From Flavobacterium sp. J49 (GTDB taxonomy: Bacteria; Bacteroidota; Bacteroidia; Flavobacteriales; Flavobacteriaceae), in NCBI RefSeq assembly GCF_011742145.1, contig NZ_JAAQQU010000104.1, positions 825,938-889,937 of the forward strand: a stretch of 64,000 bases of DNA, written 5' to 3'. Within the stretch, counting starts at the first letter, position 1, and each line of letters begins with the position of its first letter. Below, in pieces: positions 1-64,000 of this stretch. The translations under genes and the position numbers were made by a program. The notes below the pieces were generated by a model. It searched no databases and was not told where the DNA came from. It saw only the letters and a list, made by a program, of their open reading frames with translations.

Positions 1-448
1 CTTTTTCAATTTCAATATCGCCTAGCTTTCCTTTTCGTTTGTTCTTTTCGAGTTTCTCTTGCATTTTTTGAAGGTCTTTTTTCTCTTTGATAAGCTTCTC
101 TTTGATTTTGATTAAGTCCTTCTCTCCTGAAGCAATTTTCTTTTGTTCTTTGGCAAATTGCTTTTGTTCTTTCTCCAGCTTTCTTTGCTGTTTATCTAAA
201 GCTTTAGCTTGTTTTTCAGCCGCTTTTTTCATTTTCTCGGCCTCTTTTTGTTTTTGTAAAGCTGCTTTCTGGATGGCTGCTGATTGTTCCGGAGACAAAG
301 TTCCCGCTTTATCTTTGGCTTTTTGAAGCTCAATTTGCTTTAAAGCAATGGAATCTGTGGTGATTGCAACAGTGTCTTTGGCCACTTGAGCACTTAAGGA
401 AAAACTACCTAAAGCGATTAATAATAAAAAAGGAAATTTTGTTTTCAT
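1..448 (-). CDS. Exported Lys/Gln/Glu-rich coiled-coil protein, partial (C-terminus beyond window)
   Basis: The frame opens with ATG at 446-448 on the minus strand and runs off the left edge without a stop (149 codons visible). It begins with a signal peptide (MKTKFPFLLLIALGSFSLSAQ), so the product is exported. From about residue 45 it is almost entirely Lys, Glu, Gln and Ala (for example KQRKLEKEQKQFAKEQKKI), typical of a long charged coiled coil. I do not recognise a family. A structural or envelope-associated role is only a guess. It lies downstream of rodA on the same strand, 49 bp away, and may be a separate unit. A + strand frame over 87-326 is its shadow. Confidence 0.75.
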   Translation of the reverse strand, partial: MKTKFPFLLLIALGSFSLSAQVAKDTVAITTDSIALKQIELQKAKDKAGTLSPEQSAAIQKAALQKQKEAEKMKKAAEKQAKALDKQQRKLEKEQKQFAKEQKKIASGEKDLIKIKEKLIKEKKDLQKMQEKLEKNKRKGKLGDIEIEK

Positions 449-497
449 GACTTGAAATTTTTAGTGTAATCCCAAAGTTACAAAAACCATTCCTAAA

Positions 498-1760
498 TTA
501 CCATTCATTCACTTTGTTTGCATCCATCTTAAGGAAAATGAAAAGTAAAATGGTGAATCCCCATAGTCCGGAGCCGCCATAAGAGAAGAAAGGCAATGGC
601 ACTCCAATCGTAGGGAAAACCCCAACGACCATTGCGATATTGACAAAGAAATGGATAAAGAGTATTCCGGCAACACAATACCCATAAACCCGACTGAATT
701 TGGTCTTCTGTCGCTCGGCGAGATAGATGATTCGAATAATCAGAATTACAAATAAGGCAATCACAAACAGCGAACCGGTGAATCCCCATTCTTCTCCAAC
801 AGTAGTGAAAATATAATCGGTGTGTTGTTCGGGTACAAATCCGCCTTTGGTTTGTGTGCCTTCGAGATAGCCTTTTCCAAACCAACCTCCGGAACCAATA
901 GCAATCTCAGATTGATTGGTGTTATAGCCAACTCCTTTCATGTCGACTTCTTTGCCCAAAAGAATATTAAAACGGTCGCGGTGGTGTTGCTTGAATACAT
1001 TTTCGAAAACATAGTCTACAGAAAAAACATAGCCCGAGATAAGAACCAAAATGATACTGCTCAATAGCCAGTTTCGGTCTATGATACGGCTTCTGTAATA
1101 AACAAAAAGAATGACAGCCAAAGCTATACCGATTAGCGCCAAAGGTTTAATAATTAAGGCTAAAACAAACAAAACAATAGCGATAAAACCCGTCCAAACA
1201 TACCAAGAAGGCAAACCTTCTCGGTAAAGAACCAAAATGAAAACGGTATAAATCAAAGCACTTCCGGGATCGGGTTGGGGCAATATTAACATGACCGGAA
1301 GAAAGATGATAATCATCGCTTGGATTTGTCGGTTAAAGTCTTTTAAATTAACTTGTACATCGCTTAGGTATTTGGCTAAAGCCAAAGAAGTAGCGGCTTT
1401 GGCAAACTCCGACGGTTGTAGTGTAAAACTTCCTATGGCATACCAACACCGTTGTCCGGCAATGGTTTTTCCAAAGAGAAATAATCCTACTAAGGATACT
1501 AGTGCAATGGCAAAAATGATACTGGAGTACTTTTCGTAAAACTTGGCGTCAATAGAAAGCACCACGAAAATCATCGGAATTGAAAAGAGGATGAACAAAA
1601 ATTGCTTCCCGTAAATTTGACTGAAATCAAAAATGGAAGTTTCCTGCTCTATGGAAGACAACGATGACGAATAAATATTGAGCCAACCCATAATCACCAA
1701 GATGATATAGATGACAACACTTATCCAATCCAAGTTATTTGTTACACTTTGATTTTTCAT
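498..1760 (-). CDS. rodA: Rod shape-determining protein RodA (SEDS peptidoglycan glycosyltransferase)
   Basis: 420 aa polytopic membrane protein of the FtsW/RodA/SpoVE (SEDS) family, which polymerises lipid II glycan strands and works with a class B PBP in side-wall synthesis. Visible signatures are LQPSEFAK (about 114-121), QPDPGSA (162-168), the extracellular loop PEQHTDYIF (310-318) with the family's acidic residue, and near the C-terminus PLPFFSYGGSG. The ATG at 1758-1760 gives the usual length. It is the last gene of the mreB-mreC-mreD-PBP2-rodA cluster, 12 bp after the PBP2 stop, so pairing with that PBP2 is the obvious inference. Confidence 0.96.
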   Translation of the reverse strand: MKNQSVTNNLDWISVVIYIILVIMGWLNIYSSSLSSIEQETSIFDFSQIYGKQFLFILFSIPMIFVVLSIDAKFYEKYSSIIFAIALVSLVGLFLFGKTIAGQRCWYAIGSFTLQPSEFAKAATSLALAKYLSDVQVNLKDFNRQIQAMIIIFLPVMLILPQPDPGSALIYTVFILVLYREGLPSWYVWTGFIAIVLFVLALIIKPLALIGIALAVILFVYYRSRIIDRNWLLSSIILVLISGYVFSVDYVFENVFKQHHRDRFNILLGKEVDMKGVGYNTNQSEIAIGSGGWFGKGYLEGTQTKGGFVPEQHTDYIFTTVGEEWGFTGSLFVIALFVILIIRIIYLAERQKTKFSRVYGYCVAGILFIHFFVNIAMVVGVFPTIGVPLPFFSYGGSGLWGFTILLFIFLKMDANKVNEW

Positions 1761-1772
1761 GGTCTGTAGAAA

Positions 1773-3707
1773 TTAATTTTGTGGAGTCGTACTCTTTTTA
1801 ATTCCGTTGGTGTCTTTTACTGTTGGTTTTATGGGCGTTTTAATGCTTTTGTTTATCAAAGTGTCTTTTATCGGATTGGTGATGTATTTGTTGTACTCTG
1901 CCTGAAGACTTCCTTCTAACATTCGCTTTTCTAAATCTTTGCGGGTAATTTTTCTTTTGATGTATTTTTCAATCATCAAACTCGTTATCGGTCCGGCCCA
2001 ACGTGAACCCCAATATCCGTTTTCAACAAATACGGCTATGGCAATTTTCGGATTGTCTTTTGGAGCAAAAGCCACAAAGATCGAGTGATCTTGGAGCTTT
2101 ACCCTTTTACCGTTAATTTTGGTATAGTTTTCAGCAGTTCCTGTTTTTCCGCAAATGTCTATTCCTTCCACATTCAAACCATGCGCAGTTCCGAGGTTGT
2201 AAACATCAAATAAGCCACTTATCATGGGTTCATAATATTTTCTGTCGATGGAAGTCACGTGTTTGGTCGTGAATTTTTTATCAATTTGTCCTCCTTTAAT
2301 TTTTTTGATGATGTGAGGAGTATAATAAAAACCTCTGTTGGCAACGGTTGCAATCATGTTGGCCAACTGAATTGGAGTCATCAAAACTTCCCCTTGGCCT
2401 ATCGCATTAGAAACGATTGTTTTGCTGTCCCAGCCCCAACCGGGATACATTTTTTTATAGGTTTTTGAAGTAGGCAGACTTCCTTTTTTTCCGGTGGGTA
2501 AGTCATATCCCATAAATTGTCCTAAGCCGAATGTTCTTAAATGTTTGCTCCAAGCATCAACACCGTCTGACGGTTTTTTGTATTTGTTTATGGTTTTCAT
2601 GTAAACACTTGCAAAGTAGGTGTTACAAGAATTATAAATTCCGTTGTGCAAAACAGATACCCCTGAATCGTGACATCTCATAAATCGACCACGAGCATAA
2701 CTGAAACCATGGTGACAAACAAAACTGGTGTTTTCATCAATAACACCTTCTTGAAGCGCAACCAATCCGGTAAGGATTTTAAAAGGGGAACCGGGTGTGT
2801 ATTCGGCCAAAAGACCACGGTCGTAAAGCGGTTTGGCTATAGAGTCGTGGTAAAGCATGGTATAATTTTTAGAACGCTGTCTTCCAACCAATATGGCAGG
2901 GTCATATGATGGCGCGGTTACCAAAGCTAAAATTTCCCCTGTGCTTGGTTCGATAGCTACAATTCCGCCGCGTTTGTTAATCATTAGCTCTTCTCCGTAC
3001 TTTTGCAATTCGGCATCAAGCGTTAGGTTGATGTCATTTCCTTGTACGGCGATCGTATCAAATCGGCCTTCTTTATACGAACCAATATCTCGGTTGTATT
3101 TGTCCTTCTGAATGTATTTTACACCTTTGATACCGCGTAAAATTTCTTCATAGCTTTCCTCAACACCTTGTTTGCCAATCAAATCACCGCTATTATAATA
3201 TTTGTTCTTTTCTATGATGCTTTCGTTTACTTGGGTGATAAACCCAAAAACATTGGCGCCAAAAGCCACTTGATAATCTCTCAAAGAACGTTTTTGGATG
3301 TAAAAACCGTTAAACTTTCTCTGAATTTCCTGAAAGGCTGCGTATTCTTTTTTGTTGAGCTGTGCCAAAAACACAGAAGGAAGTCGTGGACTGTAAACCT
3401 TGGCTTTCGCAATTTTTTTGAGGAACTCTTCTTTGGTGATGTTAAGCAAAGAGCAAAATTCAACTGTGTCTAAATTTTTGACATCTTTGGGGATCACCAT
3501 GATGTCATATGAAGGTTGATTAGCTACCAAAAGTTTGCCGTTTCTATCGTAAATATAACCTCTTTCGGGATAATCATATTGGATTTTAATTGCGTTATTA
3601 TCGGATTTTAGCTTTAAGGAATCATCAATTACCTGCAAATAGAATAGGCGTATTACAAGTAAAATGGTTACAACGAAAATGATTGTGGGCAACAAAACTT
3701 TTCTCAT
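1773..3707 (-). CDS. mrdA: Penicillin-binding protein 2 (class B transpeptidase)
   Basis: 644 aa. A single N-terminal membrane helix (about 5-25) is followed by a PBP dimerisation domain (about 45-215) and a transpeptidase domain. All three active-site motifs are present: SPFK (307-310, acylated Ser), SCN (360-362) and KTG (520-522). It cross-links side-wall peptidoglycan as partner of RodA. The C-terminal tail after about residue 600 is Lys/Thr-rich and looks disordered. The start overlaps the mreD stop by 4 nt, suggesting translational coupling in the shape operon. Confidence 0.96.
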   Translation of the reverse strand: MRKVLLPTIIFVVTILLVIRLFYLQVIDDSLKLKSDNNAIKIQYDYPERGYIYDRNGKLLVANQPSYDIMVIPKDVKNLDTVEFCSLLNITKEEFLKKIAKAKVYSPRLPSVFLAQLNKKEYAAFQEIQRKFNGFYIQKRSLRDYQVAFGANVFGFITQVNESIIEKNKYYNSGDLIGKQGVEESYEEILRGIKGVKYIQKDKYNRDIGSYKEGRFDTIAVQGNDINLTLDAELQKYGEELMINKRGGIVAIEPSTGEILALVTAPSYDPAILVGRQRSKNYTMLYHDSIAKPLYDRGLLAEYTPGSPFKILTGLVALQEGVIDENTSFVCHHGFSYARGRFMRCHDSGVSVLHNGIYNSCNTYFASVYMKTINKYKKPSDGVDAWSKHLRTFGLGQFMGYDLPTGKKGSLPTSKTYKKMYPGWGWDSKTIVSNAIGQGEVLMTPIQLANMIATVANRGFYYTPHIIKKIKGGQIDKKFTTKHVTSIDRKYYEPMISGLFDVYNLGTAHGLNVEGIDICGKTGTAENYTKINGKRVKLQDHSIFVAFAPKDNPKIAIAVFVENGYWGSRWAGPITSLMIEKYIKRKITRKDLEKRMLEGSLQAEYNKYITNPIKDTLINKSIKTPIKPTVKDTNGIKKSTTPQN

Positions 3708-4210
3708 CGTTTACTTGGCTTAATGATGTAGATGATAATGATACAAGTAATAATGGTGAATAAGGTACTCAATACAGTACGCAATAAAATATCCCAAAGG
3801 AAGCTCAATTTAAAGACTTCCAATACAAACAATACAATGTGATGCAGGACAACAGCAATTAAGATAAAGGAAAACCTTTCGGGTGTTAGGACATCATTTA
3901 ATTTTACCGTTTGGTATTCGTAACTCAACCCGAAAGAAAATTTAAAAATAGCCGGTCTGAAATAAGCCAACATAATGCAAGCTGCGGCATGAATACCACC
4001 CGAATTACAGAACATGTCCATCAGTAAGCCCAAAAAGAAACTCGCCATCAACAATCCGGTTTTGTTTCCGTTTACGGGAAAAAGGATGATGAATAGAACA
4101 TAGGGGAATGGATTGATAAATCCAAACAAATCGATTCGATTGAATATCAAAACTTGCGCAGCGAGCAACAAGATGAATCGGGCCATATTTCCTAATAAAG
4201 CGCTATTCAT
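3704..4210 (-). CDS. mreD: Rod shape-determining protein MreD
   Basis: 168 aa, highly hydrophobic, with about five predicted membrane segments and the conserved early stretch FGFINPFPYVLFIILFPV. MreD is a small integral membrane partner of MreC in the elongasome. The family is weakly conserved, so much of the call rests on size, topology and position between mreC and PBP2. It overlaps mreC by 8 nt and PBP2 by 4 nt, as expected for a tightly coupled operon. Confidence 0.92.
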   Translation of the reverse strand: MNSALLGNMARFILLLAAQVLIFNRIDLFGFINPFPYVLFIILFPVNGNKTGLLMASFFLGLLMDMFCNSGGIHAAACIMLAYFRPAIFKFSFGLSYEYQTVKLNDVLTPERFSFILIAVVLHHIVLFVLEVFKLSFLWDILLRTVLSTLFTIITCIIIIYIIKPSKR

Positions 4211-5030
4211 TTTTCTTGATTTGACTTTCTAATTTAGAGATTTCTTCAGCGTCTTTGTTTTTGATAATGTATACATGGCCTAAATTGGTCATGTCATTAA
4301 ATAATTTGATGTCAAGAGTATAATAGTTGGTTACGTTGTCGATGTAAACCTTTTCGATAGTTCCGATGCCAATATTCTCGGGGAAAATAATAGATTGTCC
4401 ACCGGTTACAATTGTGTCACCTTTGCGAACGCCGGCCAATCTTGGGACGTCTATCAACTGAACAAATCCGGTGCTTTTACCGTTCCAAACTAAGGAACCA
4501 AAATGATTTGACTTTTTGATTTTAGCGTTGATTTGAGATTTGACATTCAAGATACTAATAATGGTCGAGTAATTTTTGGATGTATTGTCTACAATTCCGA
4601 TAATACCGGCACTGTTGATGACACCCATATTGGGTTTGATTCCTGAAGCCGAACCATTGTTGATGGTCAGGTAATTTTCGTGTACACTATAGGAATTGCG
4701 AATCACTTTGGAAACAATAATGTCGGTTTTCTTAACGCCTTTTATGGAATCAATTTTCGGTAATTTTGTAGTGTCTTTTTGATTGAACAAAAGCGTTTTT
4801 AATCGGGCGTTTTCTTGGGCCAATTCCTCGTTTTGTGATTTCAAATGAAAATACTCATCAATGTTATTGACCTTTTCATAAATGCCGCCGGTAAAGAAAT
4901 TAGCAGAGCTAATCATCTTGCTTTTATGGTAAGAATGGGATTGAATTGTCAGAGAAAGGGATATCACCAAAAGCAGCAAAAACAGTAAGCGATTACTGTT
5001 TTTAAGTATAAAATTAAAAATTTGCTGCAT
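4203..5030 (-). CDS. mreC: Rod shape-determining protein MreC
   Basis: 275 aa. One N-terminal membrane helix (about 13-30) is followed by a short coiled coil (about 55-80, EELAQENARLKTLLF) and two small beta domains. Recognisable MreC segments are GIKPNMGVINSAGIIGIVD and RKGDTIVTGG. MreC is an extracytoplasmic scaffold linking MreB, MreD, PBP2 and RodA. It lies 72 bp downstream of mreB on the same strand. No promoter or terminator is evident in that gap, so co-transcription is likely. Confidence 0.95.
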   Translation of the reverse strand: MQQIFNFILKNSNRLLFLLLLVISLSLTIQSHSYHKSKMISSANFFTGGIYEKVNNIDEYFHLKSQNEELAQENARLKTLLFNQKDTTKLPKIDSIKGVKKTDIIVSKVIRNSYSVHENYLTINNGSASGIKPNMGVINSAGIIGIVDNTSKNYSTIISILNVKSQINAKIKKSNHFGSLVWNGKSTGFVQLIDVPRLAGVRKGDTIVTGGQSIIFPENIGIGTIEKVYIDNVTNYYTLDIKLFNDMTNLGHVYIIKNKDAEEISKLESQIKKNE

Positions 5031-5102
5031 TTTTAAACTGTATAATGTTTGTTATAATATCCGTCGAAATAAAGATAAAAAATAAATAGTCTTGCCGGCT
5101 AA

Positions 5103-6131
5103 TTATTTAATTAAAATACTTCTGAACTTCGGAATATTTTTAAGCGCCATTCCGGTACCGCGAACCACGGCTCTTAAAGGGTCTTCAGCAATATAAACCG
5201 GTAAATCTGTTTTCTGAGAAATACGTTTGTCCAATCCTCTCAACATTGAACCTCCACCGGCAAGATAGATACCTGTATTGTAGATATCGGCTGCCAATTC
5301 GGGTGGTGTTTGTGATAAGGTTTCCATAATCGCATCTTCAATACGTTGGATAGATTTGTCTAAAGCTTTGGCGATTTCTCTATAAGATACTTCAACCTGT
5401 TTTGGTTTTCCGGTCAACAAATCTCGACCTTGTACCGACATGTCATCCGGTGGTGTTTCTAAATCGTCTGTAGCTGCTCCAATTGTAATTTTGATTTTCT
5501 CAGCCGTACTTTCTCCTACAAATAAATTGTGTTGCGTTCTCATGTAGTAAACAATATCATTTGTGAAAACGTCACCGGCAATTTTAACCGATTTGTCACA
5601 AACAATTCCGCCCAAAGCGATAACTGCAATTTCTGTGGTTCCACCACCAATATCCACAATCATGTTTCCTTTGGGTTGCATAATATCGATACCGATACCA
5701 ATTGCCGCAGCCATAGGTTCATGGATTAAGTAGACTTCTTTTCCGTTTACACGTTCACACGATTCTTTTACTGCACGCATTTCTACTTCAGTAATACCCG
5801 AAGGAATACAAACTACCATGCGAAGTGCCGGAGTAAACATTTTTTTCTTTAAAGCCGGGATACTTTTGATGAACATGCTGATCATTTTCTCAGACGCATC
5901 AAAATCGGCGATAACCCCATCTTTCAACGGACGTATGGTTTTGATGTTTTCATGGGTTTTACCCTGCATCATATTGGCTTCTTTTCCTACCGCTATGATT
6001 TTACCTGATATTCGGTCACGAGCTACAATTGAGGGGCTATCAATTACAACTTTATCATTGTGAATTATCAGAGTGTTGGCTGTACCAAGGTCAATTGCTA
6101 TATCCTCGGTCATGAAATCAAAAAATCCCAT
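5103..6131 (-). CDS. mreB: Rod shape-determining protein MreB (actin-like)
   Basis: 342 aa, the usual MreB length. Actin-fold nucleotide motifs are present: phosphate-1 DLGTANTLI (about 13-21), DIGGGTTEIAV for phosphate-2, and the adenosine motif near GIYLAGGGSMLRGL. Filaments of MreB position the elongation machinery under the inner membrane. It is the first gene of the shape operon. A TAACTTTG promoter element sits 43 bp upstream of the start (6174-6181), inside the purH-mreB gap, so the operon can be transcribed separately from purH. Confidence 0.98.
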   Translation of the reverse strand: MGFFDFMTEDIAIDLGTANTLIIHNDKVVIDSPSIVARDRISGKIIAVGKEANMMQGKTHENIKTIRPLKDGVIADFDASEKMISMFIKSIPALKKKMFTPALRMVVCIPSGITEVEMRAVKESCERVNGKEVYLIHEPMAAAIGIGIDIMQPKGNMIVDIGGGTTEIAVIALGGIVCDKSVKIAGDVFTNDIVYYMRTQHNLFVGESTAEKIKITIGAATDDLETPPDDMSVQGRDLLTGKPKQVEVSYREIAKALDKSIQRIEDAIMETLSQTPPELAADIYNTGIYLAGGGSMLRGLDKRISQKTDLPVYIAEDPLRAVVRGTGMALKNIPKFRSILIK

Positions 6132-6173
6132 AAGTCTTTTAAGGGTTTAAACGTTTATATAATTTTTAACGCA

Positions 6174-6181
6174 CAAAGTTA
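6174..6181 (-). promoter_or_regulatory. Candidate -7 promoter element of the mreB operon
   Basis: On the minus strand the sequence TAACTTTG matches the Bacteroidota -7 consensus TAnnTTTG exactly and lies about 40 bp before the mreB ATG. I see no clear TTG at -33, so this is a partial match. Confidence 0.45.
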
Positions 6182-6187
6182 AACAAA

Positions 6188-7714
6188 TTAATGTTTGAAA
6201 TGACGTGTGCCTGTAAATACCATCGCAACTTTATTTTCGTTGCAAAAATTAATACTCAATTCATCTTTTATCGAGCCACCCGGCTGAATAACTGCCGTAA
6301 TTCCTGCATTGTGAGCGATTTCCACACAATCCGGGAAAGGGAAAAAGGCATCACTCGCCATCACAGCTCCGTTCAAATCAAACCCAAAAGTAGTCGCTTT
6401 TTCAATCGCTTGCTTCAAAGCATCTACTCGTGAAGTTTGTCCGGTTCCCGATGCTACTAATGTACTGTTTTTTGCAAATACAATCGTGTTTGATTTGGTA
6501 TTTTTACAAATTTTTGAAGCAAATAATAAATCATCGATTTCTTGTTCGCTAGGCTTTGTATTAGTAACGTAAGTAAGGTGTGTTTTATTATCCGTGATGT
6601 TGTTTTTATCTTGTACCAATAAACCGTTCAAACAAGTTCTTACTTGTCTGTTAGGCAATTCCACATCGTGTTGTACCAAAATAATTCGGTTTTTCTTTTC
6701 AGATAAAATCGCAATCGCTTTTTCGTCATAACTTGGCGCAATCACTACTTCACAGAACAAGCTGTTGATTTCGTTTGCAGTGGCCTCATCAATTTTGCTA
6801 TTGGCAATTAAAACACCGCCAAAGGCCGAAGTCGGATCGCCCGCCAGCGCCGCTAAGTAGGCATCTTTCATGTTGCTTCTCGTAGCTAAACCGCAAGCGT
6901 TGTTGTGTTTTAAAATGGCGAAAGTTGGATCGTTTTCTTTGAATTCTAAAATTAAATTTACAGCGGCATCAACATCCAGCAAATTGTTATATGACAATTC
7001 TTTGCCGTGTAATTTGGTAAACATTTTATCAAATTCTCCAAAGAAGAATCCTTTTTGGTGTGGATTTTCTCCGTAACGCAATACTTGTCCATTATCAATA
7101 CTTACTTTGAAAATGGTTTCATCAGTATTGAAATAATTAAAAATGGCACTGTCATAATTCGAAGAAACGTGGAATGCTTTTGAGGCCATCACTCTTCTTT
7201 GTTCCAATGTAGTGGTACCGTTTTGAGTCGAAATCAAATCCAATAAAAGGGCATATTCGTTTACGGAAGCTACAATCACAGTGTCTTTGAAATTTTTGGC
7301 AGCAGCGCGAATCAAAGAAATACCGCCAATGTCAATTTTCTCTATAATGTCTGCTTCGCTAGCTCCCGAAGCTACTGTTTTTTCAAATGGGTATAAATCA
7401 ACAATCACTAAGTCAATTTGAGGAATATCAAACTCCTTCATTTGCTCCACATCTGAGGAATTGTCTTGTCGGTTTAAGATGCCGCCGAAAATCTTTGGGT
7501 GCAAAGTTTTGACTCTTCCGCCCAGAATTTCCGGGAACGAAGTGATTTCTTCTACAGGAACTACCGGAATTCCTAAGTTTTTGATGAACTCTTCGGTACC
7601 GCCGGTTGAATAAAGGGTTACATTTTGTTCGTGTAGTTTGCGAACAATTGGCTCTAAACCGTCTTTTGAAAAGACAGAAATCAAGGCTGATTGAATTGTT
7701 TTTGGTGTGCTCAT
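6188..7714 (-). CDS. purH: Bifunctional AICAR formyltransferase / IMP cyclohydrolase
   Basis: 508 aa, normal PurH length. The N-terminal MGS-like IMP cyclohydrolase domain (about 1-140) has STGGTEEFIKNLGI and GGRVKTLHPKIFGGIL. The AICARFT domain follows, with LRYGENPHQKGFFF and KHNNACGLA. It catalyses the last two steps of IMP synthesis. A good promoter lies upstream (7760-7790), and purH is 56 bp from mreB. The C-terminus ends GTRHFKH, typical of the family. Confidence 0.98.
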   Translation of the reverse strand: MSTPKTIQSALISVFSKDGLEPIVRKLHEQNVTLYSTGGTEEFIKNLGIPVVPVEEITSFPEILGGRVKTLHPKIFGGILNRQDNSSDVEQMKEFDIPQIDLVIVDLYPFEKTVASGASEADIIEKIDIGGISLIRAAAKNFKDTVIVASVNEYALLLDLISTQNGTTTLEQRRVMASKAFHVSSNYDSAIFNYFNTDETIFKVSIDNGQVLRYGENPHQKGFFFGEFDKMFTKLHGKELSYNNLLDVDAAVNLILEFKENDPTFAILKHNNACGLATRSNMKDAYLAALAGDPTSAFGGVLIANSKIDEATANEINSLFCEVVIAPSYDEKAIAILSEKKNRIILVQHDVELPNRQVRTCLNGLLVQDKNNITDNKTHLTYVTNTKPSEQEIDDLLFASKICKNTKSNTIVFAKNSTLVASGTGQTSRVDALKQAIEKATTFGFDLNGAVMASDAFFPFPDCVEIAHNAGITAVIQPGGSIKDELSINFCNENKVAMVFTGTRHFKH

Positions 7715-7759
7715 GTTGTGTGTGTTGTGTGTGTCAAAGGACAGATAGTTTTAAGGGGA

Positions 7760-7790
7760 CAAAAGTAGTTTTTTTAATGGCAAAATTCAA
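7760..7790 (-). promoter_or_regulatory. Promoter of purH
   Basis: Minus strand TTG (7790-7788), a 20 nt spacer, then TACTTTTG (7767-7760), an exact TAnnTTTG match. Transcription would start about 40 nt ahead of the purH ATG. Confidence 0.6.
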
Positions 7791-7900
7791 GCAAGAATTG
7801 TAACAATATTTTGTTTTTTGACACAAATAAGGCAACGTACAAAATAATCATGATTTTCATTATTTTTATGGAAATTTGCCTTTATCTAAACCGATCATAA

Positions 7901-9157
7901 ATGTTACTTTACTTAAGACTCCTAAAAGAAAGTTTTGCCTTTGCCATGAACGCTTTGCGGAACAATAAATTGCGTACCATGCTTTCTTTGTTGGGCGTAA
8001 CGATTGGAATATTTTCTATCATTGCAGTTTTGGCAGCGGTTGATTCTTTAGATAGAAAGATAAAAAACGATTTGAGTTCCTTAGATAAGAATACCATTTA
8101 TCTGACCAGTCAGTCTTTTGGTCCGACTGAGATTCCGAGATGGAAAAGAGAACAGTTTCCCAATGTGACTTTTGAGGAATACCAATATATGAAAACGGCT
8201 TTGAATCATGTAGAGAATTCTTGCTTTCAATATTTTACCGTTAATCAAAATATTACTTACGAGTCTCGAACATCAGAAGCGGTAAATATGGTTGCGGTGA
8301 CTGCCGAATTTGTTGATGTTCAGCGAATGGAGTTTTCCAATGGTCGTTTTTTTAATGAAGCTGAATCTTATTCGGGAAAACAAGTAGTGGTTTTGGGCTA
8401 TGAGATTGCTCAAAATCTTTTTGACGGATTTGACCCCATAGGCAAGGTGGTTAGAATGTACGGACAAAAGTTTACTGTTATCGGTGTCACTAAAAAGAAA
8501 GGAAGTTCCGGGATAGATATTGGCGGCGGAGATGATACTTCTGTGTTTTTTCCTTCTACTTTTTTAAGAAGAATTTATGGGGATAACAATCCGCAAGTCC
8601 TGCCTGTAATAGTCATCAAGCCGGAAAAAGGTACAGATATTGACGCATTGAAAGGAGAAATATCCCAAAAACTACGCAATTTCAGAGGAGTTAAACAAGG
8701 TGATATCGACAATTTTTTCATCAACATCTTGTCGGGATTAACCGATATGATTGATGGTCTTTTGGGAAGTATGCGAGTAGGAGGTATCATCATCAGCTTC
8801 TTTTCATTCTTGGTAGGTGGATTTGGAATAGCGAATATTATGTTTGTTTCAGTAAAAGAACGAACCAGTCTTATTGGTATTCAAAAATCCTTAGGAGCCA
8901 AAAACAGGTTTATCCTTTTACAGTTTTTATTCGAAGCCATAATTCTTTGTCTGATTGGCGGTTTTATTGGTTTGGTGATTGTGTGGTTGTTGGCCATGTT
9001 ATTGACCAGTATTTTAGATTTTGAATTTGTCTTAGGATTGAGCAATATTATTATCGGCACCGGATTGTCGGTCTTTGTCGGGTTGGTTTCAGGAATTTTA
9101 CCGGCTATTTCAGCTTCAAAATTAGATCCGGTAGAAGCGATTCGTAGCGGTATGTAA
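7901..9157 (+). CDS. ABC transporter permease, MacB/FtsX type
   Basis: 418 aa. An N-terminal membrane helix (about 22-45, GVTIGIFSIIAVLAAVDSL) is followed by a MacB-like periplasmic domain (about 50-260). The C-terminal FtsX domain has three helices (about 285-310, 335-365, 375-400) and ends SASKLDPVEAIRSGM, the typical MacB permease ending. Such permeases work with an MacB-type ATPase in mechanotransmission or export of peptides, lipoproteins or siderophores. No ATPase gene is adjacent, so the substrate is unknown. It stands alone on the plus strand between purH and accD. Confidence 0.9.
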   Translation: MLLYLRLLKESFAFAMNALRNNKLRTMLSLLGVTIGIFSIIAVLAAVDSLDRKIKNDLSSLDKNTIYLTSQSFGPTEIPRWKREQFPNVTFEEYQYMKTALNHVENSCFQYFTVNQNITYESRTSEAVNMVAVTAEFVDVQRMEFSNGRFFNEAESYSGKQVVVLGYEIAQNLFDGFDPIGKVVRMYGQKFTVIGVTKKKGSSGIDIGGGDDTSVFFPSTFLRRIYGDNNPQVLPVIVIKPEKGTDIDALKGEISQKLRNFRGVKQGDIDNFFINILSGLTDMIDGLLGSMRVGGIIISFFSFLVGGFGIANIMFVSVKERTSLIGIQKSLGAKNRFILLQFLFEAIILCLIGGFIGLVIVWLLAMLLTSILDFEFVLGLSNIIIGTGLSVFVGLVSGILPAISASKLDPVEAIRSGM

Positions 9158-9174
9158 TTAGCATTTCAGAGTTT

Positions 9175-9199
9175 AATTGTCGGTGTTCAGCCGACAATT
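9175..9199. repeat. Perfect 9-bp inverted repeat after the ABC permease gene
   Basis: AATTGTCGG (9175-9183) and CCGACAATT (9191-9199) form a perfect stem with a 7 nt loop. No U-tract follows, so it is not an intrinsic terminator by itself. It sits just before the terminator hairpin at 9215. Confidence 0.5.
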
Positions 9200-9212
9200 C
9201 TGTTGGACATAA

Positions 9213-9247
9213 AAAAAACACAAAGTTTATGCTTTGTGTTTTTTTGT
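9213..9247. terminator. Bidirectional intrinsic terminator between the permease gene and accD
   Basis: AAAACACAAAG, loop TTTATG, CTTTGTGTTTT with A- and T-runs on both flanks. The symmetric runs allow termination of the plus-strand permease gene and the minus-strand accD gene. Confidence 0.8.
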
Positions 9248-9268
9248 ATAATTTACTATCGATTTCGA

Positions 9269-10123
9269 CTATCTCACCTCTTGGTTCAAAATCAAATCGA
9301 GGTACAAGTTGATTTTGTCTTTCAATTCTTTACGCGGAGCGATAAAATCAAGGAAACCATGGTCTAATACGAATTCGGCCGTTTGGAAACCTTCCGGTAA
9401 ATCTTTTCCGGTAGTATCTCTAACTACACGTGGTCCGGCAAAACCAATCAAGGCACCTGGTTCGGAGATATTGATGTCTCCTAACATCGCGTAAGAAGCT
9501 GTTGTTCCTCCAGTAGTTGGGTCAGTACACAATGAAATGTAAGGGATTTTAGCTTCGGCTAGTTGTGCCAATTTGGCTGAAGTCTTCGCTAATTGCATCA
9601 AAGAATAAGCGGCTTCCATCATACGAGCACCACCCGATTTGGATATCATTACAAACGGAATATTATTTTTGATGGAATAATCGATACCACGGGCAATTTT
9701 TTCACCCACTACAGCACCCATAGAACCGCCGATAAAGGCAAAGTCCATACAACAAACCACCAAGTCTTTCCCTTTTGATTTACCAACACCGGTACGAACA
9801 GCATCTTTCAATCCTGTTTTGTCAATAGCGTCTTTTAATCGGTCAGAGTATTTTTTTGTATCAACAAAATTCAAAGGATCTTTAGAAGTCATTTTGGCAT
9901 CTAATTCTTTGAATTCGTTGTTATCAAACAAGATTTCGAAGTATTCTTTGCTGCCAATTCTCACGTGAAAATCATCTTCGGGACTTACCCATAGATTTCT
10001 GGCCAATTCATCTTGGTCAATAATTTTCCCCGTAGGCGATTTGTACCAAAGTCCTTTGGGAACGTCTTTTTTGTCTTCCGTAGCGGTTTGAATTCCTTTT
10101 TCTGTTCTTTTAAACCAAGCCAT
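9269..10123 (-). CDS. accD: Acetyl-CoA carboxylase carboxyltransferase subunit beta, lacking the zinc-ribbon cysteines
   Basis: 284 aa crotonase-fold carboxyltransferase subunit that, with AccA, moves carboxyl from biotin to acetyl-CoA to make malonyl-CoA. Signatures include [27 protein letters not shown] and [13 protein letters not shown]. In the E. coli protein the N-terminus carries a four-Cys zinc ribbon. Here the aligned stretch is [13 protein letters not shown] ... [10 protein letters not shown], so all four Cys are replaced and no zinc can be held in the usual way. This may be normal for Flavobacteriia. The ATG at 10121-10123 gives the common MAWFKR start. Confidence 0.96.
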
Positions 10124-10211
10124 AGTTAAGTTTATTAGTTTATGATTTGTTGTTTGCGGTGGGTTTAATTTAAAACGATAAACTACAAACGAACAAACTT
10201 AATTATATTAT

Positions 10212-11279
10212 TTATAGAGTGTTTACGTTATTCAAGTCAGCAAATGCTTGTTCTAATCTGGTATTGAAAGTGACTTCACCTTCACGAATCCATTTTCTTG
10301 GATCGTAGTGTTTTTTATTGGGTGAATCAGCGCCTTCCGGACTTCCGATTTGTGTTCTTAAATAATCAATTTTGGAAGTCATATAATCTCTGATGCCTTC
10401 GGTGAAAGCAAATTGTAAGTCGGTATCAATGTTCATTTTGATTACCCCGTAAGAAATCGCTTCTCTGATTTCTTCTAAAGTTGAACCTGAGCCACCATGG
10501 AAAACAAAGTCAACCGGATTTGGTCCTGTATTAAATTTATTTTGAACATAGTCTTGAGAGTTTTTCAAGATTTTAGGGGTCAATTTTACGTTACCCGGTT
10601 TGTAAACGCCGTGTACGTTTCCGAAAGCGGCTGCGATGGTAAATTTTGGTGAGATTTTCATCAACTCTTCGTAAGCGTAGGCCACTTCTTCCGGTTGGGT
10701 ATATAATTTTGAACTGTCAACATCAGAATTGTCAACACCGTCTTCTTCACCTCCGGTGATTCCTAATTCGATCTCCAAAGTCATGCCCATTTTGCTCATA
10801 CGAGCTAAGTATTCTTTACAAATTTCAATGTTTTCTTCGATGGGCTCTTCGGATAAATCAATCATGTGTGAAGAGAATAAAGGTTTTCCGGTTTCAGCAA
10901 AATGTTTTTCTGAAGCGTCTAATAAACCATCAATCCAAGGCAATAATTTTTTAGCACAATGGTCGGTATGTAAAATTACAGTAGCACCATAGGCTTCCGC
11001 TAGCGTATGAATATGCTTTGCTCCGGCAATTCCACCGGCAATGGCTGCTTTTTCGCCTGCATTTGACAATCCTTTTCCGGCATTAAATTGTGCGCCACCA
11101 TTCGAGAATTGAATAATCACCGGTGCGTTTAATTTGGCAGCCGTTTCCAAAACACCGTTGATAGTGCTCGAACCGATTACGTTTACCGCAGGAAGTGCAA
11201 ATCCTTTTTCTTTAGCATAATTAAAAATTGCTTGTACGTCATCTCCGGTAGCAACTCCTGGTTTGATATTGTGCGCCAT
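10212..11279 (-). CDS. fbaA: Class II fructose-bisphosphate aldolase
   Basis: 355 aa, the E. coli FbaA-like length. Zinc and active-site motifs are visible: VILHTDHCAKKLLPW, LEIELGITGGEEDG, AAFGNVHGVYKPGNV (zinc His) and VFHGGSGSTLEEI (phosphate-binding loop). It reversibly cleaves fructose-1,6-bisphosphate in glycolysis and gluconeogenesis. It lies 88 bp from accD on the same strand. A TATTTTTG element (11310-11317) upstream provides a plausible own promoter. Confidence 0.98.
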   Translation of the reverse strand: MAHNIKPGVATGDDVQAIFNYAKEKGFALPAVNVIGSSTINGVLETAAKLNAPVIIQFSNGGAQFNAGKGLSNAGEKAAIAGGIAGAKHIHTLAEAYGATVILHTDHCAKKLLPWIDGLLDASEKHFAETGKPLFSSHMIDLSEEPIEENIEICKEYLARMSKMGMTLEIELGITGGEEDGVDNSDVDSSKLYTQPEEVAYAYEELMKISPKFTIAAAFGNVHGVYKPGNVKLTPKILKNSQDYVQNKFNTGPNPVDFVFHGGSGSTLEEIREAISYGVIKMNIDTDLQFAFTEGIRDYMTSKIDYLRTQIGSPEGADSPNKKHYDPRKWIREGEVTFNTRLEQAFADLNNVNTL

Positions 11280-11309
11280 TGTTTTGTGTCGTTTTTTAAG
11301 TTAAGGTTA

Positions 11310-11317
11310 CAAAAATA
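11310..11317 (-). promoter_or_regulatory. Candidate -7 element of fbaA
   Basis: Minus strand TATTTTTG matches TAnnTTTG, about 31 bp before the start codon. No clear -33 TTG was found, so support is partial. Confidence 0.4.
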
Positions 11318-11330
11318 ATAATTTCTAATT

Positions 11331-13874
11331 TTAGAAAGGATAATTTATTCCAATATTTAAAACGGATTTATTGAAGCGCATTTCGCTAAACCATCTTTCA
11401 TTTTCTTCCAAGGCCGGATTATAGGTTTTGAATCCTAAATCCAAACGAACGATAAAGAAGTTAAAGTCATATCTGAACCCGAAGCCTGAACCTACGGCTA
11501 TATTTTCAAGAGATTGTAATCCGTTAAAAATGTAATCTTCGTCTTCGGTATTGTCTAATACATTCCAAATATTACCCACATCTGTAAAAAATGCACCATT
11601 TAATTGTTGGAATATATTAAAACGAAACTCGGTACTAAAGGTCAGTTTCATATTGGCTTCATTAAAATCCAAAAAACTACCGCTTGCGCCCGGACCTAAA
11701 CTGTAGGATTGCCAGGCTCTGATGTCATTTGTTCCTCCGGCAAAATAACTACGTGAAAAAGGAACGTCTTCAGAATTGCCGTAAGGAATAGCGATTCCCC
11801 CAAAAGCTTTGACCGCCAAAACTTTTTTACGGCTTAAATCCCAATGTTTGATGTATTCGAATTCGGTTTTGATGTATTGTGAAAATTCGACGTCCAAGAA
11901 AGTATTGGCGCCATTTTGATTCTGCAATTGCTTAGAGGCACGAGCCAAAAGAGAAAGGAGGTTTCCGGCCGATTCTACTTTGGCTTTAATGGCGTAAAAT
12001 TCGTTGTCAAAAAAATCCTTTTTTGAGGTTTTAGTAAAAGTGATGTTGGAGGCAAAAATCAAGTTGTTCTCAATCAATCTGAATCTTCTTTCCGCGATAC
12101 TCAACAACGATTTGGCATCGGGAAGCGTTACCGGGACAAGACCATTGCTTACGTCATTAAAAAAAGCCAAAACACCATCCTCAATTCTTAAATTTCCGTT
12201 TTCAAAATAAGCCGGATTTACGCTGGGATAACTTTGTGCAATTTCATTAACGGTATTGTAGGACGACTTATAAATGTTAAAGTAATTCGAAGGATTCAAG
12301 TTTTTTACAAACTGGATGTTAATCAAATCAAATTTGAAACTGGTGTTTCTTTTGGGTGTCCAATTGTAGGTTAGCGAGCTCGTAAAGTTCTGTTTGTCTA
12401 AACCGATATTGGTTTGTTTCGAATAACCTACACTCAAAGTGGTGTAAGGAATCATGGTTTTCGGTATGATTTTGTCTGTTTTGAAAGGCAAAAAGATACG
12501 CGGGAAATTCAATTTGGCATCAACCCCAATTTCTGAAATATTAAAGAAAGTATCGTTGGGATTGCTCAAATCTTTTGAAGAACCAATATTTCCTCTAAAG
12601 CCTATTTCAAAGGTTTCTGCACCATTAAACACGTTGCGAATACTTAAGAAGGTATTTCCGGTTATCCCAAAGTCTTGAATATTGGAATGGGTGAAATCGG
12701 TTGAAAATCCGAATGTGTATTTTTTTCTTGGGGTTAAATAAACATTGGCAATCAAACTGTTCTTTTGGGTTTTGTCTTCTATATATTGAATCAACGGATA
12801 GTTGAATACTTTGAGATTACTCAAATATCTAGAAGTAACCGAAGTTCTGAAATCTGAAAAATAATTGCCTTTGGTCACAAAAATCCCATCAGTTATGGCT
12901 TTAGGACGGTATTTTAATTTATTGGTACTGTATAATGTAAAGTCGTTGTAAGTTGCACTGTCCTTGATGGCCGCATTGGGATTTGTCGGACTGTGATCGG
13001 TAAAAATATTGACTTTGCTGATTTTGTATAACTCAAATGGTTTTGTTTGTATACTGTCTTCAGTTCGAATGATTTCATTTTCGATGACCAAGTTTACCGT
13101 TGGTTTGTGTTTTTTGTTAATGGTATCAATGTCAAAACTCACATAATTTTGTTGGAAGCGAAAAGCGCCATTGTTTCTGAAATCTTCGGTGATGCGCTTT
13201 TTTTCTTCAATAAAAGTACTAGTTTCATATCGTTGGCCGGTTTTTATCAGGGAGCTTTTTTTTCTCAACTGATAAATAGAATCCAAAGGTGCGCTGGCAA
13301 TATAAGCATTGAGGCTGTCAATGATGTAAGGTTTTCCGGTACTGATGTCATAGCGAAGTTTGACCTTTTTCTTATCAATAGTGTCTATTTTATATTTTGA
13401 GGTTACATCAAAATAACCGCGGTTGTAGTAGTAAGATTTTAAACGGCGCAAAGACTTTTTGGTACTTGTGGTGTCAAGTATTACAGGTGCTTCACCGGTT
13501 TTTCTCAAAAAATTGTCAAGACCCGAATAGAGAAAAGATTCGCCAAGACGCTTGACTTGTTTTTTAGAGAGCCAATTCGCTTTTCGGTAATAGCGTTTGG
13601 GATTTTTGATCATTTTGGCTTTGAACAAAGAGTCTGATTTAGGCTTAGCCAAATTATAAAGGTTCAGCCTAAGACGATAACCCAAAATGGAGCTGTTCTG
13701 CTTTTGGTACAACTGATTGGTGACTTCTTCCAAATTGCTTTTTTGGCCATCAACATAGATATCGTTTTTAGTAAGTAGTCTTTTTCCATCCGGAACCCTT
13801 TTTGTAGAGTTACAACCAAAGATAATTAGCCCGGTTAGAATAAATAGTGATATTTTTGTGATACTCTTTTTCAA
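11331..13874 (-). CDS. BamA/TamA family outer-membrane lipoprotein
   Basis: 847 aa. The N-terminal signal ends in a lipobox (LIIFGC, Cys about 21). POTRA-like repeats follow (about 30-300, e.g. RRLKSYYYNRGYFDVTSKY), then a C-terminal Omp85 surface-antigen barrel (about 480-847) containing SYFAGGTNDIRAWQSYSLGPG, the family's loop-6 RGF/RAW-type motif. Omp85 proteins insert or export outer-membrane proteins. A lipoprotein version is seen in Bacteroidota and its client is unknown. The only in-frame start is TTG (13872-13874), 36 bp from the divergent RNA methylase ATG. Confidence 0.9.
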   Translation of the reverse strand: MKKSITKISLFILTGLIIFGCNSTKRVPDGKRLLTKNDIYVDGQKSNLEEVTNQLYQKQNSSILGYRLRLNLYNLAKPKSDSLFKAKMIKNPKRYYRKANWLSKKQVKRLGESFLYSGLDNFLRKTGEAPVILDTTSTKKSLRRLKSYYYNRGYFDVTSKYKIDTIDKKKVKLRYDISTGKPYIIDSLNAYIASAPLDSIYQLRKKSSLIKTGQRYETSTFIEEKKRITEDFRNNGAFRFQQNYVSFDIDTINKKHKPTVNLVIENEIIRTEDSIQTKPFELYKISKVNIFTDHSPTNPNAAIKDSATYNDFTLYSTNKLKYRPKAITDGIFVTKGNYFSDFRTSVTSRYLSNLKVFNYPLIQYIEDKTQKNSLIANVYLTPRKKYTFGFSTDFTHSNIQDFGITGNTFLSIRNVFNGAETFEIGFRGNIGSSKDLSNPNDTFFNISEIGVDAKLNFPRIFLPFKTDKIIPKTMIPYTTLSVGYSKQTNIGLDKQNFTSSLTYNWTPKRNTSFKFDLINIQFVKNLNPSNYFNIYKSSYNTVNEIAQSYPSVNPAYFENGNLRIEDGVLAFFNDVSNGLVPVTLPDAKSLLSIAERRFRLIENNLIFASNITFTKTSKKDFFDNEFYAIKAKVESAGNLLSLLARASKQLQNQNGANTFLDVEFSQYIKTEFEYIKHWDLSRKKVLAVKAFGGIAIPYGNSEDVPFSRSYFAGGTNDIRAWQSYSLGPGASGSFLDFNEANMKLTFSTEFRFNIFQQLNGAFFTDVGNIWNVLDNTEDEDYIFNGLQSLENIAVGSGFGFRYDFNFFIVRLDLGFKTYNPALEENERWFSEMRFNKSVLNIGINYPF

Positions 13875-13910
13875 TTTTGTGAAATATTTAATTCAAAAAT
13901 ACAGTATTTT

Positions 13911-14639
13911 ATGGTTAGTAAAAACCAAATAAAATTAATTACCAGTCTTCAACATAAAAAATACCGTAACGAGCATCAATTGTTTATAGCCGAAGGTGTA
14001 AAAGTAATACAGGAATTGTTACAATCAAATATTGTGCTGGAACATTTATTTGTTACAGAAAGTATTTTTGATACTCTTAATCCGGCACAAAAAACCCTAA
14101 TCAAAGAAGCCGATATGAAGCGAATCTCTGCCTTGGTTTCTCCGAGTTCGTGTTTGGCCATTTTCAAAATCCCAAAAGCCAAAACCATAGAGGATAAAGG
14201 TTTGATTGTGGCGCTCGACGATATTCGTGATCCCGGGAATTTGGGAACAATCATTCGACTTTGCGATTGGTTTGGGGTTAAACAATTGGTTTGTTCCAAT
14301 GAAACGGTTGATGTGTATAATCCCAAAGTAATTCAGGCTACTATGGGCTCGATTGCCAGAGTGAATGTCCATTATGTTGATCTGAACACGTTTGTTTCTC
14401 AAACCAAACTACCGGTTTTTGGAACTTTTATGGATGGAAATAATATTTACAAAGAAGCTCTTCCTACAGATGGCATTTTAATCTTTGGCAATGAAGCCAA
14501 TGGGATTTCTCCTTCTTTAGAGAAAATAATCAAAAACCGAATCGCCATTCCGAGATTTGGAGATGTTCAACAAACGGAGAGTCTAAACGTAGCCACTGCG
14601 ACAGCTGTTTGTTTGAGCGAATTTAAAAGGAATTCTTAG
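13911..14639 (+). CDS. SPOUT (TrmH/SpoU) RNA 2'-O-methyltransferase
   Basis: 242 aa. An N-terminal substrate-binding domain (about 1-95, FIAEGVKVIQELL) precedes the SPOUT knot domain with DDIRDPGNLGTIIRLCDWFG, ILIFGNEANGIS and IPRFGDVQQTESLNVATATA, the three SpoU motifs. It uses SAM to methylate ribose in rRNA or tRNA, and the exact target cannot be read from sequence. It is divergent from the Omp85 gene and overlaps the 3' end of porT by 4 nt (convergent). Confidence 0.93.
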   Translation: MVSKNQIKLITSLQHKKYRNEHQLFIAEGVKVIQELLQSNIVLEHLFVTESIFDTLNPAQKTLIKEADMKRISALVSPSSCLAIFKIPKAKTIEDKGLIVALDDIRDPGNLGTIIRLCDWFGVKQLVCSNETVDVYNPKVIQATMGSIARVNVHYVDLNTFVSQTKLPVFGTFMDGNNIYKEALPTDGILIFGNEANGISPSLEKIIKNRIAIPRFGDVQQTESLNVATATAVCLSEFKRNS

Positions 14640-15337
14640 TGGAAAGTAAAGTTGATTAAAACCGCACGGGTTTTCAACGATTCAATGTTGCCTGTCCACG
14701 GACTGTTAGGGTCATCATCGCGGATCAACTCGTCATTAAATCCGAAAACACCTCTGATAGAAGGTGAGAATTTGAAGTATTCAAAATACAAGTCAATCCC
14801 GAAACCAAAAGTATAATTCTGTGTCCAAGGTTTGACCCTGAATTTTTGTTCAGAGTTGTCGTCTTTTGATTTGGAATTACTCGATAAGTTTAAAGTGCTT
14901 CCAACACCACCGAGTAAGTAAGGTCTAACATTTCCGGTGCGTAAGGAGGAAAATTTTAGCATTAAAGGAAAGTCGATATAAGTTGCTTTTACTTCCCTCA
15001 ATGCATCGCGTTCATTGGTAAATCCGGGATAAGTCAAAGTTCTGCTGGCATAATACAATCCGGGTTCGAAACGCAATTCTACATATTCGTGTAACCTCAA
15101 AACCCCGACCAATCCTACGTTAAAACCGGTATGTCCTTTGACATTAATATCCTGTCCGGGCACTTTGTAATCGGTTTTGAAATCAAAAGAACTAAACCCT
15201 AAAAAATAACCCCAATAGACTCTTTGCTTGTCAAAGTTTTCCAAATTAACAATAGGATCTTTAGAAAAGATGCTTGTTCCAAATTGCGCTTGAGCAGTAA
15301 GGTTAAAAAGGACAAAAAGGACAATTAATTTCTTCAT
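14636..15337 (-). CDS. porT: PorT family protein, type IX secretion system component
   Basis: 233 aa. A signal peptide (about 1-18, ending AQAQ) precedes an 8-strand-like beta-barrel with alternating polar and aromatic stretches (GYFLGFSSFDFKTDY, VELRFEPGLYYASRTL, NYTFGFGIDLYFEYFKFSP). It matches my memory of PorT, an outer-membrane protein needed for T9SS-dependent secretion of adhesins and enzymes. Position directly after ubiE is also as I recall it in Flavobacterium. The generic outer-membrane-barrel fold makes a broader label possible. Confidence 0.82.
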   Translation of the reverse strand: MKKLIVLFVLFNLTAQAQFGTSIFSKDPIVNLENFDKQRVYWGYFLGFSSFDFKTDYKVPGQDINVKGHTGFNVGLVGVLRLHEYVELRFEPGLYYASRTLTYPGFTNERDALREVKATYIDFPLMLKFSSLRTGNVRPYLLGGVGSTLNLSSNSKSKDDNSEQKFRVKPWTQNYTFGFGIDLYFEYFKFSPSIRGVFGFNDELIRDDDPNSPWTGNIESLKTRAVLINFTFH

Positions 15338-15360
15338 TAGTATGCGTGCAACTTCAGTTT

Positions 15361-16095
15361 TTATTTTTTTGTGGCGGTGTAAATAGTGGCTACTCCAAAA
15401 GTTTGTGGCATGGCTTTACATTCTATAAACGAAACTTTTCGCAAAATATTGTTTAAAGCTTCTCCAAAAGGAAAATTGGCTGCCGATTCTGAAAGATAAC
15501 CATAGGCTTTATTGTCTTTTGAAAAGAGCTTTCCAATCAAAGGAAGAATGAATTTGGTGTAAAAACCATAGCCTTGCTTGAACGGAAATTTTGTCGGTAC
15601 CGAAGTCTCTAAAATCACAAAAATGCCGTTTGGTTTTAAAACCCTGTAAATTTCGGCTAAACCTTTTTCCAAAGTTTCAAAATTTCTGATGCCGAAAGAA
15701 ACTGTAATGGCATCAAAATAATTATCGGGATAAGGAATGTTTTCACTGTCGCCTACGACCATTTCTATTTTGTCTGCCAAGTTTTTATCCAGAATTTTTT
15801 TCTTGCCAACTTCAAGCATTCCAACCGATAAATCCAAGCCGATAATTTTCTTCGCTGCTGTAGATTCGGCCATCATGATGGCTAAATCGCCGGTTCCGGT
15901 GGCTATGTCAAGTGCGTTTTCGGGATTTTTGGCTTTGACCAATTCGATTACTTTCTTTCTCCATTTAACATCAATACCCATCGAAATGACTCTGTTCAAG
16001 CCATCATATTCTCCCGAAATGGTATCAAACATTTGGGTGACTTGTTCTTTTTTGCCTAAGGTAGATTCCTTATAGGGTGTAATTTGCTTTGACAT
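15361..16095 (-). CDS. ubiE: Demethylmenaquinone methyltransferase (UbiE/MenG)
   Basis: 244 aa from ATG 16093-16095. A TTG two codons upstream is less likely. SAM-dependent class I methyltransferase with ALDIATGTGDLAIMMAE (motif I, about 62-78), the UbiE signature YDGLNRVISMGID and VSFGIRNFETLEKGLAEIYRVLKPNG. It performs the last methylation in menaquinone synthesis, the quinone expected in Bacteroidota. It precedes porT by 23 bp on the same strand. Confidence 0.96.
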   Translation of the reverse strand: MSKQITPYKESTLGKKEQVTQMFDTISGEYDGLNRVISMGIDVKWRKKVIELVKAKNPENALDIATGTGDLAIMMAESTAAKKIIGLDLSVGMLEVGKKKILDKNLADKIEMVVGDSENIPYPDNYFDAITVSFGIRNFETLEKGLAEIYRVLKPNGIFVILETSVPTKFPFKQGYGFYTKFILPLIGKLFSKDNKAYGYLSESAANFPFGEALNNILRKVSFIECKAMPQTFGVATIYTATKK

Positions 16096-16207
16096 TCTCA
16101 AATTTTTAACTGCGTTGAGTTCGACCTAACGGTCTCGGGTGACAAATATAAGCCAATATTTTAATTGCGATAAGGCTTATGATTTTCTTTAAGAATTGTG
16201 GAATGAA

Positions 16208-16693
16208 TTATGGTTTTCTGACAAAGGTTTGAAATGTAAAATCAAATTCATGTCGCTCGTCTCGGGGATGAAACTCTTCAAAAACCAATTGCCATTCGCT
16301 TAAATCAATTTCCGGGAAAAAAGTATCGGCTTCAAAGAAATGATGCACTCTGGTAATGTCAACTTTATCCGCTCTGGCTATGGATTGTTGGTAGATTTGG
16401 CCTCCGCCGATGACAAAAATGTCTTCTTCTTTGGGACAAACTTCAATGGCTTTCTCCAAGGAATCAACTACAATGCAACCTTCGGGTTGGTAACCTTTTT
16501 GGCGCGAAATAATTACGTGTGTTCTGTTGGGCAAAGGTTTAGGAAAACTTTCAAAAGTTTTTCTGCCCATGATAATATAATGACCGGATGTCAGGGCTTT
16601 GAATCTTTTAAAATCATCGGGCAAATGCCAAAGGAGTTGGTTGTCTTTACCCAGGGCATTGTTTTCAGCCACAGCGGCTATGAGTGTTATCAT
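16208..16693 (-). CDS. folA: Dihydrofolate reductase
   Basis: 161 aa, the typical chromosomal DHFR length. Motifs: LIAAVAENNALGKDNQLLWHLPDD (residue 3 onward; cofactor, substrate and catalytic Asp region), GHYIIMGRKTFESF (NADPH binding) and DIFVIGGGQIYQ. It regenerates tetrahydrofolate, needed here by thyA (about 1 kb away), purH and metF/metH. Its ATG overlaps the stop of the upstream 2TM-domain gene by one base (TAATG), so the two are translationally coupled. Confidence 0.98.
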   Translation of the reverse strand: MITLIAAVAENNALGKDNQLLWHLPDDFKRFKALTSGHYIIMGRKTFESFPKPLPNRTHVIISRQKGYQPEGCIVVDSLEKAIEVCPKEEDIFVIGGGQIYQQSIARADKVDITRVHHFFEADTFFPEIDLSEWQLVFEEFHPRDERHEFDFTFQTFVRKP

Positions 16694-17028
16694 TATTTTG
16701 TGGGGTTTGTGTTTTCCAAGTCGTTTTTGAGTTGTTCAACTTTTTTGGTTTGTTTGAGCATCAACTTGTCTATTTGGGCTCTTTCCCAGTTTTTATTCAT
16801 AAAACTATCGGTAATGAGTACTTTGATGACATGAAAAATAAAAAGGCTGCTCCAAACCGCTACTATCCATATCCACCAATTGGTTTCGTCGTGAAAGTTC
16901 AACAAATGATTGGCCGAAAACAAAAAGACACTGCCAATGCTAAGCACAATAAAGTGTTGAAACAAACGCTTTTTCTGGTTGATTCTGTTCCGGGCGTATT
17001 CGTATAATTCGTGTTGGTTACTCTCCAT
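16693..17028 (-). CDS. 2TM domain-containing small membrane protein
   Basis: 111 aa with two hydrophobic helices (about 24-42 and 50-68, around WWIWIVAVWSSLFIFHVIK), flanked by an N-terminal YEYARNRINQKKRLFQHF segment and a charged C-terminal helix. This matches the 2TM domain found in Bacteroidota and some histidine kinases. Function is unknown. It overlaps folA by one nucleotide and appears co-transcribed with it. Confidence 0.85.
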   Translation of the reverse strand: MESNQHELYEYARNRINQKKRLFQHFIVLSIGSVFLFSANHLLNFHDETNWWIWIVAVWSSLFIFHVIKVLITDSFMNKNWERAQIDKLMLKQTKKVEQLKNDLENTNPTK

Positions 17029-17206
17029 AAGACGAAATTTGTGCTTTAAAGATAAAATTTATTTTTAAAATGATAAAATCTCATTTTGGGATAATGTATT
17101 ACGAAACCGATTTCTTAATCACAGATGTAAAATTTAAGGGTATTTTAATTGTAAATCTTCTTTTAAATTGGCTATGTTTTTGGCAATCTCGTAAAAATAA
17201 TTGCGC

Positions 17207-17239
17207 TTGTAAAACCTATAAAAAAATCGCTTTACTTTG
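17207..17239 (+). promoter_or_regulatory. Promoter of the small glycogen-binding-like gene
   Basis: TTG (17207-17209), a 23 nt spacer and TACTTTG (17233-17239), followed by the gene start at 17267. This is close to the Bacteroidota consensus. Confidence 0.5.
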
Positions 17240-17266
17240 CCTCAGTAATCTATAAATGAATTAGTT

Positions 17267-17563
17267 ATGGCTATCAAGAAACAAGTTATAAAAACAAAAC
17301 CGGTTGTTAAAGTTACCTTTTCAATCGAGGCAAAAGAAGCAAATGCAGCTGCAGTAGTTGGTGATTTCAATAATTGGAATCCGGCTGAAGGAGAATTATC
17401 TAAATTGAAAAACGGAACCTTCAAAGCTACTTTTGATTTACCAAAAGACAACTCTTTCGAGTTTAAATATTTAGTGGATGGTTCTTATATAAACGATCCG
17501 GAGGCAGACAGTTATGCATATAACGAATTTGCCGGAGCAGAAAATAGTGTGTTAGCACTATAG
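17267..17563 (+). CDS. Small early-set / glycogen-recognition (AMPK1_CBM-like) domain protein
   Basis: 98 aa, essentially one immunoglobulin-like early-set domain. It has VTFSIEAKEANAAAVVGDFNNWNP and FEFKYLVDGSYINDPEAD, matching the isoamylase N-terminal or CBM48 fold. No catalytic domain is attached. Such stand-alone modules may bind alpha-glucan, but the role is unknown. It is a single-gene unit with its own promoter and a strong terminator directly after it. Confidence 0.85.
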   Translation: MAIKKQVIKTKPVVKVTFSIEAKEANAAAVVGDFNNWNPAEGELSKLKNGTFKATFDLPKDNSFEFKYLVDGSYINDPEADSYAYNEFAGAENSVLAL

Positions 17564-17581
17564 GTTTTAGTTTTGGTTAGG

Positions 17582-17616
17582 AAAAAATCCGTTTCGGTTT
17601 CGAGGCGGATTTTTTG
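17582..17616. terminator. Bidirectional terminator between the early-set gene and thyA
   Basis: Perfect 10-bp stem AAAAAATCCG / CGGATTTTTT with a GT-rich loop. A- and T-runs on both sides serve the convergent genes at 17563 and 17620. Confidence 0.85.
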
Positions 17617-17619
17617 TTT

Positions 17620-18444
17620 TTATACCGCTACAGCACCTTTAATATGCGGATGCGGATCATAATCCACTAAGGTGAAATCTTCAAACGTGAAGTCAAAAAT
17701 GTTTTTTACTTCAGGATTTAAAATCATTTTTGGTAGTGGTCTTGGTTCGCGTGACAATTGCAATTCCACTTGTTCGAAATGGTTGTTGTAAATGTGGGCA
17801 TCGCCAAAAGTATGGATGAATTCACCCACTTGCAAGTCACATACCTGAGCAATCATCATTGTAAACAAAGCATAAGACGCAATATTGAACGGAACGCCCA
17901 AGAAAATATCGGCACTTCTTTGGTACAGTTGGCAAGACAATTTCCCATCGGCCACATAAAACTGAAAGAATGCATGACACGGCGGTAAAGCCGCTTTCCC
18001 ATTCGCTACATTTTCTGAAAAAGATTTTGAAGTATCCGGCAAAACTGATGGATTCCAGGCGGAAACCAACATGCGACGGCTGTTTGGATTTGTCTTTAAA
18101 GTCTCAATTAATTCGGTGATTTGGTCGATTTCTTCACTGTTCCAATTACGCCATTGGTGACCGTACACCGGACCTAAATCGCCATTTTCATCCGCCCATT
18201 CGTCCCAAATTTTCACCCCGTTTTCTTTAAGGTAGCCAATATTGGTATCGCCTTTTAAAAACCAAAGCAATTCATAGATAATCGATTTTAAATGCAACTT
18301 TTTGGTCGTCACCATGGGGAAACCTTCGCTTAAATCAAATCGCATTTGGTAACCAAAAACACTTTTGGTTCCGGTTCCGGTTCTGTCTCCTTTTTGGCAA
18401 CCGTTTTCCAAAACGTGTCGCATTAAATCGTGGTATTGCTTCAT
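17620..18444 (-). CDS. thyA: Thymidylate synthase
   Basis: 274 aa folate-dependent ThyA. Visible signatures: [20 protein letters not shown] (folate/dUMP arginine), [19 protein letters not shown], the active-site Cys in [30 protein letters not shown] and [12 protein letters not shown]. It converts dUMP to dTMP and produces dihydrofolate, which the nearby folA recycles. A gap of 71 bp separates it from the upstream nuclease gene. That gap has the imperfect palindrome GGTTATTTGGTTATT/AATAACC. Confidence 0.98.
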
Positions 18445-18515
18445 TTTTATGTTGATTTGGTTATTTGGTTATTTGTTAATTCGAATAACCAAATTAACGA
18501 ATAACCGAATTAACT

Positions 18516-19142
18516 TTAAGACTCTCGTTTTGATATTTCATCACGAATCTTTGCTGCTTTCTCATAATCTTCGTCCTGCACGGCTTTTTCCAATGATTCA
18601 TGAAGCTCGGAAAGACTCATGCTGACATAGATATCGCCTGCTTTGCCTTCGTTGTCCAATCCGAAAGTTTCCGGTGTAGACAATACGCCTTCGTCTTCGA
18701 TGTTTTGATTTTCGAGGTCGGTTGGATTGGTGTTGAGGTAAATACCGGCTTTGTCTAAGATATTTTTATAGGTAAAAATCGGCGCGTTGAATCGGAGTGC
18801 TAAAGCGATAGCATCTGAAGTTCGGGCATCGATAATTTCTTCTATTTTGTCGCGTTCGCAAATGATACTCGAGTAGAAAACACCGTCCACCAATTTGTGG
18901 ATGATGACTTGTTTGACCACGATATCGAATCGGTCGGCGAAACTTTTGAATAAATCGTGGGTTAAAGGTCTGGGCGGTTTGATTTCTTTTTCTAAGGCAA
19001 TAGCAATGGATTGGGCTTCGAAAGCGCCGATGACAATAGGTAATTTTCTTTCGCCGTCTACTTCATTTAAAATCAGAGCATAGGCACCGTTTTGGGTTTG
19101 GCTATAAGAAATTCCTTTTATGGTTAGTTTTACTAAACTCAT
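18516..19142 (-). CDS. Bifunctional nuclease (DUF151) family protein with C-terminal UVR motif
   Basis: 208 aa. The N-terminal DUF151 domain (about 1-130) has LPIVIGAFEAQSIAIALE and DARTSDAIALALRFNAPIF, the classic signature. The C-terminus (about 175-205) carries a UVR-like helix pair, LHESLEKAVQDEDYEKAAKI. The family has reported DNase/RNase activity, and the physiological role in Bacteroidota is unclear. It ends 71 bp before thyA on the same strand. Confidence 0.9.
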   Translation of the reverse strand: MSLVKLTIKGISYSQTQNGAYALILNEVDGERKLPIVIGAFEAQSIAIALEKEIKPPRPLTHDLFKSFADRFDIVVKQVIIHKLVDGVFYSSIICERDKIEEIIDARTSDAIALALRFNAPIFTYKNILDKAGIYLNTNPTDLENQNIEDEGVLSTPETFGLDNEGKAGDIYVSMSLSELHESLEKAVQDEDYEKAAKIRDEISKRES

Positions 19143-19204
19143 TATTTTTTAGTATCAAGTATTGGAGTACAAGTACTCGGACTTTATGTTTACAATTACA
19201 AAAA

Positions 19205-19287
19205 TGGCTTCCCGCTTAGCCCTGACAGGAGTGTAAATCCTTTTGAAAAAAGATTGCAACGGATGGCAGGAAAATGGACTGCAAAGT
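19205..19287 (+). repeat. Interspersed TAGCCC repeat, copy A (possible structured RNA element)
   Basis: Begins TAGCCCTGACAGGAGTGTAA and ends in AATGGACTGCAAAG. It aligns clearly with minus-strand copy B at 49634-49721, sharing GATTGCAAC and TGGACTGCAAA, and more loosely with copy C at 54954. It lies in the gap between the nuclease gene and etfA. It resembles, from memory, a repeat abundant in flavobacterial intergenic DNA and possibly the Flavo-1 RNA motif. Confidence 0.55.
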
Positions 19288-19322
19288 AACAAAAACTTTT
19301 CGCTTCTAAAAATGGAAAGCAC

Positions 19323-19364
19323 AAAAAAAAGAGTCGGTGAAAATTTTATATTTCAACGACTCTT
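19323..19364 (-). terminator. Terminator of etfA
   Basis: On the minus strand AAGAGTCG ... CGACTCTT forms an 8-bp stem extended by TGAAA/TTTCA after one mismatch. A run of eight T follows the 3' arm. Confidence 0.8.
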
Positions 19365-19383
19365 AGAATGAATTAATAACGGT

Positions 19384-20352
19384 TTATGCGTTTTGAGCTT
19401 TAAACTCTTTTAGTTTTTGGGTCAGGCGAGGCAAGATATCGAAGGCATCGCCAACGATTCCGTAATCTGCCACTTTGAAGAAAGGTGCTTCGGCATCGCT
19501 GTTAATCACTACTTTCACTTTAGAAGAGTTGATTCCGGCAATGTGCTGAATGGCACCCGAAATTCCCACGGCGATGTATAAGTTGGTTGCTACCGGTTTT
19601 CCAGTTTGGCCTACGTGTTCGCTGTGAGGTCTCCAACCTAAATCAGATACCGGTTTCGAACAAGCGGTTGCAGCGCCAAGCACTGAAGCCAATTCTTCTA
19701 GCATGCCCCAGTTTTCAGGGCCTTTTAAGCCACGTCCGCCGGATACCACGATATCAGCATCGGCGATGGTTACTTTTCCGGTGGTTTTTTCTACCGATTC
19801 TACTTTTACGTTAAAATCGGCGTCGTTCAAGTTGGGAGCAAAATCTTCTTCAGCAGCAGCGGCAGCGCTTTCTACCAATCCGTAAGAGTTTTTAGCTAAG
19901 CTTAATACTTTTACGTCAGTTGAGATTTCAGTGATGTTAAACGCTTTGTTAGAGAAAGCATTTCTTTTGACTTGGAAAGGCGAAGTGCTTAAAGGCAATC
20001 CCACCACATTCGAAGCAAATCCGGCGTCTAAACCAACGGCAACCAATGGTGCCATGTATAAACTGTCGGTGGTTGAGGAAAGCAAAATGACTTTCGCGCC
20101 TTCTTTTTGTGCGGCTTGTTTTACCACATCAGCATAGGCTTTGGCGTTAAAGTTGGCTAACTTTTCGTTGCTTACTTTCAACACTTTATCTACACCGTAT
20201 TTGGATAAATCGGAAACATTGCCGGCGTTTACGGTTACCGCAGTTACCGTTGTTCCTAATGATTCGGCTACTTTTTTGGCATAAGAGGCCAATTCAAAAG
20301 CTACTTTTTTGAATTTTCCGTCGGCCGATTCTGCATATATTAATAATGACAT
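19384..20352 (-). CDS. etfA: Electron transfer flavoprotein subunit alpha
   Basis: 322 aa from ATG 20350-20352 (MSLLIYAESADGKFKK). An in-frame start 16 codons upstream would overlap etfB and is unlikely. The C-terminal FAD domain shows VSGGRGLKGPENW, RPHSEHVGQTGKPVATNLYI and GISGAIQHIAGI. With EtfB it carries electrons from acyl-CoA and other dehydrogenases to the quinone pool. The start lies 16 bp after the etfB stop. Confidence 0.97.
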   Translation of the reverse strand: MSLLIYAESADGKFKKVAFELASYAKKVAESLGTTVTAVTVNAGNVSDLSKYGVDKVLKVSNEKLANFNAKAYADVVKQAAQKEGAKVILLSSTTDSLYMAPLVAVGLDAGFASNVVGLPLSTSPFQVKRNAFSNKAFNITEISTDVKVLSLAKNSYGLVESAAAAAEEDFAPNLNDADFNVKVESVEKTTGKVTIADADIVVSGGRGLKGPENWGMLEELASVLGAATACSKPVSDLGWRPHSEHVGQTGKPVATNLYIAVGISGAIQHIAGINSSKVKVVINSDAEAPFFKVADYGIVGDAFDILPRLTQKLKEFKAQNA

Positions 20353-20368
20353 GTCTTTCGTTTTAAAA

Positions 20369-21115
20369 TTAGATAACTTTTGCTTCGTTGTGTAAGGCAT
20401 TTACCAATCCGTCTAAATCATCGGCAGCGAATAATTTCACCGCTGATTTGGGTGCCGGTTTTTCAAATTTTACTGCTTTGGTATTAACATTAGCGCCAAC
20501 CGGTTCTAAAACCGTCAAGACTTTGGTTCTGGCAGTCATAATTCCTCTCATATTCGGAATGCGTAGGTCTTTTTCTTCCACCAATCCTTTTTGGCCACCA
20601 ATTACTAGAGGTAAAGAAGCGGCAATGGTTTCTTTTCCGCCGTCGATTTCACGAGCGGCTTTGGCTGAGTTTCCGTCGATTGTTAATTCGGTACAAGAGT
20701 TTACAAAGTTGTAATCTAATAAACCGGCTAACATACCCGGAACCATTCCGCCGTTGTAGTCTAAAGATTCTTTTCCGCAGATTACTAAATCGTAACTGCC
20801 TGTTTTTACTACTTCGGCTAATTGTTTGGCCACAAAAAATCCGTCAGTAGGCGTGGCGTTTACTCGAATTGCTTCGTTGGCACCAATGGCTAGTGCTTTT
20901 CTTAAAGTAGGTTCAGTATCGGCACCGCCAACATTAACAACCGTTACATTAGCGCCTTGTTGTTCTTGGAACCAAATTGCTCTGGTTAATCCGAATTCGT
21001 CATTGGGATTGATTACGAATTGCACACCGTTGGTATCAAATTCAGAATCACCGTTAACGAAGTTAATTTTTGAAGTAGTATCAGGCACATGACTGATGCA
21101 AACTAATATTTTCAT
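20369..21115 (-). CDS. etfB: Electron transfer flavoprotein subunit beta
   Basis: 248 aa with the EtfB signatures VCISHVPDTTSKI at the N-terminus, NPNDEFGLTRAIW, DLVICGKESLDYNGGMVPGM and the AMP-binding region. First gene of the etfBA operon. About 230 bp separates it from the divergent pdhB. That gap contains AT-rich sequence with a palindromic ATGCATGCAT (21180-21189) and the pdhB promoter. Confidence 0.97.
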   Translation of the reverse strand: MKILVCISHVPDTTSKINFVNGDSEFDTNGVQFVINPNDEFGLTRAIWFQEQQGANVTVVNVGGADTEPTLRKALAIGANEAIRVNATPTDGFFVAKQLAEVVKTGSYDLVICGKESLDYNGGMVPGMLAGLLDYNFVNSCTELTIDGNSAKAAREIDGGKETIAASLPLVIGGQKGLVEEKDLRIPNMRGIMTARTKVLTVLEPVGANVNTKAVKFEKPAPKSAVKLFAADDLDGLVNALHNEAKVI

Positions 21116-21305
21116 TGTTGTGTTTATTAAGTGAATTTTTCAGAGCGTAAAAGTATAAAATATATTTCTAATTTTTATATGCATGCATAATATTTTTTCA
21201 AATTTCAATCGATTTCGTAACCCATGAAAATTAGGCTTGTCGTAAAGACTTGTCAATAGGCTATTAATTAAGGGCAAGAAATGTTTTTTAATCGTATTTA
21301 ATTTT

Positions 21306-21313
21306 TATTTTTG
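21306..21313 (+). promoter_or_regulatory. Candidate -7 element of pdhB
   Basis: TATTTTTG matches TAnnTTTG and lies 35 bp before the ATG. No good -33 TTG is visible at the right distance, so this is partial evidence. Confidence 0.4.
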
Positions 21314-21348
21314 CCTTTCAAAATTATTGACCGTAATATAATCCTAAT

Positions 21349-22326
21349 ATGAGAACGATACAATTTAGAGAAGCGATTGCTGAAGCGATGAGTGAAGAAA
21401 TGCGTCGCGACGAATCAGTCTATTTAATGGGTGAGGAAGTAGCCGAATACAACGGTGCTTACAAAGCCTCTAAAGGAATGTTAGACGAATTCGGACCCAA
21501 AAGAGTAATCGATACCCCAATTGCAGAGCTAGGTTTTGCCGGAATTGCAGTAGGTTCCGCCATGAACGGTAACCGTCCGATTGTTGAATATATGACGTTT
21601 AACTTCTCGTTGGTTGGGATTGACCAAATCATTAACAACGCCGCTAAAATGCGTCAGATGTCGGCCGGACAATTTCCAATGCCGATGGTGTTCCGTGGAC
21701 CTACCGCTTCTGCGGGTCAATTAGGAGCGACACACTCTCAAGCTTTTGAAAACTGGTTTGCCAATACTCCTGGGTTGAAAGTAGTAGTGCCTTCAACACC
21801 TTATGATGCCAAAGGGTTACTAAAATCGGCTATTCGCGATAATGATCCGGTGATTTTTATGGAATCAGAACAAATGTATGGTGATAAAGGGGAAATTCCG
21901 GAGGAAGAATATACACTTCCGCTAGGCGTTGCCGATGTAAAAAGAGAAGGAACAGATGTTACTATCGTTTCTTTTGGTAAAATCATTAAAGAAGCTTTTA
22001 TTGCGGCTGACGAATTAGCCAAAGAAGGCATTTCTTGTGAAATCATCGATTTGAGAACGGTTCGTCCAATGGATTACGATGCCATCATCAACTCGGTTAA
22101 AAAAACCAACCGATTGGTTGTTTTAGAAGAAGCTTGGCCGTTTGCCAGTGTGGCTTCTGAAATTACGTATATGGTTCAGGAAAGAGCCTTTGATTATTTA
22201 GATGCGCCAATCCAAAGAATTACAACCGCTGATACACCGGCCCCATATTCGCCAACCTTACTAAAAGAATGGTTGCCTAATGCAGAAGATGTAATAAAAG
22301 CGGTTAAAAAAGTAACATATAAATAG
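21349..22326 (+). CDS. pdhB: Pyruvate dehydrogenase E1 component, beta subunit
   Basis: 325 aa transketolase-like beta subunit. Signatures: REAIAEAMSEEMRRDESVYL at the start, DTPIAELGFAGIAVGSAMNG, EYMTFNFSLVGIDQIINNAA, and the C-terminal half with ISCEIIDLRTVRPMDYDAI. With the alpha subunit it decarboxylates pyruvate using thiamine pyrophosphate. No pdhA or E2 gene is adjacent, so the complex is encoded at several loci. A terminator follows at 22418. Confidence 0.96.
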   Translation: MRTIQFREAIAEAMSEEMRRDESVYLMGEEVAEYNGAYKASKGMLDEFGPKRVIDTPIAELGFAGIAVGSAMNGNRPIVEYMTFNFSLVGIDQIINNAAKMRQMSAGQFPMPMVFRGPTASAGQLGATHSQAFENWFANTPGLKVVVPSTPYDAKGLLKSAIRDNDPVIFMESEQMYGDKGEIPEEEYTLPLGVADVKREGTDVTIVSFGKIIKEAFIAADELAKEGISCEIIDLRTVRPMDYDAIINSVKKTNRLVVLEEAWPFASVASEITYMVQERAFDYLDAPIQRITTADTPAPYSPTLLKEWLPNAEDVIKAVKKVTYK

Positions 22327-22417
22327 ACTCTTAGACTAACGGCTTTGTCGGAGGTTTAGAAATTTTTCTAAATATCGTAGAAGTCTAAAAATCTAATAAC
22401 CTAAATACTTATATTTG

Positions 22418-22455
22418 AAACTTCATCCTACAAAATACGATGGAGTTTTTTTTTG
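22418..22455 (+). terminator. Intrinsic terminator after pdhB
   Basis: AAACTTCATC (22418-22427) pairs with GATGGAGTTT (22439-22448) with one G-U, then a T-run. A TATATTTG promoter-like element (22410-22417) directly abuts the 5' arm, so the downstream gene's promoter is not certain. Confidence 0.7.
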
Positions 22456-22458
22456 CCC

Positions 22459-24945
22459 ATGAAAAAGATATTTACTTTAATTGTTTTCCTATTTGCGTGT
22501 AGCCTTTCAGCCCAAACGAAAGTGAGCGGAATTGTTGTCGATAATTCGAATGAGCCGATTCCTTATGCTAATATTGTTTTTAAAGGAGTCAAAACCGGTG
22601 GTGTTGTTTCAAACGAAGATGGTCGATTTTATATTGAATCACCCGATACGCACACAGCCTTGATTGTTTCTTTTGTCGGATTTCCCGATACAGAGGTGAA
22701 GTTGCCCAAACAGGTCAATTATGATTTTAAAATTGTTTTGAAAGAAGGAAATGCGTTGAAAGAAGTTAAAATTTACGCAGGGAAAACCTCAAAAAAAGAC
22801 AATCCGGCTTTGGATATTTTGAGAAAAATTTGGGAACGAAGAAGAAAGAACGGGCTTAAAATGTTCAAACAATACCAATACGAAAAGTATGAAAAAGTTG
22901 AGTTTGACATGAACACCATTGACAGCGCTTTTATGAAAAGTAAAATTTTCAAAGGCATGGAGTTTGTCTTCAAAAACATTGATACCTCCAGCGTTACCGG
23001 TAAAACCTATTTGCCCATTTTTATCAACGAATCACTCTCTGAGTTTTACGGGGATAATGAAGCCAAAAAAACCAAAGAAATCCTCAAAGCCAATAAGAAT
23101 TCGGGCTTAGGGAATGGCGATGGCGTGAATATGTTTATCAAAGATTTGTACAGCGATTTTGATATCTATGACAATTATTTGAACTTTTTCGACAAGAGTT
23201 TTGTAAGTCCGTTATCGCGCACCGGAATAGATGTTTACAATTATGTCTTAACCGATACCGCTTTTATCGACAACAAATGGTGTTACAACATAGTGTTTTA
23301 TCCGAGACGTAAAAACGAGTTGACTTTTAAAGGCGATTTTTGGGTAAACGATTCCACTTTTGCCATTAAAACCATCAATATGGCGGTGACCAAGAGTGCC
23401 AACATCAACTGGGTAAAAGATATTTATATCGAACAAGAATTTGAAGTGTTAAACGATTCGGTTTTCTTGCCGACCCGGGATTATATGATGTCCGATTTTG
23501 CTTTGCGCAAAAAAGAAGAATCCAAAGGTGTTTACGGTAAAAGAACCACTTTATACCGCAACTTTAAGTTTGACGAAAAGAAACCGGAGAAGTTCTACAA
23601 AGAGGAAGTCAATTTTATCGATAATGAAGTTTATGCCAAAACCGATGAATATTGGGAAGAAAACCGTTTTGAAAAACTCAACAAAGATGAGCGGAAAATC
23701 TATGAAATGATTGATACGCTTAAAACGGTGAAAAAATTCAAACGACTCTACAGTTTGGTTTCCATTTTAGGAAGCGGTTACATTGAAATTCCGAAATGGC
23801 ATTTGGATTACGGACCTATTTTTTCCACCGTTGGCTTTAATGAAGTAGAAGGTTGGCGTTTAAGAGCGGGAGGAAGAACATATTTCGGCCCAAATGATAC
23901 TTGGCGTTTGCAAGGTTATACTGCTTACGGATTTGAAGACAACAAGTTCAAATACGGCATGTCAGGAAAATGGATGATTGACAAGAAAAACAGAATCATC
24001 CTTTCCGGGGGCAATAGGCGAGATGTAGAGCAAATTGGGGCGAGTTTAACCACGACCAATGATGTTTTAGGCAGAAGTTATGCCTCATCGGGTTTGTTTA
24101 CAACAGGTGCCAATGGCAAACTGACCAATATCAACTTGAGTACTTTAGCTGCTGAGATTGAACCGGTAAAAAACCTCACGTTCCAACTCGGATTTTCGTA
24201 TCGTACGTTAGAATCGGCTTCGGATACGTTTAGTTTGAATTATTATACCGATGATACTTTTACCACCACAGCCAGTGAAGTTAAACAGTCGGAGTTGAAC
24301 TTGCAGGTAGAATATACACCAAAGAAAAAAACCATTGGTTACGGAGTGGAAAGAAGAGAAGTTGATAGTCCGTACAGCCGTTTCTTTATCAATTACAGTC
24401 AAGGTTTCAAAGGATTTATCGATAGCGATTTTGATTACCAAAAAATCCAATTGTACTACAAGCAACCAATAATCATTGGCGCATTAGGACGTTCCAATTT
24501 TACGATGGAATTGGGAAAAACCTTTGGACAAATTCCACTCGGATTGATGAGTGTGGTTCCGGGAAACCAAACGTATTTTATCATTCAAAACACCTTCAGC
24601 AACTTGAATTTTTATGAATTCGTAGCCGATGAGTATGCCACTTTCCAATGGGAACACAACTTCAACGGTAAGGTATTTGCCCGAATTCCGGGATTGCGAA
24701 AATTAAACTTGCGCGAGATTGTTGGAATCAGAGGTGTTTACGGAACGGTTTCTGACGAAAACAGAGCCATAAATGCATCGGGATTGGTTTATAAAGCGCC
24801 TGAAAAACCGTATTGGGAATACAGCGCCGGAATTGGAAATATCTTCAAAGTATTCCGTTTGGATTTTGCTTGGAGAGGCAATTATAGAAACTTACCGGAT
24901 ACAGATAATTTCACCATCAAAGGTTCGTTTGGATTCTATTTCTAA
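22459..24945 (+). CDS. DUF5686 / CarboxypepD_reg-like outer-membrane protein
   Basis: 828 aa from ATG 22459. The track start two codons earlier is TTG. A signal peptide (ending FACSLSAQ, about 19) is followed by a carboxypeptidase-regulatory-like beta-sandwich (about 20-100, VSGIVVDNSNEPIPYANIVF) and then a long DUF5686 region predicted to end in a beta-barrel (aromatic C-terminus, FTIKGSFGFYF). Common in Bacteroidota, with unknown function and probable outer-membrane location. The stop codon is directly followed by the next gene's start. Confidence 0.85.
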   Translation: MKKIFTLIVFLFACSLSAQTKVSGIVVDNSNEPIPYANIVFKGVKTGGVVSNEDGRFYIESPDTHTALIVSFVGFPDTEVKLPKQVNYDFKIVLKEGNALKEVKIYAGKTSKKDNPALDILRKIWERRRKNGLKMFKQYQYEKYEKVEFDMNTIDSAFMKSKIFKGMEFVFKNIDTSSVTGKTYLPIFINESLSEFYGDNEAKKTKEILKANKNSGLGNGDGVNMFIKDLYSDFDIYDNYLNFFDKSFVSPLSRTGIDVYNYVLTDTAFIDNKWCYNIVFYPRRKNELTFKGDFWVNDSTFAIKTINMAVTKSANINWVKDIYIEQEFEVLNDSVFLPTRDYMMSDFALRKKEESKGVYGKRTTLYRNFKFDEKKPEKFYKEEVNFIDNEVYAKTDEYWEENRFEKLNKDERKIYEMIDTLKTVKKFKRLYSLVSILGSGYIEIPKWHLDYGPIFSTVGFNEVEGWRLRAGGRTYFGPNDTWRLQGYTAYGFEDNKFKYGMSGKWMIDKKNRIILSGGNRRDVEQIGASLTTTNDVLGRSYASSGLFTTGANGKLTNINLSTLAAEIEPVKNLTFQLGFSYRTLESASDTFSLNYYTDDTFTTTASEVKQSELNLQVEYTPKKKTIGYGVERREVDSPYSRFFINYSQGFKGFIDSDFDYQKIQLYYKQPIIIGALGRSNFTMELGKTFGQIPLGLMSVVPGNQTYFIIQNTFSNLNFYEFVADEYATFQWEHNFNGKVFARIPGLRKLNLREIVGIRGVYGTVSDENRAINASGLVYKAPEKPYWEYSAGIGNIFKVFRLDFAWRGNYRNLPDTDNFTIKGSFGFYF

Positions 24946-24946
24946 A

Positions 24947-25549
24947 ATGCAGGAAGCGGTTGCTTATTTGGTCGAGAAAGATGAAGTTTTTCAAAAATTA
25001 CATCAGCAATACGGCAATCCTTTTATTCCAACGCGACCGGAAGGATTTCAAACCTTGTGCAAACTCATTTTAGAGCAACAAGTTTCTATCGAATCGGCTC
25101 GGGCTTGTTATGTTAAAATTGAAAATGCTTTAGGCGATGTTGCTCCGAAAACCATATTTCAGACCTCAGAAGAAACGCTCAGAAATTGTGGTGTCAGTCG
25201 CCAAAAAACTATTTATTTGAAAGCTTTGGCGGAAGCCATCTTGGATAAAACCTTAGTTCTAGAAACACTTTCTCAAAAACACCCGGACGAAGTCAGAAAA
25301 GAATTAATCCAAATCAAAGGTATCGGAAATTGGACTATTGATGTTTATCTGATGTTCTCATTGCAATCACAAGACATACTTCCGATTGGCGATATTGCTG
25401 TGGTCAATACGATAAAAGAATTGTATGGTTGTGAAGAGAAGGAAGCGATGATAGTTTTGGCTGAAAATTGGAAACCCTACCGAAGCATGGCAACGTATTT
25501 TCTGTGGCACCATTATTTAGTCAAGCGAAACCGACAATTTATTTTTTAG
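24947..25549 (+). CDS. DNA-3-methyladenine glycosylase II family protein
   Basis: 200 aa from ATG 24947, one nucleotide after the preceding stop. A longer in-frame reading would overlap the upstream gene and adds no family sequence. It has the HhH-GPD fold: a helix-hairpin-helix LIQIKGIGNWTIDVYLMF (about 120-138) followed by the catalytic Asp region LPIGDIAVVNTIKELYG. It excises alkylated bases such as 3-methyladenine. It converges with the glycosyltransferase gene, with a 2 bp gap. Confidence 0.92.
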   Translation: MQEAVAYLVEKDEVFQKLHQQYGNPFIPTRPEGFQTLCKLILEQQVSIESARACYVKIENALGDVAPKTIFQTSEETLRNCGVSRQKTIYLKALAEAILDKTLVLETLSQKHPDEVRKELIQIKGIGNWTIDVYLMFSLQSQDILPIGDIAVVNTIKELYGCEEKEAMIVLAENWKPYRSMATYFLWHHYLVKRNRQFIF

Positions 25550-25551
25550 CC

Positions 25552-26271
25552 CTATCTGAAAATCCCATATCTGAAGATGCAATAAATCGCGTGAAAACCA
25601 TCGCGCCAACTGATTTTTTTGCCCTCTTCAAAGGTTCGGCCGTAATAACTAATGCCAACTTCGTAGATTCTGATTTTGGGGATTCGGGCTACTTTTTGAG
25701 TCACTTCGGGTTCAAATCCAAATCGTTTTTCTTTGAGTGTAATCGACTTTAAAACATCGGCACGAAACATTTTGTAACAAGTTTCCATGTCGGTCAGGTT
25801 CAAATTGGAAAACATATTGCTCAAAAATGTTAAAAACTTATTCCCGATGCTGTGCCAAAAAAACAAAATACGATGCGGTTTTCCGCCCATAAAACGACTG
25901 CCGTAAACCACATCGGCAACTTCATCAACTATAGGTTTTAAAAGAATGTTGTATTCCTGCGGGTCATATTCTAAATCAGCGTCCTGAATCACTATAATTT
26001 CTCCGTTGGCTTTTTTAATTCCGGTGTGTAAAGCCGCGCCTTTGCCTTTGTTTTCAGTGTGTTCCAAAAAAACAATGGGTAACTCAGGATTACTTTTGAT
26101 ATAAGTTTGAACGCTTTCAGCCGTATTGTCTGTGCTGCAATCATTTACAATAATGACTTCTTTTTGAATATCATTAAGGAGTGAAACAGCTTTTATTTTG
26201 TCCAATATTTTGTAAATAGTCGGACCTTCATTATAGGCAGGGATTATGATAGAAAGCGTTTTGATGGCCAT
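25552..26271 (-). CDS. Family 2 glycosyltransferase (polyprenol-phosphate sugar transferase type)
   Basis: 239 aa GT-A fold. The N-terminus is SIIIPAYNEGPTIYKIL, the metal-binding DxD is in IVIQDADLEYDPQEYN, and the acceptor region is VVYGSRFMGGKPHRILFFWH. It most resembles dolichyl/polyprenyl-phosphate mannose or glucose synthases without membrane domains. The donor sugar cannot be told from sequence. It stands alone on the minus strand. Confidence 0.9.
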   Translation of the reverse strand: MAIKTLSIIIPAYNEGPTIYKILDKIKAVSLLNDIQKEVIIVNDCSTDNTAESVQTYIKSNPELPIVFLEHTENKGKGAALHTGIKKANGEIIVIQDADLEYDPQEYNILLKPIVDEVADVVYGSRFMGGKPHRILFFWHSIGNKFLTFLSNMFSNLNLTDMETCYKMFRADVLKSITLKEKRFGFEPEVTQKVARIPKIRIYEVGISYYGRTFEEGKKISWRDGFHAIYCIFRYGIFR

Positions 26272-26371
26272 TTGAATTTAAATATTTCTCAAAAATAGGT
26301 TTTTTGGTTTAGTAAGCAATAATTTACTTTAAATACATGTATACCAATTGAACTAATATTCACAAATTATA

Positions 26372-26404
26372 TTGTTTTTATTTGTTAAAGTTTTGTTACT
26401 TTTG
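26372..26404 (+). promoter_or_regulatory. Promoter of the membrane pyrophosphatase gene
   Basis: TTG (26372-26374), a 22 nt spacer, then TACTTTTG (26397-26404), an exact TAnnTTTG match. Start codon at 26438. Confidence 0.6.
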
Positions 26405-26437
26405 CGACCGATAAAATTTATAACAAAAATTATATTT

Positions 26438-28996
26438 ATGGAATCAATGATGATTTATGTGCCGATAGTGATGGCATTAATTGGATTAGCTTTTATGGCT
26501 GTCAAAAGATCTTGGGTTTTAAAACAAGATGCGGGCGATGGCAAAATGAAAGAGATATCAGATTATATTTATGAAGGAGCTTTGGCTTTCCTTAAAGCAG
26601 AATACAGATTATTGGCAGTGTTCGTATTGATTGCCAGTGCTGTGTTGGCCGGAATTTCTTTTGTAGTTCCTACAACACACATATTAATTGTGGTGGCTTT
26701 TATTTTCGGAGCTTTCTTTTCGGCCTTAGCCGGAAATATGGGGATGAAAATCGCTACTAAAACCAACGTAAGAACAACCCAAGCGGCTCGTTCCAGTTTA
26801 CCACAAGCTTTGAAAGTGTCTTTTGGTGGTGGAACCGTTATGGGATTAGGTGTTGCCGGTTTAGCCGTTTTAGGGTTAACAGGTTTCTTTATCCTTTTCT
26901 TCCGTTACTTTATGAATGGCGTATGGACTTCTGCCGAAGACATGACTATCGTTCTGGAAACATTAGCCGGTTTCTCTCTTGGAGCAGAATCTATCGCTTT
27001 GTTTGCTCGTGTAGGTGGTGGTATTTATACCAAAGCTGCTGACGTTGGTGCTGACTTAGTAGGTAAAGTTGAAGCAGGAATCCCTGAAGATGATCCAAGA
27101 AATCCTGCTACTATTGCAGATAACGTTGGAGATAACGTAGGTGACGTTGCCGGAATGGGTGCTGATTTATTTGGTTCTTATGTAGCAACTGTTTTGGCTG
27201 CGATGGTTTTAGGGAACTATGTAATCAAAGATATGGGCGGAAAAATCGAAGACGCATTCGGTGGTATTGGTCCAATTTTATTGCCAATGGCAATCGCTGG
27301 TTTCGGAATCTTATTCTCTATCATCGGAACGATGTTAGTAAAAATATCAAGTGATGACGCTAAAGAAAAACAAGTGCAAGGTGCGTTAAACGTTGGAAAC
27401 TGGGTTTCTATTATTTTAACTGCAGTGTCGTGTTTCTTCTTAGTACAATATTTATTGCCTGCTACAATGACCATGGAATTCTATGGTGAAGGCGCGCAAC
27501 AAATCTCTTCTATGAGAGTATTCTACGCTACTATCGTTGGTTTAGTAGTAGGTGGAGTAATTTCGTCTGTAACAGAATACTACACAGGTTTAGGAACAAA
27601 ACCGGTTTTGGCCATTGTACAAAAATCTTCAACCGGTGCAGGTACAAATGTAATCGCTGGTTTAGCTACCGGTATGATTTCTACATTCCCAACCGTATTA
27701 TTATTTGCCGGTGCTATCTGGGCTTCTTACGCTTTTGCCGGTTTCTACGGTGTAGCTTTAGCAGCTTCTGCAATGATGGCTACAACGGCTATGCAATTAG
27801 CAATCGATGCTTTCGGACCAATCTCTGACAACGCCGGTGGTATCGCTGAAATGAGTGAATTACCAAAAGAAGTTCGCACAAGAACAGATATCTTAGATTC
27901 AGTGGGTAACACTACTGCTGCTACAGGAAAAGGTTTTGCTATCGCTTCTGCTGCGTTAACTTCATTGGCTTTATTTGCAGCGTATGTAACGTTCACCGGA
28001 ATTGACGGGATCAACATCTTCAAAGCGCCTGTATTAGCGATGTTATTCGTTGGAGGGATGATTCCTGTTGTGTTCTCTGCCTTGGCAATGAACTCGGTAG
28101 GTAAAGCGGCAATGGACATGGTTTACGAAGTTCGTCGTCAGTTCAAAGAAATTCCGGGTATCATGGAAGGTACAGGAAAACCTGAATACGGTAAATGTGT
28201 GGAGATTTCTACTAAAGCTGCTTTAAGAGAAATGATGTTGCCGGGCGTTTTAACTATCGGTTTCCCAATAGCTATCGTATTATTAGGTAAATTAGTTTAT
28301 GCTGATAACAACCAATTAATCGCTGAAATGTTAGGTGGTTATATGGCTGGTGTAACTGTATCGGGTGTACTTTGGGCTGTGTTCCAAAACAACGCCGGTG
28401 GTGCTTGGGACAATGCCAAAAAATCTTTCGAAGCTGGTGTTGAAATCAACGGAGAAATGACCTATAAAGGTTCTGATGCCCACAAAGCAGCTGTAACCGG
28501 AGATACTGTTGGTGATCCGTTTAAAGATACTTCAGGTCCGTCAATGAACATCTTAATCAAGTTAACTTGTTTGATTGGTTTAGTTATCGCTCCAATCTTA
28601 GGGGGTCACGAAGCCGGTGCAGTAACCAAAAAAATGGAATGCACTATGGAGATGAAAAAAGAATGTAAAGACATGGGCAAATGCGACATGAGCAAATGCA
28701 AAGACATGACCAAAGAAGAATGTGCTAAAATGTGTGATTCTTTAGGTTGTACGCCTGAGCAAAAAGAAGCTTGTTTATCTCACTACGGTGCTGACGGTAA
28801 ATTCATCGCTGATAAAAAAGGATGTTGTGCCAAACCGGAAGCAGCTACTGCAACTAAAGATGTAAGAGTTGAAATTACCAACACTAACGGTAAAGCCAAA
28901 GCAACTGTAACTACTACAGTAGGCGGAACAGCAACAACTCAAACTTTTGAAGGTACTGAAGCAGAAGTGAAAGCTAAAGTAGATGCTTTAAAATAA
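26438..28996 (+). CDS. hppA: K+-dependent membrane-bound pyrophosphatase (ion-pumping) with Cys/Met-rich C-terminal extension
   Basis: 852 aa from ATG 26438. An upstream in-frame start would put the promoter inside the gene. It is a polytopic mPPase that hydrolyses PPi to pump H+ or Na+. Substrate motifs: DVGADLVGKVEAGIPEDDPR and NVGDNVGDVAGMGADLFGS. GNTTAATGKG (490-499) has Ala where K+-independent enzymes have Lys, so it should need K+. After the last helix (about 728) there is a 124-residue tail (28622-28993) with ten Cys and several Met in its first 70 residues, then a Thr/Val-rich segment. That tail is not part of the catalytic fold and looks metal-binding. Confidence 0.95.
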   Translation: MESMMIYVPIVMALIGLAFMAVKRSWVLKQDAGDGKMKEISDYIYEGALAFLKAEYRLLAVFVLIASAVLAGISFVVPTTHILIVVAFIFGAFFSALAGNMGMKIATKTNVRTTQAARSSLPQALKVSFGGGTVMGLGVAGLAVLGLTGFFILFFRYFMNGVWTSAEDMTIVLETLAGFSLGAESIALFARVGGGIYTKAADVGADLVGKVEAGIPEDDPRNPATIADNVGDNVGDVAGMGADLFGSYVATVLAAMVLGNYVIKDMGGKIEDAFGGIGPILLPMAIAGFGILFSIIGTMLVKISSDDAKEKQVQGALNVGNWVSIILTAVSCFFLVQYLLPATMTMEFYGEGAQQISSMRVFYATIVGLVVGGVISSVTEYYTGLGTKPVLAIVQKSSTGAGTNVIAGLATGMISTFPTVLLFAGAIWASYAFAGFYGVALAASAMMATTAMQLAIDAFGPISDNAGGIAEMSELPKEVRTRTDILDSVGNTTAATGKGFAIASAALTSLALFAAYVTFTGIDGINIFKAPVLAMLFVGGMIPVVFSALAMNSVGKAAMDMVYEVRRQFKEIPGIMEGTGKPEYGKCVEISTKAALREMMLPGVLTIGFPIAIVLLGKLVYADNNQLIAEMLGGYMAGVTVSGVLWAVFQNNAGGAWDNAKKSFEAGVEINGEMTYKGSDAHKAAVTGDTVGDPFKDTSGPSMNILIKLTCLIGLVIAPILGGHEAGAVTKKMECTMEMKKECKDMGKCDMSKCKDMTKEECAKMCDSLGCTPEQKEACLSHYGADGKFIADKKGCCAKPEAATATKDVRVEITNTNGKAKATVTTTVGGTATTQTFEGTEAEVKAKVDALK

Positions 28997-29020
28997 TCGA
29001 AAGATTTAAAAATAATAAAG

Positions 29021-29049
29021 ATGCCTCGCAATTGCGGGGCATTTTTTTT
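29021..29049 (+). terminator. Terminator of hppA
   Basis: ATGCCTCGC / GCGGGGCAT stem (one G-U), AATT loop, then eight T. The GH20 start is placed downstream of it (29090). Confidence 0.9.
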
Positions 29050-29089
29050 GTCTTTTTTGTTTAAATTAGCCAAGACAAACACAACTTCC

Positions 29090-31363
29090 ATGACCAATAA
29101 ATTTGCCTTTTTTTTGCTGCTATTTTTCAATATTGTTTTTTCACAGAATCCATTGCCTTTGATTCCTCAGCCCGAATCGGTAGAAATCAGAAAAGGCCAT
29201 TTCGTTTTAAATAAAGAAACGGTAATCCAAGCAGAGGCTTCTATGTTTGAAGCACACTATTTGCAACAAGCCATAAAACAGCAAACAGGATTGGAGCTTA
29301 AAATTGTACCGGTGGCGGCCAATGTTTCCAAAATAAGCTTAAGTTTTGATCTTGACAGTCCTGAAGCTAGTGGCATCAAAGAACCCTATAAACTCACGGT
29401 TTCCGATAAAACAATAGTGATTAAAGCGGAATACAATCAGGGCTTTTTCTACGGGATTCAAACGCTTCTCCAGTTAATTCCCTTCGAAAAAAAGGATGAA
29501 ATCAAAGTACCATGTTTAGAGATAAAAGACTATTCTAAATACGCCTGGCGTGGCATGCACCTCGATTGCGCCCGACATTTCTTCTCCGTAGATTTTGTCA
29601 AAAAGTATATCGATTACCTGGCGATGTACAAGTTCAACACTTTTCATTGGCACTTAACCGATGACCAAGGTTGGCGAATTGAAATCAAACAATATCCAAA
29701 ACTGACCGAAGTCGGTGCGTGGCGAAATGGTTCAATGATAGGCCATTATAACGAACAAAAATATGATGACATCCGATACGGTGGTTTTTATACGCAAGAG
29801 CAAATCAAAGAAGTAGTGGCTTATGCCAAACAACGTCACATTACCGTCGTGCCCGAAATCGAAATGCCAGGACATGCCGTAGCCGCTTTAGCCGCTTATC
29901 CGCAATATTCCTGTACCGGCGGACCATTTGAAGTGGAAAAACAATGGGGCGTTTTAGATGATGTGTTTTGTCCCAAAGAGGAAACTTTCACTTTTTTGCA
30001 AAATATCTTAACCGAAGTTATTGCTTTATTTCCTTCCCAATACATCCACATCGGAGGCGATGAATGTCCGAAAACCCGCTGGAAGAAATGCACGCATTGC
30101 CAAAATTTAATCCAAGAAAAAGGACTGAAAGACGAACACGAACTCCAAAGTTATTTCATTCAAAGAATGGAAAAGTTTGTCAACACCAAAGGGCGAAAAA
30201 TAATAGGTTGGGACGAAATCTTAGAAGGTGGTTTGGCACCCAATGCGGCCGTAATGAGTTGGCGAGGTACCGAAGGAGGAATCGCAGCCGCAAAACAAAA
30301 ACATTTCGTCGTAATGACGCCCGGTTCACATTGTTATTTCGACCATTACCAAGGCAATCCGCAAAACGAACCTTTAGCCATTGGCGGCTACACTCCGGTA
30401 GAAAAAGTGTATGCGTTTAATCCGATTCCAGAAGAATTATCTTCGGAAGAATCCCAATACATTCTTGGTGCGCAAGCCAATTTGTGGACCGAATATATTA
30501 CATCACCGGAACAAGTGGAATACATGATTTTCCCGCGAATGATGGCCTTATCAGAAGTGCTTTGGGGAACTTCCAATCCCGAGAAATATGCCGATTTCGA
30601 AAAACGAATGATACAACAGTTTCCCGTTTTAGAGAAGAAAGGCATCAAATACAGCAAAGCTTTATTCGAAATTACGTCCGATGTGATGCCCAAACCCGGT
30701 GGTCATGGTGTTTTATATTTATTAAAAACCAATCTGCAACCCAACGGAATTCACTACACCACCGATGGGTCTCAACCAACAACGCTGTCAAAGGTTTACA
30801 ATCAACCGCTGGAAATCACCAAATCCCAAACGATAAAAGCGGCTTATTTTGAAAATGACCAACCTAAAAGCAATGTTGTCGAACAATCATTCCTCATTCA
30901 CAAAGCCACCAGCCAACTGGTTTCGCTTCAAAACCACCCCAGCGGGAATTATGCCAAAGGAGGAGGATTTACTTTGGTGGATGGCATCAAAGGCGACAAA
31001 GCTAAATTTGGACAACATTGGCTCGGCTTTTCGGGAACCGATTTAATCGCTACCATTGATTTAGGTTCTAGACAAAAAATCAATCGCTTGGGCATCGGAC
31101 TATTGAGCAGTCCTTCATCTTGGATTTATTTTCCTAAAAAAGTGACATTCCAGGTTTCAGAAGATATGATACAATTTGATACCATCGGCACTTTTTCCGC
31201 TGAAGAAATTCAAAAAAGCAAAGGTCAAATCACCTTAGATTGCAATAAAAAAAACATTCAATTTGTAAAAGTAACGGTCGAAAACTTCGGCACTATTCCC
31301 GACGGTCAGCCCGGAGCCGGAAACAAAGCGTGGCTTTTTGCAGATGAAATAACCATAGAATAA
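29090..31363 (+). CDS. GH20 beta-N-acetylhexosaminidase, exported
   Basis: 757 aa from ATG 29090. The signal peptide is TNKFAFFLLLFFNIVFSQ. Domains: GH20 N-terminal (about 25-145), the TIM-barrel catalytic domain (about 148-500) with HWHLTDDQGWRIEIK and the catalytic Asp-Glu pair in HIGGDECPKTRW, then a chitobiase C-terminal-like segment and a discoidin-like domain (about 620-757). It releases terminal GlcNAc/GalNAc. It starts a four-gene operon fitting N-glycan breakdown. An earlier in-frame ATG (29021) lies within the terminator and is rejected. Confidence 0.95.
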   Translation: MTNKFAFFLLLFFNIVFSQNPLPLIPQPESVEIRKGHFVLNKETVIQAEASMFEAHYLQQAIKQQTGLELKIVPVAANVSKISLSFDLDSPEASGIKEPYKLTVSDKTIVIKAEYNQGFFYGIQTLLQLIPFEKKDEIKVPCLEIKDYSKYAWRGMHLDCARHFFSVDFVKKYIDYLAMYKFNTFHWHLTDDQGWRIEIKQYPKLTEVGAWRNGSMIGHYNEQKYDDIRYGGFYTQEQIKEVVAYAKQRHITVVPEIEMPGHAVAALAAYPQYSCTGGPFEVEKQWGVLDDVFCPKEETFTFLQNILTEVIALFPSQYIHIGGDECPKTRWKKCTHCQNLIQEKGLKDEHELQSYFIQRMEKFVNTKGRKIIGWDEILEGGLAPNAAVMSWRGTEGGIAAAKQKHFVVMTPGSHCYFDHYQGNPQNEPLAIGGYTPVEKVYAFNPIPEELSSEESQYILGAQANLWTEYITSPEQVEYMIFPRMMALSEVLWGTSNPEKYADFEKRMIQQFPVLEKKGIKYSKALFEITSDVMPKPGGHGVLYLLKTNLQPNGIHYTTDGSQPTTLSKVYNQPLEITKSQTIKAAYFENDQPKSNVVEQSFLIHKATSQLVSLQNHPSGNYAKGGGFTLVDGIKGDKAKFGQHWLGFSGTDLIATIDLGSRQKINRLGIGLLSSPSSWIYFPKKVTFQVSEDMIQFDTIGTFSAEEIQKSKGQITLDCNKKNIQFVKVTVENFGTIPDGQPGAGNKAWLFADEITIE

Positions 31364-31365
31364 CT

Positions 31366-32358
31366 ATGTCAAATCGCAGAAATTTTCTCAAAACAGCGGC
31401 GGCAGGTTCTGTAGCCTTGGCGCTTCAAACATTTGCTTCGAAAGAAGATAATTCAGCAAAGCCAAAAGGCAAAGTCAATAAGCCAATTGTGCTTTCCACC
31501 TGGAATTTTGGCGTACAAGCCAATGGCGCCGCGTGGGAAGTTCTAAAAAATAACGGTCGTGCACTAGATGCCGTTGAAGCCGGAGTGAAAATTCCGGAAG
31601 GCGACCCAACCGAAAGAAGCGTAGGCTATGGCGGAAGACCTGACCGAGACGGAAAAGTTACGCTCGACGCTTGTATCATGGACGAGTTTGCCAATATCGG
31701 TTCGGTAGCGGCTTTGGAACACATCAAACATCCGATTTCTGTAGCCCGCGCAGTGATGGAAAAAACACCTCATGTGATGTTGGTTGGTGATGGTGCTTTG
31801 CAATTTGCCCTATCCCAAGGGTTTAAAAAAGAAAATCTCTTGGTAGAAGATTCCAAAAAAGAATGGAAGGAATGGCTCAAAACCAGTCAGTACAAACCCA
31901 TTGCCAACATTGAAAACCACGATACCATCGGCATGATTGCTTTAGACAGTCACGGGAATCTTTCCGGTGCTTGTACCACTAGCGGCATGGCGTTCAAAAT
32001 GCACGGTCGATTAGGTGATTCGCCAATCATTGGTGCTGGTTTGTATGTCGATAATGAAATCGGAGCTGCCACAGCCACCGGTCATGGCGAAGAAGTCATC
32101 AGAATTTCGGGTTGCCATTTGGTAGTCGAGTTAATGCGACAGGGAAATTCACCGCAACAAGCTTGTGAAGAAGCCGTTTCGCGTATTGTGAAACTGACAC
32201 AAAATCGCAACAAAAATCTTAAAGACATCCAGGTTGGTTTTATCGCTTTAGACAAACAAGGCAATTACGGCGCGTATTGTATTCAAGGCGGATTTAATTA
32301 TGCAGTAAACGACAACTCCGGTAATAAGTTAGTTGATGCAGATTATTTTTTGAAATAA
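31366..32358 (+). CDS. N4-(beta-N-acetylglucosaminyl)-L-asparaginase, Tat-type signal
   Basis: 330 aa Ntn-hydrolase. A twin-arginine-like signal (NRRNFLKTAAAGSVALAL) precedes the mature protein. The autocleavage/catalytic Thr is in NIENHDTIGMIALD (about residue 184), followed by CTTSGMAFKMHGRLGDSPIIG and ATATGHGEEVIR. It cleaves the GlcNAc-Asn bond left after deglycosylation of N-glycoproteins. It starts 2 bp after the GH20 stop, so the two enzymes are surely co-expressed. Confidence 0.95.
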   Translation: MSNRRNFLKTAAAGSVALALQTFASKEDNSAKPKGKVNKPIVLSTWNFGVQANGAAWEVLKNNGRALDAVEAGVKIPEGDPTERSVGYGGRPDRDGKVTLDACIMDEFANIGSVAALEHIKHPISVARAVMEKTPHVMLVGDGALQFALSQGFKKENLLVEDSKKEWKEWLKTSQYKPIANIENHDTIGMIALDSHGNLSGACTTSGMAFKMHGRLGDSPIIGAGLYVDNEIGAATATGHGEEVIRISGCHLVVELMRQGNSPQQACEEAVSRIVKLTQNRNKNLKDIQVGFIALDKQGNYGAYCIQGGFNYAVNDNSGNKLVDADYFLK

Positions 32359-32422
32359 ATCTGTGCTAATCCGTTCAATCCGTGTAATCTGCGGCTAAAA
32401 AACAGACTAATCAAATTCCAAT

Positions 32423-33088
32423 ATGAAATTAGAAATCGCTTGTTTCAACTTAGATTCAGCTCTAATCGCCCAAGAAAATGGCGCCGATAGGGTAGAGCTT
32501 TGTGCCGGAATTGACATAGGAGGTGTCACACCCAATTTTGAAACCGTAAAGCAAGCCCGAGAAAATTTAAGCATCGATTTGTATGTTATGATTCGCCCAC
32601 GAGGAGGCAATTTTGTATACAGTGATGAAGAGTTTCAGCAAATGCAAAAGAATATTTTAGCCGTAAAAGAACTGGAAGTTAACGGTTTTGTTTTCGGAAT
32701 TTTAGATGAAAATAATAAAATTGATATAGAAAGAAATAGTGAACTAGTGAATTTGGCCAAACCTTTGCCATGCACGTTTCACCGCGCTTTTGACGAAGTA
32801 GAAAATCCGTTTGAGGCTTTGGAACAAATCATAGACTGCGGTTTTAAAACGATTTTAACGTCGGGTCAAGCCCAAAATGTAACAGAAGGGATGAACCGTT
32901 TAACCGAATTGGTTTCCAAAGCCAATGACCGTATTGCTATCATGCCCGGCGGTGGTTTGCGTTCCACCAATATTGAACAGATTCAACAAAACACCAAAGC
33001 GGTTTTTTATCATTCTTCGGCGATAACTGACGGTAGTGAAACTGCAAATCCAAATGAAATTCAAGCCTTAAAAGCCAAACTGAAATGA
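32423..33088 (+). CDS. cutC: CutC family TIM-barrel protein
   Basis: 221 aa, with N-terminal EIACFNLDSALIAQENGADR, LYVMIRPRGGNFVYS and CTFHRAFDEVENP, all typical of CutC. The family was named for copper homeostasis but the biochemical role is unsettled. Its position between aspartylglucosaminidase and beta-mannosidase, overlapping the latter by 4 nt (ATGA), suggests a sugar-related job. That is inference from context only. Confidence 0.93.
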   Translation: MKLEIACFNLDSALIAQENGADRVELCAGIDIGGVTPNFETVKQARENLSIDLYVMIRPRGGNFVYSDEEFQQMQKNILAVKELEVNGFVFGILDENNKIDIERNSELVNLAKPLPCTFHRAFDEVENPFEALEQIIDCGFKTILTSGQAQNVTEGMNRLTELVSKANDRIAIMPGGGLRSTNIEQIQQNTKAVFYHSSAITDGSETANPNEIQALKAKLK

Positions 33089-35565
33089 GAACTTTATTAT
33101 TGAAATTCATGATTGTTTTTTTGTCGCCAATGGTACTTTGGGCACAAAAAAAAGAGCGCAATTTAAGTTCGGAAAAGTGGCAATTCAAAAGTGTTCATAA
33201 CGATAAATACAAATGGTTTCCCGCCAAAGTTCCGGGAACCGTGCACACCGATTTGCTGGCGAACCAATTAATCCCCGATCCTTTTTTCGATGCCAATGAA
33301 AAACAGTTGCAATGGATAGAAAACGAAGATTGGCAATACCAAACGGCTTTCATAATCTCCAAAGAAGAGCTGGATCATCAAAATGCCATTCTACAATTCG
33401 ACGGATTAGACACTTTTGCCGAAGTGACTTTAAACGGAACTAAAATCCTTTCCGCTAACAACATGTTCCGAACATGGAAAGTTGACGTGAGAAAGCAGCT
33501 GAAAATTGGGCAAAACAAATTAGAAATTACTTTCAATTCCGCCGTTAAAAAAGGAAAAGAAGAAGCCAAAAAACTAACTTATACTTTACCAGGCGACGAA
33601 AAAATATTCACCCGGAAAGCACAATACCATTTTGGTTGGGATTGGGGACCAAGATTTGTCACCGCCGGGATTTACAAGAAAGTAGCGCTTCATTTTTGGG
33701 ACAATGCCACGATAACCAACATCAAAACCAATCAGGATTTGACCAATAAAAGTTTGGCAAAAGTTGAGTTTGCAATCGAAATAAACAGTAAGAATGCTTC
33801 TCAATACGAATTAAAAATCAATGAGAAATCGGAATTCCTTCAACTCGAAAAAGGGAAAAACAACTTGTCGCTGACCTACGAAATCAAGAACCCGAAATTG
33901 TGGTGGCCCAATGGTTTAGGCGAAGCGCATTTGTATCCGTTTGAAGTTAGTTTAGCCCAAAACAAACAAATCATAGACATCAAGAAATTAAACATCGGCT
34001 TGCGAACGATTGAATTAATTCAGGATAAAGATGAAATTGGCAAAAGCTTTTATTTTAAAGTAAACGACCAACCGGTATTTATGAAAGGAGCCAATGTCAT
34101 TCCGCCCGACAGTTTTTTGCCAAGAGCAACAGATTCGGTTTATCAATCTATAGTCAAAAATGCGGCAGTCGCCAACATGAACATGCTGAGAGTTTGGGGC
34201 GGCGGTGTATATGCTGAGGATGCTTTTTATGAGGCTTGTGACAAAAACGGTATTTTAGTTTGGCAGGATTTTATGTTTGCCTGCGCGATGTATCCCGGCG
34301 ATGAAACGTTTTTAGCCAATGTAAAACAGGAAGTTGTTGATAATGTTTCTCGTTTGCAAAACCATCCGAGTATTGCACTTTGGTGTGGGAATAACGAAAA
34401 TGACGAAGGTTGGCACAATTGGGGTTGGCAAAAACAATACAACTATTCAGCACAGGATTCGACTAAGATTTGGAACGATTACCAAAAGCTGTTTCACGAA
34501 CTGATTCCGCAAACACTTGACAGATTGTTACCTAAAAATGAAAACCGTTATTGGCCATCTTCACCATCTATTGGTTGGGGCAAGAAAGAGAGTTTGCTAA
34601 GCGGTGATGCCCATTATTGGGGTGTTTGGTGGGGAATGGAACCTTTTGAAATGTACCGTCAGAAAGTGGGACGCTTCATGAGCGAATACGGTTTTCAAAG
34701 CATGCCCGATATTAAAACGTTTCAGGCTTTCGCCAAAAGTAGCGAACTGCATTTCGATTCGGAAGCGGTTAAAAGCCATCAAAAGCATCCAACGGGTTAC
34801 AAGACGATAAATGAATACATGGCGAGAGATTACCAAGTGCCCAACAATTTTGAAGACTATATTTATGTATCCCAATTGTTGCAAGCCGAAGGCATGAAAA
34901 TGGCCATTGAAGCGCATCGAACCGACCGCAGATGCATGGGAACGTTGTTTTGGCAACTCAATGACTGTTGGCCTGTGACTTCCTGGAGTTCGGTGGATTA
35001 TTTTGGGAGATGGAAAGCGTTTCATCATCAAGCGAAGCGAAGTTTTGAGGAGGTGTTGATTTCAGTAAAGGAAGAAGAAAGTAGCTATAAAGCTTATATA
35101 GTCAATGATGGTTTGAATCCGTTTGAAGGCCAATTTGAGGTGGTTTTACAAGATTTTAATGGTAAAAAACTTTGGTCTGCCAAAAATACCGGCGTTATTC
35201 CGGGAAGCTCAAATTTGGTTCATTTTGAAATTTCTAAAAGTGATTTAGAAAGTTTTGAATCGAAAAAAACTGTGCTTTCTGTTTCGTTTGATTCTGAAAA
35301 TAAATCAGCAAATTCACTTTTCTATTTTGTTAAGCCTAAAGATTTGCAATTGAGTAATCCAAATATCCAAATTACAAAGCTTGATGAGTTAACTTATGAA
35401 ATCTTTTCTGATGTTTTGACGAAGAATGTTTTTCTTTCTTCTGAAGAAGATACTTTTTTCAGTGACAATTATTTCGATATTTTGCCCGGACAGAAAGTAC
35501 AAATCCAATTATCAAATTCGGTAAAAGCGATTCAGGTGAAAAGTTTATTTGATACGATGCCATAA
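33085..35565 (+). CDS. GH2 beta-mannosidase, exported
   Basis: 826 aa. A signal peptide (to about 20, LSPMVLWAQ) is followed by a sugar-binding jelly roll (about 25-190), an Ig-like domain and the TIM barrel. The acid/base Glu sits in LWCGNNENDEGWHNWG and the nucleophile Glu in FMSEYGFQSMPDI. It removes the beta-1,4-Man linked to chitobiose in N-glycan cores. Together with the GH20 and the GlcNAc-asparaginase this completes a core-degrading set. Start overlaps the cutC stop. Confidence 0.94.
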   Translation: MRTLLLKFMIVFLSPMVLWAQKKERNLSSEKWQFKSVHNDKYKWFPAKVPGTVHTDLLANQLIPDPFFDANEKQLQWIENEDWQYQTAFIISKEELDHQNAILQFDGLDTFAEVTLNGTKILSANNMFRTWKVDVRKQLKIGQNKLEITFNSAVKKGKEEAKKLTYTLPGDEKIFTRKAQYHFGWDWGPRFVTAGIYKKVALHFWDNATITNIKTNQDLTNKSLAKVEFAIEINSKNASQYELKINEKSEFLQLEKGKNNLSLTYEIKNPKLWWPNGLGEAHLYPFEVSLAQNKQIIDIKKLNIGLRTIELIQDKDEIGKSFYFKVNDQPVFMKGANVIPPDSFLPRATDSVYQSIVKNAAVANMNMLRVWGGGVYAEDAFYEACDKNGILVWQDFMFACAMYPGDETFLANVKQEVVDNVSRLQNHPSIALWCGNNENDEGWHNWGWQKQYNYSAQDSTKIWNDYQKLFHELIPQTLDRLLPKNENRYWPSSPSIGWGKKESLLSGDAHYWGVWWGMEPFEMYRQKVGRFMSEYGFQSMPDIKTFQAFAKSSELHFDSEAVKSHQKHPTGYKTINEYMARDYQVPNNFEDYIYVSQLLQAEGMKMAIEAHRTDRRCMGTLFWQLNDCWPVTSWSSVDYFGRWKAFHHQAKRSFEEVLISVKEEESSYKAYIVNDGLNPFEGQFEVVLQDFNGKKLWSAKNTGVIPGSSNLVHFEISKSDLESFESKKTVLSVSFDSENKSANSLFYFVKPKDLQLSNPNIQITKLDELTYEIFSDVLTKNVFLSSEEDTFFSDNYFDILPGQKVQIQLSNSVKAIQVKSLFDTMP

Positions 35566-35593
35566 AAAAAGCTCCAATTTTGGAGCTTTTTAT
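35563..35593. terminator. Bidirectional terminator after the beta-mannosidase gene
   Basis: AAAAGCTCCA (35567-35576), loop ATTT, TGGAGCTTTT (35581-35590). Perfect 10-bp stem with A/T runs on both sides. Convergent with the deoxynucleoside kinase gene. Confidence 0.9.
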
Positions 35594-35595
35594 TT

Positions 35596-36210
35596 TTAAA
35601 ACAAGCCGTTTATCTCGGCATTAATTCGGTTGATAATCATTCCTAAATCTTCCGGATTGTTCACGAAATCAACATTATCCACATCAATAATTAATAGCTT
35701 TCCTTTATCATAAGTCGTAATCCAAGCTTCATAGCGTTCGTTCAATCGGCTCAAGTAGTCAATTGAAATAGTGTTTTCGTAATCGCGACCTCTTTTGTGG
35801 ATTTGGGAAACCAAGTTGGGAATGGAACTTCTCAAATAAATCAACAAATCAGGAGCGCCAACCAAGCCTTCCATCAATTCAAAAAGCGAAGTGTAATTTT
35901 GAAAATCACGGTTGGTCATTAATCCCATAGCATGTAAGTTGGGCGCAAAAATATGGGCGTCCTCATAAATCGTTCGATCCTGAATGATGTTTTTACCGCT
36001 TTCGCGGATTTGCAATACCTGACGGAAACGCGAATTCAAGAAATAAATCTGCAAGTTAAAACTCCAACGTTCCATTTGGTGGTAAAAATCATCCAAATAC
36101 GGATTGTCAACCACGTCTTCAAAATGAGGTTCCCATTTGAAATGTTTGGCTAAAAATCGGGTTAATGTTGTCTTTCCTGCTCCTATATTTCCTGCGACTG
36201 CTATGTGCAT
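35596..36210 (-). CDS. Deoxynucleoside kinase
   Basis: 204 aa P-loop kinase: GNIGAGKTTLTRFLAKHF (about 7-24, Walker A), the ERS-like region IIQDRTIYEDAHIFA, and LIYLRSSIPNLVSQIHKRGRDYE (LID arginines). It phosphorylates deoxynucleosides in salvage, and specificity is not readable here. It overlaps the stop of the upstream exported-protein gene by one base (TAATG), so it is the second gene of a pair. Confidence 0.93.
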   Translation of the reverse strand: MHIAVAGNIGAGKTTLTRFLAKHFKWEPHFEDVVDNPYLDDFYHQMERWSFNLQIYFLNSRFRQVLQIRESGKNIIQDRTIYEDAHIFAPNLHAMGLMTNRDFQNYTSLFELMEGLVGAPDLLIYLRSSIPNLVSQIHKRGRDYENTISIDYLSRLNERYEAWITTYDKGKLLIIDVDNVDFVNNPEDLGMIINRINAEINGLF

Positions 36211-37004
36211 TATGGTAGTTTTATTTTAAAATTCTTAATTTGTTGGTTGGTAAAAATAGCTAAAATTTGGTCTTTGTAATAAAAATTGAGGAACGATTTC
36301 TCAACAATTTCGATTTCGAAAATCGTTTTCGATTGATTGTTCAGGCAATACAGAGTATTGTCTCTTGAAAACAACAGTTTTTCATGATCAACGATTTGGA
36401 TTTTTTCAAATGGCGGAATATTGGCCAACAAAGTCACCTTGCCGAAGATATCAATGGAATACCAGTTATTGATTTCGTCAATCCAATAAAAATTATTAAA
36501 ATCGGATTGGGTGTATTTGATGTTTTCGGCTATGGGATTCCCGACGGTTTTGGAAGTGTTTTTCAAGTAGTCAAACAGCATGATTTGCTGGGTTAAAGCA
36601 TTGTATATCCAAAATTGATTTTGTGAGGCCATGCCTATTTTAGAGGCCAAAATGGTATTGTCAATTTCAAACAGGTTGAATTTCTGAATTTCATTCAATT
36701 GGTTGTCAAGCGTGATAATAGTATTGAAATCTTCATAGAAAACCGCGATTTTCAAGGGATTGATGTAATCAACTGAAGTGATTTTACCCAAAGCCACATT
36801 CTTATATTCCCAAGTTTGAGAATCATTTTGTTTGATAAGAACATTGTTTTTGATAAAATAGTTGTTGCCCAATCCATCAAAACCGGCATAGGTTTTATTT
36901 TCTAGTTCTTCAGAACTGACCGCAGTGATTTTCAACTTCGGATTTTGTCCGAAGCTATAGGAGAAAATGAGTAGGATAATAAAAGAAAGGGCATTTTTCA
37001 TCAT
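36210..37004 (-). CDS. Exported protein of unknown function, probable beta-propeller-like repeats
   Basis: 264 aa. A signal peptide (to about 19, LIFSYSFGQ) precedes a run of short beta-rich segments with recurring aromatic/Asp patterns (FDGLGNNYFIKNN, NNFYWIDEINNWYSID, KLLFSRDNTLYCLNN), suggesting a small propeller. I do not recognise a named family. It is translationally coupled to the deoxynucleoside kinase gene. Confidence 0.75.
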   Translation of the reverse strand: MMKNALSFIILLIFSYSFGQNPKLKITAVSSEELENKTYAGFDGLGNNYFIKNNVLIKQNDSQTWEYKNVALGKITSVDYINPLKIAVFYEDFNTIITLDNQLNEIQKFNLFEIDNTILASKIGMASQNQFWIYNALTQQIMLFDYLKNTSKTVGNPIAENIKYTQSDFNNFYWIDEINNWYSIDIFGKVTLLANIPPFEKIQIVDHEKLLFSRDNTLYCLNNQSKTIFEIEIVEKSFLNFYYKDQILAIFTNQQIKNFKIKLP

Positions 37005-37123
37005 AGTGCTAATTTACAGTAAAGTGCACTTATTTCCATAAGTCTTCCTCAATATTTTAACAAAACATTGGTAACACTTTAAGATAACAATCGTCATATT
37101 TGTTGTATCAAAACCAAAAATCA

Positions 37124-38020
37124 ATGAAAAAAATAGTATTCGCTTCGTTTTTAGTATTCTCTTACTTAGCCACTCATGCCCAAAAAGACTTCCAAGGTAT
37201 GGCTGTTTATGAATCCAAAACCAGTACTTCCGATTTCAAATCTCGTTTTGAAGGCAATAGAGAAATCTCGCCCGAAATGCAAAAAATGATAGAAGAACGT
37301 ATGAAAAAAATGTTTGAAAAAACCTTTTTTCTAAACTTCGACAAATCAGCTTCCATTTACAAAGAAGAAGAAAAGCTGGAAACTCCCGGACAAGGTCAAG
37401 GTGGTTTCAGAATGATGAGCTCGATGATGGGCGGAGGCGGAACTTATTATAAAAACGTAAAAGACAAGACCTATAAAGTGGATAAAGAATTTATGGGTAA
37501 AGAGTTTTTGGTCAAAGATTCTTTGGTCAACTACAACTGGCAAATGACCGGTGAAACCAGAGTAATTGGCGGATACAATTGTTTCAAAGCCACTGCGGTG
37601 ATTCCGGCGAGTAAGACTGATTTTAGAAACTTCCGTCCTAAAAAAGAAGAAGAGAAAAAGGATGAAAAAGCAAAAGAGGAAACCAAAGAAGGCACTAAAA
37701 CCAGTTTCATGGACCAAATAGAATTGCCTAAGGAAATTACCATTACCGCTTGGTACACGCCGGAAATTCCGGTAAGTCAAGGTCCGGAAGGCTATTGGGG
37801 CTTACCCGGATTGATTTTGGAAGTCAATGACGGCAAAACGACAATTCTTTGTTCTAAAATTGTTTTAAATCCAAAAGATAAAGCAGAAATTAAAGCGCCA
37901 AGTAACGGCAAACAGGTTTCGCAAAAAGAATACGACGAAATTGTAGTCAAAAAAATGGAAGAAATGCAGGAAATGAATAATGGTCGCGGCGGCGGTTTCC
38001 AAATGAGAATGACCAGATAA
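37124..38020 (+). CDS. GLPGLI family protein, exported
   Basis: 298 aa from ATG 37124; an earlier in-frame start (37100) lacks a signal peptide. Signal peptide to about 21 (LATHAQ). The eponymous motif appears as YWGLPGLILEVNDGKTTI (about 223-240). The middle is Lys/Glu-rich. GLPGLI proteins are Bacteroidota-specific and exported, with unknown function. It is followed after 31 bp by a CarboxypepD_reg/outer-membrane barrel gene, a frequent pairing. Confidence 0.9.
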   Translation: MKKIVFASFLVFSYLATHAQKDFQGMAVYESKTSTSDFKSRFEGNREISPEMQKMIEERMKKMFEKTFFLNFDKSASIYKEEEKLETPGQGQGGFRMMSSMMGGGGTYYKNVKDKTYKVDKEFMGKEFLVKDSLVNYNWQMTGETRVIGGYNCFKATAVIPASKTDFRNFRPKKEEEKKDEKAKEETKEGTKTSFMDQIELPKEITITAWYTPEIPVSQGPEGYWGLPGLILEVNDGKTTILCSKIVLNPKDKAEIKAPSNGKQVSQKEYDEIVVKKMEEMQEMNNGRGGGFQMRMTR

Positions 38021-38051
38021 GATTCAGAAAATTCAATTTCAAAACGACTTC

Positions 38052-40802
38052 ATGAAAAAACTTTCTCTACTTTTTTTTCTGGTTACAAGCATAGCCACTG
38101 CACAAACTATCAGATTCGAAGGAATCATTCAAGACAATACCAAAGCGCCACTGGAAATGGCGAATATCATGGCAATGAATCAAGGCACCAAAACTATGGA
38201 TGCTTATGCCATAACCAATGACAAAGGGAAATTTGTTTTAAACCTTAAACCCAACGCAACTTACACCATTAAGTTGAGTTATCTGGGCATGCAAAACAAG
38301 GAAATTACAGTGACCACGCAAACCCAGAACATCACCCAAAACATCACTATGGAAAGTGGTGGAATCGAGTTAGATGGAGTCGAAATCGTGCGCGAAATGC
38401 CCGTTTCGATTAAAGGTGATACCATTGTATACAATGCCGATTCGTTTAAAACCGGTACCGAAAGAAAACTCGAAGATGTACTTAAAAAATTACCCGGTGT
38501 AGAAGTCAATGCCGATGGCGAAGTAGAAGTAGAAGGCAAAAAAGTAACCAAATTAATGGTGGAAGGCAAAGACTTTTTTGATGGCGACACCAAGTTGGGC
38601 GTAAAAAACATTCCCGCCGATGCCATTGATAAAGTTCAAGTTTTGAGAAACTACAACGAAAATTCCATTCTAAAGGGCGTGGAAAACAATCAGGATAATG
38701 TGGCGATGAACATCAAATTGAAATCCGGAAAGAAAAACTTCTGGTTTGGAGATGTCACAGCAGCTGGAGGTTTTTGCCCTGAATCTAAATTTGACCGTTA
38801 TAATGTCAATCCGAAATTGTTTTATTACAGTCCGAAATACAGTGTGAATATCATCACCAACTTTAATAACATAGGTGAGTTGCCACTAACCATTCAGGAT
38901 TATTTTAAATTCACCGGCGGTTTCAGAAACATGATGTCTAAAGGCGGTTCGAGTTTTAATGTGTCTTCGAATGACTTGGGGATTTCATTACTCAGAAACA
39001 ATCGAGCGAAAGAAATTGAAACCGATTTTGGGGCAACCAATTTCTCATATAATCCAACCAAATCATGGACGATAAGCGGATTTGCTATTCTTTCTTCTTC
39101 GATAACCGATTTGGAAACCGTATCGACGACTAACTTCTTAGATCCAACCTCTACCGAAGTGGCTTCCACTGAAAACAGAGCTGAAATAGCACATCAGAAA
39201 AGTAATTTAGGTTTGTTCAAGCTAAGTTCAAGTTACAAACCAAACACCAATTTCCAATTTGATTATGATATTTTGGCCAAATTCTCCAAACAAGATGAAA
39301 ACAATTCCTTGTTGAGAGAAACCATTGATGAAGCTGATAATTCGACTACTGAAGATATTTTTACCGCCAAAAAACAAGATCCGGTTTCATTAAATCAGAA
39401 CTTAAGCTTTTATTACACAGCGGCAGAAAAACACGTTTTTGCTTTTGAAAGCCAACATTTGTACCAAGATGAGAATCCTTTTTACAACGCCAATTTACAA
39501 TCAGACCCGTTTACTTCAACCTTGCCACCGAGTAATATTTTAGGATACGACACCACGCAAAACCGAACCGATTTAAACCAAAATCGTTTTGTAAAAACCA
39601 ATAAGTTAGACAGTAAGTTGGATTATTATTATATGCTGACACCAAAAAGTAATATCAATTTAACTTTGGGAAATACGTATTCCAATCAAAATTTTAACTC
39701 AAGCATGTACCAAGTTTTAGACAATGGAAACGTTAATGATTTAGACAATACGACCAATACGAATGATGTTACTTACCGTTTCAATGATGCTTTTTTGGGA
39801 GTGCATTACAAAGTATTGACCGGTAAATTTACGTTTACACCCGGAGTAAGTTTCCATACTTATGCTTTGAACAATGAGCAATTAGGAACAAGTTACAAGC
39901 AAAACTTTACTCGAATTCTGCCTGATTTCTTAGCGTTATACCAAATAAAAAAGGCGGAAACGCTGACTTATAATTTTTCGTTTACCAATAATTTCACCGA
40001 CATCAATCGCCAAGCAGAAGGTTTTGTATTAAACAATTACAGCAGTTTGTCAAGCGGAAACAGAACTTTGGAGAATGCTGTTCAGCAATCACACTCTCTG
40101 CGTTATTTTAAATACAACATGTTCAACTTTGAAAACATTTCAGCCGCTGTAAGTTACAATCGTACCGTTGACGCCATTAAAACGAGAGCTTTTTTCAATA
40201 ATGTGAACCAAGTGTCTTCGCCTTACAATTCGGAGTTTGCCGATGAGTCAATGTCTTTCTTCGGAAGTTATGGTCGCTCTTTCTTTAAATATTATAAAGC
40301 TTCTTTGAATGTCAATTTGAATTGGGGCAAGTTCAACAACATCCAAATCGACAGAAATACATTTCAAGACGTATTAATCACCAATGAAAGTTTTACTCAG
40401 ATATACAATTTAAGAGCTTCAACCAATTTTAAAAACTTACCAAATATTGAATTGGGATACAGTTACACCATAAACGATTATCCCAACGATACTTTTTTCA
40501 CCGATAGACCAACGATAAAATTGGATTATTTCTTCCTAAAAAGTTTCTCTTTCGTGAGTGAATACGAGTTTTATCACTATTACAACAAAGACAAATCGGT
40601 AGAGAATGAATACGATTTTCTATCGGCGAGTTTGATTTATCAAAAGACCAAAGACAGCAAATGGGAGTATAAAATTTCGGCTACCAACTTACTTAATACA
40701 ACGTCTTTAAATGATGACAATTTCTCTCAATTTTCTACCAGAACATCGCAATACAGAGTGCAACCACGTTATGTAATGTTGAGTTTGAAATACAATTTAT
40801 AA
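38052..40802 (+). CDS. Outer-membrane beta-barrel protein with CarboxypepD_reg-like N-domain (TonB-receptor-like)
   Basis: 916 aa. Signal peptide (to about 18, TSIATAQ), then a carboxypeptidase-regulatory beta-sandwich (about 19-100), a plug-like segment (KKLPGVEVNADGEVEVEGKKV, IPADAIDKVQVLRNYNENS) and a long barrel (about 230-916) ending in an aromatic strand YVMLSLKYNL. It matches OMP_b-brl_3-type proteins rather than a full SusC. Substrate unknown. It is likely co-transcribed with the GLPGLI gene. Confidence 0.88.
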   Translation: MKKLSLLFFLVTSIATAQTIRFEGIIQDNTKAPLEMANIMAMNQGTKTMDAYAITNDKGKFVLNLKPNATYTIKLSYLGMQNKEITVTTQTQNITQNITMESGGIELDGVEIVREMPVSIKGDTIVYNADSFKTGTERKLEDVLKKLPGVEVNADGEVEVEGKKVTKLMVEGKDFFDGDTKLGVKNIPADAIDKVQVLRNYNENSILKGVENNQDNVAMNIKLKSGKKNFWFGDVTAAGGFCPESKFDRYNVNPKLFYYSPKYSVNIITNFNNIGELPLTIQDYFKFTGGFRNMMSKGGSSFNVSSNDLGISLLRNNRAKEIETDFGATNFSYNPTKSWTISGFAILSSSITDLETVSTTNFLDPTSTEVASTENRAEIAHQKSNLGLFKLSSSYKPNTNFQFDYDILAKFSKQDENNSLLRETIDEADNSTTEDIFTAKKQDPVSLNQNLSFYYTAAEKHVFAFESQHLYQDENPFYNANLQSDPFTSTLPPSNILGYDTTQNRTDLNQNRFVKTNKLDSKLDYYYMLTPKSNINLTLGNTYSNQNFNSSMYQVLDNGNVNDLDNTTNTNDVTYRFNDAFLGVHYKVLTGKFTFTPGVSFHTYALNNEQLGTSYKQNFTRILPDFLALYQIKKAETLTYNFSFTNNFTDINRQAEGFVLNNYSSLSSGNRTLENAVQQSHSLRYFKYNMFNFENISAAVSYNRTVDAIKTRAFFNNVNQVSSPYNSEFADESMSFFGSYGRSFFKYYKASLNVNLNWGKFNNIQIDRNTFQDVLITNESFTQIYNLRASTNFKNLPNIELGYSYTINDYPNDTFFTDRPTIKLDYFFLKSFSFVSEYEFYHYYNKDKSVENEYDFLSASLIYQKTKDSKWEYKISATNLLNTTSLNDDNFSQFSTRTSQYRVQPRYVMLSLKYNL

Positions 40803-40828
40803 GCCTTTTACAATTGGATTTTTAAGTG

Positions 40829-40860
40829 AACTTCCGTTATTTTTAGCGGAAGTTTTTTTA
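40829..40860 (+). terminator. Terminator of the GLPGLI/outer-membrane-barrel operon
   Basis: AACTTCCG (40829-40836) and CGGAAGTT (40847-40854) form a perfect 8-bp stem followed by seven T. Confidence 0.9.
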
Positions 40861-40948
40861 TGAGATAATATTTTCACGAATTGCACGTTAGTTGTGTGAA
40901 ATATATTATTTTTAAAAAGTATTATAGTAGCCAATAAAAGTATCTTTC

Positions 40949-43285
40949 ATGAAAAATTTCTCTATTTTATTATTTTTTTCTGTCATTACATTCGGTTATG
41001 CCCAAACGCCCATACTTGAGCCGGGTATTTATAAGTCAACCACAAAAGGACAGAAGGTTATGTTGAAAATCCTTGAAGACAACCAATTTGAAATGGCTTT
41101 TTTGTTCGGAAAATATACAGTTCAAAACGATACCATTACGTTTAATAATTCGGAATCCAATGAGTCAAGTTTTAAGATTAAAATCAACAAAGATGCGCCG
41201 TTTTCGAGTACGTTTAAATTAAAATTTGACAACCAAAATTTACTTTACGCCGGTTACGACATCTACATAGGAACCCAAAAAGAGGAACATACCATTGTTG
41301 AATACAAGCCACTCAATGAGTATCTTCGTAAAAGCAGTTTAGGCGACCTGTCCAGAAAAAAGGAAGTTAAAATAGACGTCGAAAAGACAAAATATTTGTA
41401 CTTCGTTGAAATCAATAGAAAACGTGGCGCTGTAGTGACTAAATTTCAAATTGATCCAAGTGTTAACGAAATAGAAGTTCAATACGACTATAATCTGTTT
41501 AACGCTATTGAGTTAAAAGGAATAGTAGACAAAGAAACCAAAAAACTGTCAGTAAGAGAAGGACGCAGACTGAATCCGGCTTTTGATTTTGAGAAAGAAG
41601 GTTCGGCAATAGCGCCCAAAAATGAAATCAATCCCATCGCCATTGCAAACGAAAAAGATTGGTTGAAAAATAATGGCTTTGAAAATAAGGACGAATTTGA
41701 CAGCAGTTATTTGGAAAGACGCCAAACCAATACCTATAATTTCAAACTTCCGGTTTTAAAAACCTATGCTGAAGCCTTGAAAAGTCTTGAAAAAACGCCC
41801 GAAAAGTTTTTGGTAATTTCCTTTGACAACCGTAAAAACAGCAAAGCTGAATTCACTGAGTTTGTGACTCAAAAAGAGCAAAGATTATCGCGTTTTATGC
41901 GAACAAAGTACAACGCAGAAAAAGACCAATTCAATTATTATTTAGCTACCGAAAAAGACCAGGTGTTGCTGCAAAACTTCAAAATCAAAGACAAAACAGC
42001 TTTGGTCTTTGTCAATGCTAATGGCGATTTGCTTTATTATACGCCGGGTACTTTAGAAGAAAATTCCAGTCTGTTTGAAATTTATTATTCGGTTTATGAT
42101 GAAGTCAAAAGAGCCGATGCTCATGTAAGGTTGGATAAATTGGTGAAAAATAAAAAAGCATCGCTGGCTGATTTTAAAAAATCTTTGGCCGAAATCATCA
42201 AAACCAAAAAGAACTTTAACGAGTATGCCGAAGGTGTTGTAGATACTGTTGCGGTTGAAGAAATTGATACTGCCGCTGCCGTAGTAGAAGAAGAATATTA
42301 TGATGAGACCATAGCCGATACCACTGCTGTTGAAGCCGTTTTGGATGGAATGGACGACTATTTGCATGTTGACAATCCTGAAAACTTGTACAACGTATTA
42401 ACTCCAAAAGAGATAATCGCCGAGAAATGGAAAATATTAGTTGATTTCTACACCCGCAAAGAAACCTATGATGAAGAATTTGGCCAGCTCTGTAAAAGTG
42501 AATTACTCAATACCGGTTTCCTTTATAAATTATATGGACAACCTAAGTCAATTACCGACACCGATTTTATAATATTAGATTATTTATTCAAGCGTTATAA
42601 AGAGATACAAAAGATTGATGAAAAACCGGCGGAAAAGGAAGTCAGTTATCTTTTCGGATTAAGAAATACTTATGCCGAGAAGAGTATAAGTTCTGTTTTG
42701 AGTTCCTTCTTCCAAAATCCTAATTCGGAGTCCATTCCCGTTTCCAAAGGACACCAATTAAAACTGGTGGAGTATTATAAGACTTTTTTAAAAATTTCTG
42801 GATTCAATCAAAGCGATTTTAAAAATTATTTGGCCAATATTAAAGAAGCTTATCCTAATGATTACTCTTTGTACTTCAAAGAATATGATGAGTATTTCCA
42901 AGCCATAGAAACTAAAAATGCCAGTTTGTTTGAAACTTTAGACGAACTATATACCGGCCAAAAAAGCAATCACCGCTCTTGGTCAGGGTTCAAAGAAGAG
43001 TTTTGTGATTTGGCCAATAGCGTAGCATGGCAAGTGGTTGAAACCAAAACCAAAGACATGAACACCATTCAAAAAGCTATCCGATGGAGTGAAGCCAGTG
43101 TGAAAGTCTTTAAAACCGAGCACCGATATTTAGACACTTTGGCCCAACTTTATTACATGAATAATCAAAAAGATCAAGCCTTACTAACCGAGCAAAAAGC
43201 CATTGATCATGTACCGGCGGATGACAAATCCATTTTAAATGAATACAAAGAAGTTTTAAAACGAATGCAAAACGGCACTTACTAA
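40949..43285 (+). CDS. Large exported protein of unknown function
   Basis: 778 aa. Signal peptide to about 18 (SVITFGYAQ). The N-terminal 100 residues look like a small beta domain. Around 430-470 is an acidic Asp/Glu/Val/Thr/Ala-rich linker (EEIDTAAAVVEEEYYDET), and the C-terminal 250 residues are helical and may form TPR-like repeats (YLDTLAQLYYMNNQKDQALL). I do not recognise a family. It is a single-gene unit between two strong terminators. Confidence 0.8.
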   Translation: MKNFSILLFFSVITFGYAQTPILEPGIYKSTTKGQKVMLKILEDNQFEMAFLFGKYTVQNDTITFNNSESNESSFKIKINKDAPFSSTFKLKFDNQNLLYAGYDIYIGTQKEEHTIVEYKPLNEYLRKSSLGDLSRKKEVKIDVEKTKYLYFVEINRKRGAVVTKFQIDPSVNEIEVQYDYNLFNAIELKGIVDKETKKLSVREGRRLNPAFDFEKEGSAIAPKNEINPIAIANEKDWLKNNGFENKDEFDSSYLERRQTNTYNFKLPVLKTYAEALKSLEKTPEKFLVISFDNRKNSKAEFTEFVTQKEQRLSRFMRTKYNAEKDQFNYYLATEKDQVLLQNFKIKDKTALVFVNANGDLLYYTPGTLEENSSLFEIYYSVYDEVKRADAHVRLDKLVKNKKASLADFKKSLAEIIKTKKNFNEYAEGVVDTVAVEEIDTAAAVVEEEYYDETIADTTAVEAVLDGMDDYLHVDNPENLYNVLTPKEIIAEKWKILVDFYTRKETYDEEFGQLCKSELLNTGFLYKLYGQPKSITDTDFIILDYLFKRYKEIQKIDEKPAEKEVSYLFGLRNTYAEKSISSVLSSFFQNPNSESIPVSKGHQLKLVEYYKTFLKISGFNQSDFKNYLANIKEAYPNDYSLYFKEYDEYFQAIETKNASLFETLDELYTGQKSNHRSWSGFKEEFCDLANSVAWQVVETKTKDMNTIQKAIRWSEASVKVFKTEHRYLDTLAQLYYMNNQKDQALLTEQKAIDHVPADDKSILNEYKEVLKRMQNGTY

Positions 43286-43287
43286 AA

Positions 43288-43323
43288 AGCAAAAACCCCA
43301 ACTCATCGAGTTGGGGTTTTTTA
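43288..43323. terminator. Bidirectional terminator between the 778-aa protein gene and metK
   Basis: AAAAACCCCAACTC, loop ATC, GAGTTGGGGTTTTT. A 13-14 bp GC-rich stem with A- and T-runs, serving convergent genes. Confidence 0.92.
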
Positions 43324-43343
43324 TCTTCTATTGGTTTCGAAAA

Positions 43344-44594
43344 TTACAATCCGAAAGCCGATTTTACTTTGTCTACGAAATCTAATTTCTCCCAAGTGAA
43401 CAACTCAACGGTTACGGTTTTGCTGTCACCATTTGGTGTTTTGAAAGTTTTAGTAACAGTTTCCGGCTTTCTTCCCATGTGTCCGTAAGCTGCAGTTTCA
43501 CTGTAAATTGGATTTCTCAATTTCAAACGTTGCTCAATAAAGTAAGGTCTCATATCAAATATGCCTTCTACTACTTTGCTGATTTCACCATCGGTCAAGT
43601 TTACTTTGGCAGTGCCATAAGTATTCACATTAATCGACGTTGGTTTAGCCACTCCAATTGCATAAGAAACTTGTACCAATATCTCATCACACAATCCGGC
43701 AGCCACCAAGTTTTTAGCAATATGACGCGTTGCATAAGCCGCTGAACGGTCTACTTTTGAAGGATCTTTTCCGGAGAATGCACCACCACCGTGAGCTCCT
43801 TTTCCACCATAAGTATCTACGATGATTTTTCTTCCGGTCAAACCGGTATCTCCGTGTGGTCCGCCAATAACGAACTTCCCGGTAGGGTTGATGTGGTAAG
43901 TAATATTGTCATTGAACAAATGAGCATATTGTGGATATTTTGCTTTGATTCTCGGAATCAAAATCGAAATCAAGTCGCTTTTAATTTTGGCCAACATCGT
44001 AGCTTCATCTGCAAAATCATCGTGTTGGGTTGAGATTACAATGGCGTCAATTCTAACCGGTTTGTTATCATCAGAATACTCCAAAGTCACTTGTGATTTA
44101 GCATCAGGGCGCAAGTATGTAATTTCGTTGTTTTCTCTTCTCAAGTTAGCCAACTCGATTAACAAAGCATGAGACAAATCCAAAGCCAATGGCATGTAAT
44201 TTTCGGTTTCGTTAGTCGCGTAACCAAACATCATTCCTTGATCACCGGCACCTTGTTCTTCTTTGCTGGCTCTGTCAACACCTTGATTGATATCGGCAGA
44301 TTGCTCGTGAATGGCTGATAAAACACCACAAGAGTTGGCTTCAAACATGTATTCGCTCTTCGTGTAACCAATTTTTCTGATTACTTCTCTTGCAATTGAT
44401 TGCACGTCAAGATAAGTATTTGATTTTACCTCACCCGCCAAAATCACCTGACCAGTAGTAACCAATGTTTCACAAGCTACTTTTGACTCAGCATCAAAGG
44501 CTAAAAAGTTGTCGATTAACGCGTCACTAATTTGATCTGCCACCTTGTCCGGATGCCCTTCACTAACCGACTCCGACGTAAATAAATAAGCCAT
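43344..44594 (-). CDS. metK: S-adenosylmethionine synthetase
   Basis: 416 aa. Typical MetK motifs: [20 protein letters not shown] (about 8-27), [16 protein letters not shown], the P-loop-like [19 protein letters not shown], and near the C-terminus [10 protein letters not shown]. It makes SAM from methionine and ATP, the product sensed by the riboswitch near 49.5 kb. It is divergent from the metY operon. A consensus promoter and a structured 5' leader lie upstream. Confidence 0.98.
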
Positions 44595-44633
44595 AACTAT
44601 ATTTTAGTTTAATATTAATTTTTAGTGAAAAAA

Positions 44634-44715
44634 GAGGAGATTGCCACGAAAGCTAAAGGAGAGTTTCTGCTTTAGCATTTTTTAACGAGGTTGCAATCAG
44701 TTCAAATTTTTCCTC
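44634..44715 (-). promoter_or_regulatory. Structured 5' leader of metK (possible regulatory RNA)
   Basis: The metK leader (about 130 nt) can fold as a nested structure. GAGG/CCTC (44712-44715 with 44634-44637) and GATTGC/GCAATC (44693-44698 with 44639-44644) enclose a hairpin GCTAAAG/CTTTAGC (44670-44676 with 44652-44658). Short CC..CG/CG..GG pairing extends the second helix. I cannot assign it to a known riboswitch class. Confidence 0.4.
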
Positions 44716-44729
44716 TCATTTTTCGGTTG

Positions 44730-44759
44730 CAAATGTATAAAGACTATTTAGAATACAAA
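44730..44759 (-). promoter_or_regulatory. Promoter of metK
   Basis: Minus strand TTTG (44759-44756), an 18 nt spacer and TACATTTG (44737-44730), an exact match to TAnnTTTG. Confidence 0.7.
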
Positions 44760-44865
44760 AAACTATTTTGCTTTTTTTGTTTTTTTTATGATACTTCCAA
44801 AATTCTAAATACGTAGTATTTAAATATATATACACCCACTTCAAATGTTAAATTTTCAGATTTTG

Positions 44866-44897
44866 TTTGGTGGATTGAAAAAACATTCAGAAGTTTG
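44866..44897 (+). promoter_or_regulatory. Candidate promoter of the metY leader
   Basis: TTTG (44866-44869), a 20 nt spacer, then GAAGTTTG (44890-44897), which keeps TTTG and differs at the first T. Transcription would start near 44903, about 20 nt before leader peptide 1. No other promoter-like sequence is apparent before metY. Confidence 0.45.
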
Positions 44898-44921
44898 TCT
44901 CATCAAATAACAACTGGAAAA

Positions 44922-44990
44922 ATGAAATTTACAATTTGTCATATGTGTCGCATGATGTGGAAAAATTCCGCAGAGGACGCTATTGCATAA
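44922..44990 (+). CDS. Met/Cys-rich leader peptide 1 (22 aa) of the metY operon
   Basis: ATG 44922, stop TAA 44988-44990. The core TICHMCRMMW places Cys at 6 and 9 and Met at 8, 11 and 12, so five of seven codons (6-12) call for Met or Cys. The rest is NSAEDAIA. The GCAGAGG of codons 17-19 (44970-44976) pairs perfectly with CCTCTGC (45023-45029), the 5' arm of the terminator just downstream. A ribosome at the stop codon should cover it and a ribosome stalled at codons 11-12 should leave it free. I read this as a regulatory leader peptide whose product need not have a function of its own. Confidence 0.75.
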   Translation: MKFTICHMCRMMWKNSAEDAIA

Positions 44991-45049
44991 TTTTAAATTT
45001 TTTTAAAATATATTCAATCAAACCTCTGCTAACCGCAGGGGTTTTTTTA
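44970..45049 (+). promoter_or_regulatory. Transcription attenuator 1: antiterminator and terminator
   Basis: Terminator: AACCTCTGC (45021-45029), loop TAACC, GCAGGGGTT (45035-45043), then a T-run; 9 bp with one G-U. Antiterminator: GCAGAGG (44970-44976) with CCTCTGC (45023-45029), 7 bp Watson-Crick, five of them G-C. The two structures share the 5' terminator arm and exclude each other. The 5' strand lies inside leader peptide 1. Confidence 0.75.
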
Positions 45050-45060
45050 TTTAGAACAAA

Positions 45061-45089
45061 TTGTCACCCTGAGTGTAGTCGAAGGGTCA
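45061..45089. repeat. Short interspersed repeat between the two attenuators
   Basis: GTCACCCTGAGTGTAGTCGA followed by AGGGTC. It resembles a very common intergenic repeat with CCCTGAG...CGAAGGG ends, with a small ACCCT/AGGGT pairing. It separates terminator 1 from leader peptide 2. Confidence 0.55.
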
Positions 45090-45115
45090 ATCCAAAACAA
45101 AAAGAAGTAAAAACA

Positions 45116-45214
45116 ATGAAAGTAACAGCAAAAAATATGATGATGGACCGTATGATGCACATGATGATGTGTTGTTGTATTGGCATATCCTGTTACCAAA
45201 AGCGAAAGACGTAA
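45116..45214 (+). CDS. Met/Cys-rich leader peptide 2 (32 aa) of the metY operon
   Basis: ATG 45116, stop TAA 45212-45214. The core NMMMDRMMHMMMCCCIGISC contains eight Met in residues 8-18, then three consecutive Cys (19-21) and Cys26; the end is YQKRKT. TTACCAAAAG (45193-45202, within codons 26-29) is the exact complement of CTTTTGGTAA (45244-45253) in the following terminator. A ribosome finishing at the stop would mask 45193-45202, and one stalled on codons 16-21 would leave it exposed. This is classical attenuation geometry. A Met/Cys metal-binding microprotein is a possible alternative, but the RNA pairing favours a leader. Confidence 0.85.
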   Translation: MKVTAKNMMMDRMMHMMMCCCIGISCYQKRKT

Positions 45215-45276
45215 TCGAAGTTTATATTTATACTCTAGAAGTCCTTTTGGTAAGCCATCCAAAAGGACTTTTTTTA
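45193..45276 (+). promoter_or_regulatory. Transcription attenuator 2: antiterminator and terminator directly before metY
   Basis: Terminator: AAGTCCTTTTGG (45239-45250), 8 nt loop, CCAAAAGGACTT (45259-45270), then T-run. The 12-bp stem is perfect. Antiterminator: TTACCAAAAG (45193-45202) with CTTTTGGTAA (45244-45253), a perfect 10 bp. They overlap on 45244-45250, so only one can form. The metY ATG lies 35 nt after the T-run. Confidence 0.88.
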
Positions 45277-45310
45277 TTCCAAAAATCTAATAATCTAAAA
45301 ATCAGAAAAA

Positions 45311-46603
45311 ATGAGCACACAAAAATTCGCAACCAATGCCTTGCACGCCGGACACGACGTTACTAAAAACGCAGGAACCAGAGCCGTTCCAATCTACCAA
45401 ACAACTTCGTATGTATTCAACAATTCTGACCATGCCGCTAATTTATTTGGCCTGGCCGAAGCCGGATTCATCTACACCCGTTTGAACAATCCAACCAATG
45501 ACATTTTAGAACAACGCTTAGCCGCACTCGAAGGCGGCATCGGAGCAGTAGTTACCGCTTCTGGAACTTCTGCTATCGCCACCAGTTTATTGGTTTTACT
45601 AAAAGCCGGTGACCACATCGTAGCTTCTAACAGCCTTTACGGCGGAACTTACAATTTGTTGAGCGTAACCTTGCCAAGATTGGGCATCACAACGACTTTT
45701 GTAGATCCGTCAAACCCAGAAAACTTTACCAAAGCCGCCCAAGAAAATACCAGAGCGTTTTTCGCTGAAAGTTTGGGTAACCCAAAATTAGACGTACTCG
45801 ATTTGAAAGCGATTTCGGCAGCAGCCAAAGCATTTAAAGTGCCTTTCATCGTCGACAATACAGTGGCTACGCCTTATTTGTTGAACCCAATTCAATATGG
45901 TGCCGACATAGTCATTCACTCCTTAACCAAATACATCACCGGAAACGGAACGTCACTTGGCGGTGTAATCATCGATGCCGGAAACTTTGATTGGAGCAAC
46001 GGAAAATTCCCTGAATTCACCGAACCGTCTGCCGGTTACCACGGTTTGAAATATTACGAAGCATTGGGCGCAGCGTCATTTATTGCTAAAGTAAGAATCG
46101 AAGGATTGCGTGATTTTGGGGCAGCTTTAAGTCCGTTCAACGCGTTCCAAACGATTCAAGGATTGGAAACTTTGGAAATCAGAATTAAAAAACATAGCGA
46201 AAATGCTTTGGCTTTAGCCCAATGGTTGCAAGCACAGGAAGTAGTAGCATGGGTAAATTATCCGGGATTGGAAACTTCTAAATACAAAACTCTAGCCGAT
46301 GAATATTTACCGGAAGGCAAAAGCGGCATCGTAACTTTCGGTTTAAAAGGCGGATTTGAAGCAGCCAAGAAAGTAGCTGATGAGACCAAATTATTCTCGT
46401 TACTAGCTAACATTGGAGATACCAAATCACTAATTATCCATCCGGCGAGTACAACGCATCAGCAATTGTCCGACGCAGAGCAAGAAGCCACCGGAGTAAC
46501 CAAAGACTTAATCCGTTTGTCCGTTGGTTTAGAAAACATCGCCGATTTGAAAGCCGATTTGAAAGAAGCCTTTGTAAAAATTAAAACCCCACAAACCGTA
46601 TAA
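45311..46603 (+). CDS. metY: O-acetylhomoserine aminocarboxypropyltransferase (O-acetylhomoserine sulfhydrylase)
   Basis: 430 aa, Cys/Met-metabolism PLP enzyme. LHAGHDVTKNAGTRAVPIYQ at the N-terminus and the PLP Lys in VIHSLTKYITGNGTSLGG (about 205-222) are visible. The length and the insert typical of the MetY branch separate it from the shorter gamma-synthases. It joins O-acetylhomoserine and sulfide to homocysteine. It is the first structural gene of metY-osmC-metX-hom, behind two attenuators. Confidence 0.95.
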   Translation: MSTQKFATNALHAGHDVTKNAGTRAVPIYQTTSYVFNNSDHAANLFGLAEAGFIYTRLNNPTNDILEQRLAALEGGIGAVVTASGTSAIATSLLVLLKAGDHIVASNSLYGGTYNLLSVTLPRLGITTTFVDPSNPENFTKAAQENTRAFFAESLGNPKLDVLDLKAISAAAKAFKVPFIVDNTVATPYLLNPIQYGADIVIHSLTKYITGNGTSLGGVIIDAGNFDWSNGKFPEFTEPSAGYHGLKYYEALGAASFIAKVRIEGLRDFGAALSPFNAFQTIQGLETLEIRIKKHSENALALAQWLQAQEVVAWVNYPGLETSKYKTLADEYLPEGKSGIVTFGLKGGFEAAKKVADETKLFSLLANIGDTKSLIIHPASTTHQQLSDAEQEATGVTKDLIRLSVGLENIADLKADLKEAFVKIKTPQTV

Positions 46604-46604
46604 C

Positions 46605-47063
46605 ATGAGCACCAAAACCGTAAACATAGTTGGCTATGCCAAAGAAAGCAATCAGTTTGTTGTCAAAGCACAAAACTTTGATGTCAGAATCAGTAAGAAC
46701 GAGCAATTTCCTGAATTGGAAGGGCCAAGTCCGCTAGAGTATGTCTTGGCTGGTTATGCCGGTTGCATCAACGCCGTCGGAAAATTGGTAGCCAAAGAAC
46801 AAGGCATCGTTTTAAAATCACTTCAGGTAGAAATCTCGGGAACCCTAAGTTTAGACAAATACCAGGGAAAGATTAGCGATGAAAGAGCCGGATTTAAAAC
46901 CATAGAAGTAACGGTTAGACCTACTTCCGACGCGACCTTGGAACAATTGAAAGACTGGTTAATCGAAGTGGAAAACCGTTGTCCCATTCAGGACAACTTA
47001 CTCCGTCCGACCCCGGTGTCGGTAGTATTATTCAAAGAGTTTCTAACTACGGAAGCCGCTTAG
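46605..47063 (+). CDS. OsmC family redox protein
   Basis: 152 aa OsmC/Ohr fold: GPSPLEYVLAGYAGCINAVG with the first reactive Cys and ENRCPIQDNLLRPTPV with the second, plus the central helix. Members reduce organic hydroperoxides or act as thiol proteins. It begins 2 nt after the metY stop, so it is co-translated with sulfhydrylase. A role in protecting or handling reduced sulfur is possible but only inferred from position. Confidence 0.92.
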   Translation: MSTKTVNIVGYAKESNQFVVKAQNFDVRISKNEQFPELEGPSPLEYVLAGYAGCINAVGKLVAKEQGIVLKSLQVEISGTLSLDKYQGKISDERAGFKTIEVTVRPTSDATLEQLKDWLIEVENRCPIQDNLLRPTPVSVVLFKEFLTTEAA

Positions 47064-47148
47064 AGACTTAAAAAAGAAAAACCATTGGTTTTATTCCGCT
47101 GCGCTCCATACAATTCGGCAGCGCCTCGGGTGGTTTTGTTTGTTTGTT

Positions 47149-47188
47149 AAGACTGTCTTCAAAGTTGAGTTTGAAGGCAGTCTTTTAA
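47149..47188 (+). promoter_or_regulatory. Strong intercistronic hairpin before metX
   Basis: AAGACTGTCTTCAAA (47149-47163), loop GTTGAG, TTTGAAGGCAGTCTT (47170-47184). 15 bp with one G-U. Only about four T follow, then A-rich sequence, so it is a weak terminator at best. It may instead set mRNA processing or stability between osmC and metX. No leader ORF precedes it. Confidence 0.5.
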
Positions 47189-47206
47189 AAAAATTAAAAA
47201 AATAAT

Positions 47207-48208
47207 ATGAAAAAGTTGGAAAAAATAGATTTGTTCAATTTTAGTTTGAAAAACGGAAAACATCGCCCTTATATTCCATTGTTTTATCAAACTTTTGGCC
47301 AGCCCATTGGGTCAGCGCCTGTCGTGGTAGTCAATCACGCTTTGACAGGAAACTCCAATGTCACCGGAGAAAACGGCTGGTGGAATGATTTGATTGGTGA
47401 TGGGAAAATTATCGATACCCATTATTTCACAGTGATTGCTTTCAATATTCCCGGAAATGGTTATGATGACAATTTTGGCAATTTGATTTCAAATTATAAA
47501 GATTTTACCATTCGTGACATCGCACGCATTTTTTGGGAAGGTTTAGATTTCCTGAAAGTAGAACAAGTTTTCGCCATAATCGGCGGAAGTTTAGGTGGCG
47601 CAGTAGCCTGGGAAATGGCAGTATTGAAACCGAATACAGTTCAAAATTTAATCCCGATAGCCACCGATTGGAAAGCCACGGATTGGGTCATCGCCAATGT
47701 CTTAATCCAAGACCAAGTGCTGAACAATTCTGATGATCCGATTGCCGACGCGAGATTGCACGCCATGTTATTGTACCGAACACCTCAATCCATAAACCAA
47801 CGTTTTCAAAGAACTAAATTCAATGATTCTTCTGTTTTTCAAATTGAGAATTGGCTGGCCAATCACGGCGTAAAACTCAAAAACCGCTTTCGGTTATCGG
47901 CTTACAAATTGATGAACCATTTGCTCAAAACCAATGATATCACTCGAGAAAGAAATGATTTTTTGGCTGTAGCCAAAGAAATTCAAGCTAACATTCACGT
48001 TGTTGCAGTAGATACCGATTACTTTTTCATCCCGGACGAAAACCGTGAAACGGTTGAAAGCTTAAAACCAATCAAAGAAAATACATTCTATCATGAAATA
48101 AAATCCATCCACGGACACGACGCTTTTTTAATCGAATTCGAACAATTAGCCCAAATTTTAGGGCCTATTTTTAACCAACAAAAACAACAAACATATGTCA
48201 GCGCTTAG
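47207..48208 (+). CDS. metX: Homoserine O-acetyltransferase (MetX-type alpha/beta hydrolase)
   Basis: 333 aa. The nucleophile elbow is IGGSLGGAVAWEM (Ser about 128), with a catalytic Asp in VDTDYFFIP (about 271) and His in SIHGHDAFLIEF (about 304). The oxyanion region VVNHALTGNSNVTG is present. It acylates homoserine. Acetyl rather than succinyl is assumed because the partner is MetY. Its last 14 nt overlap the hom start, indicating coupling. Confidence 0.94.
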   Translation: MKKLEKIDLFNFSLKNGKHRPYIPLFYQTFGQPIGSAPVVVVNHALTGNSNVTGENGWWNDLIGDGKIIDTHYFTVIAFNIPGNGYDDNFGNLISNYKDFTIRDIARIFWEGLDFLKVEQVFAIIGGSLGGAVAWEMAVLKPNTVQNLIPIATDWKATDWVIANVLIQDQVLNNSDDPIADARLHAMLLYRTPQSINQRFQRTKFNDSSVFQIENWLANHGVKLKNRFRLSAYKLMNHLLKTNDITRERNDFLAVAKEIQANIHVVAVDTDYFFIPDENRETVESLKPIKENTFYHEIKSIHGHDAFLIEFEQLAQILGPIFNQQKQQTYVSA

Positions 48209-49295
48209 AATCAATATAGTCCTTTTTGGTATCGGCAATGTCGGTAGCACTTTAATAAACCAAGTGATTGAAAGTCAAAAATTCTTCCTCGAAAAAAGAA
48301 ACATCGACCTGAGATTTCCCATCATCACCAATTCTACTTTGGCCTTCTTCGAAAAAGACGGTCTCAAAAACCAATGGGAAGCCAATTTCGCCCAATCCGC
48401 CATTCCGTTCCGAATTGAAGACATCATCGAATATGTTCAAGAACAACAATTAGAAAACCTGATTGCCGTGGATGCAACAGCCAGTCAAGACATCATCAAA
48501 AATTACATTCCGCTAATCCAAAACGGTTTCAACATTGTGGCAGCCAATAAAAAAGCCAATACGTTACACACCGATTTCTACAAAGAACTGAGAAGAAATC
48601 TCAAAAAATACGACAAAACCTTTTTATACGAAACCAATGTCGGTGCCGGTTTGCCGGTCGTTCAAACGATAAACGATTTACACTTTTCAGGCGAAGAAAT
48701 CACTAAAATCCGTGGGGTATTCTCGGGTTCGTTGAGTTATATCTTCAACCGATTTTCTTCCGAAGAACTACCGTTTTCCAAAATCTTACTCGATGCAGAG
48801 AAGAATGGTTACACCGAACCCGATTCTCGAGATGACTTATCAGGTCACGATGTGGCCAGAAAATTGTTGATTCTCGCTCGTGAAGTCGAACAAGAATTTG
48901 AGTTTTCCGATATCAAAATCGAATCCCTTTTGCTCCCTAATTTAAATGAAAAAAGCCCTAAATCGGAATACGCAGTTAACAAACAGTTGTTTGACAAGCC
49001 CTTTCAAATCGCCAAAATTACTCAGGCCGATAACCATGCCTTGCGCTATGTAGGCGAATTGGATGTCAAGACTAAGCAATTGGAAGTCAAACTGATTTCA
49101 GTTCCCAAAAGTTCTGCTCTAGGCCAACTCAAAGGCGCCGATAATCTGATTGAAATTTATACCCAATCGTATGGCGAAATCCCAATCGTCATTCAAGGCG
49201 CCGGAGCCGGAAAACAAGTTACGGCTCGTGGCGTTTTGACTGATATTCTCAAAGTCGCCGAGAAAATTAAAATTAAAGAAGCGGTTTGGTTATAA
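48195..49295 (+). CDS. Homoserine dehydrogenase (monofunctional, ThrA C-terminal type)
   Basis: 366 aa. The NAD(P)-binding motif is NIVLFGIGNVGSTLI (about 7-21), with VAANKKANTL and catalytic-domain motifs FLYETNVGAGLPVVQTI, GVFSGSLSYIFNRF and GYTEPDSRDDLSGHDVARKL. It lacks the aspartokinase domain seen in ThrA/MetL. It reduces aspartate semialdehyde to homoserine, feeding MetX in the same operon. A terminator follows at 49351. Confidence 0.94.
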   Translation: MSALRINIVLFGIGNVGSTLINQVIESQKFFLEKRNIDLRFPIITNSTLAFFEKDGLKNQWEANFAQSAIPFRIEDIIEYVQEQQLENLIAVDATASQDIIKNYIPLIQNGFNIVAANKKANTLHTDFYKELRRNLKKYDKTFLYETNVGAGLPVVQTINDLHFSGEEITKIRGVFSGSLSYIFNRFSSEELPFSKILLDAEKNGYTEPDSRDDLSGHDVARKLLILAREVEQEFEFSDIKIESLLLPNLNEKSPKSEYAVNKQLFDKPFQIAKITQADNHALRYVGELDVKTKQLEVKLISVPKSSALGQLKGADNLIEIYTQSYGEIPIVIQGAGAGKQVTARGVLTDILKVAEKIKIKEAVWL

Positions 49296-49330
49296 CCGAC
49301 TAAAAATTAACTAATCAACCATTCAACCTA

Positions 49331-49342
49331 CCTGCCGGCAGG
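49331..49342. repeat. Palindrome CCTGCCGGCAGG
   Basis: Perfect 12-nt palindrome with core shared by the longer palindrome at 55024. It lies in the hom 3' region and may be a mobile palindromic repeat. Confidence 0.5.
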
Positions 49343-49350
49343 CAAGCCCA

Positions 49351-49391
49351 AAAACCTACAGCACTACAACGTTGTAGGTTTTTATTTTTTT
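49351..49391 (+). terminator. Terminator of the metY-osmC-metX-hom operon
   Basis: AAAACCTACA (49351-49360) pairs with TGTAGGTTTT (49373-49382), followed by a T-rich run. Confidence 0.85.
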
Positions 49392-49398
49392 AAAACCC

Positions 49399-49429
49399 TT
49401 GCAAATGTGAATTCTGTGTCCTTACTTTG
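49399..49429 (+). promoter_or_regulatory. Promoter of the SAM-I riboswitch/metH operon
   Basis: TTG (49399-49401), a 21 nt spacer and TACTTTG (49423-49429), close to the Bacteroidota consensus. Transcription would begin about 15-20 nt before the riboswitch P1 stem. Confidence 0.6.
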
Positions 49430-49452
49430 CACCGTTCATAAACTTATTGTTC

Positions 49453-49583
49453 GTTATCACGAAAGCTGGAGGGAATAGACCCGTTGAAAGCTTAGCAACC
49501 CTTTGCCAAAAGAAGGTGCTACATTCTATCTCAATTTATTGGGAGCAGATAACCCCGAGAATTCTTCTCACTTTCACGATAAC
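49453..49583 (+). promoter_or_regulatory. SAM-I (S-box) riboswitch upstream of metH
   Basis: P1 is closed by GTTATC (49453-49458) and GATAAC (49578-49583), extended across an internal loop by GAAAG/CTTTC. Core S-box sequences are present: GGAGGGAATAGACCC, GTTGAAAGCTTAGCAACC and GGTGCTACATTC. SAM-I aptamers bind SAM and lower expression when it is abundant. I see no intrinsic terminator or T-run between 49583 and the metH ATG (49801), so the expression platform is unclear. Confidence 0.92.
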
Positions 49584-49633
49584 TTAATATATAATACAGA
49601 TTCCAAATTGTCATTCTGACGCTAGGAAGAATC

Positions 49634-49721
49634 TGGAGCGAATGGCTTGCGCATTTTTTGCAGTCCATATTCCCGCTTTGCGTTGCAATCTCTTCGAGGA
49701 TTTCCACTACAATCGGGGCTA
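49634..49721 (-). repeat. Interspersed TAGCCC repeat, copy B
   Basis: On the minus strand it begins TAGCCCCGATTGTAGTGGAA and includes GATTGCAAC, GCGGGAATATGGACTGCAAA and the end GGAGCG. It lies inside the metH leader, antisense to it. Closely similar to copy A (19205) and related to copy C (54954). Adjacent 49609-49635 has TGTCATTCTGACG...GAAGAATCT, another common repeat. Confidence 0.55.
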
Positions 49722-49759
49722 AAAAGTAAAATGTATTGATTTTTTGGAGTCAGTAGTCT

Positions 49760-49790
49760 AACCGACAACCGACAACCAACAACCGACAAC
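49760..49790. repeat. Heptanucleotide array 1 (AACCGAC, 4 units)
   Basis: Four units plus AAC, the third unit being AACCAAC. It ends 10 bp before the metH part 1 ATG. Confidence 0.85.
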
Positions 49791-49800
49791 TCAAAATACT

Positions 49801-50790
49801 ATGTCAAAAATTCAAGACGCCATCAAAGAAAGAATCCTCGTCCTAGACGGCGCCATGGGAACCATGTTGCAACGCAACAACTTCTCCGAAGAAGATTTCC
49901 GTGGCGAGCGTTTCAAAGATTTTCCACATCCGCTGAAGGGCAACAACGATTTGCTTTCCATCACCCAACCCGAAGCCGTAAAACAGGTTCATCGCCTTTA
50001 TTTTCAAGCCGGTGCCGATATCGTGGAAACCAACACTTTCTCAGGTACGACCATCGGAATGGCCGATTACCACTTAGAAGATTTGGTTTACGAACTCAAC
50101 TATCAATCCGCCAAAATCGCCCGAGAAGTTGCTGACGAATTCAACGACAAGCCGCGTTTCGTTGCCGGTTCTATCGGACCAACAAACAGAACGGCAAGTA
50201 TGTCACCGGATGTAAACGACCCGGGATTTCGCGCCGTAACATTTGACGATTTACGCATCGCCTACAAACAACAAGTGGAAGCCTTAATTGATGGTGGTTG
50301 TGATGTTTTATTGGTAGAAACTATTTTTGATACACTTAACGCCAAAGCCGCTTTATTCACCATCGAAGAAGTAAAAGAAGAACGCAATCTCGATATTCCC
50401 GTAATGGTTTCAGGAACGATTACCGATGCGTCAGGAAGAACACTTTCCGGACAAACCGTAGAAGCATTTTTGATTTCGATACAGCACATCGATTTGCTAA
50501 GTGTTGGATTCAATTGCGCTTTAGGTGCCGACCAATTGAAACCTTATTTAAAAAGATTGGCACACAATACGACTTTAAACATTTCCGCACATCCCAATGC
50601 CGGTTTGCCTAATGCTTTTGGGCAATACGACCAAACACCAACGGAAATGCAAGCCTTAATAAAAGAATATTTGCAAGACAATTTAGTAAACATCATTGGC
50701 GGTTGTTGCGGCACAACACCGGAACACATCAAAGCCATCGCCGAGGTAGCTAAAGAATTTCAACCTAGAAAGTTGTCGGTTGTCGGTTGA
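49801..50790 (+). CDS. metH: Methionine synthase part 1: homocysteine/zinc-binding domain
   Basis: 329 aa, matching the N-terminal homocysteine S-methyltransferase domain of MetH. Motifs: ILVLDGAMGTMLQRN, ETNTFSGTTIGMADY, SVGFNCALGADQL (zinc Cys) and NIIGGCCGTTPEHI (zinc Cys pair). It activates homocysteine as the methyl acceptor. The other MetH domains are encoded 395 bp downstream, so the enzyme must work as two chains. Its C-terminus (KLSVVG) runs into heptamer array 2, which supplies the last codons and the stop. Confidence 0.94.
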   Translation: MSKIQDAIKERILVLDGAMGTMLQRNNFSEEDFRGERFKDFPHPLKGNNDLLSITQPEAVKQVHRLYFQAGADIVETNTFSGTTIGMADYHLEDLVYELNYQSAKIAREVADEFNDKPRFVAGSIGPTNRTASMSPDVNDPGFRAVTFDDLRIAYKQQVEALIDGGCDVLLVETIFDTLNAKAALFTIEEVKEERNLDIPVMVSGTITDASGRTLSGQTVEAFLISIQHIDLLSVGFNCALGADQLKPYLKRLAHNTTLNISAHPNAGLPNAFGQYDQTPTEMQALIKEYLQDNLVNIIGGCCGTTPEHIKAIAEVAKEFQPRKLSVVG

Positions 50791-50804
50791 TGGTTGTCGG
50801 TTGT
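50772..50804. repeat. Heptanucleotide array 2 (GTTGTCG, 4 units), inverted relative to array 3
   Basis: GTTGTCG, GTTGTCG, GTTGATG, GTTGTCG then GTTGT. It is the reverse complement of the unit at 49760, 51203 and 53261. It overlaps the 3' end of metH part 1 and lies 21 bp before the four-helix-bundle ORF. Confidence 0.85.
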
Positions 50805-50825
50805 AAAATAAAGAACAATAAATTT

Positions 50826-51188
50826 ATGAATAAAGAATATACAGATTTGGAAGTTTGGCAGGAAAGTAGGAAACTCACCAATCAAGTTTACGAATTGACA
50901 ACATCATTTCCAAAAGAGGAACAGTTTGGTTTGACCAATCAAATCAGACGAGCAGTAGTTTCTGTTACTTCCAATATTGCTGAGGGTTGTGGTAGACAGA
51001 CAGCTAAAGATACAATCAATTTTTTACACATTTCAAGAGGTTCTTTATACGAATTGGAAACACAATGTTATGTTGCTTTAGATCAGCAGTACATGACCAA
51101 GGAACAATTTCAAAGTATTCATAACAGTATTCAAGTTTGCAAGCGATTGTTAAACGGTTTTATCAATTATTATCGAAAATTATCATGA
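50826..51188 (+). CDS. Four-helix-bundle (23S rRNA IVS / S23-like) protein
   Basis: 120 aa from ATG 50826. Family pattern: [19 protein letters not shown] at the N-terminus, the loop [19 protein letters not shown] (about 51-69) and [17 protein letters not shown]. These small proteins are encoded in rRNA intervening sequences and elsewhere, and relatives (Avd) accompany retroelements. The function is unknown. It is not a methionine gene. Inverted heptamer arrays flank it (array 2 on the left; array 3 begins 14 bp after its stop), and its stop TGA overlaps the metH part 2 ATG (ATGA). This suggests an inserted element. Confidence 0.9.
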
Positions 51189-53896
51189 GCACAGTAGATT
51201 TGCCGACAACCGACAACCGACAACCGACAACTAAATATTTAAAATTATCCGGATTAGAACCGCTAATCGTCACGCCTGAAAGTAATTTCATCAACGTAGG
51301 CGAACGCACCAACGTAACCGGTTCGCGTAAATTCCTTCGATTAATCAAAGAAGAAAAGTACGAAGAAGCCCTCGATATCGCCCGAAACCAAGTGGAAGGC
51401 GGTGCGCAAATCATCGACATCAACATGGACGAAGGAATGCTCGATGGAGTTTACGCCATGACCAAATTCCTAAACCTAATCGCTGCCGAACCCGATATCG
51501 CCCGAGTTCCGGTAATGATTGATAGTTCCAAATGGGAAATCATCGAAGCCGGTTTGAAAGTCGTGCAAGGAAAAGGTGTTGTAAACTCTATTTCCCTAAA
51601 AGAAGGTGCAGCCGCTTTTATCCATCATGCCAAATTGATCAAAAGATACGGCGCAGCAGTAATCGTAATGGCTTTCGACGAAGATGGTCAGGCCGATACT
51701 TATGAAAGGCGTATCGAAATCTGTAAACGTTCGTATGATATTTTAGTGAATGAAGTGCATTTCCCGGCAGAAGATATCATCTTTGACCCGAATATTTTCC
51801 CGGTGGCAACGGGTATGGAAGAGCACAAATTAAACGCATTAGACTTCTTCCGAGCGACCAAATGGATACGTGAAAACTTGCCTTATGCCGGCGTTTCCGG
51901 TGGTGTGAGTAACGTTTCGTTTTCGTTTCGTGGGAATGACAAAGTGCGCGAAGCAATGCATTCGGCGTTCTTATACCACGCGATTAAAAACGGCATGACG
52001 ATGGGCATTGTAAATCCGGAAATGCTCGAGATTTACGATGAAATCGACCCCATTTTGTTGGAACATGTAGAAGATGTGTTACTCAACCGAAGAGAAGACG
52101 CCACTGAGAGATTGTTGGATCTAGCTGAAAGTTTTAAAGGCGATTTCAAAGCCAATGAAAAAGCGGTTCAGGAATGGCGAAACGGTTCGGTGCAAGAAAG
52201 ATTAACCCATTCGCTAGTCAAAGGAATTGACGAATTTATAGAAATAGATGTCGAAGAAGCCCGTCAATTAGCCGGAAAACCGATTGAAGTCATCGAAGTC
52301 AATTTGATGGCCGGAATGAATGTCGTAGGCGATTTGTTCGGAAGCGGTAAGATGTTCTTGCCGCAAGTAGTCAAATCAGCGCGTGTGATGAAGAAAGCCG
52401 TAGCCTATTTGTTGCCTTATATAGAAGCTTCGAAAGACGGAAAATCTTCCTCAGCCGGAAAAGTCTTAATGGCAACGGTTAAAGGAGATGTACATGACAT
52501 TGGGAAAAATATAGTAGCGGTAGTTTTGGGTTGTAACAACTTTGAAATTATCGATTTGGGTGTCATGGTACCACCCGAAAAAATCATTGAAGCTGCCGTT
52601 CGAGAGAATGTAGATATCATTGGTTTAAGCGGATTGATTACGCCATCGTTAGACGAAATGGTGTATTTGGCCAAGGAAATGGACAAACTCAACATCAAAA
52701 TTCCGGTAATGATTGGCGGCGCTACGACTTCAAGAGCGCATACCGCGGTGAAAATTGCGCCCGAATATAAAGAAACGGTTGTCCATGTAAACGATGCGTC
52801 GCGTGCCGTAACGGTGGCAAGCAATTTGTTGCAAGCAGAAACCAAAGTAGAATACGCTAAAACCGTTCGGGCAGAGTATGACCAACTTCGTGAAGGCTAT
52901 TTAAATCGAAGCAGAGACAAAAATTACCATTCGATTGAAGCTGCGCGTAAAAACAAATTACAATTGGATTGGAGTAATTTTAGTCCGGTAAAACCCAATT
53001 TTATCGGAACCAAAACCATTGAAGTTGAATTGTCAGAACTGGTTGATTTTATCGACTGGACACCATTTTTCAGTTCATGGGAATTGTTCGGGAAATACCC
53101 GGCAATTTTAACGGATGAAGTAGTGGGTGAACAAGCCACTGCTTTATTTGCCGATGCTCAAAAAATGCTAAACCAAATCGTTTCCGAAAAGTGGTTAACC
53201 GCCAAAGGAATTCTCGGAATATTCCCTGCGAATACTATTAACGATGATGACATTTTGGTACAACCGACAACCGACAACCGACAACCGACAACTTTTTTAA
53301 CTTTAAGACAACAATCCCAAAAAACCGTCGGCGCACCCAACATAGCCTTAGCCGATTTCGTAGCGCCCAAAGACAGCGGAAAACAAGATTATATCGGTTG
53401 TTTTTGTGTAACGACCGGATTTGGTGTAGATGAAAAAGCAGCCGAGTTCGAAAAACAATTAGACGATTACAACTCGATTTTAGTCAAAGCCTTAGGCGAT
53501 AGGTTAGCTGAAGCTTTTGCAGAATATTTACACTTAAAAGTGCGCAAAGAAATTTGGGGTTATGCTTCGGATGAAAGTTTAACGAATCAGGATTTGATTG
53601 ACGAAGAATACAAAGGCATACGTCCGGCACCGGGTTATCCTGCGTGTCCGGATCATTTGGAGAAACCAACGATTTGGAAACTTTTAAACGTAGAACAGGA
53701 AATAGGCGTAAAGCTGACCGAAAGCATGGCGATGTGGCCGGCTTCTTCGGTTTCGGGCTATTATTTTGCGAACCCGAAAAGTAAGTATTTCGGATTAGGA
53801 AAAATCAAAGAAGACCAAGTCATAGATTACGCGAAAAGAAGAGGAATTTCAACGGAACAAGCCACTAAGTGGTTAAGTCCAAATATAGCAGATTAA
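51185..53896 (+). CDS. metH: Methionine synthase part 2: folate, cobalamin and SAM-activation domains
   Basis: 903 aa from ATG 51185 (a longer reading upstream lacks homology). The pterin-binding domain (about 20-310) has [18 protein letters not shown]. The B12 cap and Rossmann domain has GDVHDIGKN with cobalamin-ligand His about 437. The C-terminal activation domain has [15 protein letters not shown] (about 813). It transfers methyl from 5-methyl-THF via cobalamin to homocysteine bound by part 1. Residues about 7-16 and 693-703 ([10 protein letters not shown]) are encoded by heptamer arrays 3 and 4 and are not part of the family fold. Confidence 0.95.
51203..51231. repeat. Heptanucleotide array 3 (CCGACAA, 4 units) inside the metH part 2 N-terminus
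   Basis: Four exact CCGACAA units plus C, translated as [10 protein letters not shown]. Opposite orientation to array 2, so the pair brackets the four-helix-bundle ORF. Confidence 0.9.
53261..53292. repeat. Heptanucleotide array 4 (CAACCGA, 4 units) inside metH part 2 coding sequence
   Basis: Four exact units plus CAAC, read in frame as [11 protein letters not shown] around residues 693-703. As 7 is not a multiple of 3, gain or loss of one unit would shift the reading frame and remove the activation domain. Confidence 0.9.
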
Positions 53897-53969
53897 GAAC
53901 CGTTGTCCGTTCTCGGTTCTCAGTTAAAATTGAAAACCTATAACAGACAACAGATACCAGACAACAGAA

Positions 53970-54926
53970 ATGAAAGTAACCCAACATATCGAAAACGCCA
54001 ACGGGAAACCGTTATTCTCTTTCGAGATTTTACCGCCACTGAAAGGGCAAAATATCCAATCGATTTTTGACAGCATTGACCCGTTGATGGAATTCAATCC
54101 GCCGTTTATTGATGTGACTTACCATCGAGAAGAATATGAATACAAAGAATTGCCCAGCGGTTTGCTGCAAAAGAAAGTTGTCAAAAAACGTCCGGGAACG
54201 GTAGGGATTTGTGCCGGAATTCAGAACAAATACAATGTGGATGCGATTCCGCATATATTGTGCGGCGGTTTTACCAAAGAAGATACCGAAAACTTGTTGA
54301 TTGACTTGGATTTCCTCGGAATTGACAATGTTGTGGCACTTCGCGGCGATGCTTTGAAAACGGAAACCTATTTCCATCCAGAGAAAGAAGGCAATGCTTA
54401 TGCGACCGAATTGGTGACACAAATCAGCAATTTGAACAATGGTATTTATTTGGATGAAGATTTAAAAAATTCTGCCAAGACGAATTTCTGTATAGGTGTA
54501 GCCGGTTATCCCGAAAAACACATGGAAGCACCAAGTTTGGACAGTGATATTCATTTCTTAAAACAGAAAATTAAAAACGGTGCGGAATACATCATCACAC
54601 AAATGTTTTTTGACAATAAAAAATTCTTCGATTTTGTAGACAAATGCAGAGCAGCTGGCATTACAGTGCCGATTATCCCCGGATTAAAACCGATTGCGAC
54701 TAAGAAGCAATTGAACCTAATCCCGCACCGATTCAGTTTGGAGTTGCCCGACGATTTAATCATGGCAGTTGTAAAAGCCAAAGACAATGATGCCGTAAAG
54801 CAAATTGGTATTGAGTGGTGTGTGGCGCAAAGTAAGGAATTGGTAGCGGCCGGAATTCCGGTGTTACATTACTATTCAATGGGAAAAGCGGAGAATATTA
54901 AGGCGATTGCGAAACAGGTTTTTTAA
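53970..54926 (+). CDS. metF: Methylenetetrahydrofolate reductase
   Basis: 318 aa TIM-barrel flavoprotein: PLFSFEILPPLKGQNIQSIF at the N-terminus, FIDVTYHREEYEY, NVVALRGD (FAD/folate site), GVAGYPEKHMEAP and YIITQMFFDNKKFFDFV. It makes 5-methyl-THF, the methyl donor for MetH. It follows metH part 2 by 73 bp. The gap has related but degenerate CAGACAACAGATA-type repeats (53941-53969). Likely under the same SAM-I control. Confidence 0.97.
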   Translation: MKVTQHIENANGKPLFSFEILPPLKGQNIQSIFDSIDPLMEFNPPFIDVTYHREEYEYKELPSGLLQKKVVKKRPGTVGICAGIQNKYNVDAIPHILCGGFTKEDTENLLIDLDFLGIDNVVALRGDALKTETYFHPEKEGNAYATELVTQISNLNNGIYLDEDLKNSAKTNFCIGVAGYPEKHMEAPSLDSDIHFLKQKIKNGAEYIITQMFFDNKKFFDFVDKCRAAGITVPIIPGLKPIATKKQLNLIPHRFSLELPDDLIMAVVKAKDNDAVKQIGIEWCVAQSKELVAAGIPVLHYYSMGKAENIKAIAKQVF

Positions 54927-54953
54927 ACTGATTTTGCAAAAGACCAATCCTGA

Positions 54954-55012
54954 CTAGCCCCGATGGGAATGGCTACCTTGTAGCATGGACAGCGGGAATA
55001 GGGACAACAAAA
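54954..55012 (+). repeat. Interspersed TAGCCC repeat, copy C
   Basis: CTAGCCCCGATGGGAATGGC, then ACCTTGTAGCATGGACAGCG and GGAATAGGG. It shares the TAGCCCCGAT start and GCGGGAATA core with copy B and lies after metF. Confidence 0.5.
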
Positions 55013-55023
55013 ATGCCCGAACC

Positions 55024-55045
55024 ACCTGCCTGCCGGCAGGCAGGT
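55024..55045. repeat. Perfect 22-nt palindrome (half-site ACCTGCCTGCC)
   Basis: ACCTGCCTGCC followed directly by its reverse complement. The core CCTGCCGGCAGG also occurs at 49331. It lies between metF and the acyloxyacyl hydrolase gene, directly after the TAGCCC repeat. Confidence 0.8.
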
Positions 55046-55134
55046 TCGCTCCTAAATTTAAAAATACCGAATGTCCACTGGACATTCTCCTCTTAATATC
55101 AAATCCATTATATTTGTGCGTTTTAAATTTTAGG

Positions 55135-56223
55135 ATGAAGAAAATTTACCTGCTTTTATTATTGTTTGCCTTTTCGGGTTTTGCTCAAAATGCCAATCCT
55201 TTTGCCATTGAAGCGGCTGTTTTAAGGGGAAATATTTTACCACATACAGAAGACATGTACCACTTGGTCAACGGTCATCCGAAAGGTTTTATGTTGTCTT
55301 TGGTCAATAGAACAGATGGTTCCAAAGAATGGCATCGCGCTTACAATTACCCGGATTATGGCGGTTATTTTTTGTATCAGGACTTTAAAAGTCAGGCTTT
55401 AGGACAAAATTACGCCGTGGGCGCATTGTACAATTTTTACTTTTTGAAAAGACACTTGCAGCTCAAATTGTCCCAAGGGATTGCTTATACGACTAATCCT
55501 TATGACAAAGTAGCCAACAGCAGAAACAAGGCTTTTGGGAGTAAGTTTATGGGCAATACCAATATTGGTTTGGCTTATGACCATCAAAATTTGTTTAAAA
55601 ACATAGGGTTTCAAGCCGGACTTTTATTCACGCATTATTCTAATGGAAGGGTAAAATCGCCTAATAGCGGCATTAATACTTATGTGCTGAATCTTGGGGT
55701 AAGTTATAATTTTGCCGATGATTTGAAACGCGAAGTCGATACTACATCCGCCCAGAAAAGCTATAAAGAACCGATTCATTATAATTTTGTGGTCCGCACC
55801 GGAATTAACGAAAATCCCATTATCAACAGCGGTCAATTTCCTTTTTACCATATTGGTTTTTATGCCGATAAACGTTTGAACCGAAAATCGGCTTTGCAGT
55901 TGGGTGCCGAATTGTTTTTGACCAATTCTATTCAGGAGTATATCAAATATTATTCGGTCGCTTATCCGGAAGACAATATCGATCCCGATACGGATTATAA
56001 GAGAGTCGGAATTTTTATTGGGCACGAGTTGCTCATCAACCGAATTTCGCTCGAAGCCCAGGTAGGTTATTATGCCTACCAACCGTTTAAAAAAGACATT
56101 CCGATTTATGATAGGGTCGGAATTAAATATTATTTCACCAAGAAAATCTTTGGCGGATTTACCATCAAAACGCATTTGTTCTTGGCAGAAGCTTTGGAGT
56201 TTGGTCTTGGTTACCGATTATAA
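55135..56223 (+). CDS. Acyloxyacyl hydrolase / PagL-like outer-membrane protein
   Basis: 362 aa from ATG 55135. The longer in-frame reading from 54985 runs through the palindromic repeat and is rejected. Signal peptide to about 18 (FAFSGFAQ). A beta-barrel follows. The active-site-like stretch LLFTHYSNGRVKSPNSGINT (about 162-181) has the His-x-Ser-Asn pattern of PagL-type lipid A 3-O-deacylases, and a C-terminal barrel ends FGLGYRL. A lipid A remodelling role is inferred from the motif. Confidence 0.82.
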   Translation: MKKIYLLLLLFAFSGFAQNANPFAIEAAVLRGNILPHTEDMYHLVNGHPKGFMLSLVNRTDGSKEWHRAYNYPDYGGYFLYQDFKSQALGQNYAVGALYNFYFLKRHLQLKLSQGIAYTTNPYDKVANSRNKAFGSKFMGNTNIGLAYDHQNLFKNIGFQAGLLFTHYSNGRVKSPNSGINTYVLNLGVSYNFADDLKREVDTTSAQKSYKEPIHYNFVVRTGINENPIINSGQFPFYHIGFYADKRLNRKSALQLGAELFLTNSIQEYIKYYSVAYPEDNIDPDTDYKRVGIFIGHELLINRISLEAQVGYYAYQPFKKDIPIYDRVGIKYYFTKKIFGGFTIKTHLFLAEALEFGLGYRL

Positions 56224-56234
56224 AAAGTAAAATC

Positions 56235-56984
56235 ATGAAAAAGTTTTCCTTATTAATAGTGTTGTTTTGGATGCTGAACGCTTGCGAAAAACCAAGTGAT
56301 TGTGTAGAAAGTACGGGTGCCATCATTACCAAAGAAGTGGAAGTGCAAGCTTTCAAAAAAATCAAAGTCTATCGCGGTATTGAAGTTGTGATTACCCAAG
56401 GTTTGGAGCACAAAGTAGAAATTGTCGCCGGAGAAAATTTTATCAATAATGTTCAGGTTATTCAAAACGGTGACCAACTGATTTTTAAAGATGACAGCAG
56501 TTGCAATTGGGTTCGCGCTTATGGTACGACTAAGATTTTGGTCACTACACCAACCTTAGAAGAAGTGTATTCAAAAACAGATAGGGATATTAGTTCTAAT
56601 GGCGTTTTGACTTTTCCGAACATCACTTTTATAGCCATGGATAAGGACGGAGATGGCGAAAGCGGTGCCGGAACTGGCGATTTTAACTTGACAGTGAATA
56701 ACAATTATTTGTATATCGCCAATAATAATGTATCGCGGTTTTATCTTTCGGGACAAACCAATTTAGCCGAGTTTAATTTCTATTTTGGAGATGGAAGAAT
56801 CGAAGCCGAGAATCTAACGGCACAAAACATCAAAGTGTTTCACCGTGGTTCCAATGATATGACGGTAAGACCGATTCAAAGTATTATTGGCACGATGAAC
56901 AGCACCGGAAACATTATCTTAAAAAATGTTCCGCCTATTGTAAATGTGGCCGAATTGTACCAGGGCAATGTGATTTATCCTTAA
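56235..56984 (+). CDS. DUF2807 (putative head-GIN domain) lipoprotein
   Basis: 249 aa. Lipoprotein signal with lipobox LNAC (Cys about 17). The body is a beta-helix-like DUF2807 repeat domain: QAFKKIKVYRGIEVVITQG at its start, then KILVTTPTLEEVYSKTDRD and regular Asn/Gly-rich strands. Members are often auto-adhesin-like and uncharacterised. It begins 11 bp after the hydrolase stop and is likely co-transcribed with it. Confidence 0.88.
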   Translation: MKKFSLLIVLFWMLNACEKPSDCVESTGAIITKEVEVQAFKKIKVYRGIEVVITQGLEHKVEIVAGENFINNVQVIQNGDQLIFKDDSSCNWVRAYGTTKILVTTPTLEEVYSKTDRDISSNGVLTFPNITFIAMDKDGDGESGAGTGDFNLTVNNNYLYIANNNVSRFYLSGQTNLAEFNFYFGDGRIEAENLTAQNIKVFHRGSNDMTVRPIQSIIGTMNSTGNIILKNVPPIVNVAELYQGNVIYP

Positions 56985-56995
56985 GTTGCGGAACA

Positions 56996-57895
56996 CTATT
57001 TTTTAGTTTTTTCCCTAAAAATTTGCTCCAAATTCTTGCTTTTCAAGCTTATCTGAAGCGTTTTCAAACCATTGTCATGCGCAAAGTCGAATACTTTCGG
57101 ACGCATGTCTTCTTCGGTATTGAAGGTTAGCAACCAAATATTGTCAGTTGTATTTTTATAGGTTTTGATGTCGTTTAAATTGGCCAATAAAGTCGCGTCA
57201 ATGGCTTTGTCAAATTCCACTTCGATGATTTGTTCTTTTTCTTCCGAAACCAGTTTGTCCAGTTTTTTATCGGTTACAATTTTGCCGTGGTCAATGATGA
57301 TGACGCGGTCGCAAATGGCTTCCACTTCTTGCATGATGTGTGTTGATAGAAAAACGGTTTTGTCTTTCCCTACATTCTTAATTACATTTCTGATTTCCAC
57401 CAATTGATTTGGATCTAATCCTGTAGTCGGTTCATCCAAAATCAACACATCGGGATTGTGTAAAAGTGCGGTCGCTAAGCCAACACGCTGACGAAAACCT
57501 TTTGATAATTGACCTATTTTTTTATGACTTTCCGGTGTTAAACCGGTTAATTCGATGACTTCTTCAATACGCGATTGGGCTACCTTATACACATCGGCAT
57601 TGAAAGCCAAATATTCGCGGACATATAAATCCAAGTATAACGGATTGTGTTCGGGCAAATAACCAACAGATTTTTGCACCTGAATTTGCGCTTCATTGAC
57701 ATCATTGCCATTTACGGCAGCCGAACCTTCATCGGCATTGATATAAGTGGTCAAAATTTTCATTAAAGTAGATTTTCCGGCGCCATTCGGACCCAAAAAA
57801 CCTACGATTTCTCCTTTTTTAATGGAAAACGAAACATTGTCGAGTGCTTTTTGCGCACCATAACTTTTGGAAATATTTTGAACTTCTATCGACAT
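56996..57895 (-). CDS. gldA: Gliding-motility ABC transporter ATPase GldA
   Basis: 299 aa ABC ATPase with Walker A GFLGPNGAGKSTLMKIL, signature LSKGFRQRVGLATALL, Walker B VLILDEPTTGLDP and the switch His in FLSTHIMQEV. Length and the start MSIEVQNISKSYGAQKALD agree with F. johnsoniae GldA. Its known partners are GldF and GldG, which are not in this window. It stands alone on the minus strand, convergent with the DUF2807 gene. Confidence 0.9.
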   Translation of the reverse strand: MSIEVQNISKSYGAQKALDNVSFSIKKGEIVGFLGPNGAGKSTLMKILTTYINADEGSAAVNGNDVNEAQIQVQKSVGYLPEHNPLYLDLYVREYLAFNADVYKVAQSRIEEVIELTGLTPESHKKIGQLSKGFRQRVGLATALLHNPDVLILDEPTTGLDPNQLVEIRNVIKNVGKDKTVFLSTHIMQEVEAICDRVIIIDHGKIVTDKKLDKLVSEEKEQIIEVEFDKAIDATLLANLNDIKTYKNTTDNIWLLTFNTEEDMRPKVFDFAHDNGLKTLQISLKSKNLEQIFREKTKK

Positions 57896-58022
57896 AAACG
57901 TAATATTTGGAGCAAATGTAAAGAGAAAAAAAACAGCAACTAATTTTTTTTGATGAGATTAACTTTCTTTTTCAAAGCAAAATTAGATTCCTATATTTAC
58001 CCTTCGAATAAATTTAAAAACT

Positions 58023-58955
58023 ATGAAAAAGTATCTTTTAGTCTTTCTTGCCTGTGGATTTTTGGGTCAAGCCCAAAATAAACCGGTTATTTCTAAAGCT
58101 GAAGTAGTCCGAATTGAAACCGAATTGGCTTCAGACAAAATGCAAGGCCGAAAAGTGTTTACCGCAGGAATCGATTCGGCCTCTGTTTTTATTGAAAAAG
58201 AGTTTGCCAAAATCGGGCTCGACTATTACAAAGGACTAAACAGTTACCGACAAGAATTTAAGGGAAAAGGCAAAGCCGCAAATAACGTTATCGGCGTCTT
58301 AAAAGGCAAATCAAAACCGGAGGAGTTTGTGGTTTTCTCGGCGCATTATGATCATTTGGGAACAATCAGCGGTAGCAACGACACCATTTATAATGGAGCC
58401 AATGATGATGCGTCAGGCACTACAGCGGTGATTGCGTTGGCACAATACTTTAAAGAATTGAATCAAAACGAACGCACGATTATTTTTGTAGCGTTCACAG
58501 CAGAAGAAGTAGGAGGTTATGGTTCGGGTTATTTTTCTAAAAACATTAATCCGGAACAAGTAGTAGCGATGTTTAATATTGAAATGATAGGCACCGAAAG
58601 TAAGTGGAATAAAAACTCTGCTTACATCACCGGATTTGAAAAATCAGATTTCGGGACCATTTTGCAAAAGAACCTCAAAGGCACGGATTTTAATTTTTAT
58701 CCCGATCCTTATCCAACGGAACAACTTTTTTATCGTTCGGATAATGCAAGATTAGCAGCAGTTGGCGTTCCGGCGCACACGATTTCAACCTCTAAAATGG
58801 ATTCGGAACCCAATTACCACCAACTAAGCGATGAGGTTTCGACTTTAGACTTAGACAACATGACCGAAATCATCAAAGCAATTGCCCTTAGTTCAGAATC
58901 AATTATCAATGGAAAAGACACGCCAAAGCGAATTGAAAAGTTACCACGCAATTAA
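58023..58955 (+). CDS. M28 family zinc metallopeptidase, exported
   Basis: 310 aa. Signal peptide to about 17 (GFLGQAQ). Di-zinc aminopeptidase motifs: VVFSAHYDHLGT (zinc His), NDDASGTTAVIALAQYF (bridging Asp), VAFTAEEVGGYGSGYF (catalytic Glu and zinc Glu), and a late HTISTSKMD (zinc His). It removes N-terminal residues from peptides in the envelope. Single-gene unit upstream of the Phe leader. Confidence 0.93.
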   Translation: MKKYLLVFLACGFLGQAQNKPVISKAEVVRIETELASDKMQGRKVFTAGIDSASVFIEKEFAKIGLDYYKGLNSYRQEFKGKGKAANNVIGVLKGKSKPEEFVVFSAHYDHLGTISGSNDTIYNGANDDASGTTAVIALAQYFKELNQNERTIIFVAFTAEEVGGYGSGYFSKNINPEQVVAMFNIEMIGTESKWNKNSAYITGFEKSDFGTILQKNLKGTDFNFYPDPYPTEQLFYRSDNARLAAVGVPAHTISTSKMDSEPNYHQLSDEVSTLDLDNMTEIIKAIALSSESIINGKDTPKRIEKLPRN

Positions 58956-58993
58956 TTTTACGAAAACGTTACCTTAATTTTTTTTGCCAAGTC

Positions 58994-59026
58994 TTGTAAA
59001 ACGGACGTTTTATTTTTTTACATTAG
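58994..59026 (+). promoter_or_regulatory. Candidate promoter of the pheA operon leader
   Basis: TTG (58994-58996), a 22 nt spacer and TACATTAG (59019-59026), a near match to TAnnTTTG. It places the start of transcription close to 59032, about a dozen nucleotides before the leader ATG. Confidence 0.5.
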
Positions 59027-59044
59027 CCAAACAGAATAACAACA

Positions 59045-59134
59045 ATGAGACAATTTAACACCTTTTATAACTATTTCTTTTATTTCTTCTTCGGACAGAA
59101 AAAGGGATTAGTATTGTGTTATGTGAAAAAGTAA
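59045..59134 (+). CDS. Phe/Tyr-rich leader peptide (29 aa) of the pheA operon
   Basis: ATG 59045, stop TAA 59132-59134. Residues 4-16 read FNTFYNYFFYFFF, holding all seven Phe and three of four Tyr; the rest is GQKKGLVLCYVKK. Codon 4 is at 59054 and codon 16 ends at 59092. The operon behind it makes phenylalanine and tyrosine precursors, so this is the expected sensing peptide for a Phe attenuator. Confidence 0.9.
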   Translation: MRQFNTFYNYFFYFFFGQKKGLVLCYVKK

Positions 59135-59186
59135 ATTTTTAAAACAATGATAATATGAATCCCGACGAAAGTTGGGATTTTTTTTT
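59104..59186 (+). promoter_or_regulatory. Transcription attenuator of the pheA operon
   Basis: Terminator: AATCCCGAC (59158-59166), GAAA loop, GTTGGGATT (59171-59179), then eight T. 9 bp with one G-U. Antiterminator: GGGATTAGTATT (59104-59115) pairs with AATATGAATCCC (59152-59163), 12 positions with one mismatch and one G-U. Both need AATCCC, so they exclude each other. The 5' strand lies within leader codons 20-24. Confidence 0.85.
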
Positions 59187-59192
59187 GACTAT

Positions 59193-60020
59193 ATGGAAAC
59201 AAAAATCGCAATACAAGGCATCAAAGGTTCTTTTCACCACCAAGTCGCGCAGGAATATTTTCAGCAGGAACATGCTCTTGACGAATGCATGTCGTTTGAT
59301 GACTTAGTAAAAAGTTTGGTCAACAACCGCTCGCACAAAGGCGTGATGGCGTTGGAAAATTCTATCGCCGGTTCGATTATTCCGAATTATGCTTTAATTG
59401 ACCGAAATAATCTGCACATTATTGGCGAACATTATCTCGACATTCACATGAACTTGATGGGCTTAAAAGGGCAAAAAATAGAAGACATTACAGAAGTCCA
59501 TTCGCATCCGATTGCGTTGTTGCAATGTGCCGTTTTCTTTAGCCAATATCCGCACATTAAATTGGTTGAAAGTGGTGATACCGCCGAAACCGCACGTCGT
59601 ATTCAGGAGCAAAAGTTAACCGGAATAGGCGCCGTGGCTGCTCCGATTGCCGCCAAATTATATGATTTAGAAATATTAGCTGCCGGAATTCACACCATTC
59701 AAAGTAACAAAACCCGCTTTGTAATTGTCAAAACCACCAATAAAGAGTGGCCAAAAGAAGAGATTAATAAAGCCTCTATAAAGTTTGAGTTGGATGACAC
59801 ACCGGGAAGTTTGGCCACGGTTTTAAATGTGATGAACAACTGCAAACTGAATCTCACCAAAATCCAATCGATGCCAATTATAGAAACGCCTTTTCAGTAT
59901 TCTTTTTTTGTGGATGTGATTTTTGAAAAGTACAAACATTATGAAAAAGCCAAAAATATTTTAGACCTAATGACCACGCATTTCAAGGTATTAGGGGAAT
60001 ACAAAAACGGAAGATTATGA
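59193..60020 (+). CDS. pheA: Prephenate dehydratase with ACT domain
   Basis: 275 aa from ATG 59193. A start 21 nt upstream would lie in the terminator. The PDT domain (about 1-180) has IAIQGIKGSFHHQVAQEYF, NSIAGSIIPNYAL and NKTRFVIV. The ACT domain (about 195-275) has FELDDTPGSLATVLNVM. It converts prephenate to phenylpyruvate, with Phe feedback through ACT. It overlaps the aminotransferase start by 4 nt (ATGA) and is the first structural gene after the attenuator. Confidence 0.96.
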   Translation: METKIAIQGIKGSFHHQVAQEYFQQEHALDECMSFDDLVKSLVNNRSHKGVMALENSIAGSIIPNYALIDRNNLHIIGEHYLDIHMNLMGLKGQKIEDITEVHSHPIALLQCAVFFSQYPHIKLVESGDTAETARRIQEQKLTGIGAVAAPIAAKLYDLEILAAGIHTIQSNKTRFVIVKTTNKEWPKEEINKASIKFELDDTPGSLATVLNVMNNCKLNLTKIQSMPIIETPFQYSFFVDVIFEKYKHYEKAKNILDLMTTHFKVLGEYKNGRL

Positions 60021-61165
60021 TAACAACTGCCAACCGATTAAACAGCGTTCAAGAATATTATTTCTCCAGAAAATTGCGAGAAGTACGCCAACTCATTGCC
60101 GAAGGAAAGCCTGTCATCAACATGGGTATCGGCAGTCCCGATTTGGCACCTGAAAAAACCGTGATTGAGGCCATGAGCCAATCGATGTTAGACGACAAAG
60201 CCCACGAATACCAAAGCTATCAAGGCTTGCCTGAATTGCGAAAAGGCATGGCTGATTTTTATGCCAATCAGTTTAAAGTTGCGTTAGATTTCAATTCCGA
60301 AATTTTGCCGTTAATGGGTTCCAAAGAAGGCATAATGCTCATTTCTTTGGCTTTTTTAAACGAAGGCGATGAGGTGTTGATTCCCAATCCGGGTTATCCG
60401 ACGTATGCTTCAGTGACTGAATTGGTTCAGGCAAAAGCAATCAATTATGATTTGACGAAAGCCAACGATTGGCAACCCGATTTTGAAGCTTTGGAGCAAA
60501 CGGATTTGTCGAAAGTCAAACTCATGTGGGTTTCGTATCCGCACATGCCAACCGGTGCTAATGGAACGGTGGAATTGTTTAAAAAGCTAATTGCTTTTGG
60601 CAAAAAATACCAAATTTTAATTGTCAATGACAATCCGTACAGTTTTGTGCTGAATGACCACCCGATTTCGATTTTGCAAGTTGAGGGTGCCAAAGAGATA
60701 GCTTTAGAGTTGAATTCTTTATCTAAGACCTATAATATGGCCGGTTGGCGTGTGGGAATGGTTTTAGGAAATCCAACTTTAATCGACGCGGTGTTGAAAG
60801 TCAAAAGCAATATGGACAGCGGGATGTTTTACGGTATTCAAAAAGGGGCAATTGAAGCGTTGAAATTGGGTCAAGATTGGTTTGGAAAGCAAAACGAAAT
60901 TTACAACAAACGCCGAAATCTAATCTTCCAATTGGCTGAAAAATTAGATTGTACTTTCGATAGAAGCAGTGTTGGTTTGTTTGTTTGGGCCAAATTACCC
61001 GAAGACATTTCAGCGGAAGCCTTTATTGACAAAGTTTTAATCGAAAAGCATATCTTCATTACGCCCGGAATTATATTTGGCAGCAATGGGGAAGGGTACA
61101 TTCGATTTTCGCTTTGCGTTACCGAAGAAAAAATACAGGAAGCTATAAAAAGAATTACGAATTAG
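60017..61165 (+). CDS. Class I/II pyridoxal-phosphate aminotransferase
   Basis: 382 aa fold-type I aminotransferase. Gly/Asn motif NMGIGSPDLAPEKTV, VLIPNPGYPTYASV, NDNPYSFV and the PLP Lys in LNSLSKTYNMAGWRVGMVLG (about 235-254). In this operon it most likely transaminates phenylpyruvate and 4-hydroxyphenylpyruvate, the last step of Phe and Tyr synthesis. Start overlaps the pheA stop. Confidence 0.92.
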   Translation: MITTANRLNSVQEYYFSRKLREVRQLIAEGKPVINMGIGSPDLAPEKTVIEAMSQSMLDDKAHEYQSYQGLPELRKGMADFYANQFKVALDFNSEILPLMGSKEGIMLISLAFLNEGDEVLIPNPGYPTYASVTELVQAKAINYDLTKANDWQPDFEALEQTDLSKVKLMWVSYPHMPTGANGTVELFKKLIAFGKKYQILIVNDNPYSFVLNDHPISILQVEGAKEIALELNSLSKTYNMAGWRVGMVLGNPTLIDAVLKVKSNMDSGMFYGIQKGAIEALKLGQDWFGKQNEIYNKRRNLIFQLAEKLDCTFDRSSVGLFVWAKLPEDISAEAFIDKVLIEKHIFITPGIIFGSNGEGYIRFSLCVTEEKIQEAIKRITN

Positions 61166-61217
61166 AAATTACGAATTACGAATTGGATTTTACTAAATTT
61201 ACAGAAGATAAAAAGCT

Positions 61218-62300
61218 ATGAATATTACAGCAGACAACAGAAAGTGGTTAGATGATTTTAACTTGAGTCATCCTTTGGTAATCGCAGGACCATGCAGCGC
61301 GGAAACCGAAGAACAAGTGTTGAAGATTGCACGCGAATTGAAAAATTCTGACGTGTCCATTTATCGAGCAGGAATTTGGAAACCCAGAACGCGTCCGGGC
61401 GGATTTGAAGGCGTAGGCGCGATTGGTTTAAAATGGTTGCAAAAAGCCAAAGCCGAAACCGGACTGTTAATGGCGACCGAAGTGGCCAATGCAGCCCACG
61501 TAAAATTGGCTTTAGAGCATGATATAGATGTGCTTTGGATTGGCGCAAGAACTACGGTAAATCCGTTTGCCGTTCAGGAAATTGCCGATGCTTTGCAAGG
61601 AACGGATAAAATTGTTTTGGTTAAGAACCCTGTAAATCCCGATTTGGCTTTGTGGATTGGCGGTGTGGAACGTTTGTACAATGCCGGTATCAAAAAGCTA
61701 GGCGTTATCCACAGAGGGTTTTCGACTTATGATAAAACCAAATACAGAAACATACCCGAGTGGCAATTGGCTATCGAATTACAAAGTCGGTTCCCTAATT
61801 TGCCTTTGATTTGTGATCCGTCGCATATTACCGGAAAACGCGACATGATTCAGGAAGTATCGCAGCAAGCTTTGGATTTGAATTATGACGGCTTAATAAT
61901 AGAAACCCATTTTGATCCTGATAATGCTTGGAGTGATGCCGCGCAACAAGTAACACCAACGGTTTTGAAACAAATTTTTGAAGATTTAAGAATCCGTAAG
62001 GTGACCGATGATGCGGATGATTACAACAATCGTTTGGCCAGATTTAGGGTTGATATTGACGAATACGATGGGAAACTGTTGGAGATTCTAGGCAAAAGAA
62101 TGAAAGTCGCCGACAAAATCGGTGCCTTAAAAAAAGAGAAAAACGTGGCTGTTTTACAAAACAAACGATGGAACGAAATCCTAGGCAAAATGATTTTAGA
62201 TGGAGAAGAAAAAGGTTTGAGCGAAGAGTTTATCCTTAAAATCTTCAAAGCCATCCACCAAGAAAGTATCAGCCATCAAGAGAAGATTATTAATAATTAA
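61218..62300 (+). CDS. DAHP synthase / chorismate mutase type II fusion
   Basis: 360 aa. The N-terminal DAHP synthase of the KDO8PS-like class (about 1-260) has VIAGPCSAETEEQVL, IYRAGIWKPRTRPGGFEGVG and LPLICDPSHITGKRDM. The C-terminal AroQ chorismate mutase (about 270-360) has a pattern of VDIDEYDGKLLEILGKRMKV with the ARG/Lys/Glu catalytic set. It joins entry and branch-point steps of aromatic synthesis. It follows the aminotransferase by 52 bp. No tyrA is present here. Confidence 0.95.
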   Translation: MNITADNRKWLDDFNLSHPLVIAGPCSAETEEQVLKIARELKNSDVSIYRAGIWKPRTRPGGFEGVGAIGLKWLQKAKAETGLLMATEVANAAHVKLALEHDIDVLWIGARTTVNPFAVQEIADALQGTDKIVLVKNPVNPDLALWIGGVERLYNAGIKKLGVIHRGFSTYDKTKYRNIPEWQLAIELQSRFPNLPLICDPSHITGKRDMIQEVSQQALDLNYDGLIIETHFDPDNAWSDAAQQVTPTVLKQIFEDLRIRKVTDDADDYNNRLARFRVDIDEYDGKLLEILGKRMKVADKIGALKKEKNVAVLQNKRWNEILGKMILDGEEKGLSEEFILKIFKAIHQESISHQEKIINN

Positions 62301-62321
62301 AGTGATAATTTAGTTAAAACC

Positions 62322-62354
62322 AAAACCTGTTTATTTATTGGCAGGTTTTTTTTG
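62322..62354 (+). terminator. Terminator of the pheA operon
   Basis: AAAACCTG (62322-62329) and CAGGTTTT (62342-62349) form a perfect stem followed by a T-run. Confidence 0.85.
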
Positions 62355-62401
62355 TATCATTGCCCACAATAAAAACAATCTCTAATTTTAAAACAACCAA
62401 A

Positions 62402-64000
62402 ATGAAACAAACCTTTTTAGGTTTTATCTTTTTCGTTTGCAGTTGCATAAGCTTGAATGCACAAAACAAAATTGATAAAATTAACATGACTTACGGTGAA
62501 GAATTGCCGGAAGACAAGCAAAAAATCGTAAAGATTATCGGGGAAAGCGGTAATAAAATTTACGCCCTCGGATTCAAAGAAAAGGATGATTATTTTCTAA
62601 AAATATTTGAATCAAAAACCATGAAAATCATTTCTTCCAATCCTATTGTCATCCCTCAAATCAGTGATAAAGAGGTTGACTTTGAAGATGTTTTTTTATT
62701 AAACGGGAAGCTTTTTGCCATAGGAAGTGTTTACAATAAAAAGGATAAAATTTTCAATCTAATCGGAGCCGAAATTTCAGAAAAAGGCGTTTTGAGCAAA
62801 ACAACAGTGACTTTATTCAATTCGGAAGTCGCTAAAAAGTCAGAGCGAGGCGGATTTTACTTCAAACAATCTCCCGATGAAGGCGCTTTGTTAATCATGC
62901 ACACATCTCGTTTTCCTAAAGAAGATGCGATTAAATACGAAGTTAAATTGTTTGACGATAAATTGGCTACACTTTTCTCCAGCGAAGAAAAAGTGAAATT
63001 TGACGACAGCAAAAAAGATTACGAGTTTACCATTTCTGATTTTGAATTGAATTTTCAAGATGATGTGTTCTTAGTAATCAATGAAAGCTACCGCGATTCT
63101 AAAAAGAAAGAGCAAGTCGAAAAATTCCAAATTCACGCTTTCAAAAAAGCCAACAACTACGTGAAAGAAGTAGTGGATATCAATATCAAAGGCAAAGAAA
63201 TCATCAACTGTAAGATGATGTCAACCAACAAAAACACATTGCAGTTGGTTGGATTTTACTCCAGTGTTCGTGAAAACGGAAAAGCCAACAAGGAATTAAA
63301 AGGCGTTTACAATGCTACCATTAATTTGGCTACGAATGTAAATGACAACTTAAAGTTCAATGAGTTTGACTACGCAACGAAAGTTAAATTATTGGGTGAA
63401 AGAAGAGCCAAAAAAGGGAAAGACTTAAAACCTTTATACAGTATCACAACACTAATCGAGAAAAACGACGGCGGTATCATCGTTTTGTCTGAATTGCAAT
63501 TTGTGTATGTCGGACAAAGTTCCGGAATCGGACCATTGGCTTTTACTCCGGTGACTTATACTAAAAACGAGATTATCGTTACTTGTCTCAAACCGGATGG
63601 TTCATTAGATTGGAGTAATGTATTGCCCAAAGAACAATCGGCTACAGTGACAACTATGTCGTTTGCCTTTGGAGCTGTTGGAGGTAATGGAAACTTTGCA
63701 GTAGGGATTGCGATGGCTATTCCTTTGGCGCAAATGGGGAAAGGTCCTGAATATTTAGGAGCCATTCCGATTTATAAAGACGGTGTTTTGAATTTGCTTT
63801 TCAATGATAACGTTAAAAATAAAGGCGTTACTGATATTGAAGAAATCAAGTCTTTGGGGAACTACAACAACGCAGTTCCGGCACTTTTTATCTTTGATGG
63901 GAAAGGTCAAATCACCAGAAAAGATCCCGAAGAAGTAATCAAGAATGAATTGGTGCTTCGTCCGGGGATTTATTACCGCAAAAACCAAAATGAGTTTATC
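62402..64000 (+). CDS. Exported protein of unknown function, partial (C-terminus beyond window)
   Basis: Open from ATG 62402 to the window end (533 codons without a stop). Signal peptide MKQTFLGFIFFVCSCISLNA then Q, so exported. The body is a series of short beta-rich segments with repeated K/D/E and aromatic residues (GFKEKDDYFLKIFES, LNGKLFAIGSVYNKKDK, GGIIVLSELQFVYVGQ), reminiscent of a propeller. I do not recognise the family. It follows the pheA operon terminator and is a separate unit. Confidence 0.85.
   Translation, partial: MKQTFLGFIFFVCSCISLNAQNKIDKINMTYGEELPEDKQKIVKIIGESGNKIYALGFKEKDDYFLKIFESKTMKIISSNPIVIPQISDKEVDFEDVFLLNGKLFAIGSVYNKKDKIFNLIGAEISEKGVLSKTTVTLFNSEVAKKSERGGFYFKQSPDEGALLIMHTSRFPKEDAIKYEVKLFDDKLATLFSSEEKVKFDDSKKDYEFTISDFELNFQDDVFLVINESYRDSKKKEQVEKFQIHAFKKANNYVKEVVDINIKGKEIINCKMMSTNKNTLQLVGFYSSVRENGKANKELKGVYNATINLATNVNDNLKFNEFDYATKVKLLGERRAKKGKDLKPLYSITTLIEKNDGGIIVLSELQFVYVGQSSGIGPLAFTPVTYTKNEIIVTCLKPDGSLDWSNVLPKEQSATVTTMSFAFGAVGGNGNFAVGIAMAIPLAQMGKGPEYLGAIPIYKDGVLNLLFNDNVKNKGVTDIEEIKSLGNYNNAVPALFIFDGKGQITRKDPEEVIKNELVLRPGIYYRKNQNEFI

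Follow-up and report, generated by a model that had tools for sequence, protein, structure and literature searches.

The metY operon of Flavobacterium sp. J49 is very probably controlled by two tandem ribosome-mediated transcription attenuators, as judged from sequence and comparison. In the present study, two complete attenuator-like units were observed on the + strand upstream of metY in the window (the whole 64,000-nucleotide stretch of DNA that was analysed), and the element described in an earlier note on this DNA is the second of this tandem pair. The comparison with relatives establishes, at the level of sequence, the two ORFs and their richness in Met, three conserved helices, the spacing, the genes with which the units are associated and the exclusion of SAM-I. 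The regulated gene is metY, whose product makes homocysteine, the methionine precursor, as the earlier note had stated and as the TIGR01326 score listed below bears out.

Anatomy of the two units before metY

The features of the two units and the first gene behind them, in window coordinates, are as follows.

44890..44897, + strand: putative promoter -7-like element, GAAGTTTG, to be compared with the Bacteroidetes consensus TAnnTTTG
44922..44990, + strand: leader peptide 1 ORF, MKFTICHMCRMMWKNSAEDAIA, one of 67 distinct leader-1 peptides
44956..44972, + strand: leader 1 helix 1:2, TGTGG AAAAATT CCGCA, which covers the start of segment 2
44970..44976, + strand: leader 1 segment 2, GCAGAGG, antiterminator 5' strand, complementary to 45023-45029
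45020..45048, + strand: predicted terminator 1, AAACCTCTGC TAACC GCAGGGGTTT plus T-run, whose 5' arm 45023-45029 is segment 3
45116..45214, + strand: leader peptide 2 ORF, reading MKVTAKNMMMDRMMHMMMCCCIGISCYQKRKT, 32 codons plus stop, one of 74 distinct leader-2 peptides
45122..45128, + strand: leader 2 segment 1, GTAACAG, pairing with CTGTTAC at 45190-45196 (helix 1:2)
45193..45202, + strand: leader 2 segment 2, antiterminator 5' strand, TTACCAAAAG, exact reverse complement over 10 nt of CTTTTGGTAA at 45244-45253 (segment 3)
45239..45275, + strand: predicted terminator 2, a perfect 12-bp stem AAGTCCTTTTGG-TAAGCCAT-CCAAAAGGACTT at 45239-45270, then a T-run to 45275
45311..46603, + strand: metY, O-acetylhomoserine sulfhydrylase, TIGR01326 (OAH/OAS sulfhydrylase), 638 bits, cut-off 495

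Unit 1 (44922-45048) lies upstream of unit 2 and follows the same logic, and segment 3 of unit 2 (45244-45253) lies within terminator 2. Leader 2 contains eight Met codons and three Cys in a row, and no other of the 474 ORFs that start with ATG and span 12-60 codons on either strand of the window has as many internal Met plus Cys (12); a minus-strand ORF with 9 comes second. The coordinates given in the earlier note, its 32-codon ORF with eight Met and three Cys, its perfect 12-bp terminator and the 10-nt complement to the terminator's 5' arm were all exact upon direct checking. Its description of the unit with Met/Cys runs stands as anatomy and is refined in its scope: the unit is half of a tandem pair, in which Met is constant and Cys lineage-variable, and which replaces SAM-I.

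The elements expected of a ribosome-mediated attenuator were recognized in both units. A run of control codons occurs in leaders 1 and 2, a predicted intrinsic terminator lies between the ORF and the first structural gene in each unit, and a conserved antiterminator 2:3 would exclude the terminator 3:4. A protecting helix 1:2, not universal among relatives, is present in both leaders, and the spacing is such that a stall would free segment 2 and a ribosome at the stop codon would cover it. Two complete attenuators are thus found in one leader, which is the arrangement of a tandem attenuator. The region 44922-45310 has no Rfam match over the gathering score, including SAM-I and SAM-II, and matches at lax thresholds are far under these scores (e.g. 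Phe_leader, 22 bits vs 55); a known Rfam family is ruled out for the leader region by this absence, and Rfam annotation therefore misses the element. No T-box was present among the 17 Rfam matches up to E 5 in 44600-45400.

The Bacteroidetes promoter -7 consensus is quoted in PMC7366714 as TAnnTTTG. The string TTTG is observed 15-40 nt upstream of the leader-1 start in 62 of 67 relatives, and an exact TAnnTTTG within 60 nt upstream of it in 34 of the 67, the window's own sequence not being among them. An inverted-repeat-like sequence, CACCCTGAGTGTAGTCGAAGGGT, is located between the units at 45065-45087 and looks like a dispersed repeat.

Conservation of codons, spacing and helices

The metY loci of relatives were gathered, including 80 named contigs, and Met/Cys-rich leader ORFs with terminators after them were observed in 47 of the 80 named loci. 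By the mechanical leader criterion L086 would be added to these, but it was excluded on visual inspection; together with L076, whose Met/Cys ORF also satisfies the criterion, it was counted as leaderless, and both carry SAM-I. Altogether, 163 metY loci with 140 distinct upstream regions yielded 167 leader/terminator rows, from which 16 were removed by eye as spurious terminator/ORF pairings, four as belonging to other families (L152-L154) and six as peptide repeats. The 141 rows left come from 94 loci and comprise 67 distinct peptides for leader 1 and 74 for leader 2. The Met share was 18.4% in leader 1 and 21.4% in leader 2, compared with 1.5% in 548 further short ORFs from those upstream regions (control ORFs), a contrast that is partly by construction, since leader ORFs were selected with a floor of three internal Met plus Cys, which is far below their usual content. 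The Cys share was 8.6% and 15.0%, respectively, compared with 2.9% in the control ORFs, and none of the 548 control ORFs had at least five Met in the last 32 residues.

At least one internal Met is found in all 141 leaders, and Cys is lacking in 9 of 67 leader-1 peptides and 1 of 74 leader-2 peptides. The leader 2 of distant loci within the same genus (L148-L151) carries 8-10 internal Met and at most one Cys. Met is evidently the constant element, and the Cys codons are lineage-dependent. The earlier note had made its proposal depend on conservation of the Met/Cys codons and of two helices in relatives, and the Met codons and alternative helices are indeed kept across Flavobacterium, Gillisia, Christiangramia/Gramella, Salinimicrobium, Zunongwangia, Kordia and further genera. 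Counting the distinct rows, 47 of the 94 loci show both units (L002-L004, L006, L073, L099 and L129-L133 among others), and some relatives have one unit only; since upstream sequence was scanned over 800 nt, an absent unit may be located farther away. In F. limi (L065) both units were observed within 700 nt, and in F. aquidurense (L052) leader 2 was observed. In L013, L014, L015, L054 and L060, a short Cys/Arg ORF of the MKIAIYNPRRCCRMCS type occupies the place of leader 2 without a terminator, and it is perhaps a decayed or translation-level version.

The placement of the codons is equally regular. A Met codon lies at least 14 nt upstream of segment 2 in 140 of the 141 leaders, in line with the claim of the earlier note that the spacing fits ribosome-mediated attenuation. 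A value cited in PMC3641672 puts the ribosome's footprint at 12-15 nt from the P site, and on this basis the Met codons evidently stand where a stall-and-release switch on Met would need them. Codons touching or following segment 2 account for 11 of 702 Met codons and 58 of 309 leader-2 Cys codons; in other words, some leader-2 Cys codons form part of the presumed antiterminator strand. The median distance from the end of segment 2 to the end of the stop codon is 15 nt in leader 1 and 5.5 nt in leader 2, so a ribosome at the stop codon would cover segment 2 wholly or partly.

For leader 2, the helices were evaluated in an alignment of 44 of the 74 sequences (A5), chosen by hand and excluding variants whose segment 2 coincides with the stop codon or lies beyond it (L021, L025, L028, L030 and L035, for example). 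Terminator 2 is paired in 99.8% of cells, and 8 of its 12 pairs are changed on both sides. The antiterminator 2:3 is paired in 84.0% of cells, compared with at most 60.7% when slid, and helix 1:2 in 70.5%, compared with at most 49.7%; helix 1:2 is missing or weak in many relatives and is not universal. Covariation in the antiterminator is modest, with two-sided change in 3 of 10 pairs, which was reached by 56 of 500 shuffles. When slid by -2, the antiterminator has more cells with two-sided change (17 vs 5) and far fewer paired cells, and helix 1:2 slid by -3 has 33 such cells compared with 34 in the real position, with 46.2% of cells paired. Since slid versions rival the real helices in two-sided changes, the percentage paired is the stronger evidence for 2:3 and 1:2 of leader 2. 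Using 20 leader-2 loci, RNAalifold found the terminator and helix 1:2 unaided.

For leader 1, a hand-chosen alignment of 52 of the 67 sequences (A4) contains two frame types misaligned by one column, and per-sequence tests were therefore used rather than pair counts. RNAalifold reported the terminator only for 20 leader-1 loci, with two-sided change in 5 of 10 terminator-1 stem pairs, and helix 1:2 was not reported for these loci. The 1:2 hairpin folds in the same place in 64 of 67 sequences, with p<=0.05 against mononucleotide shuffles in 47 of 67, and compensated versions occur. The pairing of each leader's own segments 2 and 3 reached p<=0.05 against dinucleotide shuffles in 45 of 67 leader-1 and 50 of 74 leader-2 sequences and was individually non-significant in 22 and 24, respectively (46 of 141). 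The mean duplex energy with the own terminator was -12.8 for leader 1 and -12.9 for leader 2, compared with -9.8 and -10.8 with the terminators of other loci.

Segments 2 and 3 of leader 1 change jointly, as in GCAGAGG/CCTCTGC, GCAGCG/CGCTGC, TGTGGG/CCCACA, GCAAGGGC/GCCCTTGC and GCGAAGGC/GCCTTTGC. Some relatives translate the RNA string GCAGAG as SAE and others, in another frame, as PQR or PQS, which points to selection on the RNA rather than on the peptide. The peptides evidently drift while helices 1:2, 2:3 and 3:4 stay, partly via compensatory change. A conserved functional peptide was ruled out, as peptide positions and frames drift and the RNA pairing is kept. Tryptophan, considered as a leader-1 signal on account of a frequent MMW, was also ruled out: the UGG lies within the 1:2 hairpin, where it is swapped for CGG, CAGG or GTGTA with matching partners, so the frequent Trp codon would be a structural element of that hairpin.

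Operon context and exchange with SAM-I

The genes that follow metY in the window are listed below.

46605..47063, + strand: OsmC-like gene, next in the operon, PF02566, 62.9 bits, cut-off 27.5
47207..48208, + strand: metX-like homoserine O-acyltransferase, TIGR01392, E 1e-56, with 192 bits, well below the cut-off of 500
48195..49295, + strand: homoserine dehydrogenase, best match the homoserine dehydrogenase end of PRK09436, 379 bits, under the cut-off of 726

Upstream of the units and divergent from them lies metK with a SAM-II riboswitch (44662-44721, - strand), and a SAM-I riboswitch at 49451-49555 (+ strand) precedes metH, not metY. Together with the leaders, three kinds of sulfur-amino-acid RNA control are thus gathered within 5 kb. 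The metH gene (49801-53896) is split into ORFs at 49801-50790 and 51137-53896, and between them lies a 133-codon protein of the 23S rRNA-intervening-sequence type (50787-51188; PF05635, 138.9 bits, cut-off 33.8). Two matches to Flavo-1 RNA, whose function is unknown, were also observed, one between SAM-I and metH (49665-49724, - strand) and one at 19214-19277 (+ strand).

Covariance models of the two leaders were searched against 299 genomes of the family. The leader-2 model (R1) gave 19 matches in 18 genomes, of which 15 precede metY (including the window's own), one a metX homologue (L136) and one an OsmC-like gene (L139); the matches L143 and L144 look false and were rejected. The leader-1 model (R2) gave 25 matches in 24 genomes, with 21 before metY, two before metX homologues (L161, L182) and one unclear (L176); L183 was rejected as false. 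The matches represent a minority of the family (18/299 genomes for leader 2 and 24/299 for leader 1). The metX homologues behind the leaders share 48% (L136), 58% (L161) and 54% (L182) identity with the window's metX-like gene, and the gene in L139 is related to the window's OsmC-like gene (25% identity, E 2e-12), having no Pfam match itself. Within the window's genome, R1 has one strong match (E 7.9e-24, the next being 6e-4), as does R2 (4.2e-17, then 0.024). No convincing second element of this kind was found in that genome, no leader with a like terminator being apparent at the seven weaker loci inspected.

At the named loci, SAM-I is located upstream on the metY strand in 32 of the 33 leaderless cases (1.36 kb away in L085), the exception being L090, with only 182 nt of upstream sequence. 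SAM-I precedes metY in none of 46 named loci with leaders (L077 falling outside the scan), and any SAM-I found there was downstream of metY. In a second locus set, which may overlap the first in species, SAM-I was present in 8 of 8 leaderless loci and in 0 of 12 with leaders. Leaders and SAM-I thus appear to exclude each other at the named metY loci, the leaders taking the place of SAM-I. A MetY tree of the 80 named loci requires a minimum of four changes between the leader and SAM-I states, and well-supported branches force only one; a repeated exchange is therefore suggested only.

Outside the family but within the order, metY is preceded by a Met-rich ORF and a terminator in 4 of the 12 genomes with upstream sequence (G061, G087, G092, G512), none with SAM-I. 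No Met-rich leader was found before metY in G068, G074, G081, G085, G398, G408, G469 and G497; among the leaderless genomes scanned for SAM-I, it is present in G469 and G497 and absent in G074, G398 and G408. At the level of the class, a Met leader was found before metY in 0 of 10 loci, and SAM-I in 8 of 10. Short ORFs ending in a Cys run precede metY in 6 of these 10 loci from other families of the class (L219, L220, L221, L223, L225, L226), e.g. MMCCCCCCM in L219, and no terminator was called after them; the gene start in L221 is approximate. L228, from another family of the order, has a poly-Cys ORF before metY with a terminator-like hairpin. A SAM-I upstream of the poly-Cys ORF was recognized in L219, L223, L225, L226 and L228, but none in L220 or L221. 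A Cys-sensing uORF combined with SAM sensing is a possible reading of this arrangement.

Proposed mechanism, rival readings and known systems

Herein, we infer from this architecture that both ORFs are translated, that ribosomes stall and transcripts terminate in the cell, and that the units respond to Met/Cys supply. RNA polymerase would start just before leader 1, and one ribosome would translate leader 1 and another then leader 2. When Met-tRNA (in the window's lineage, Cys-tRNA too) is charged, the ribosome would reach the stop codon and cover segment 2, segments 3 and 4 would pair to form the terminator, and transcription would end. When Met-tRNA is scarce, the ribosome would stall on Met (or Cys) codons at least 14 nt before segment 2, which would then be free to pair with segment 3, and the polymerase would continue into metY. 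With no ribosome, helix 1:2 would hold segment 2, making termination the default. Both units need read-through, so two in series should tighten repression; the serial arrangement should give less basal expression and a steeper response. Translation also starts with Met, and Met starvation would lower the charging of initiator tRNA too, working against a Met attenuator.

Attenuation might be the right class and the signal mainly cysteine, with the Met runs secondary, which we consider unlikely. Cys runs occur in the window's leader and in many relatives, and 6 of 10 loci of other families have a poly-Cys short ORF upstream of metY. Metabolism offers a further argument: the best serine acetyltransferase (cysE) match in the window's genome has E 3.2e-24, and a full-length cystathionine beta-synthase-like gene scores 490 bits, just under the model cut-off of 510, so Cys may come from the homocysteine made by MetY. 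The curated cut-offs were passed in none of 35 genomes for either cysE or beta-synthase; a cysE match with E<1e-40 occurs in 28 of the 35 and is absent in the window's genome, G021, G013, G277, G279, G349 and G350. However, Cys-rich leaders also occur alongside a strong cysE match among these 35 genomes. Moreover, the universal internal Met (141/141 leaders), the leaders without Cys (9/67 leader-1, 1/74 leader-2) and the Met-rich, nearly Cys-free leader 2 of L148-L151 argue for Met, and the 58 of 309 leader-2 Cys codons that touch or follow segment 2 lie where a stall could not help.

Nascent-chain arrest, in which the peptides would sense SAM or methionine via the ribosome tunnel rather than by codon-specific tRNA charging, would also account for Met- and Cys-rich leaders ahead of a methionine gene. 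Arrest peptides exist in other systems and usually need a defined sequence, but no residue string is conserved throughout the leaders, Met residues vary in position, and the RNA persists where the C-terminal part switches frame, which makes this explanation very unlikely. Similar observations bear on the suggestion that the ORFs encode real small Met/Cys-rich proteins, e.g. for metal binding, and that the terminators merely end an upstream transcript. Small ORFs are conserved, and Met/Cys-rich peptides can bind copper, but the peptides differ widely in length, in the spacing of Met and in their C-termini, complementarity to the terminator is maintained in the segment that codes for the C-terminus, and the leaders accompany metY or its operon, where SAM-I replaces them; the suggestion is extremely improbable. 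Short ORFs and hairpins are abundant in AT-rich genomes, and a chance arrangement in one genome might be invoked, but its probability is negligible: the leader-2 ORF is first of the 474 short ORFs in the window and is conserved in dozens of relatives, and chance is ruled out by this ranking, the 548 control ORFs and the comparison with those relatives.

With tandem attenuators as the preferred reading, we lean slightly towards a broader hypothesis for the Flavobacteriales. Control of homocysteine synthesis would have moved, at the same place, between a SAM riboswitch and tandem tRNA-Met attenuators with tRNA-Cys as a lineage-specific second input, and no Met-codon attenuators would have been described before this pair, which would act as a switch of two stages in series answering to one signal. 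Elsewhere in the Bacteroidia, a poly-Cys short ORF comes after SAM-I, which would make Cys supply a second input to metY of greater age. The regulators best known from methionine genes are SAM riboswitches, T-boxes and protein repressors; conservation of a Met-codon attenuator suggests that methionine can be sensed by the ribosome itself. SAM-I at the same place and gene in sister genera offers a natural side-by-side comparison of end-product (SAM) sensing and tRNA-charging sensing. The metY attenuators would also imply close coupling of transcription and translation in Bacteroidota, a group in which at least F. johnsoniae has no Shine-Dalgarno sites (PMC6847099).

Ribosome-mediated leader-peptide attenuators are known for operons of the trp, his, leu, thr, phe and ilv type. 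The metY units resemble these classical systems in having an ORF with a codon run, helices 1:2, 2:3 and 3:4, and an intrinsic terminator before a biosynthetic gene, but differ in their Met codons (with Cys in many lineages), two complete serial units, occurrence in Bacteroidota and replacement of SAM-I. SAM-I and SAM-II riboswitches bind SAM directly. SAM-I (RF00162) and SAM-II (RF01726) serve the same pathway as the metY leaders, and SAM-I stands in the same place before metY in sister genera, whereas no Rfam model exceeds its gathering score in the leaders, which should sense tRNA charging. Full-text searches of open-licence PubMed Central papers turned up no Met-codon leader attenuator.

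Among described systems, a trp-type ribosome-mediated attenuator is treated in PMC3641672, as is Salmonella mgtCBR, where tandem attenuators with two short ORFs sense ATP and proline and which its authors call singular. Like the metY units, mgtCBR has two short ORFs in one leader, one of which senses a charged tRNA; its units respond to different signals and, as described there, are without intrinsic-terminator-like structures, whereas both metY units are Met-rich and both have predicted intrinsic terminators (PMC3641672). Mycobacterial polycysteine short ORFs act as attenuators upstream of cysteine genes (Canestrari 2020, cited in PMC13236596). They share with the metY leaders the use of Cys-codon runs in attenuation, but the title of Canestrari 2020 calls them leaderless and PMC13236596 speaks of translation attenuation, with no mention of Met runs in either. 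In Flavobacterium psychrophilum, of the same genus as the window, a 2021 transcriptome gave strong clues for leader-peptide attenuation upstream of amino-acid operons (PMC9723704); "methionine" occurs 0 times in its main text, and its supplementary table may overlap with the metY leaders. Taken together, the comparison strongly supports the view that the metY units are real and conserved and that they represent a classical mechanism with new features.
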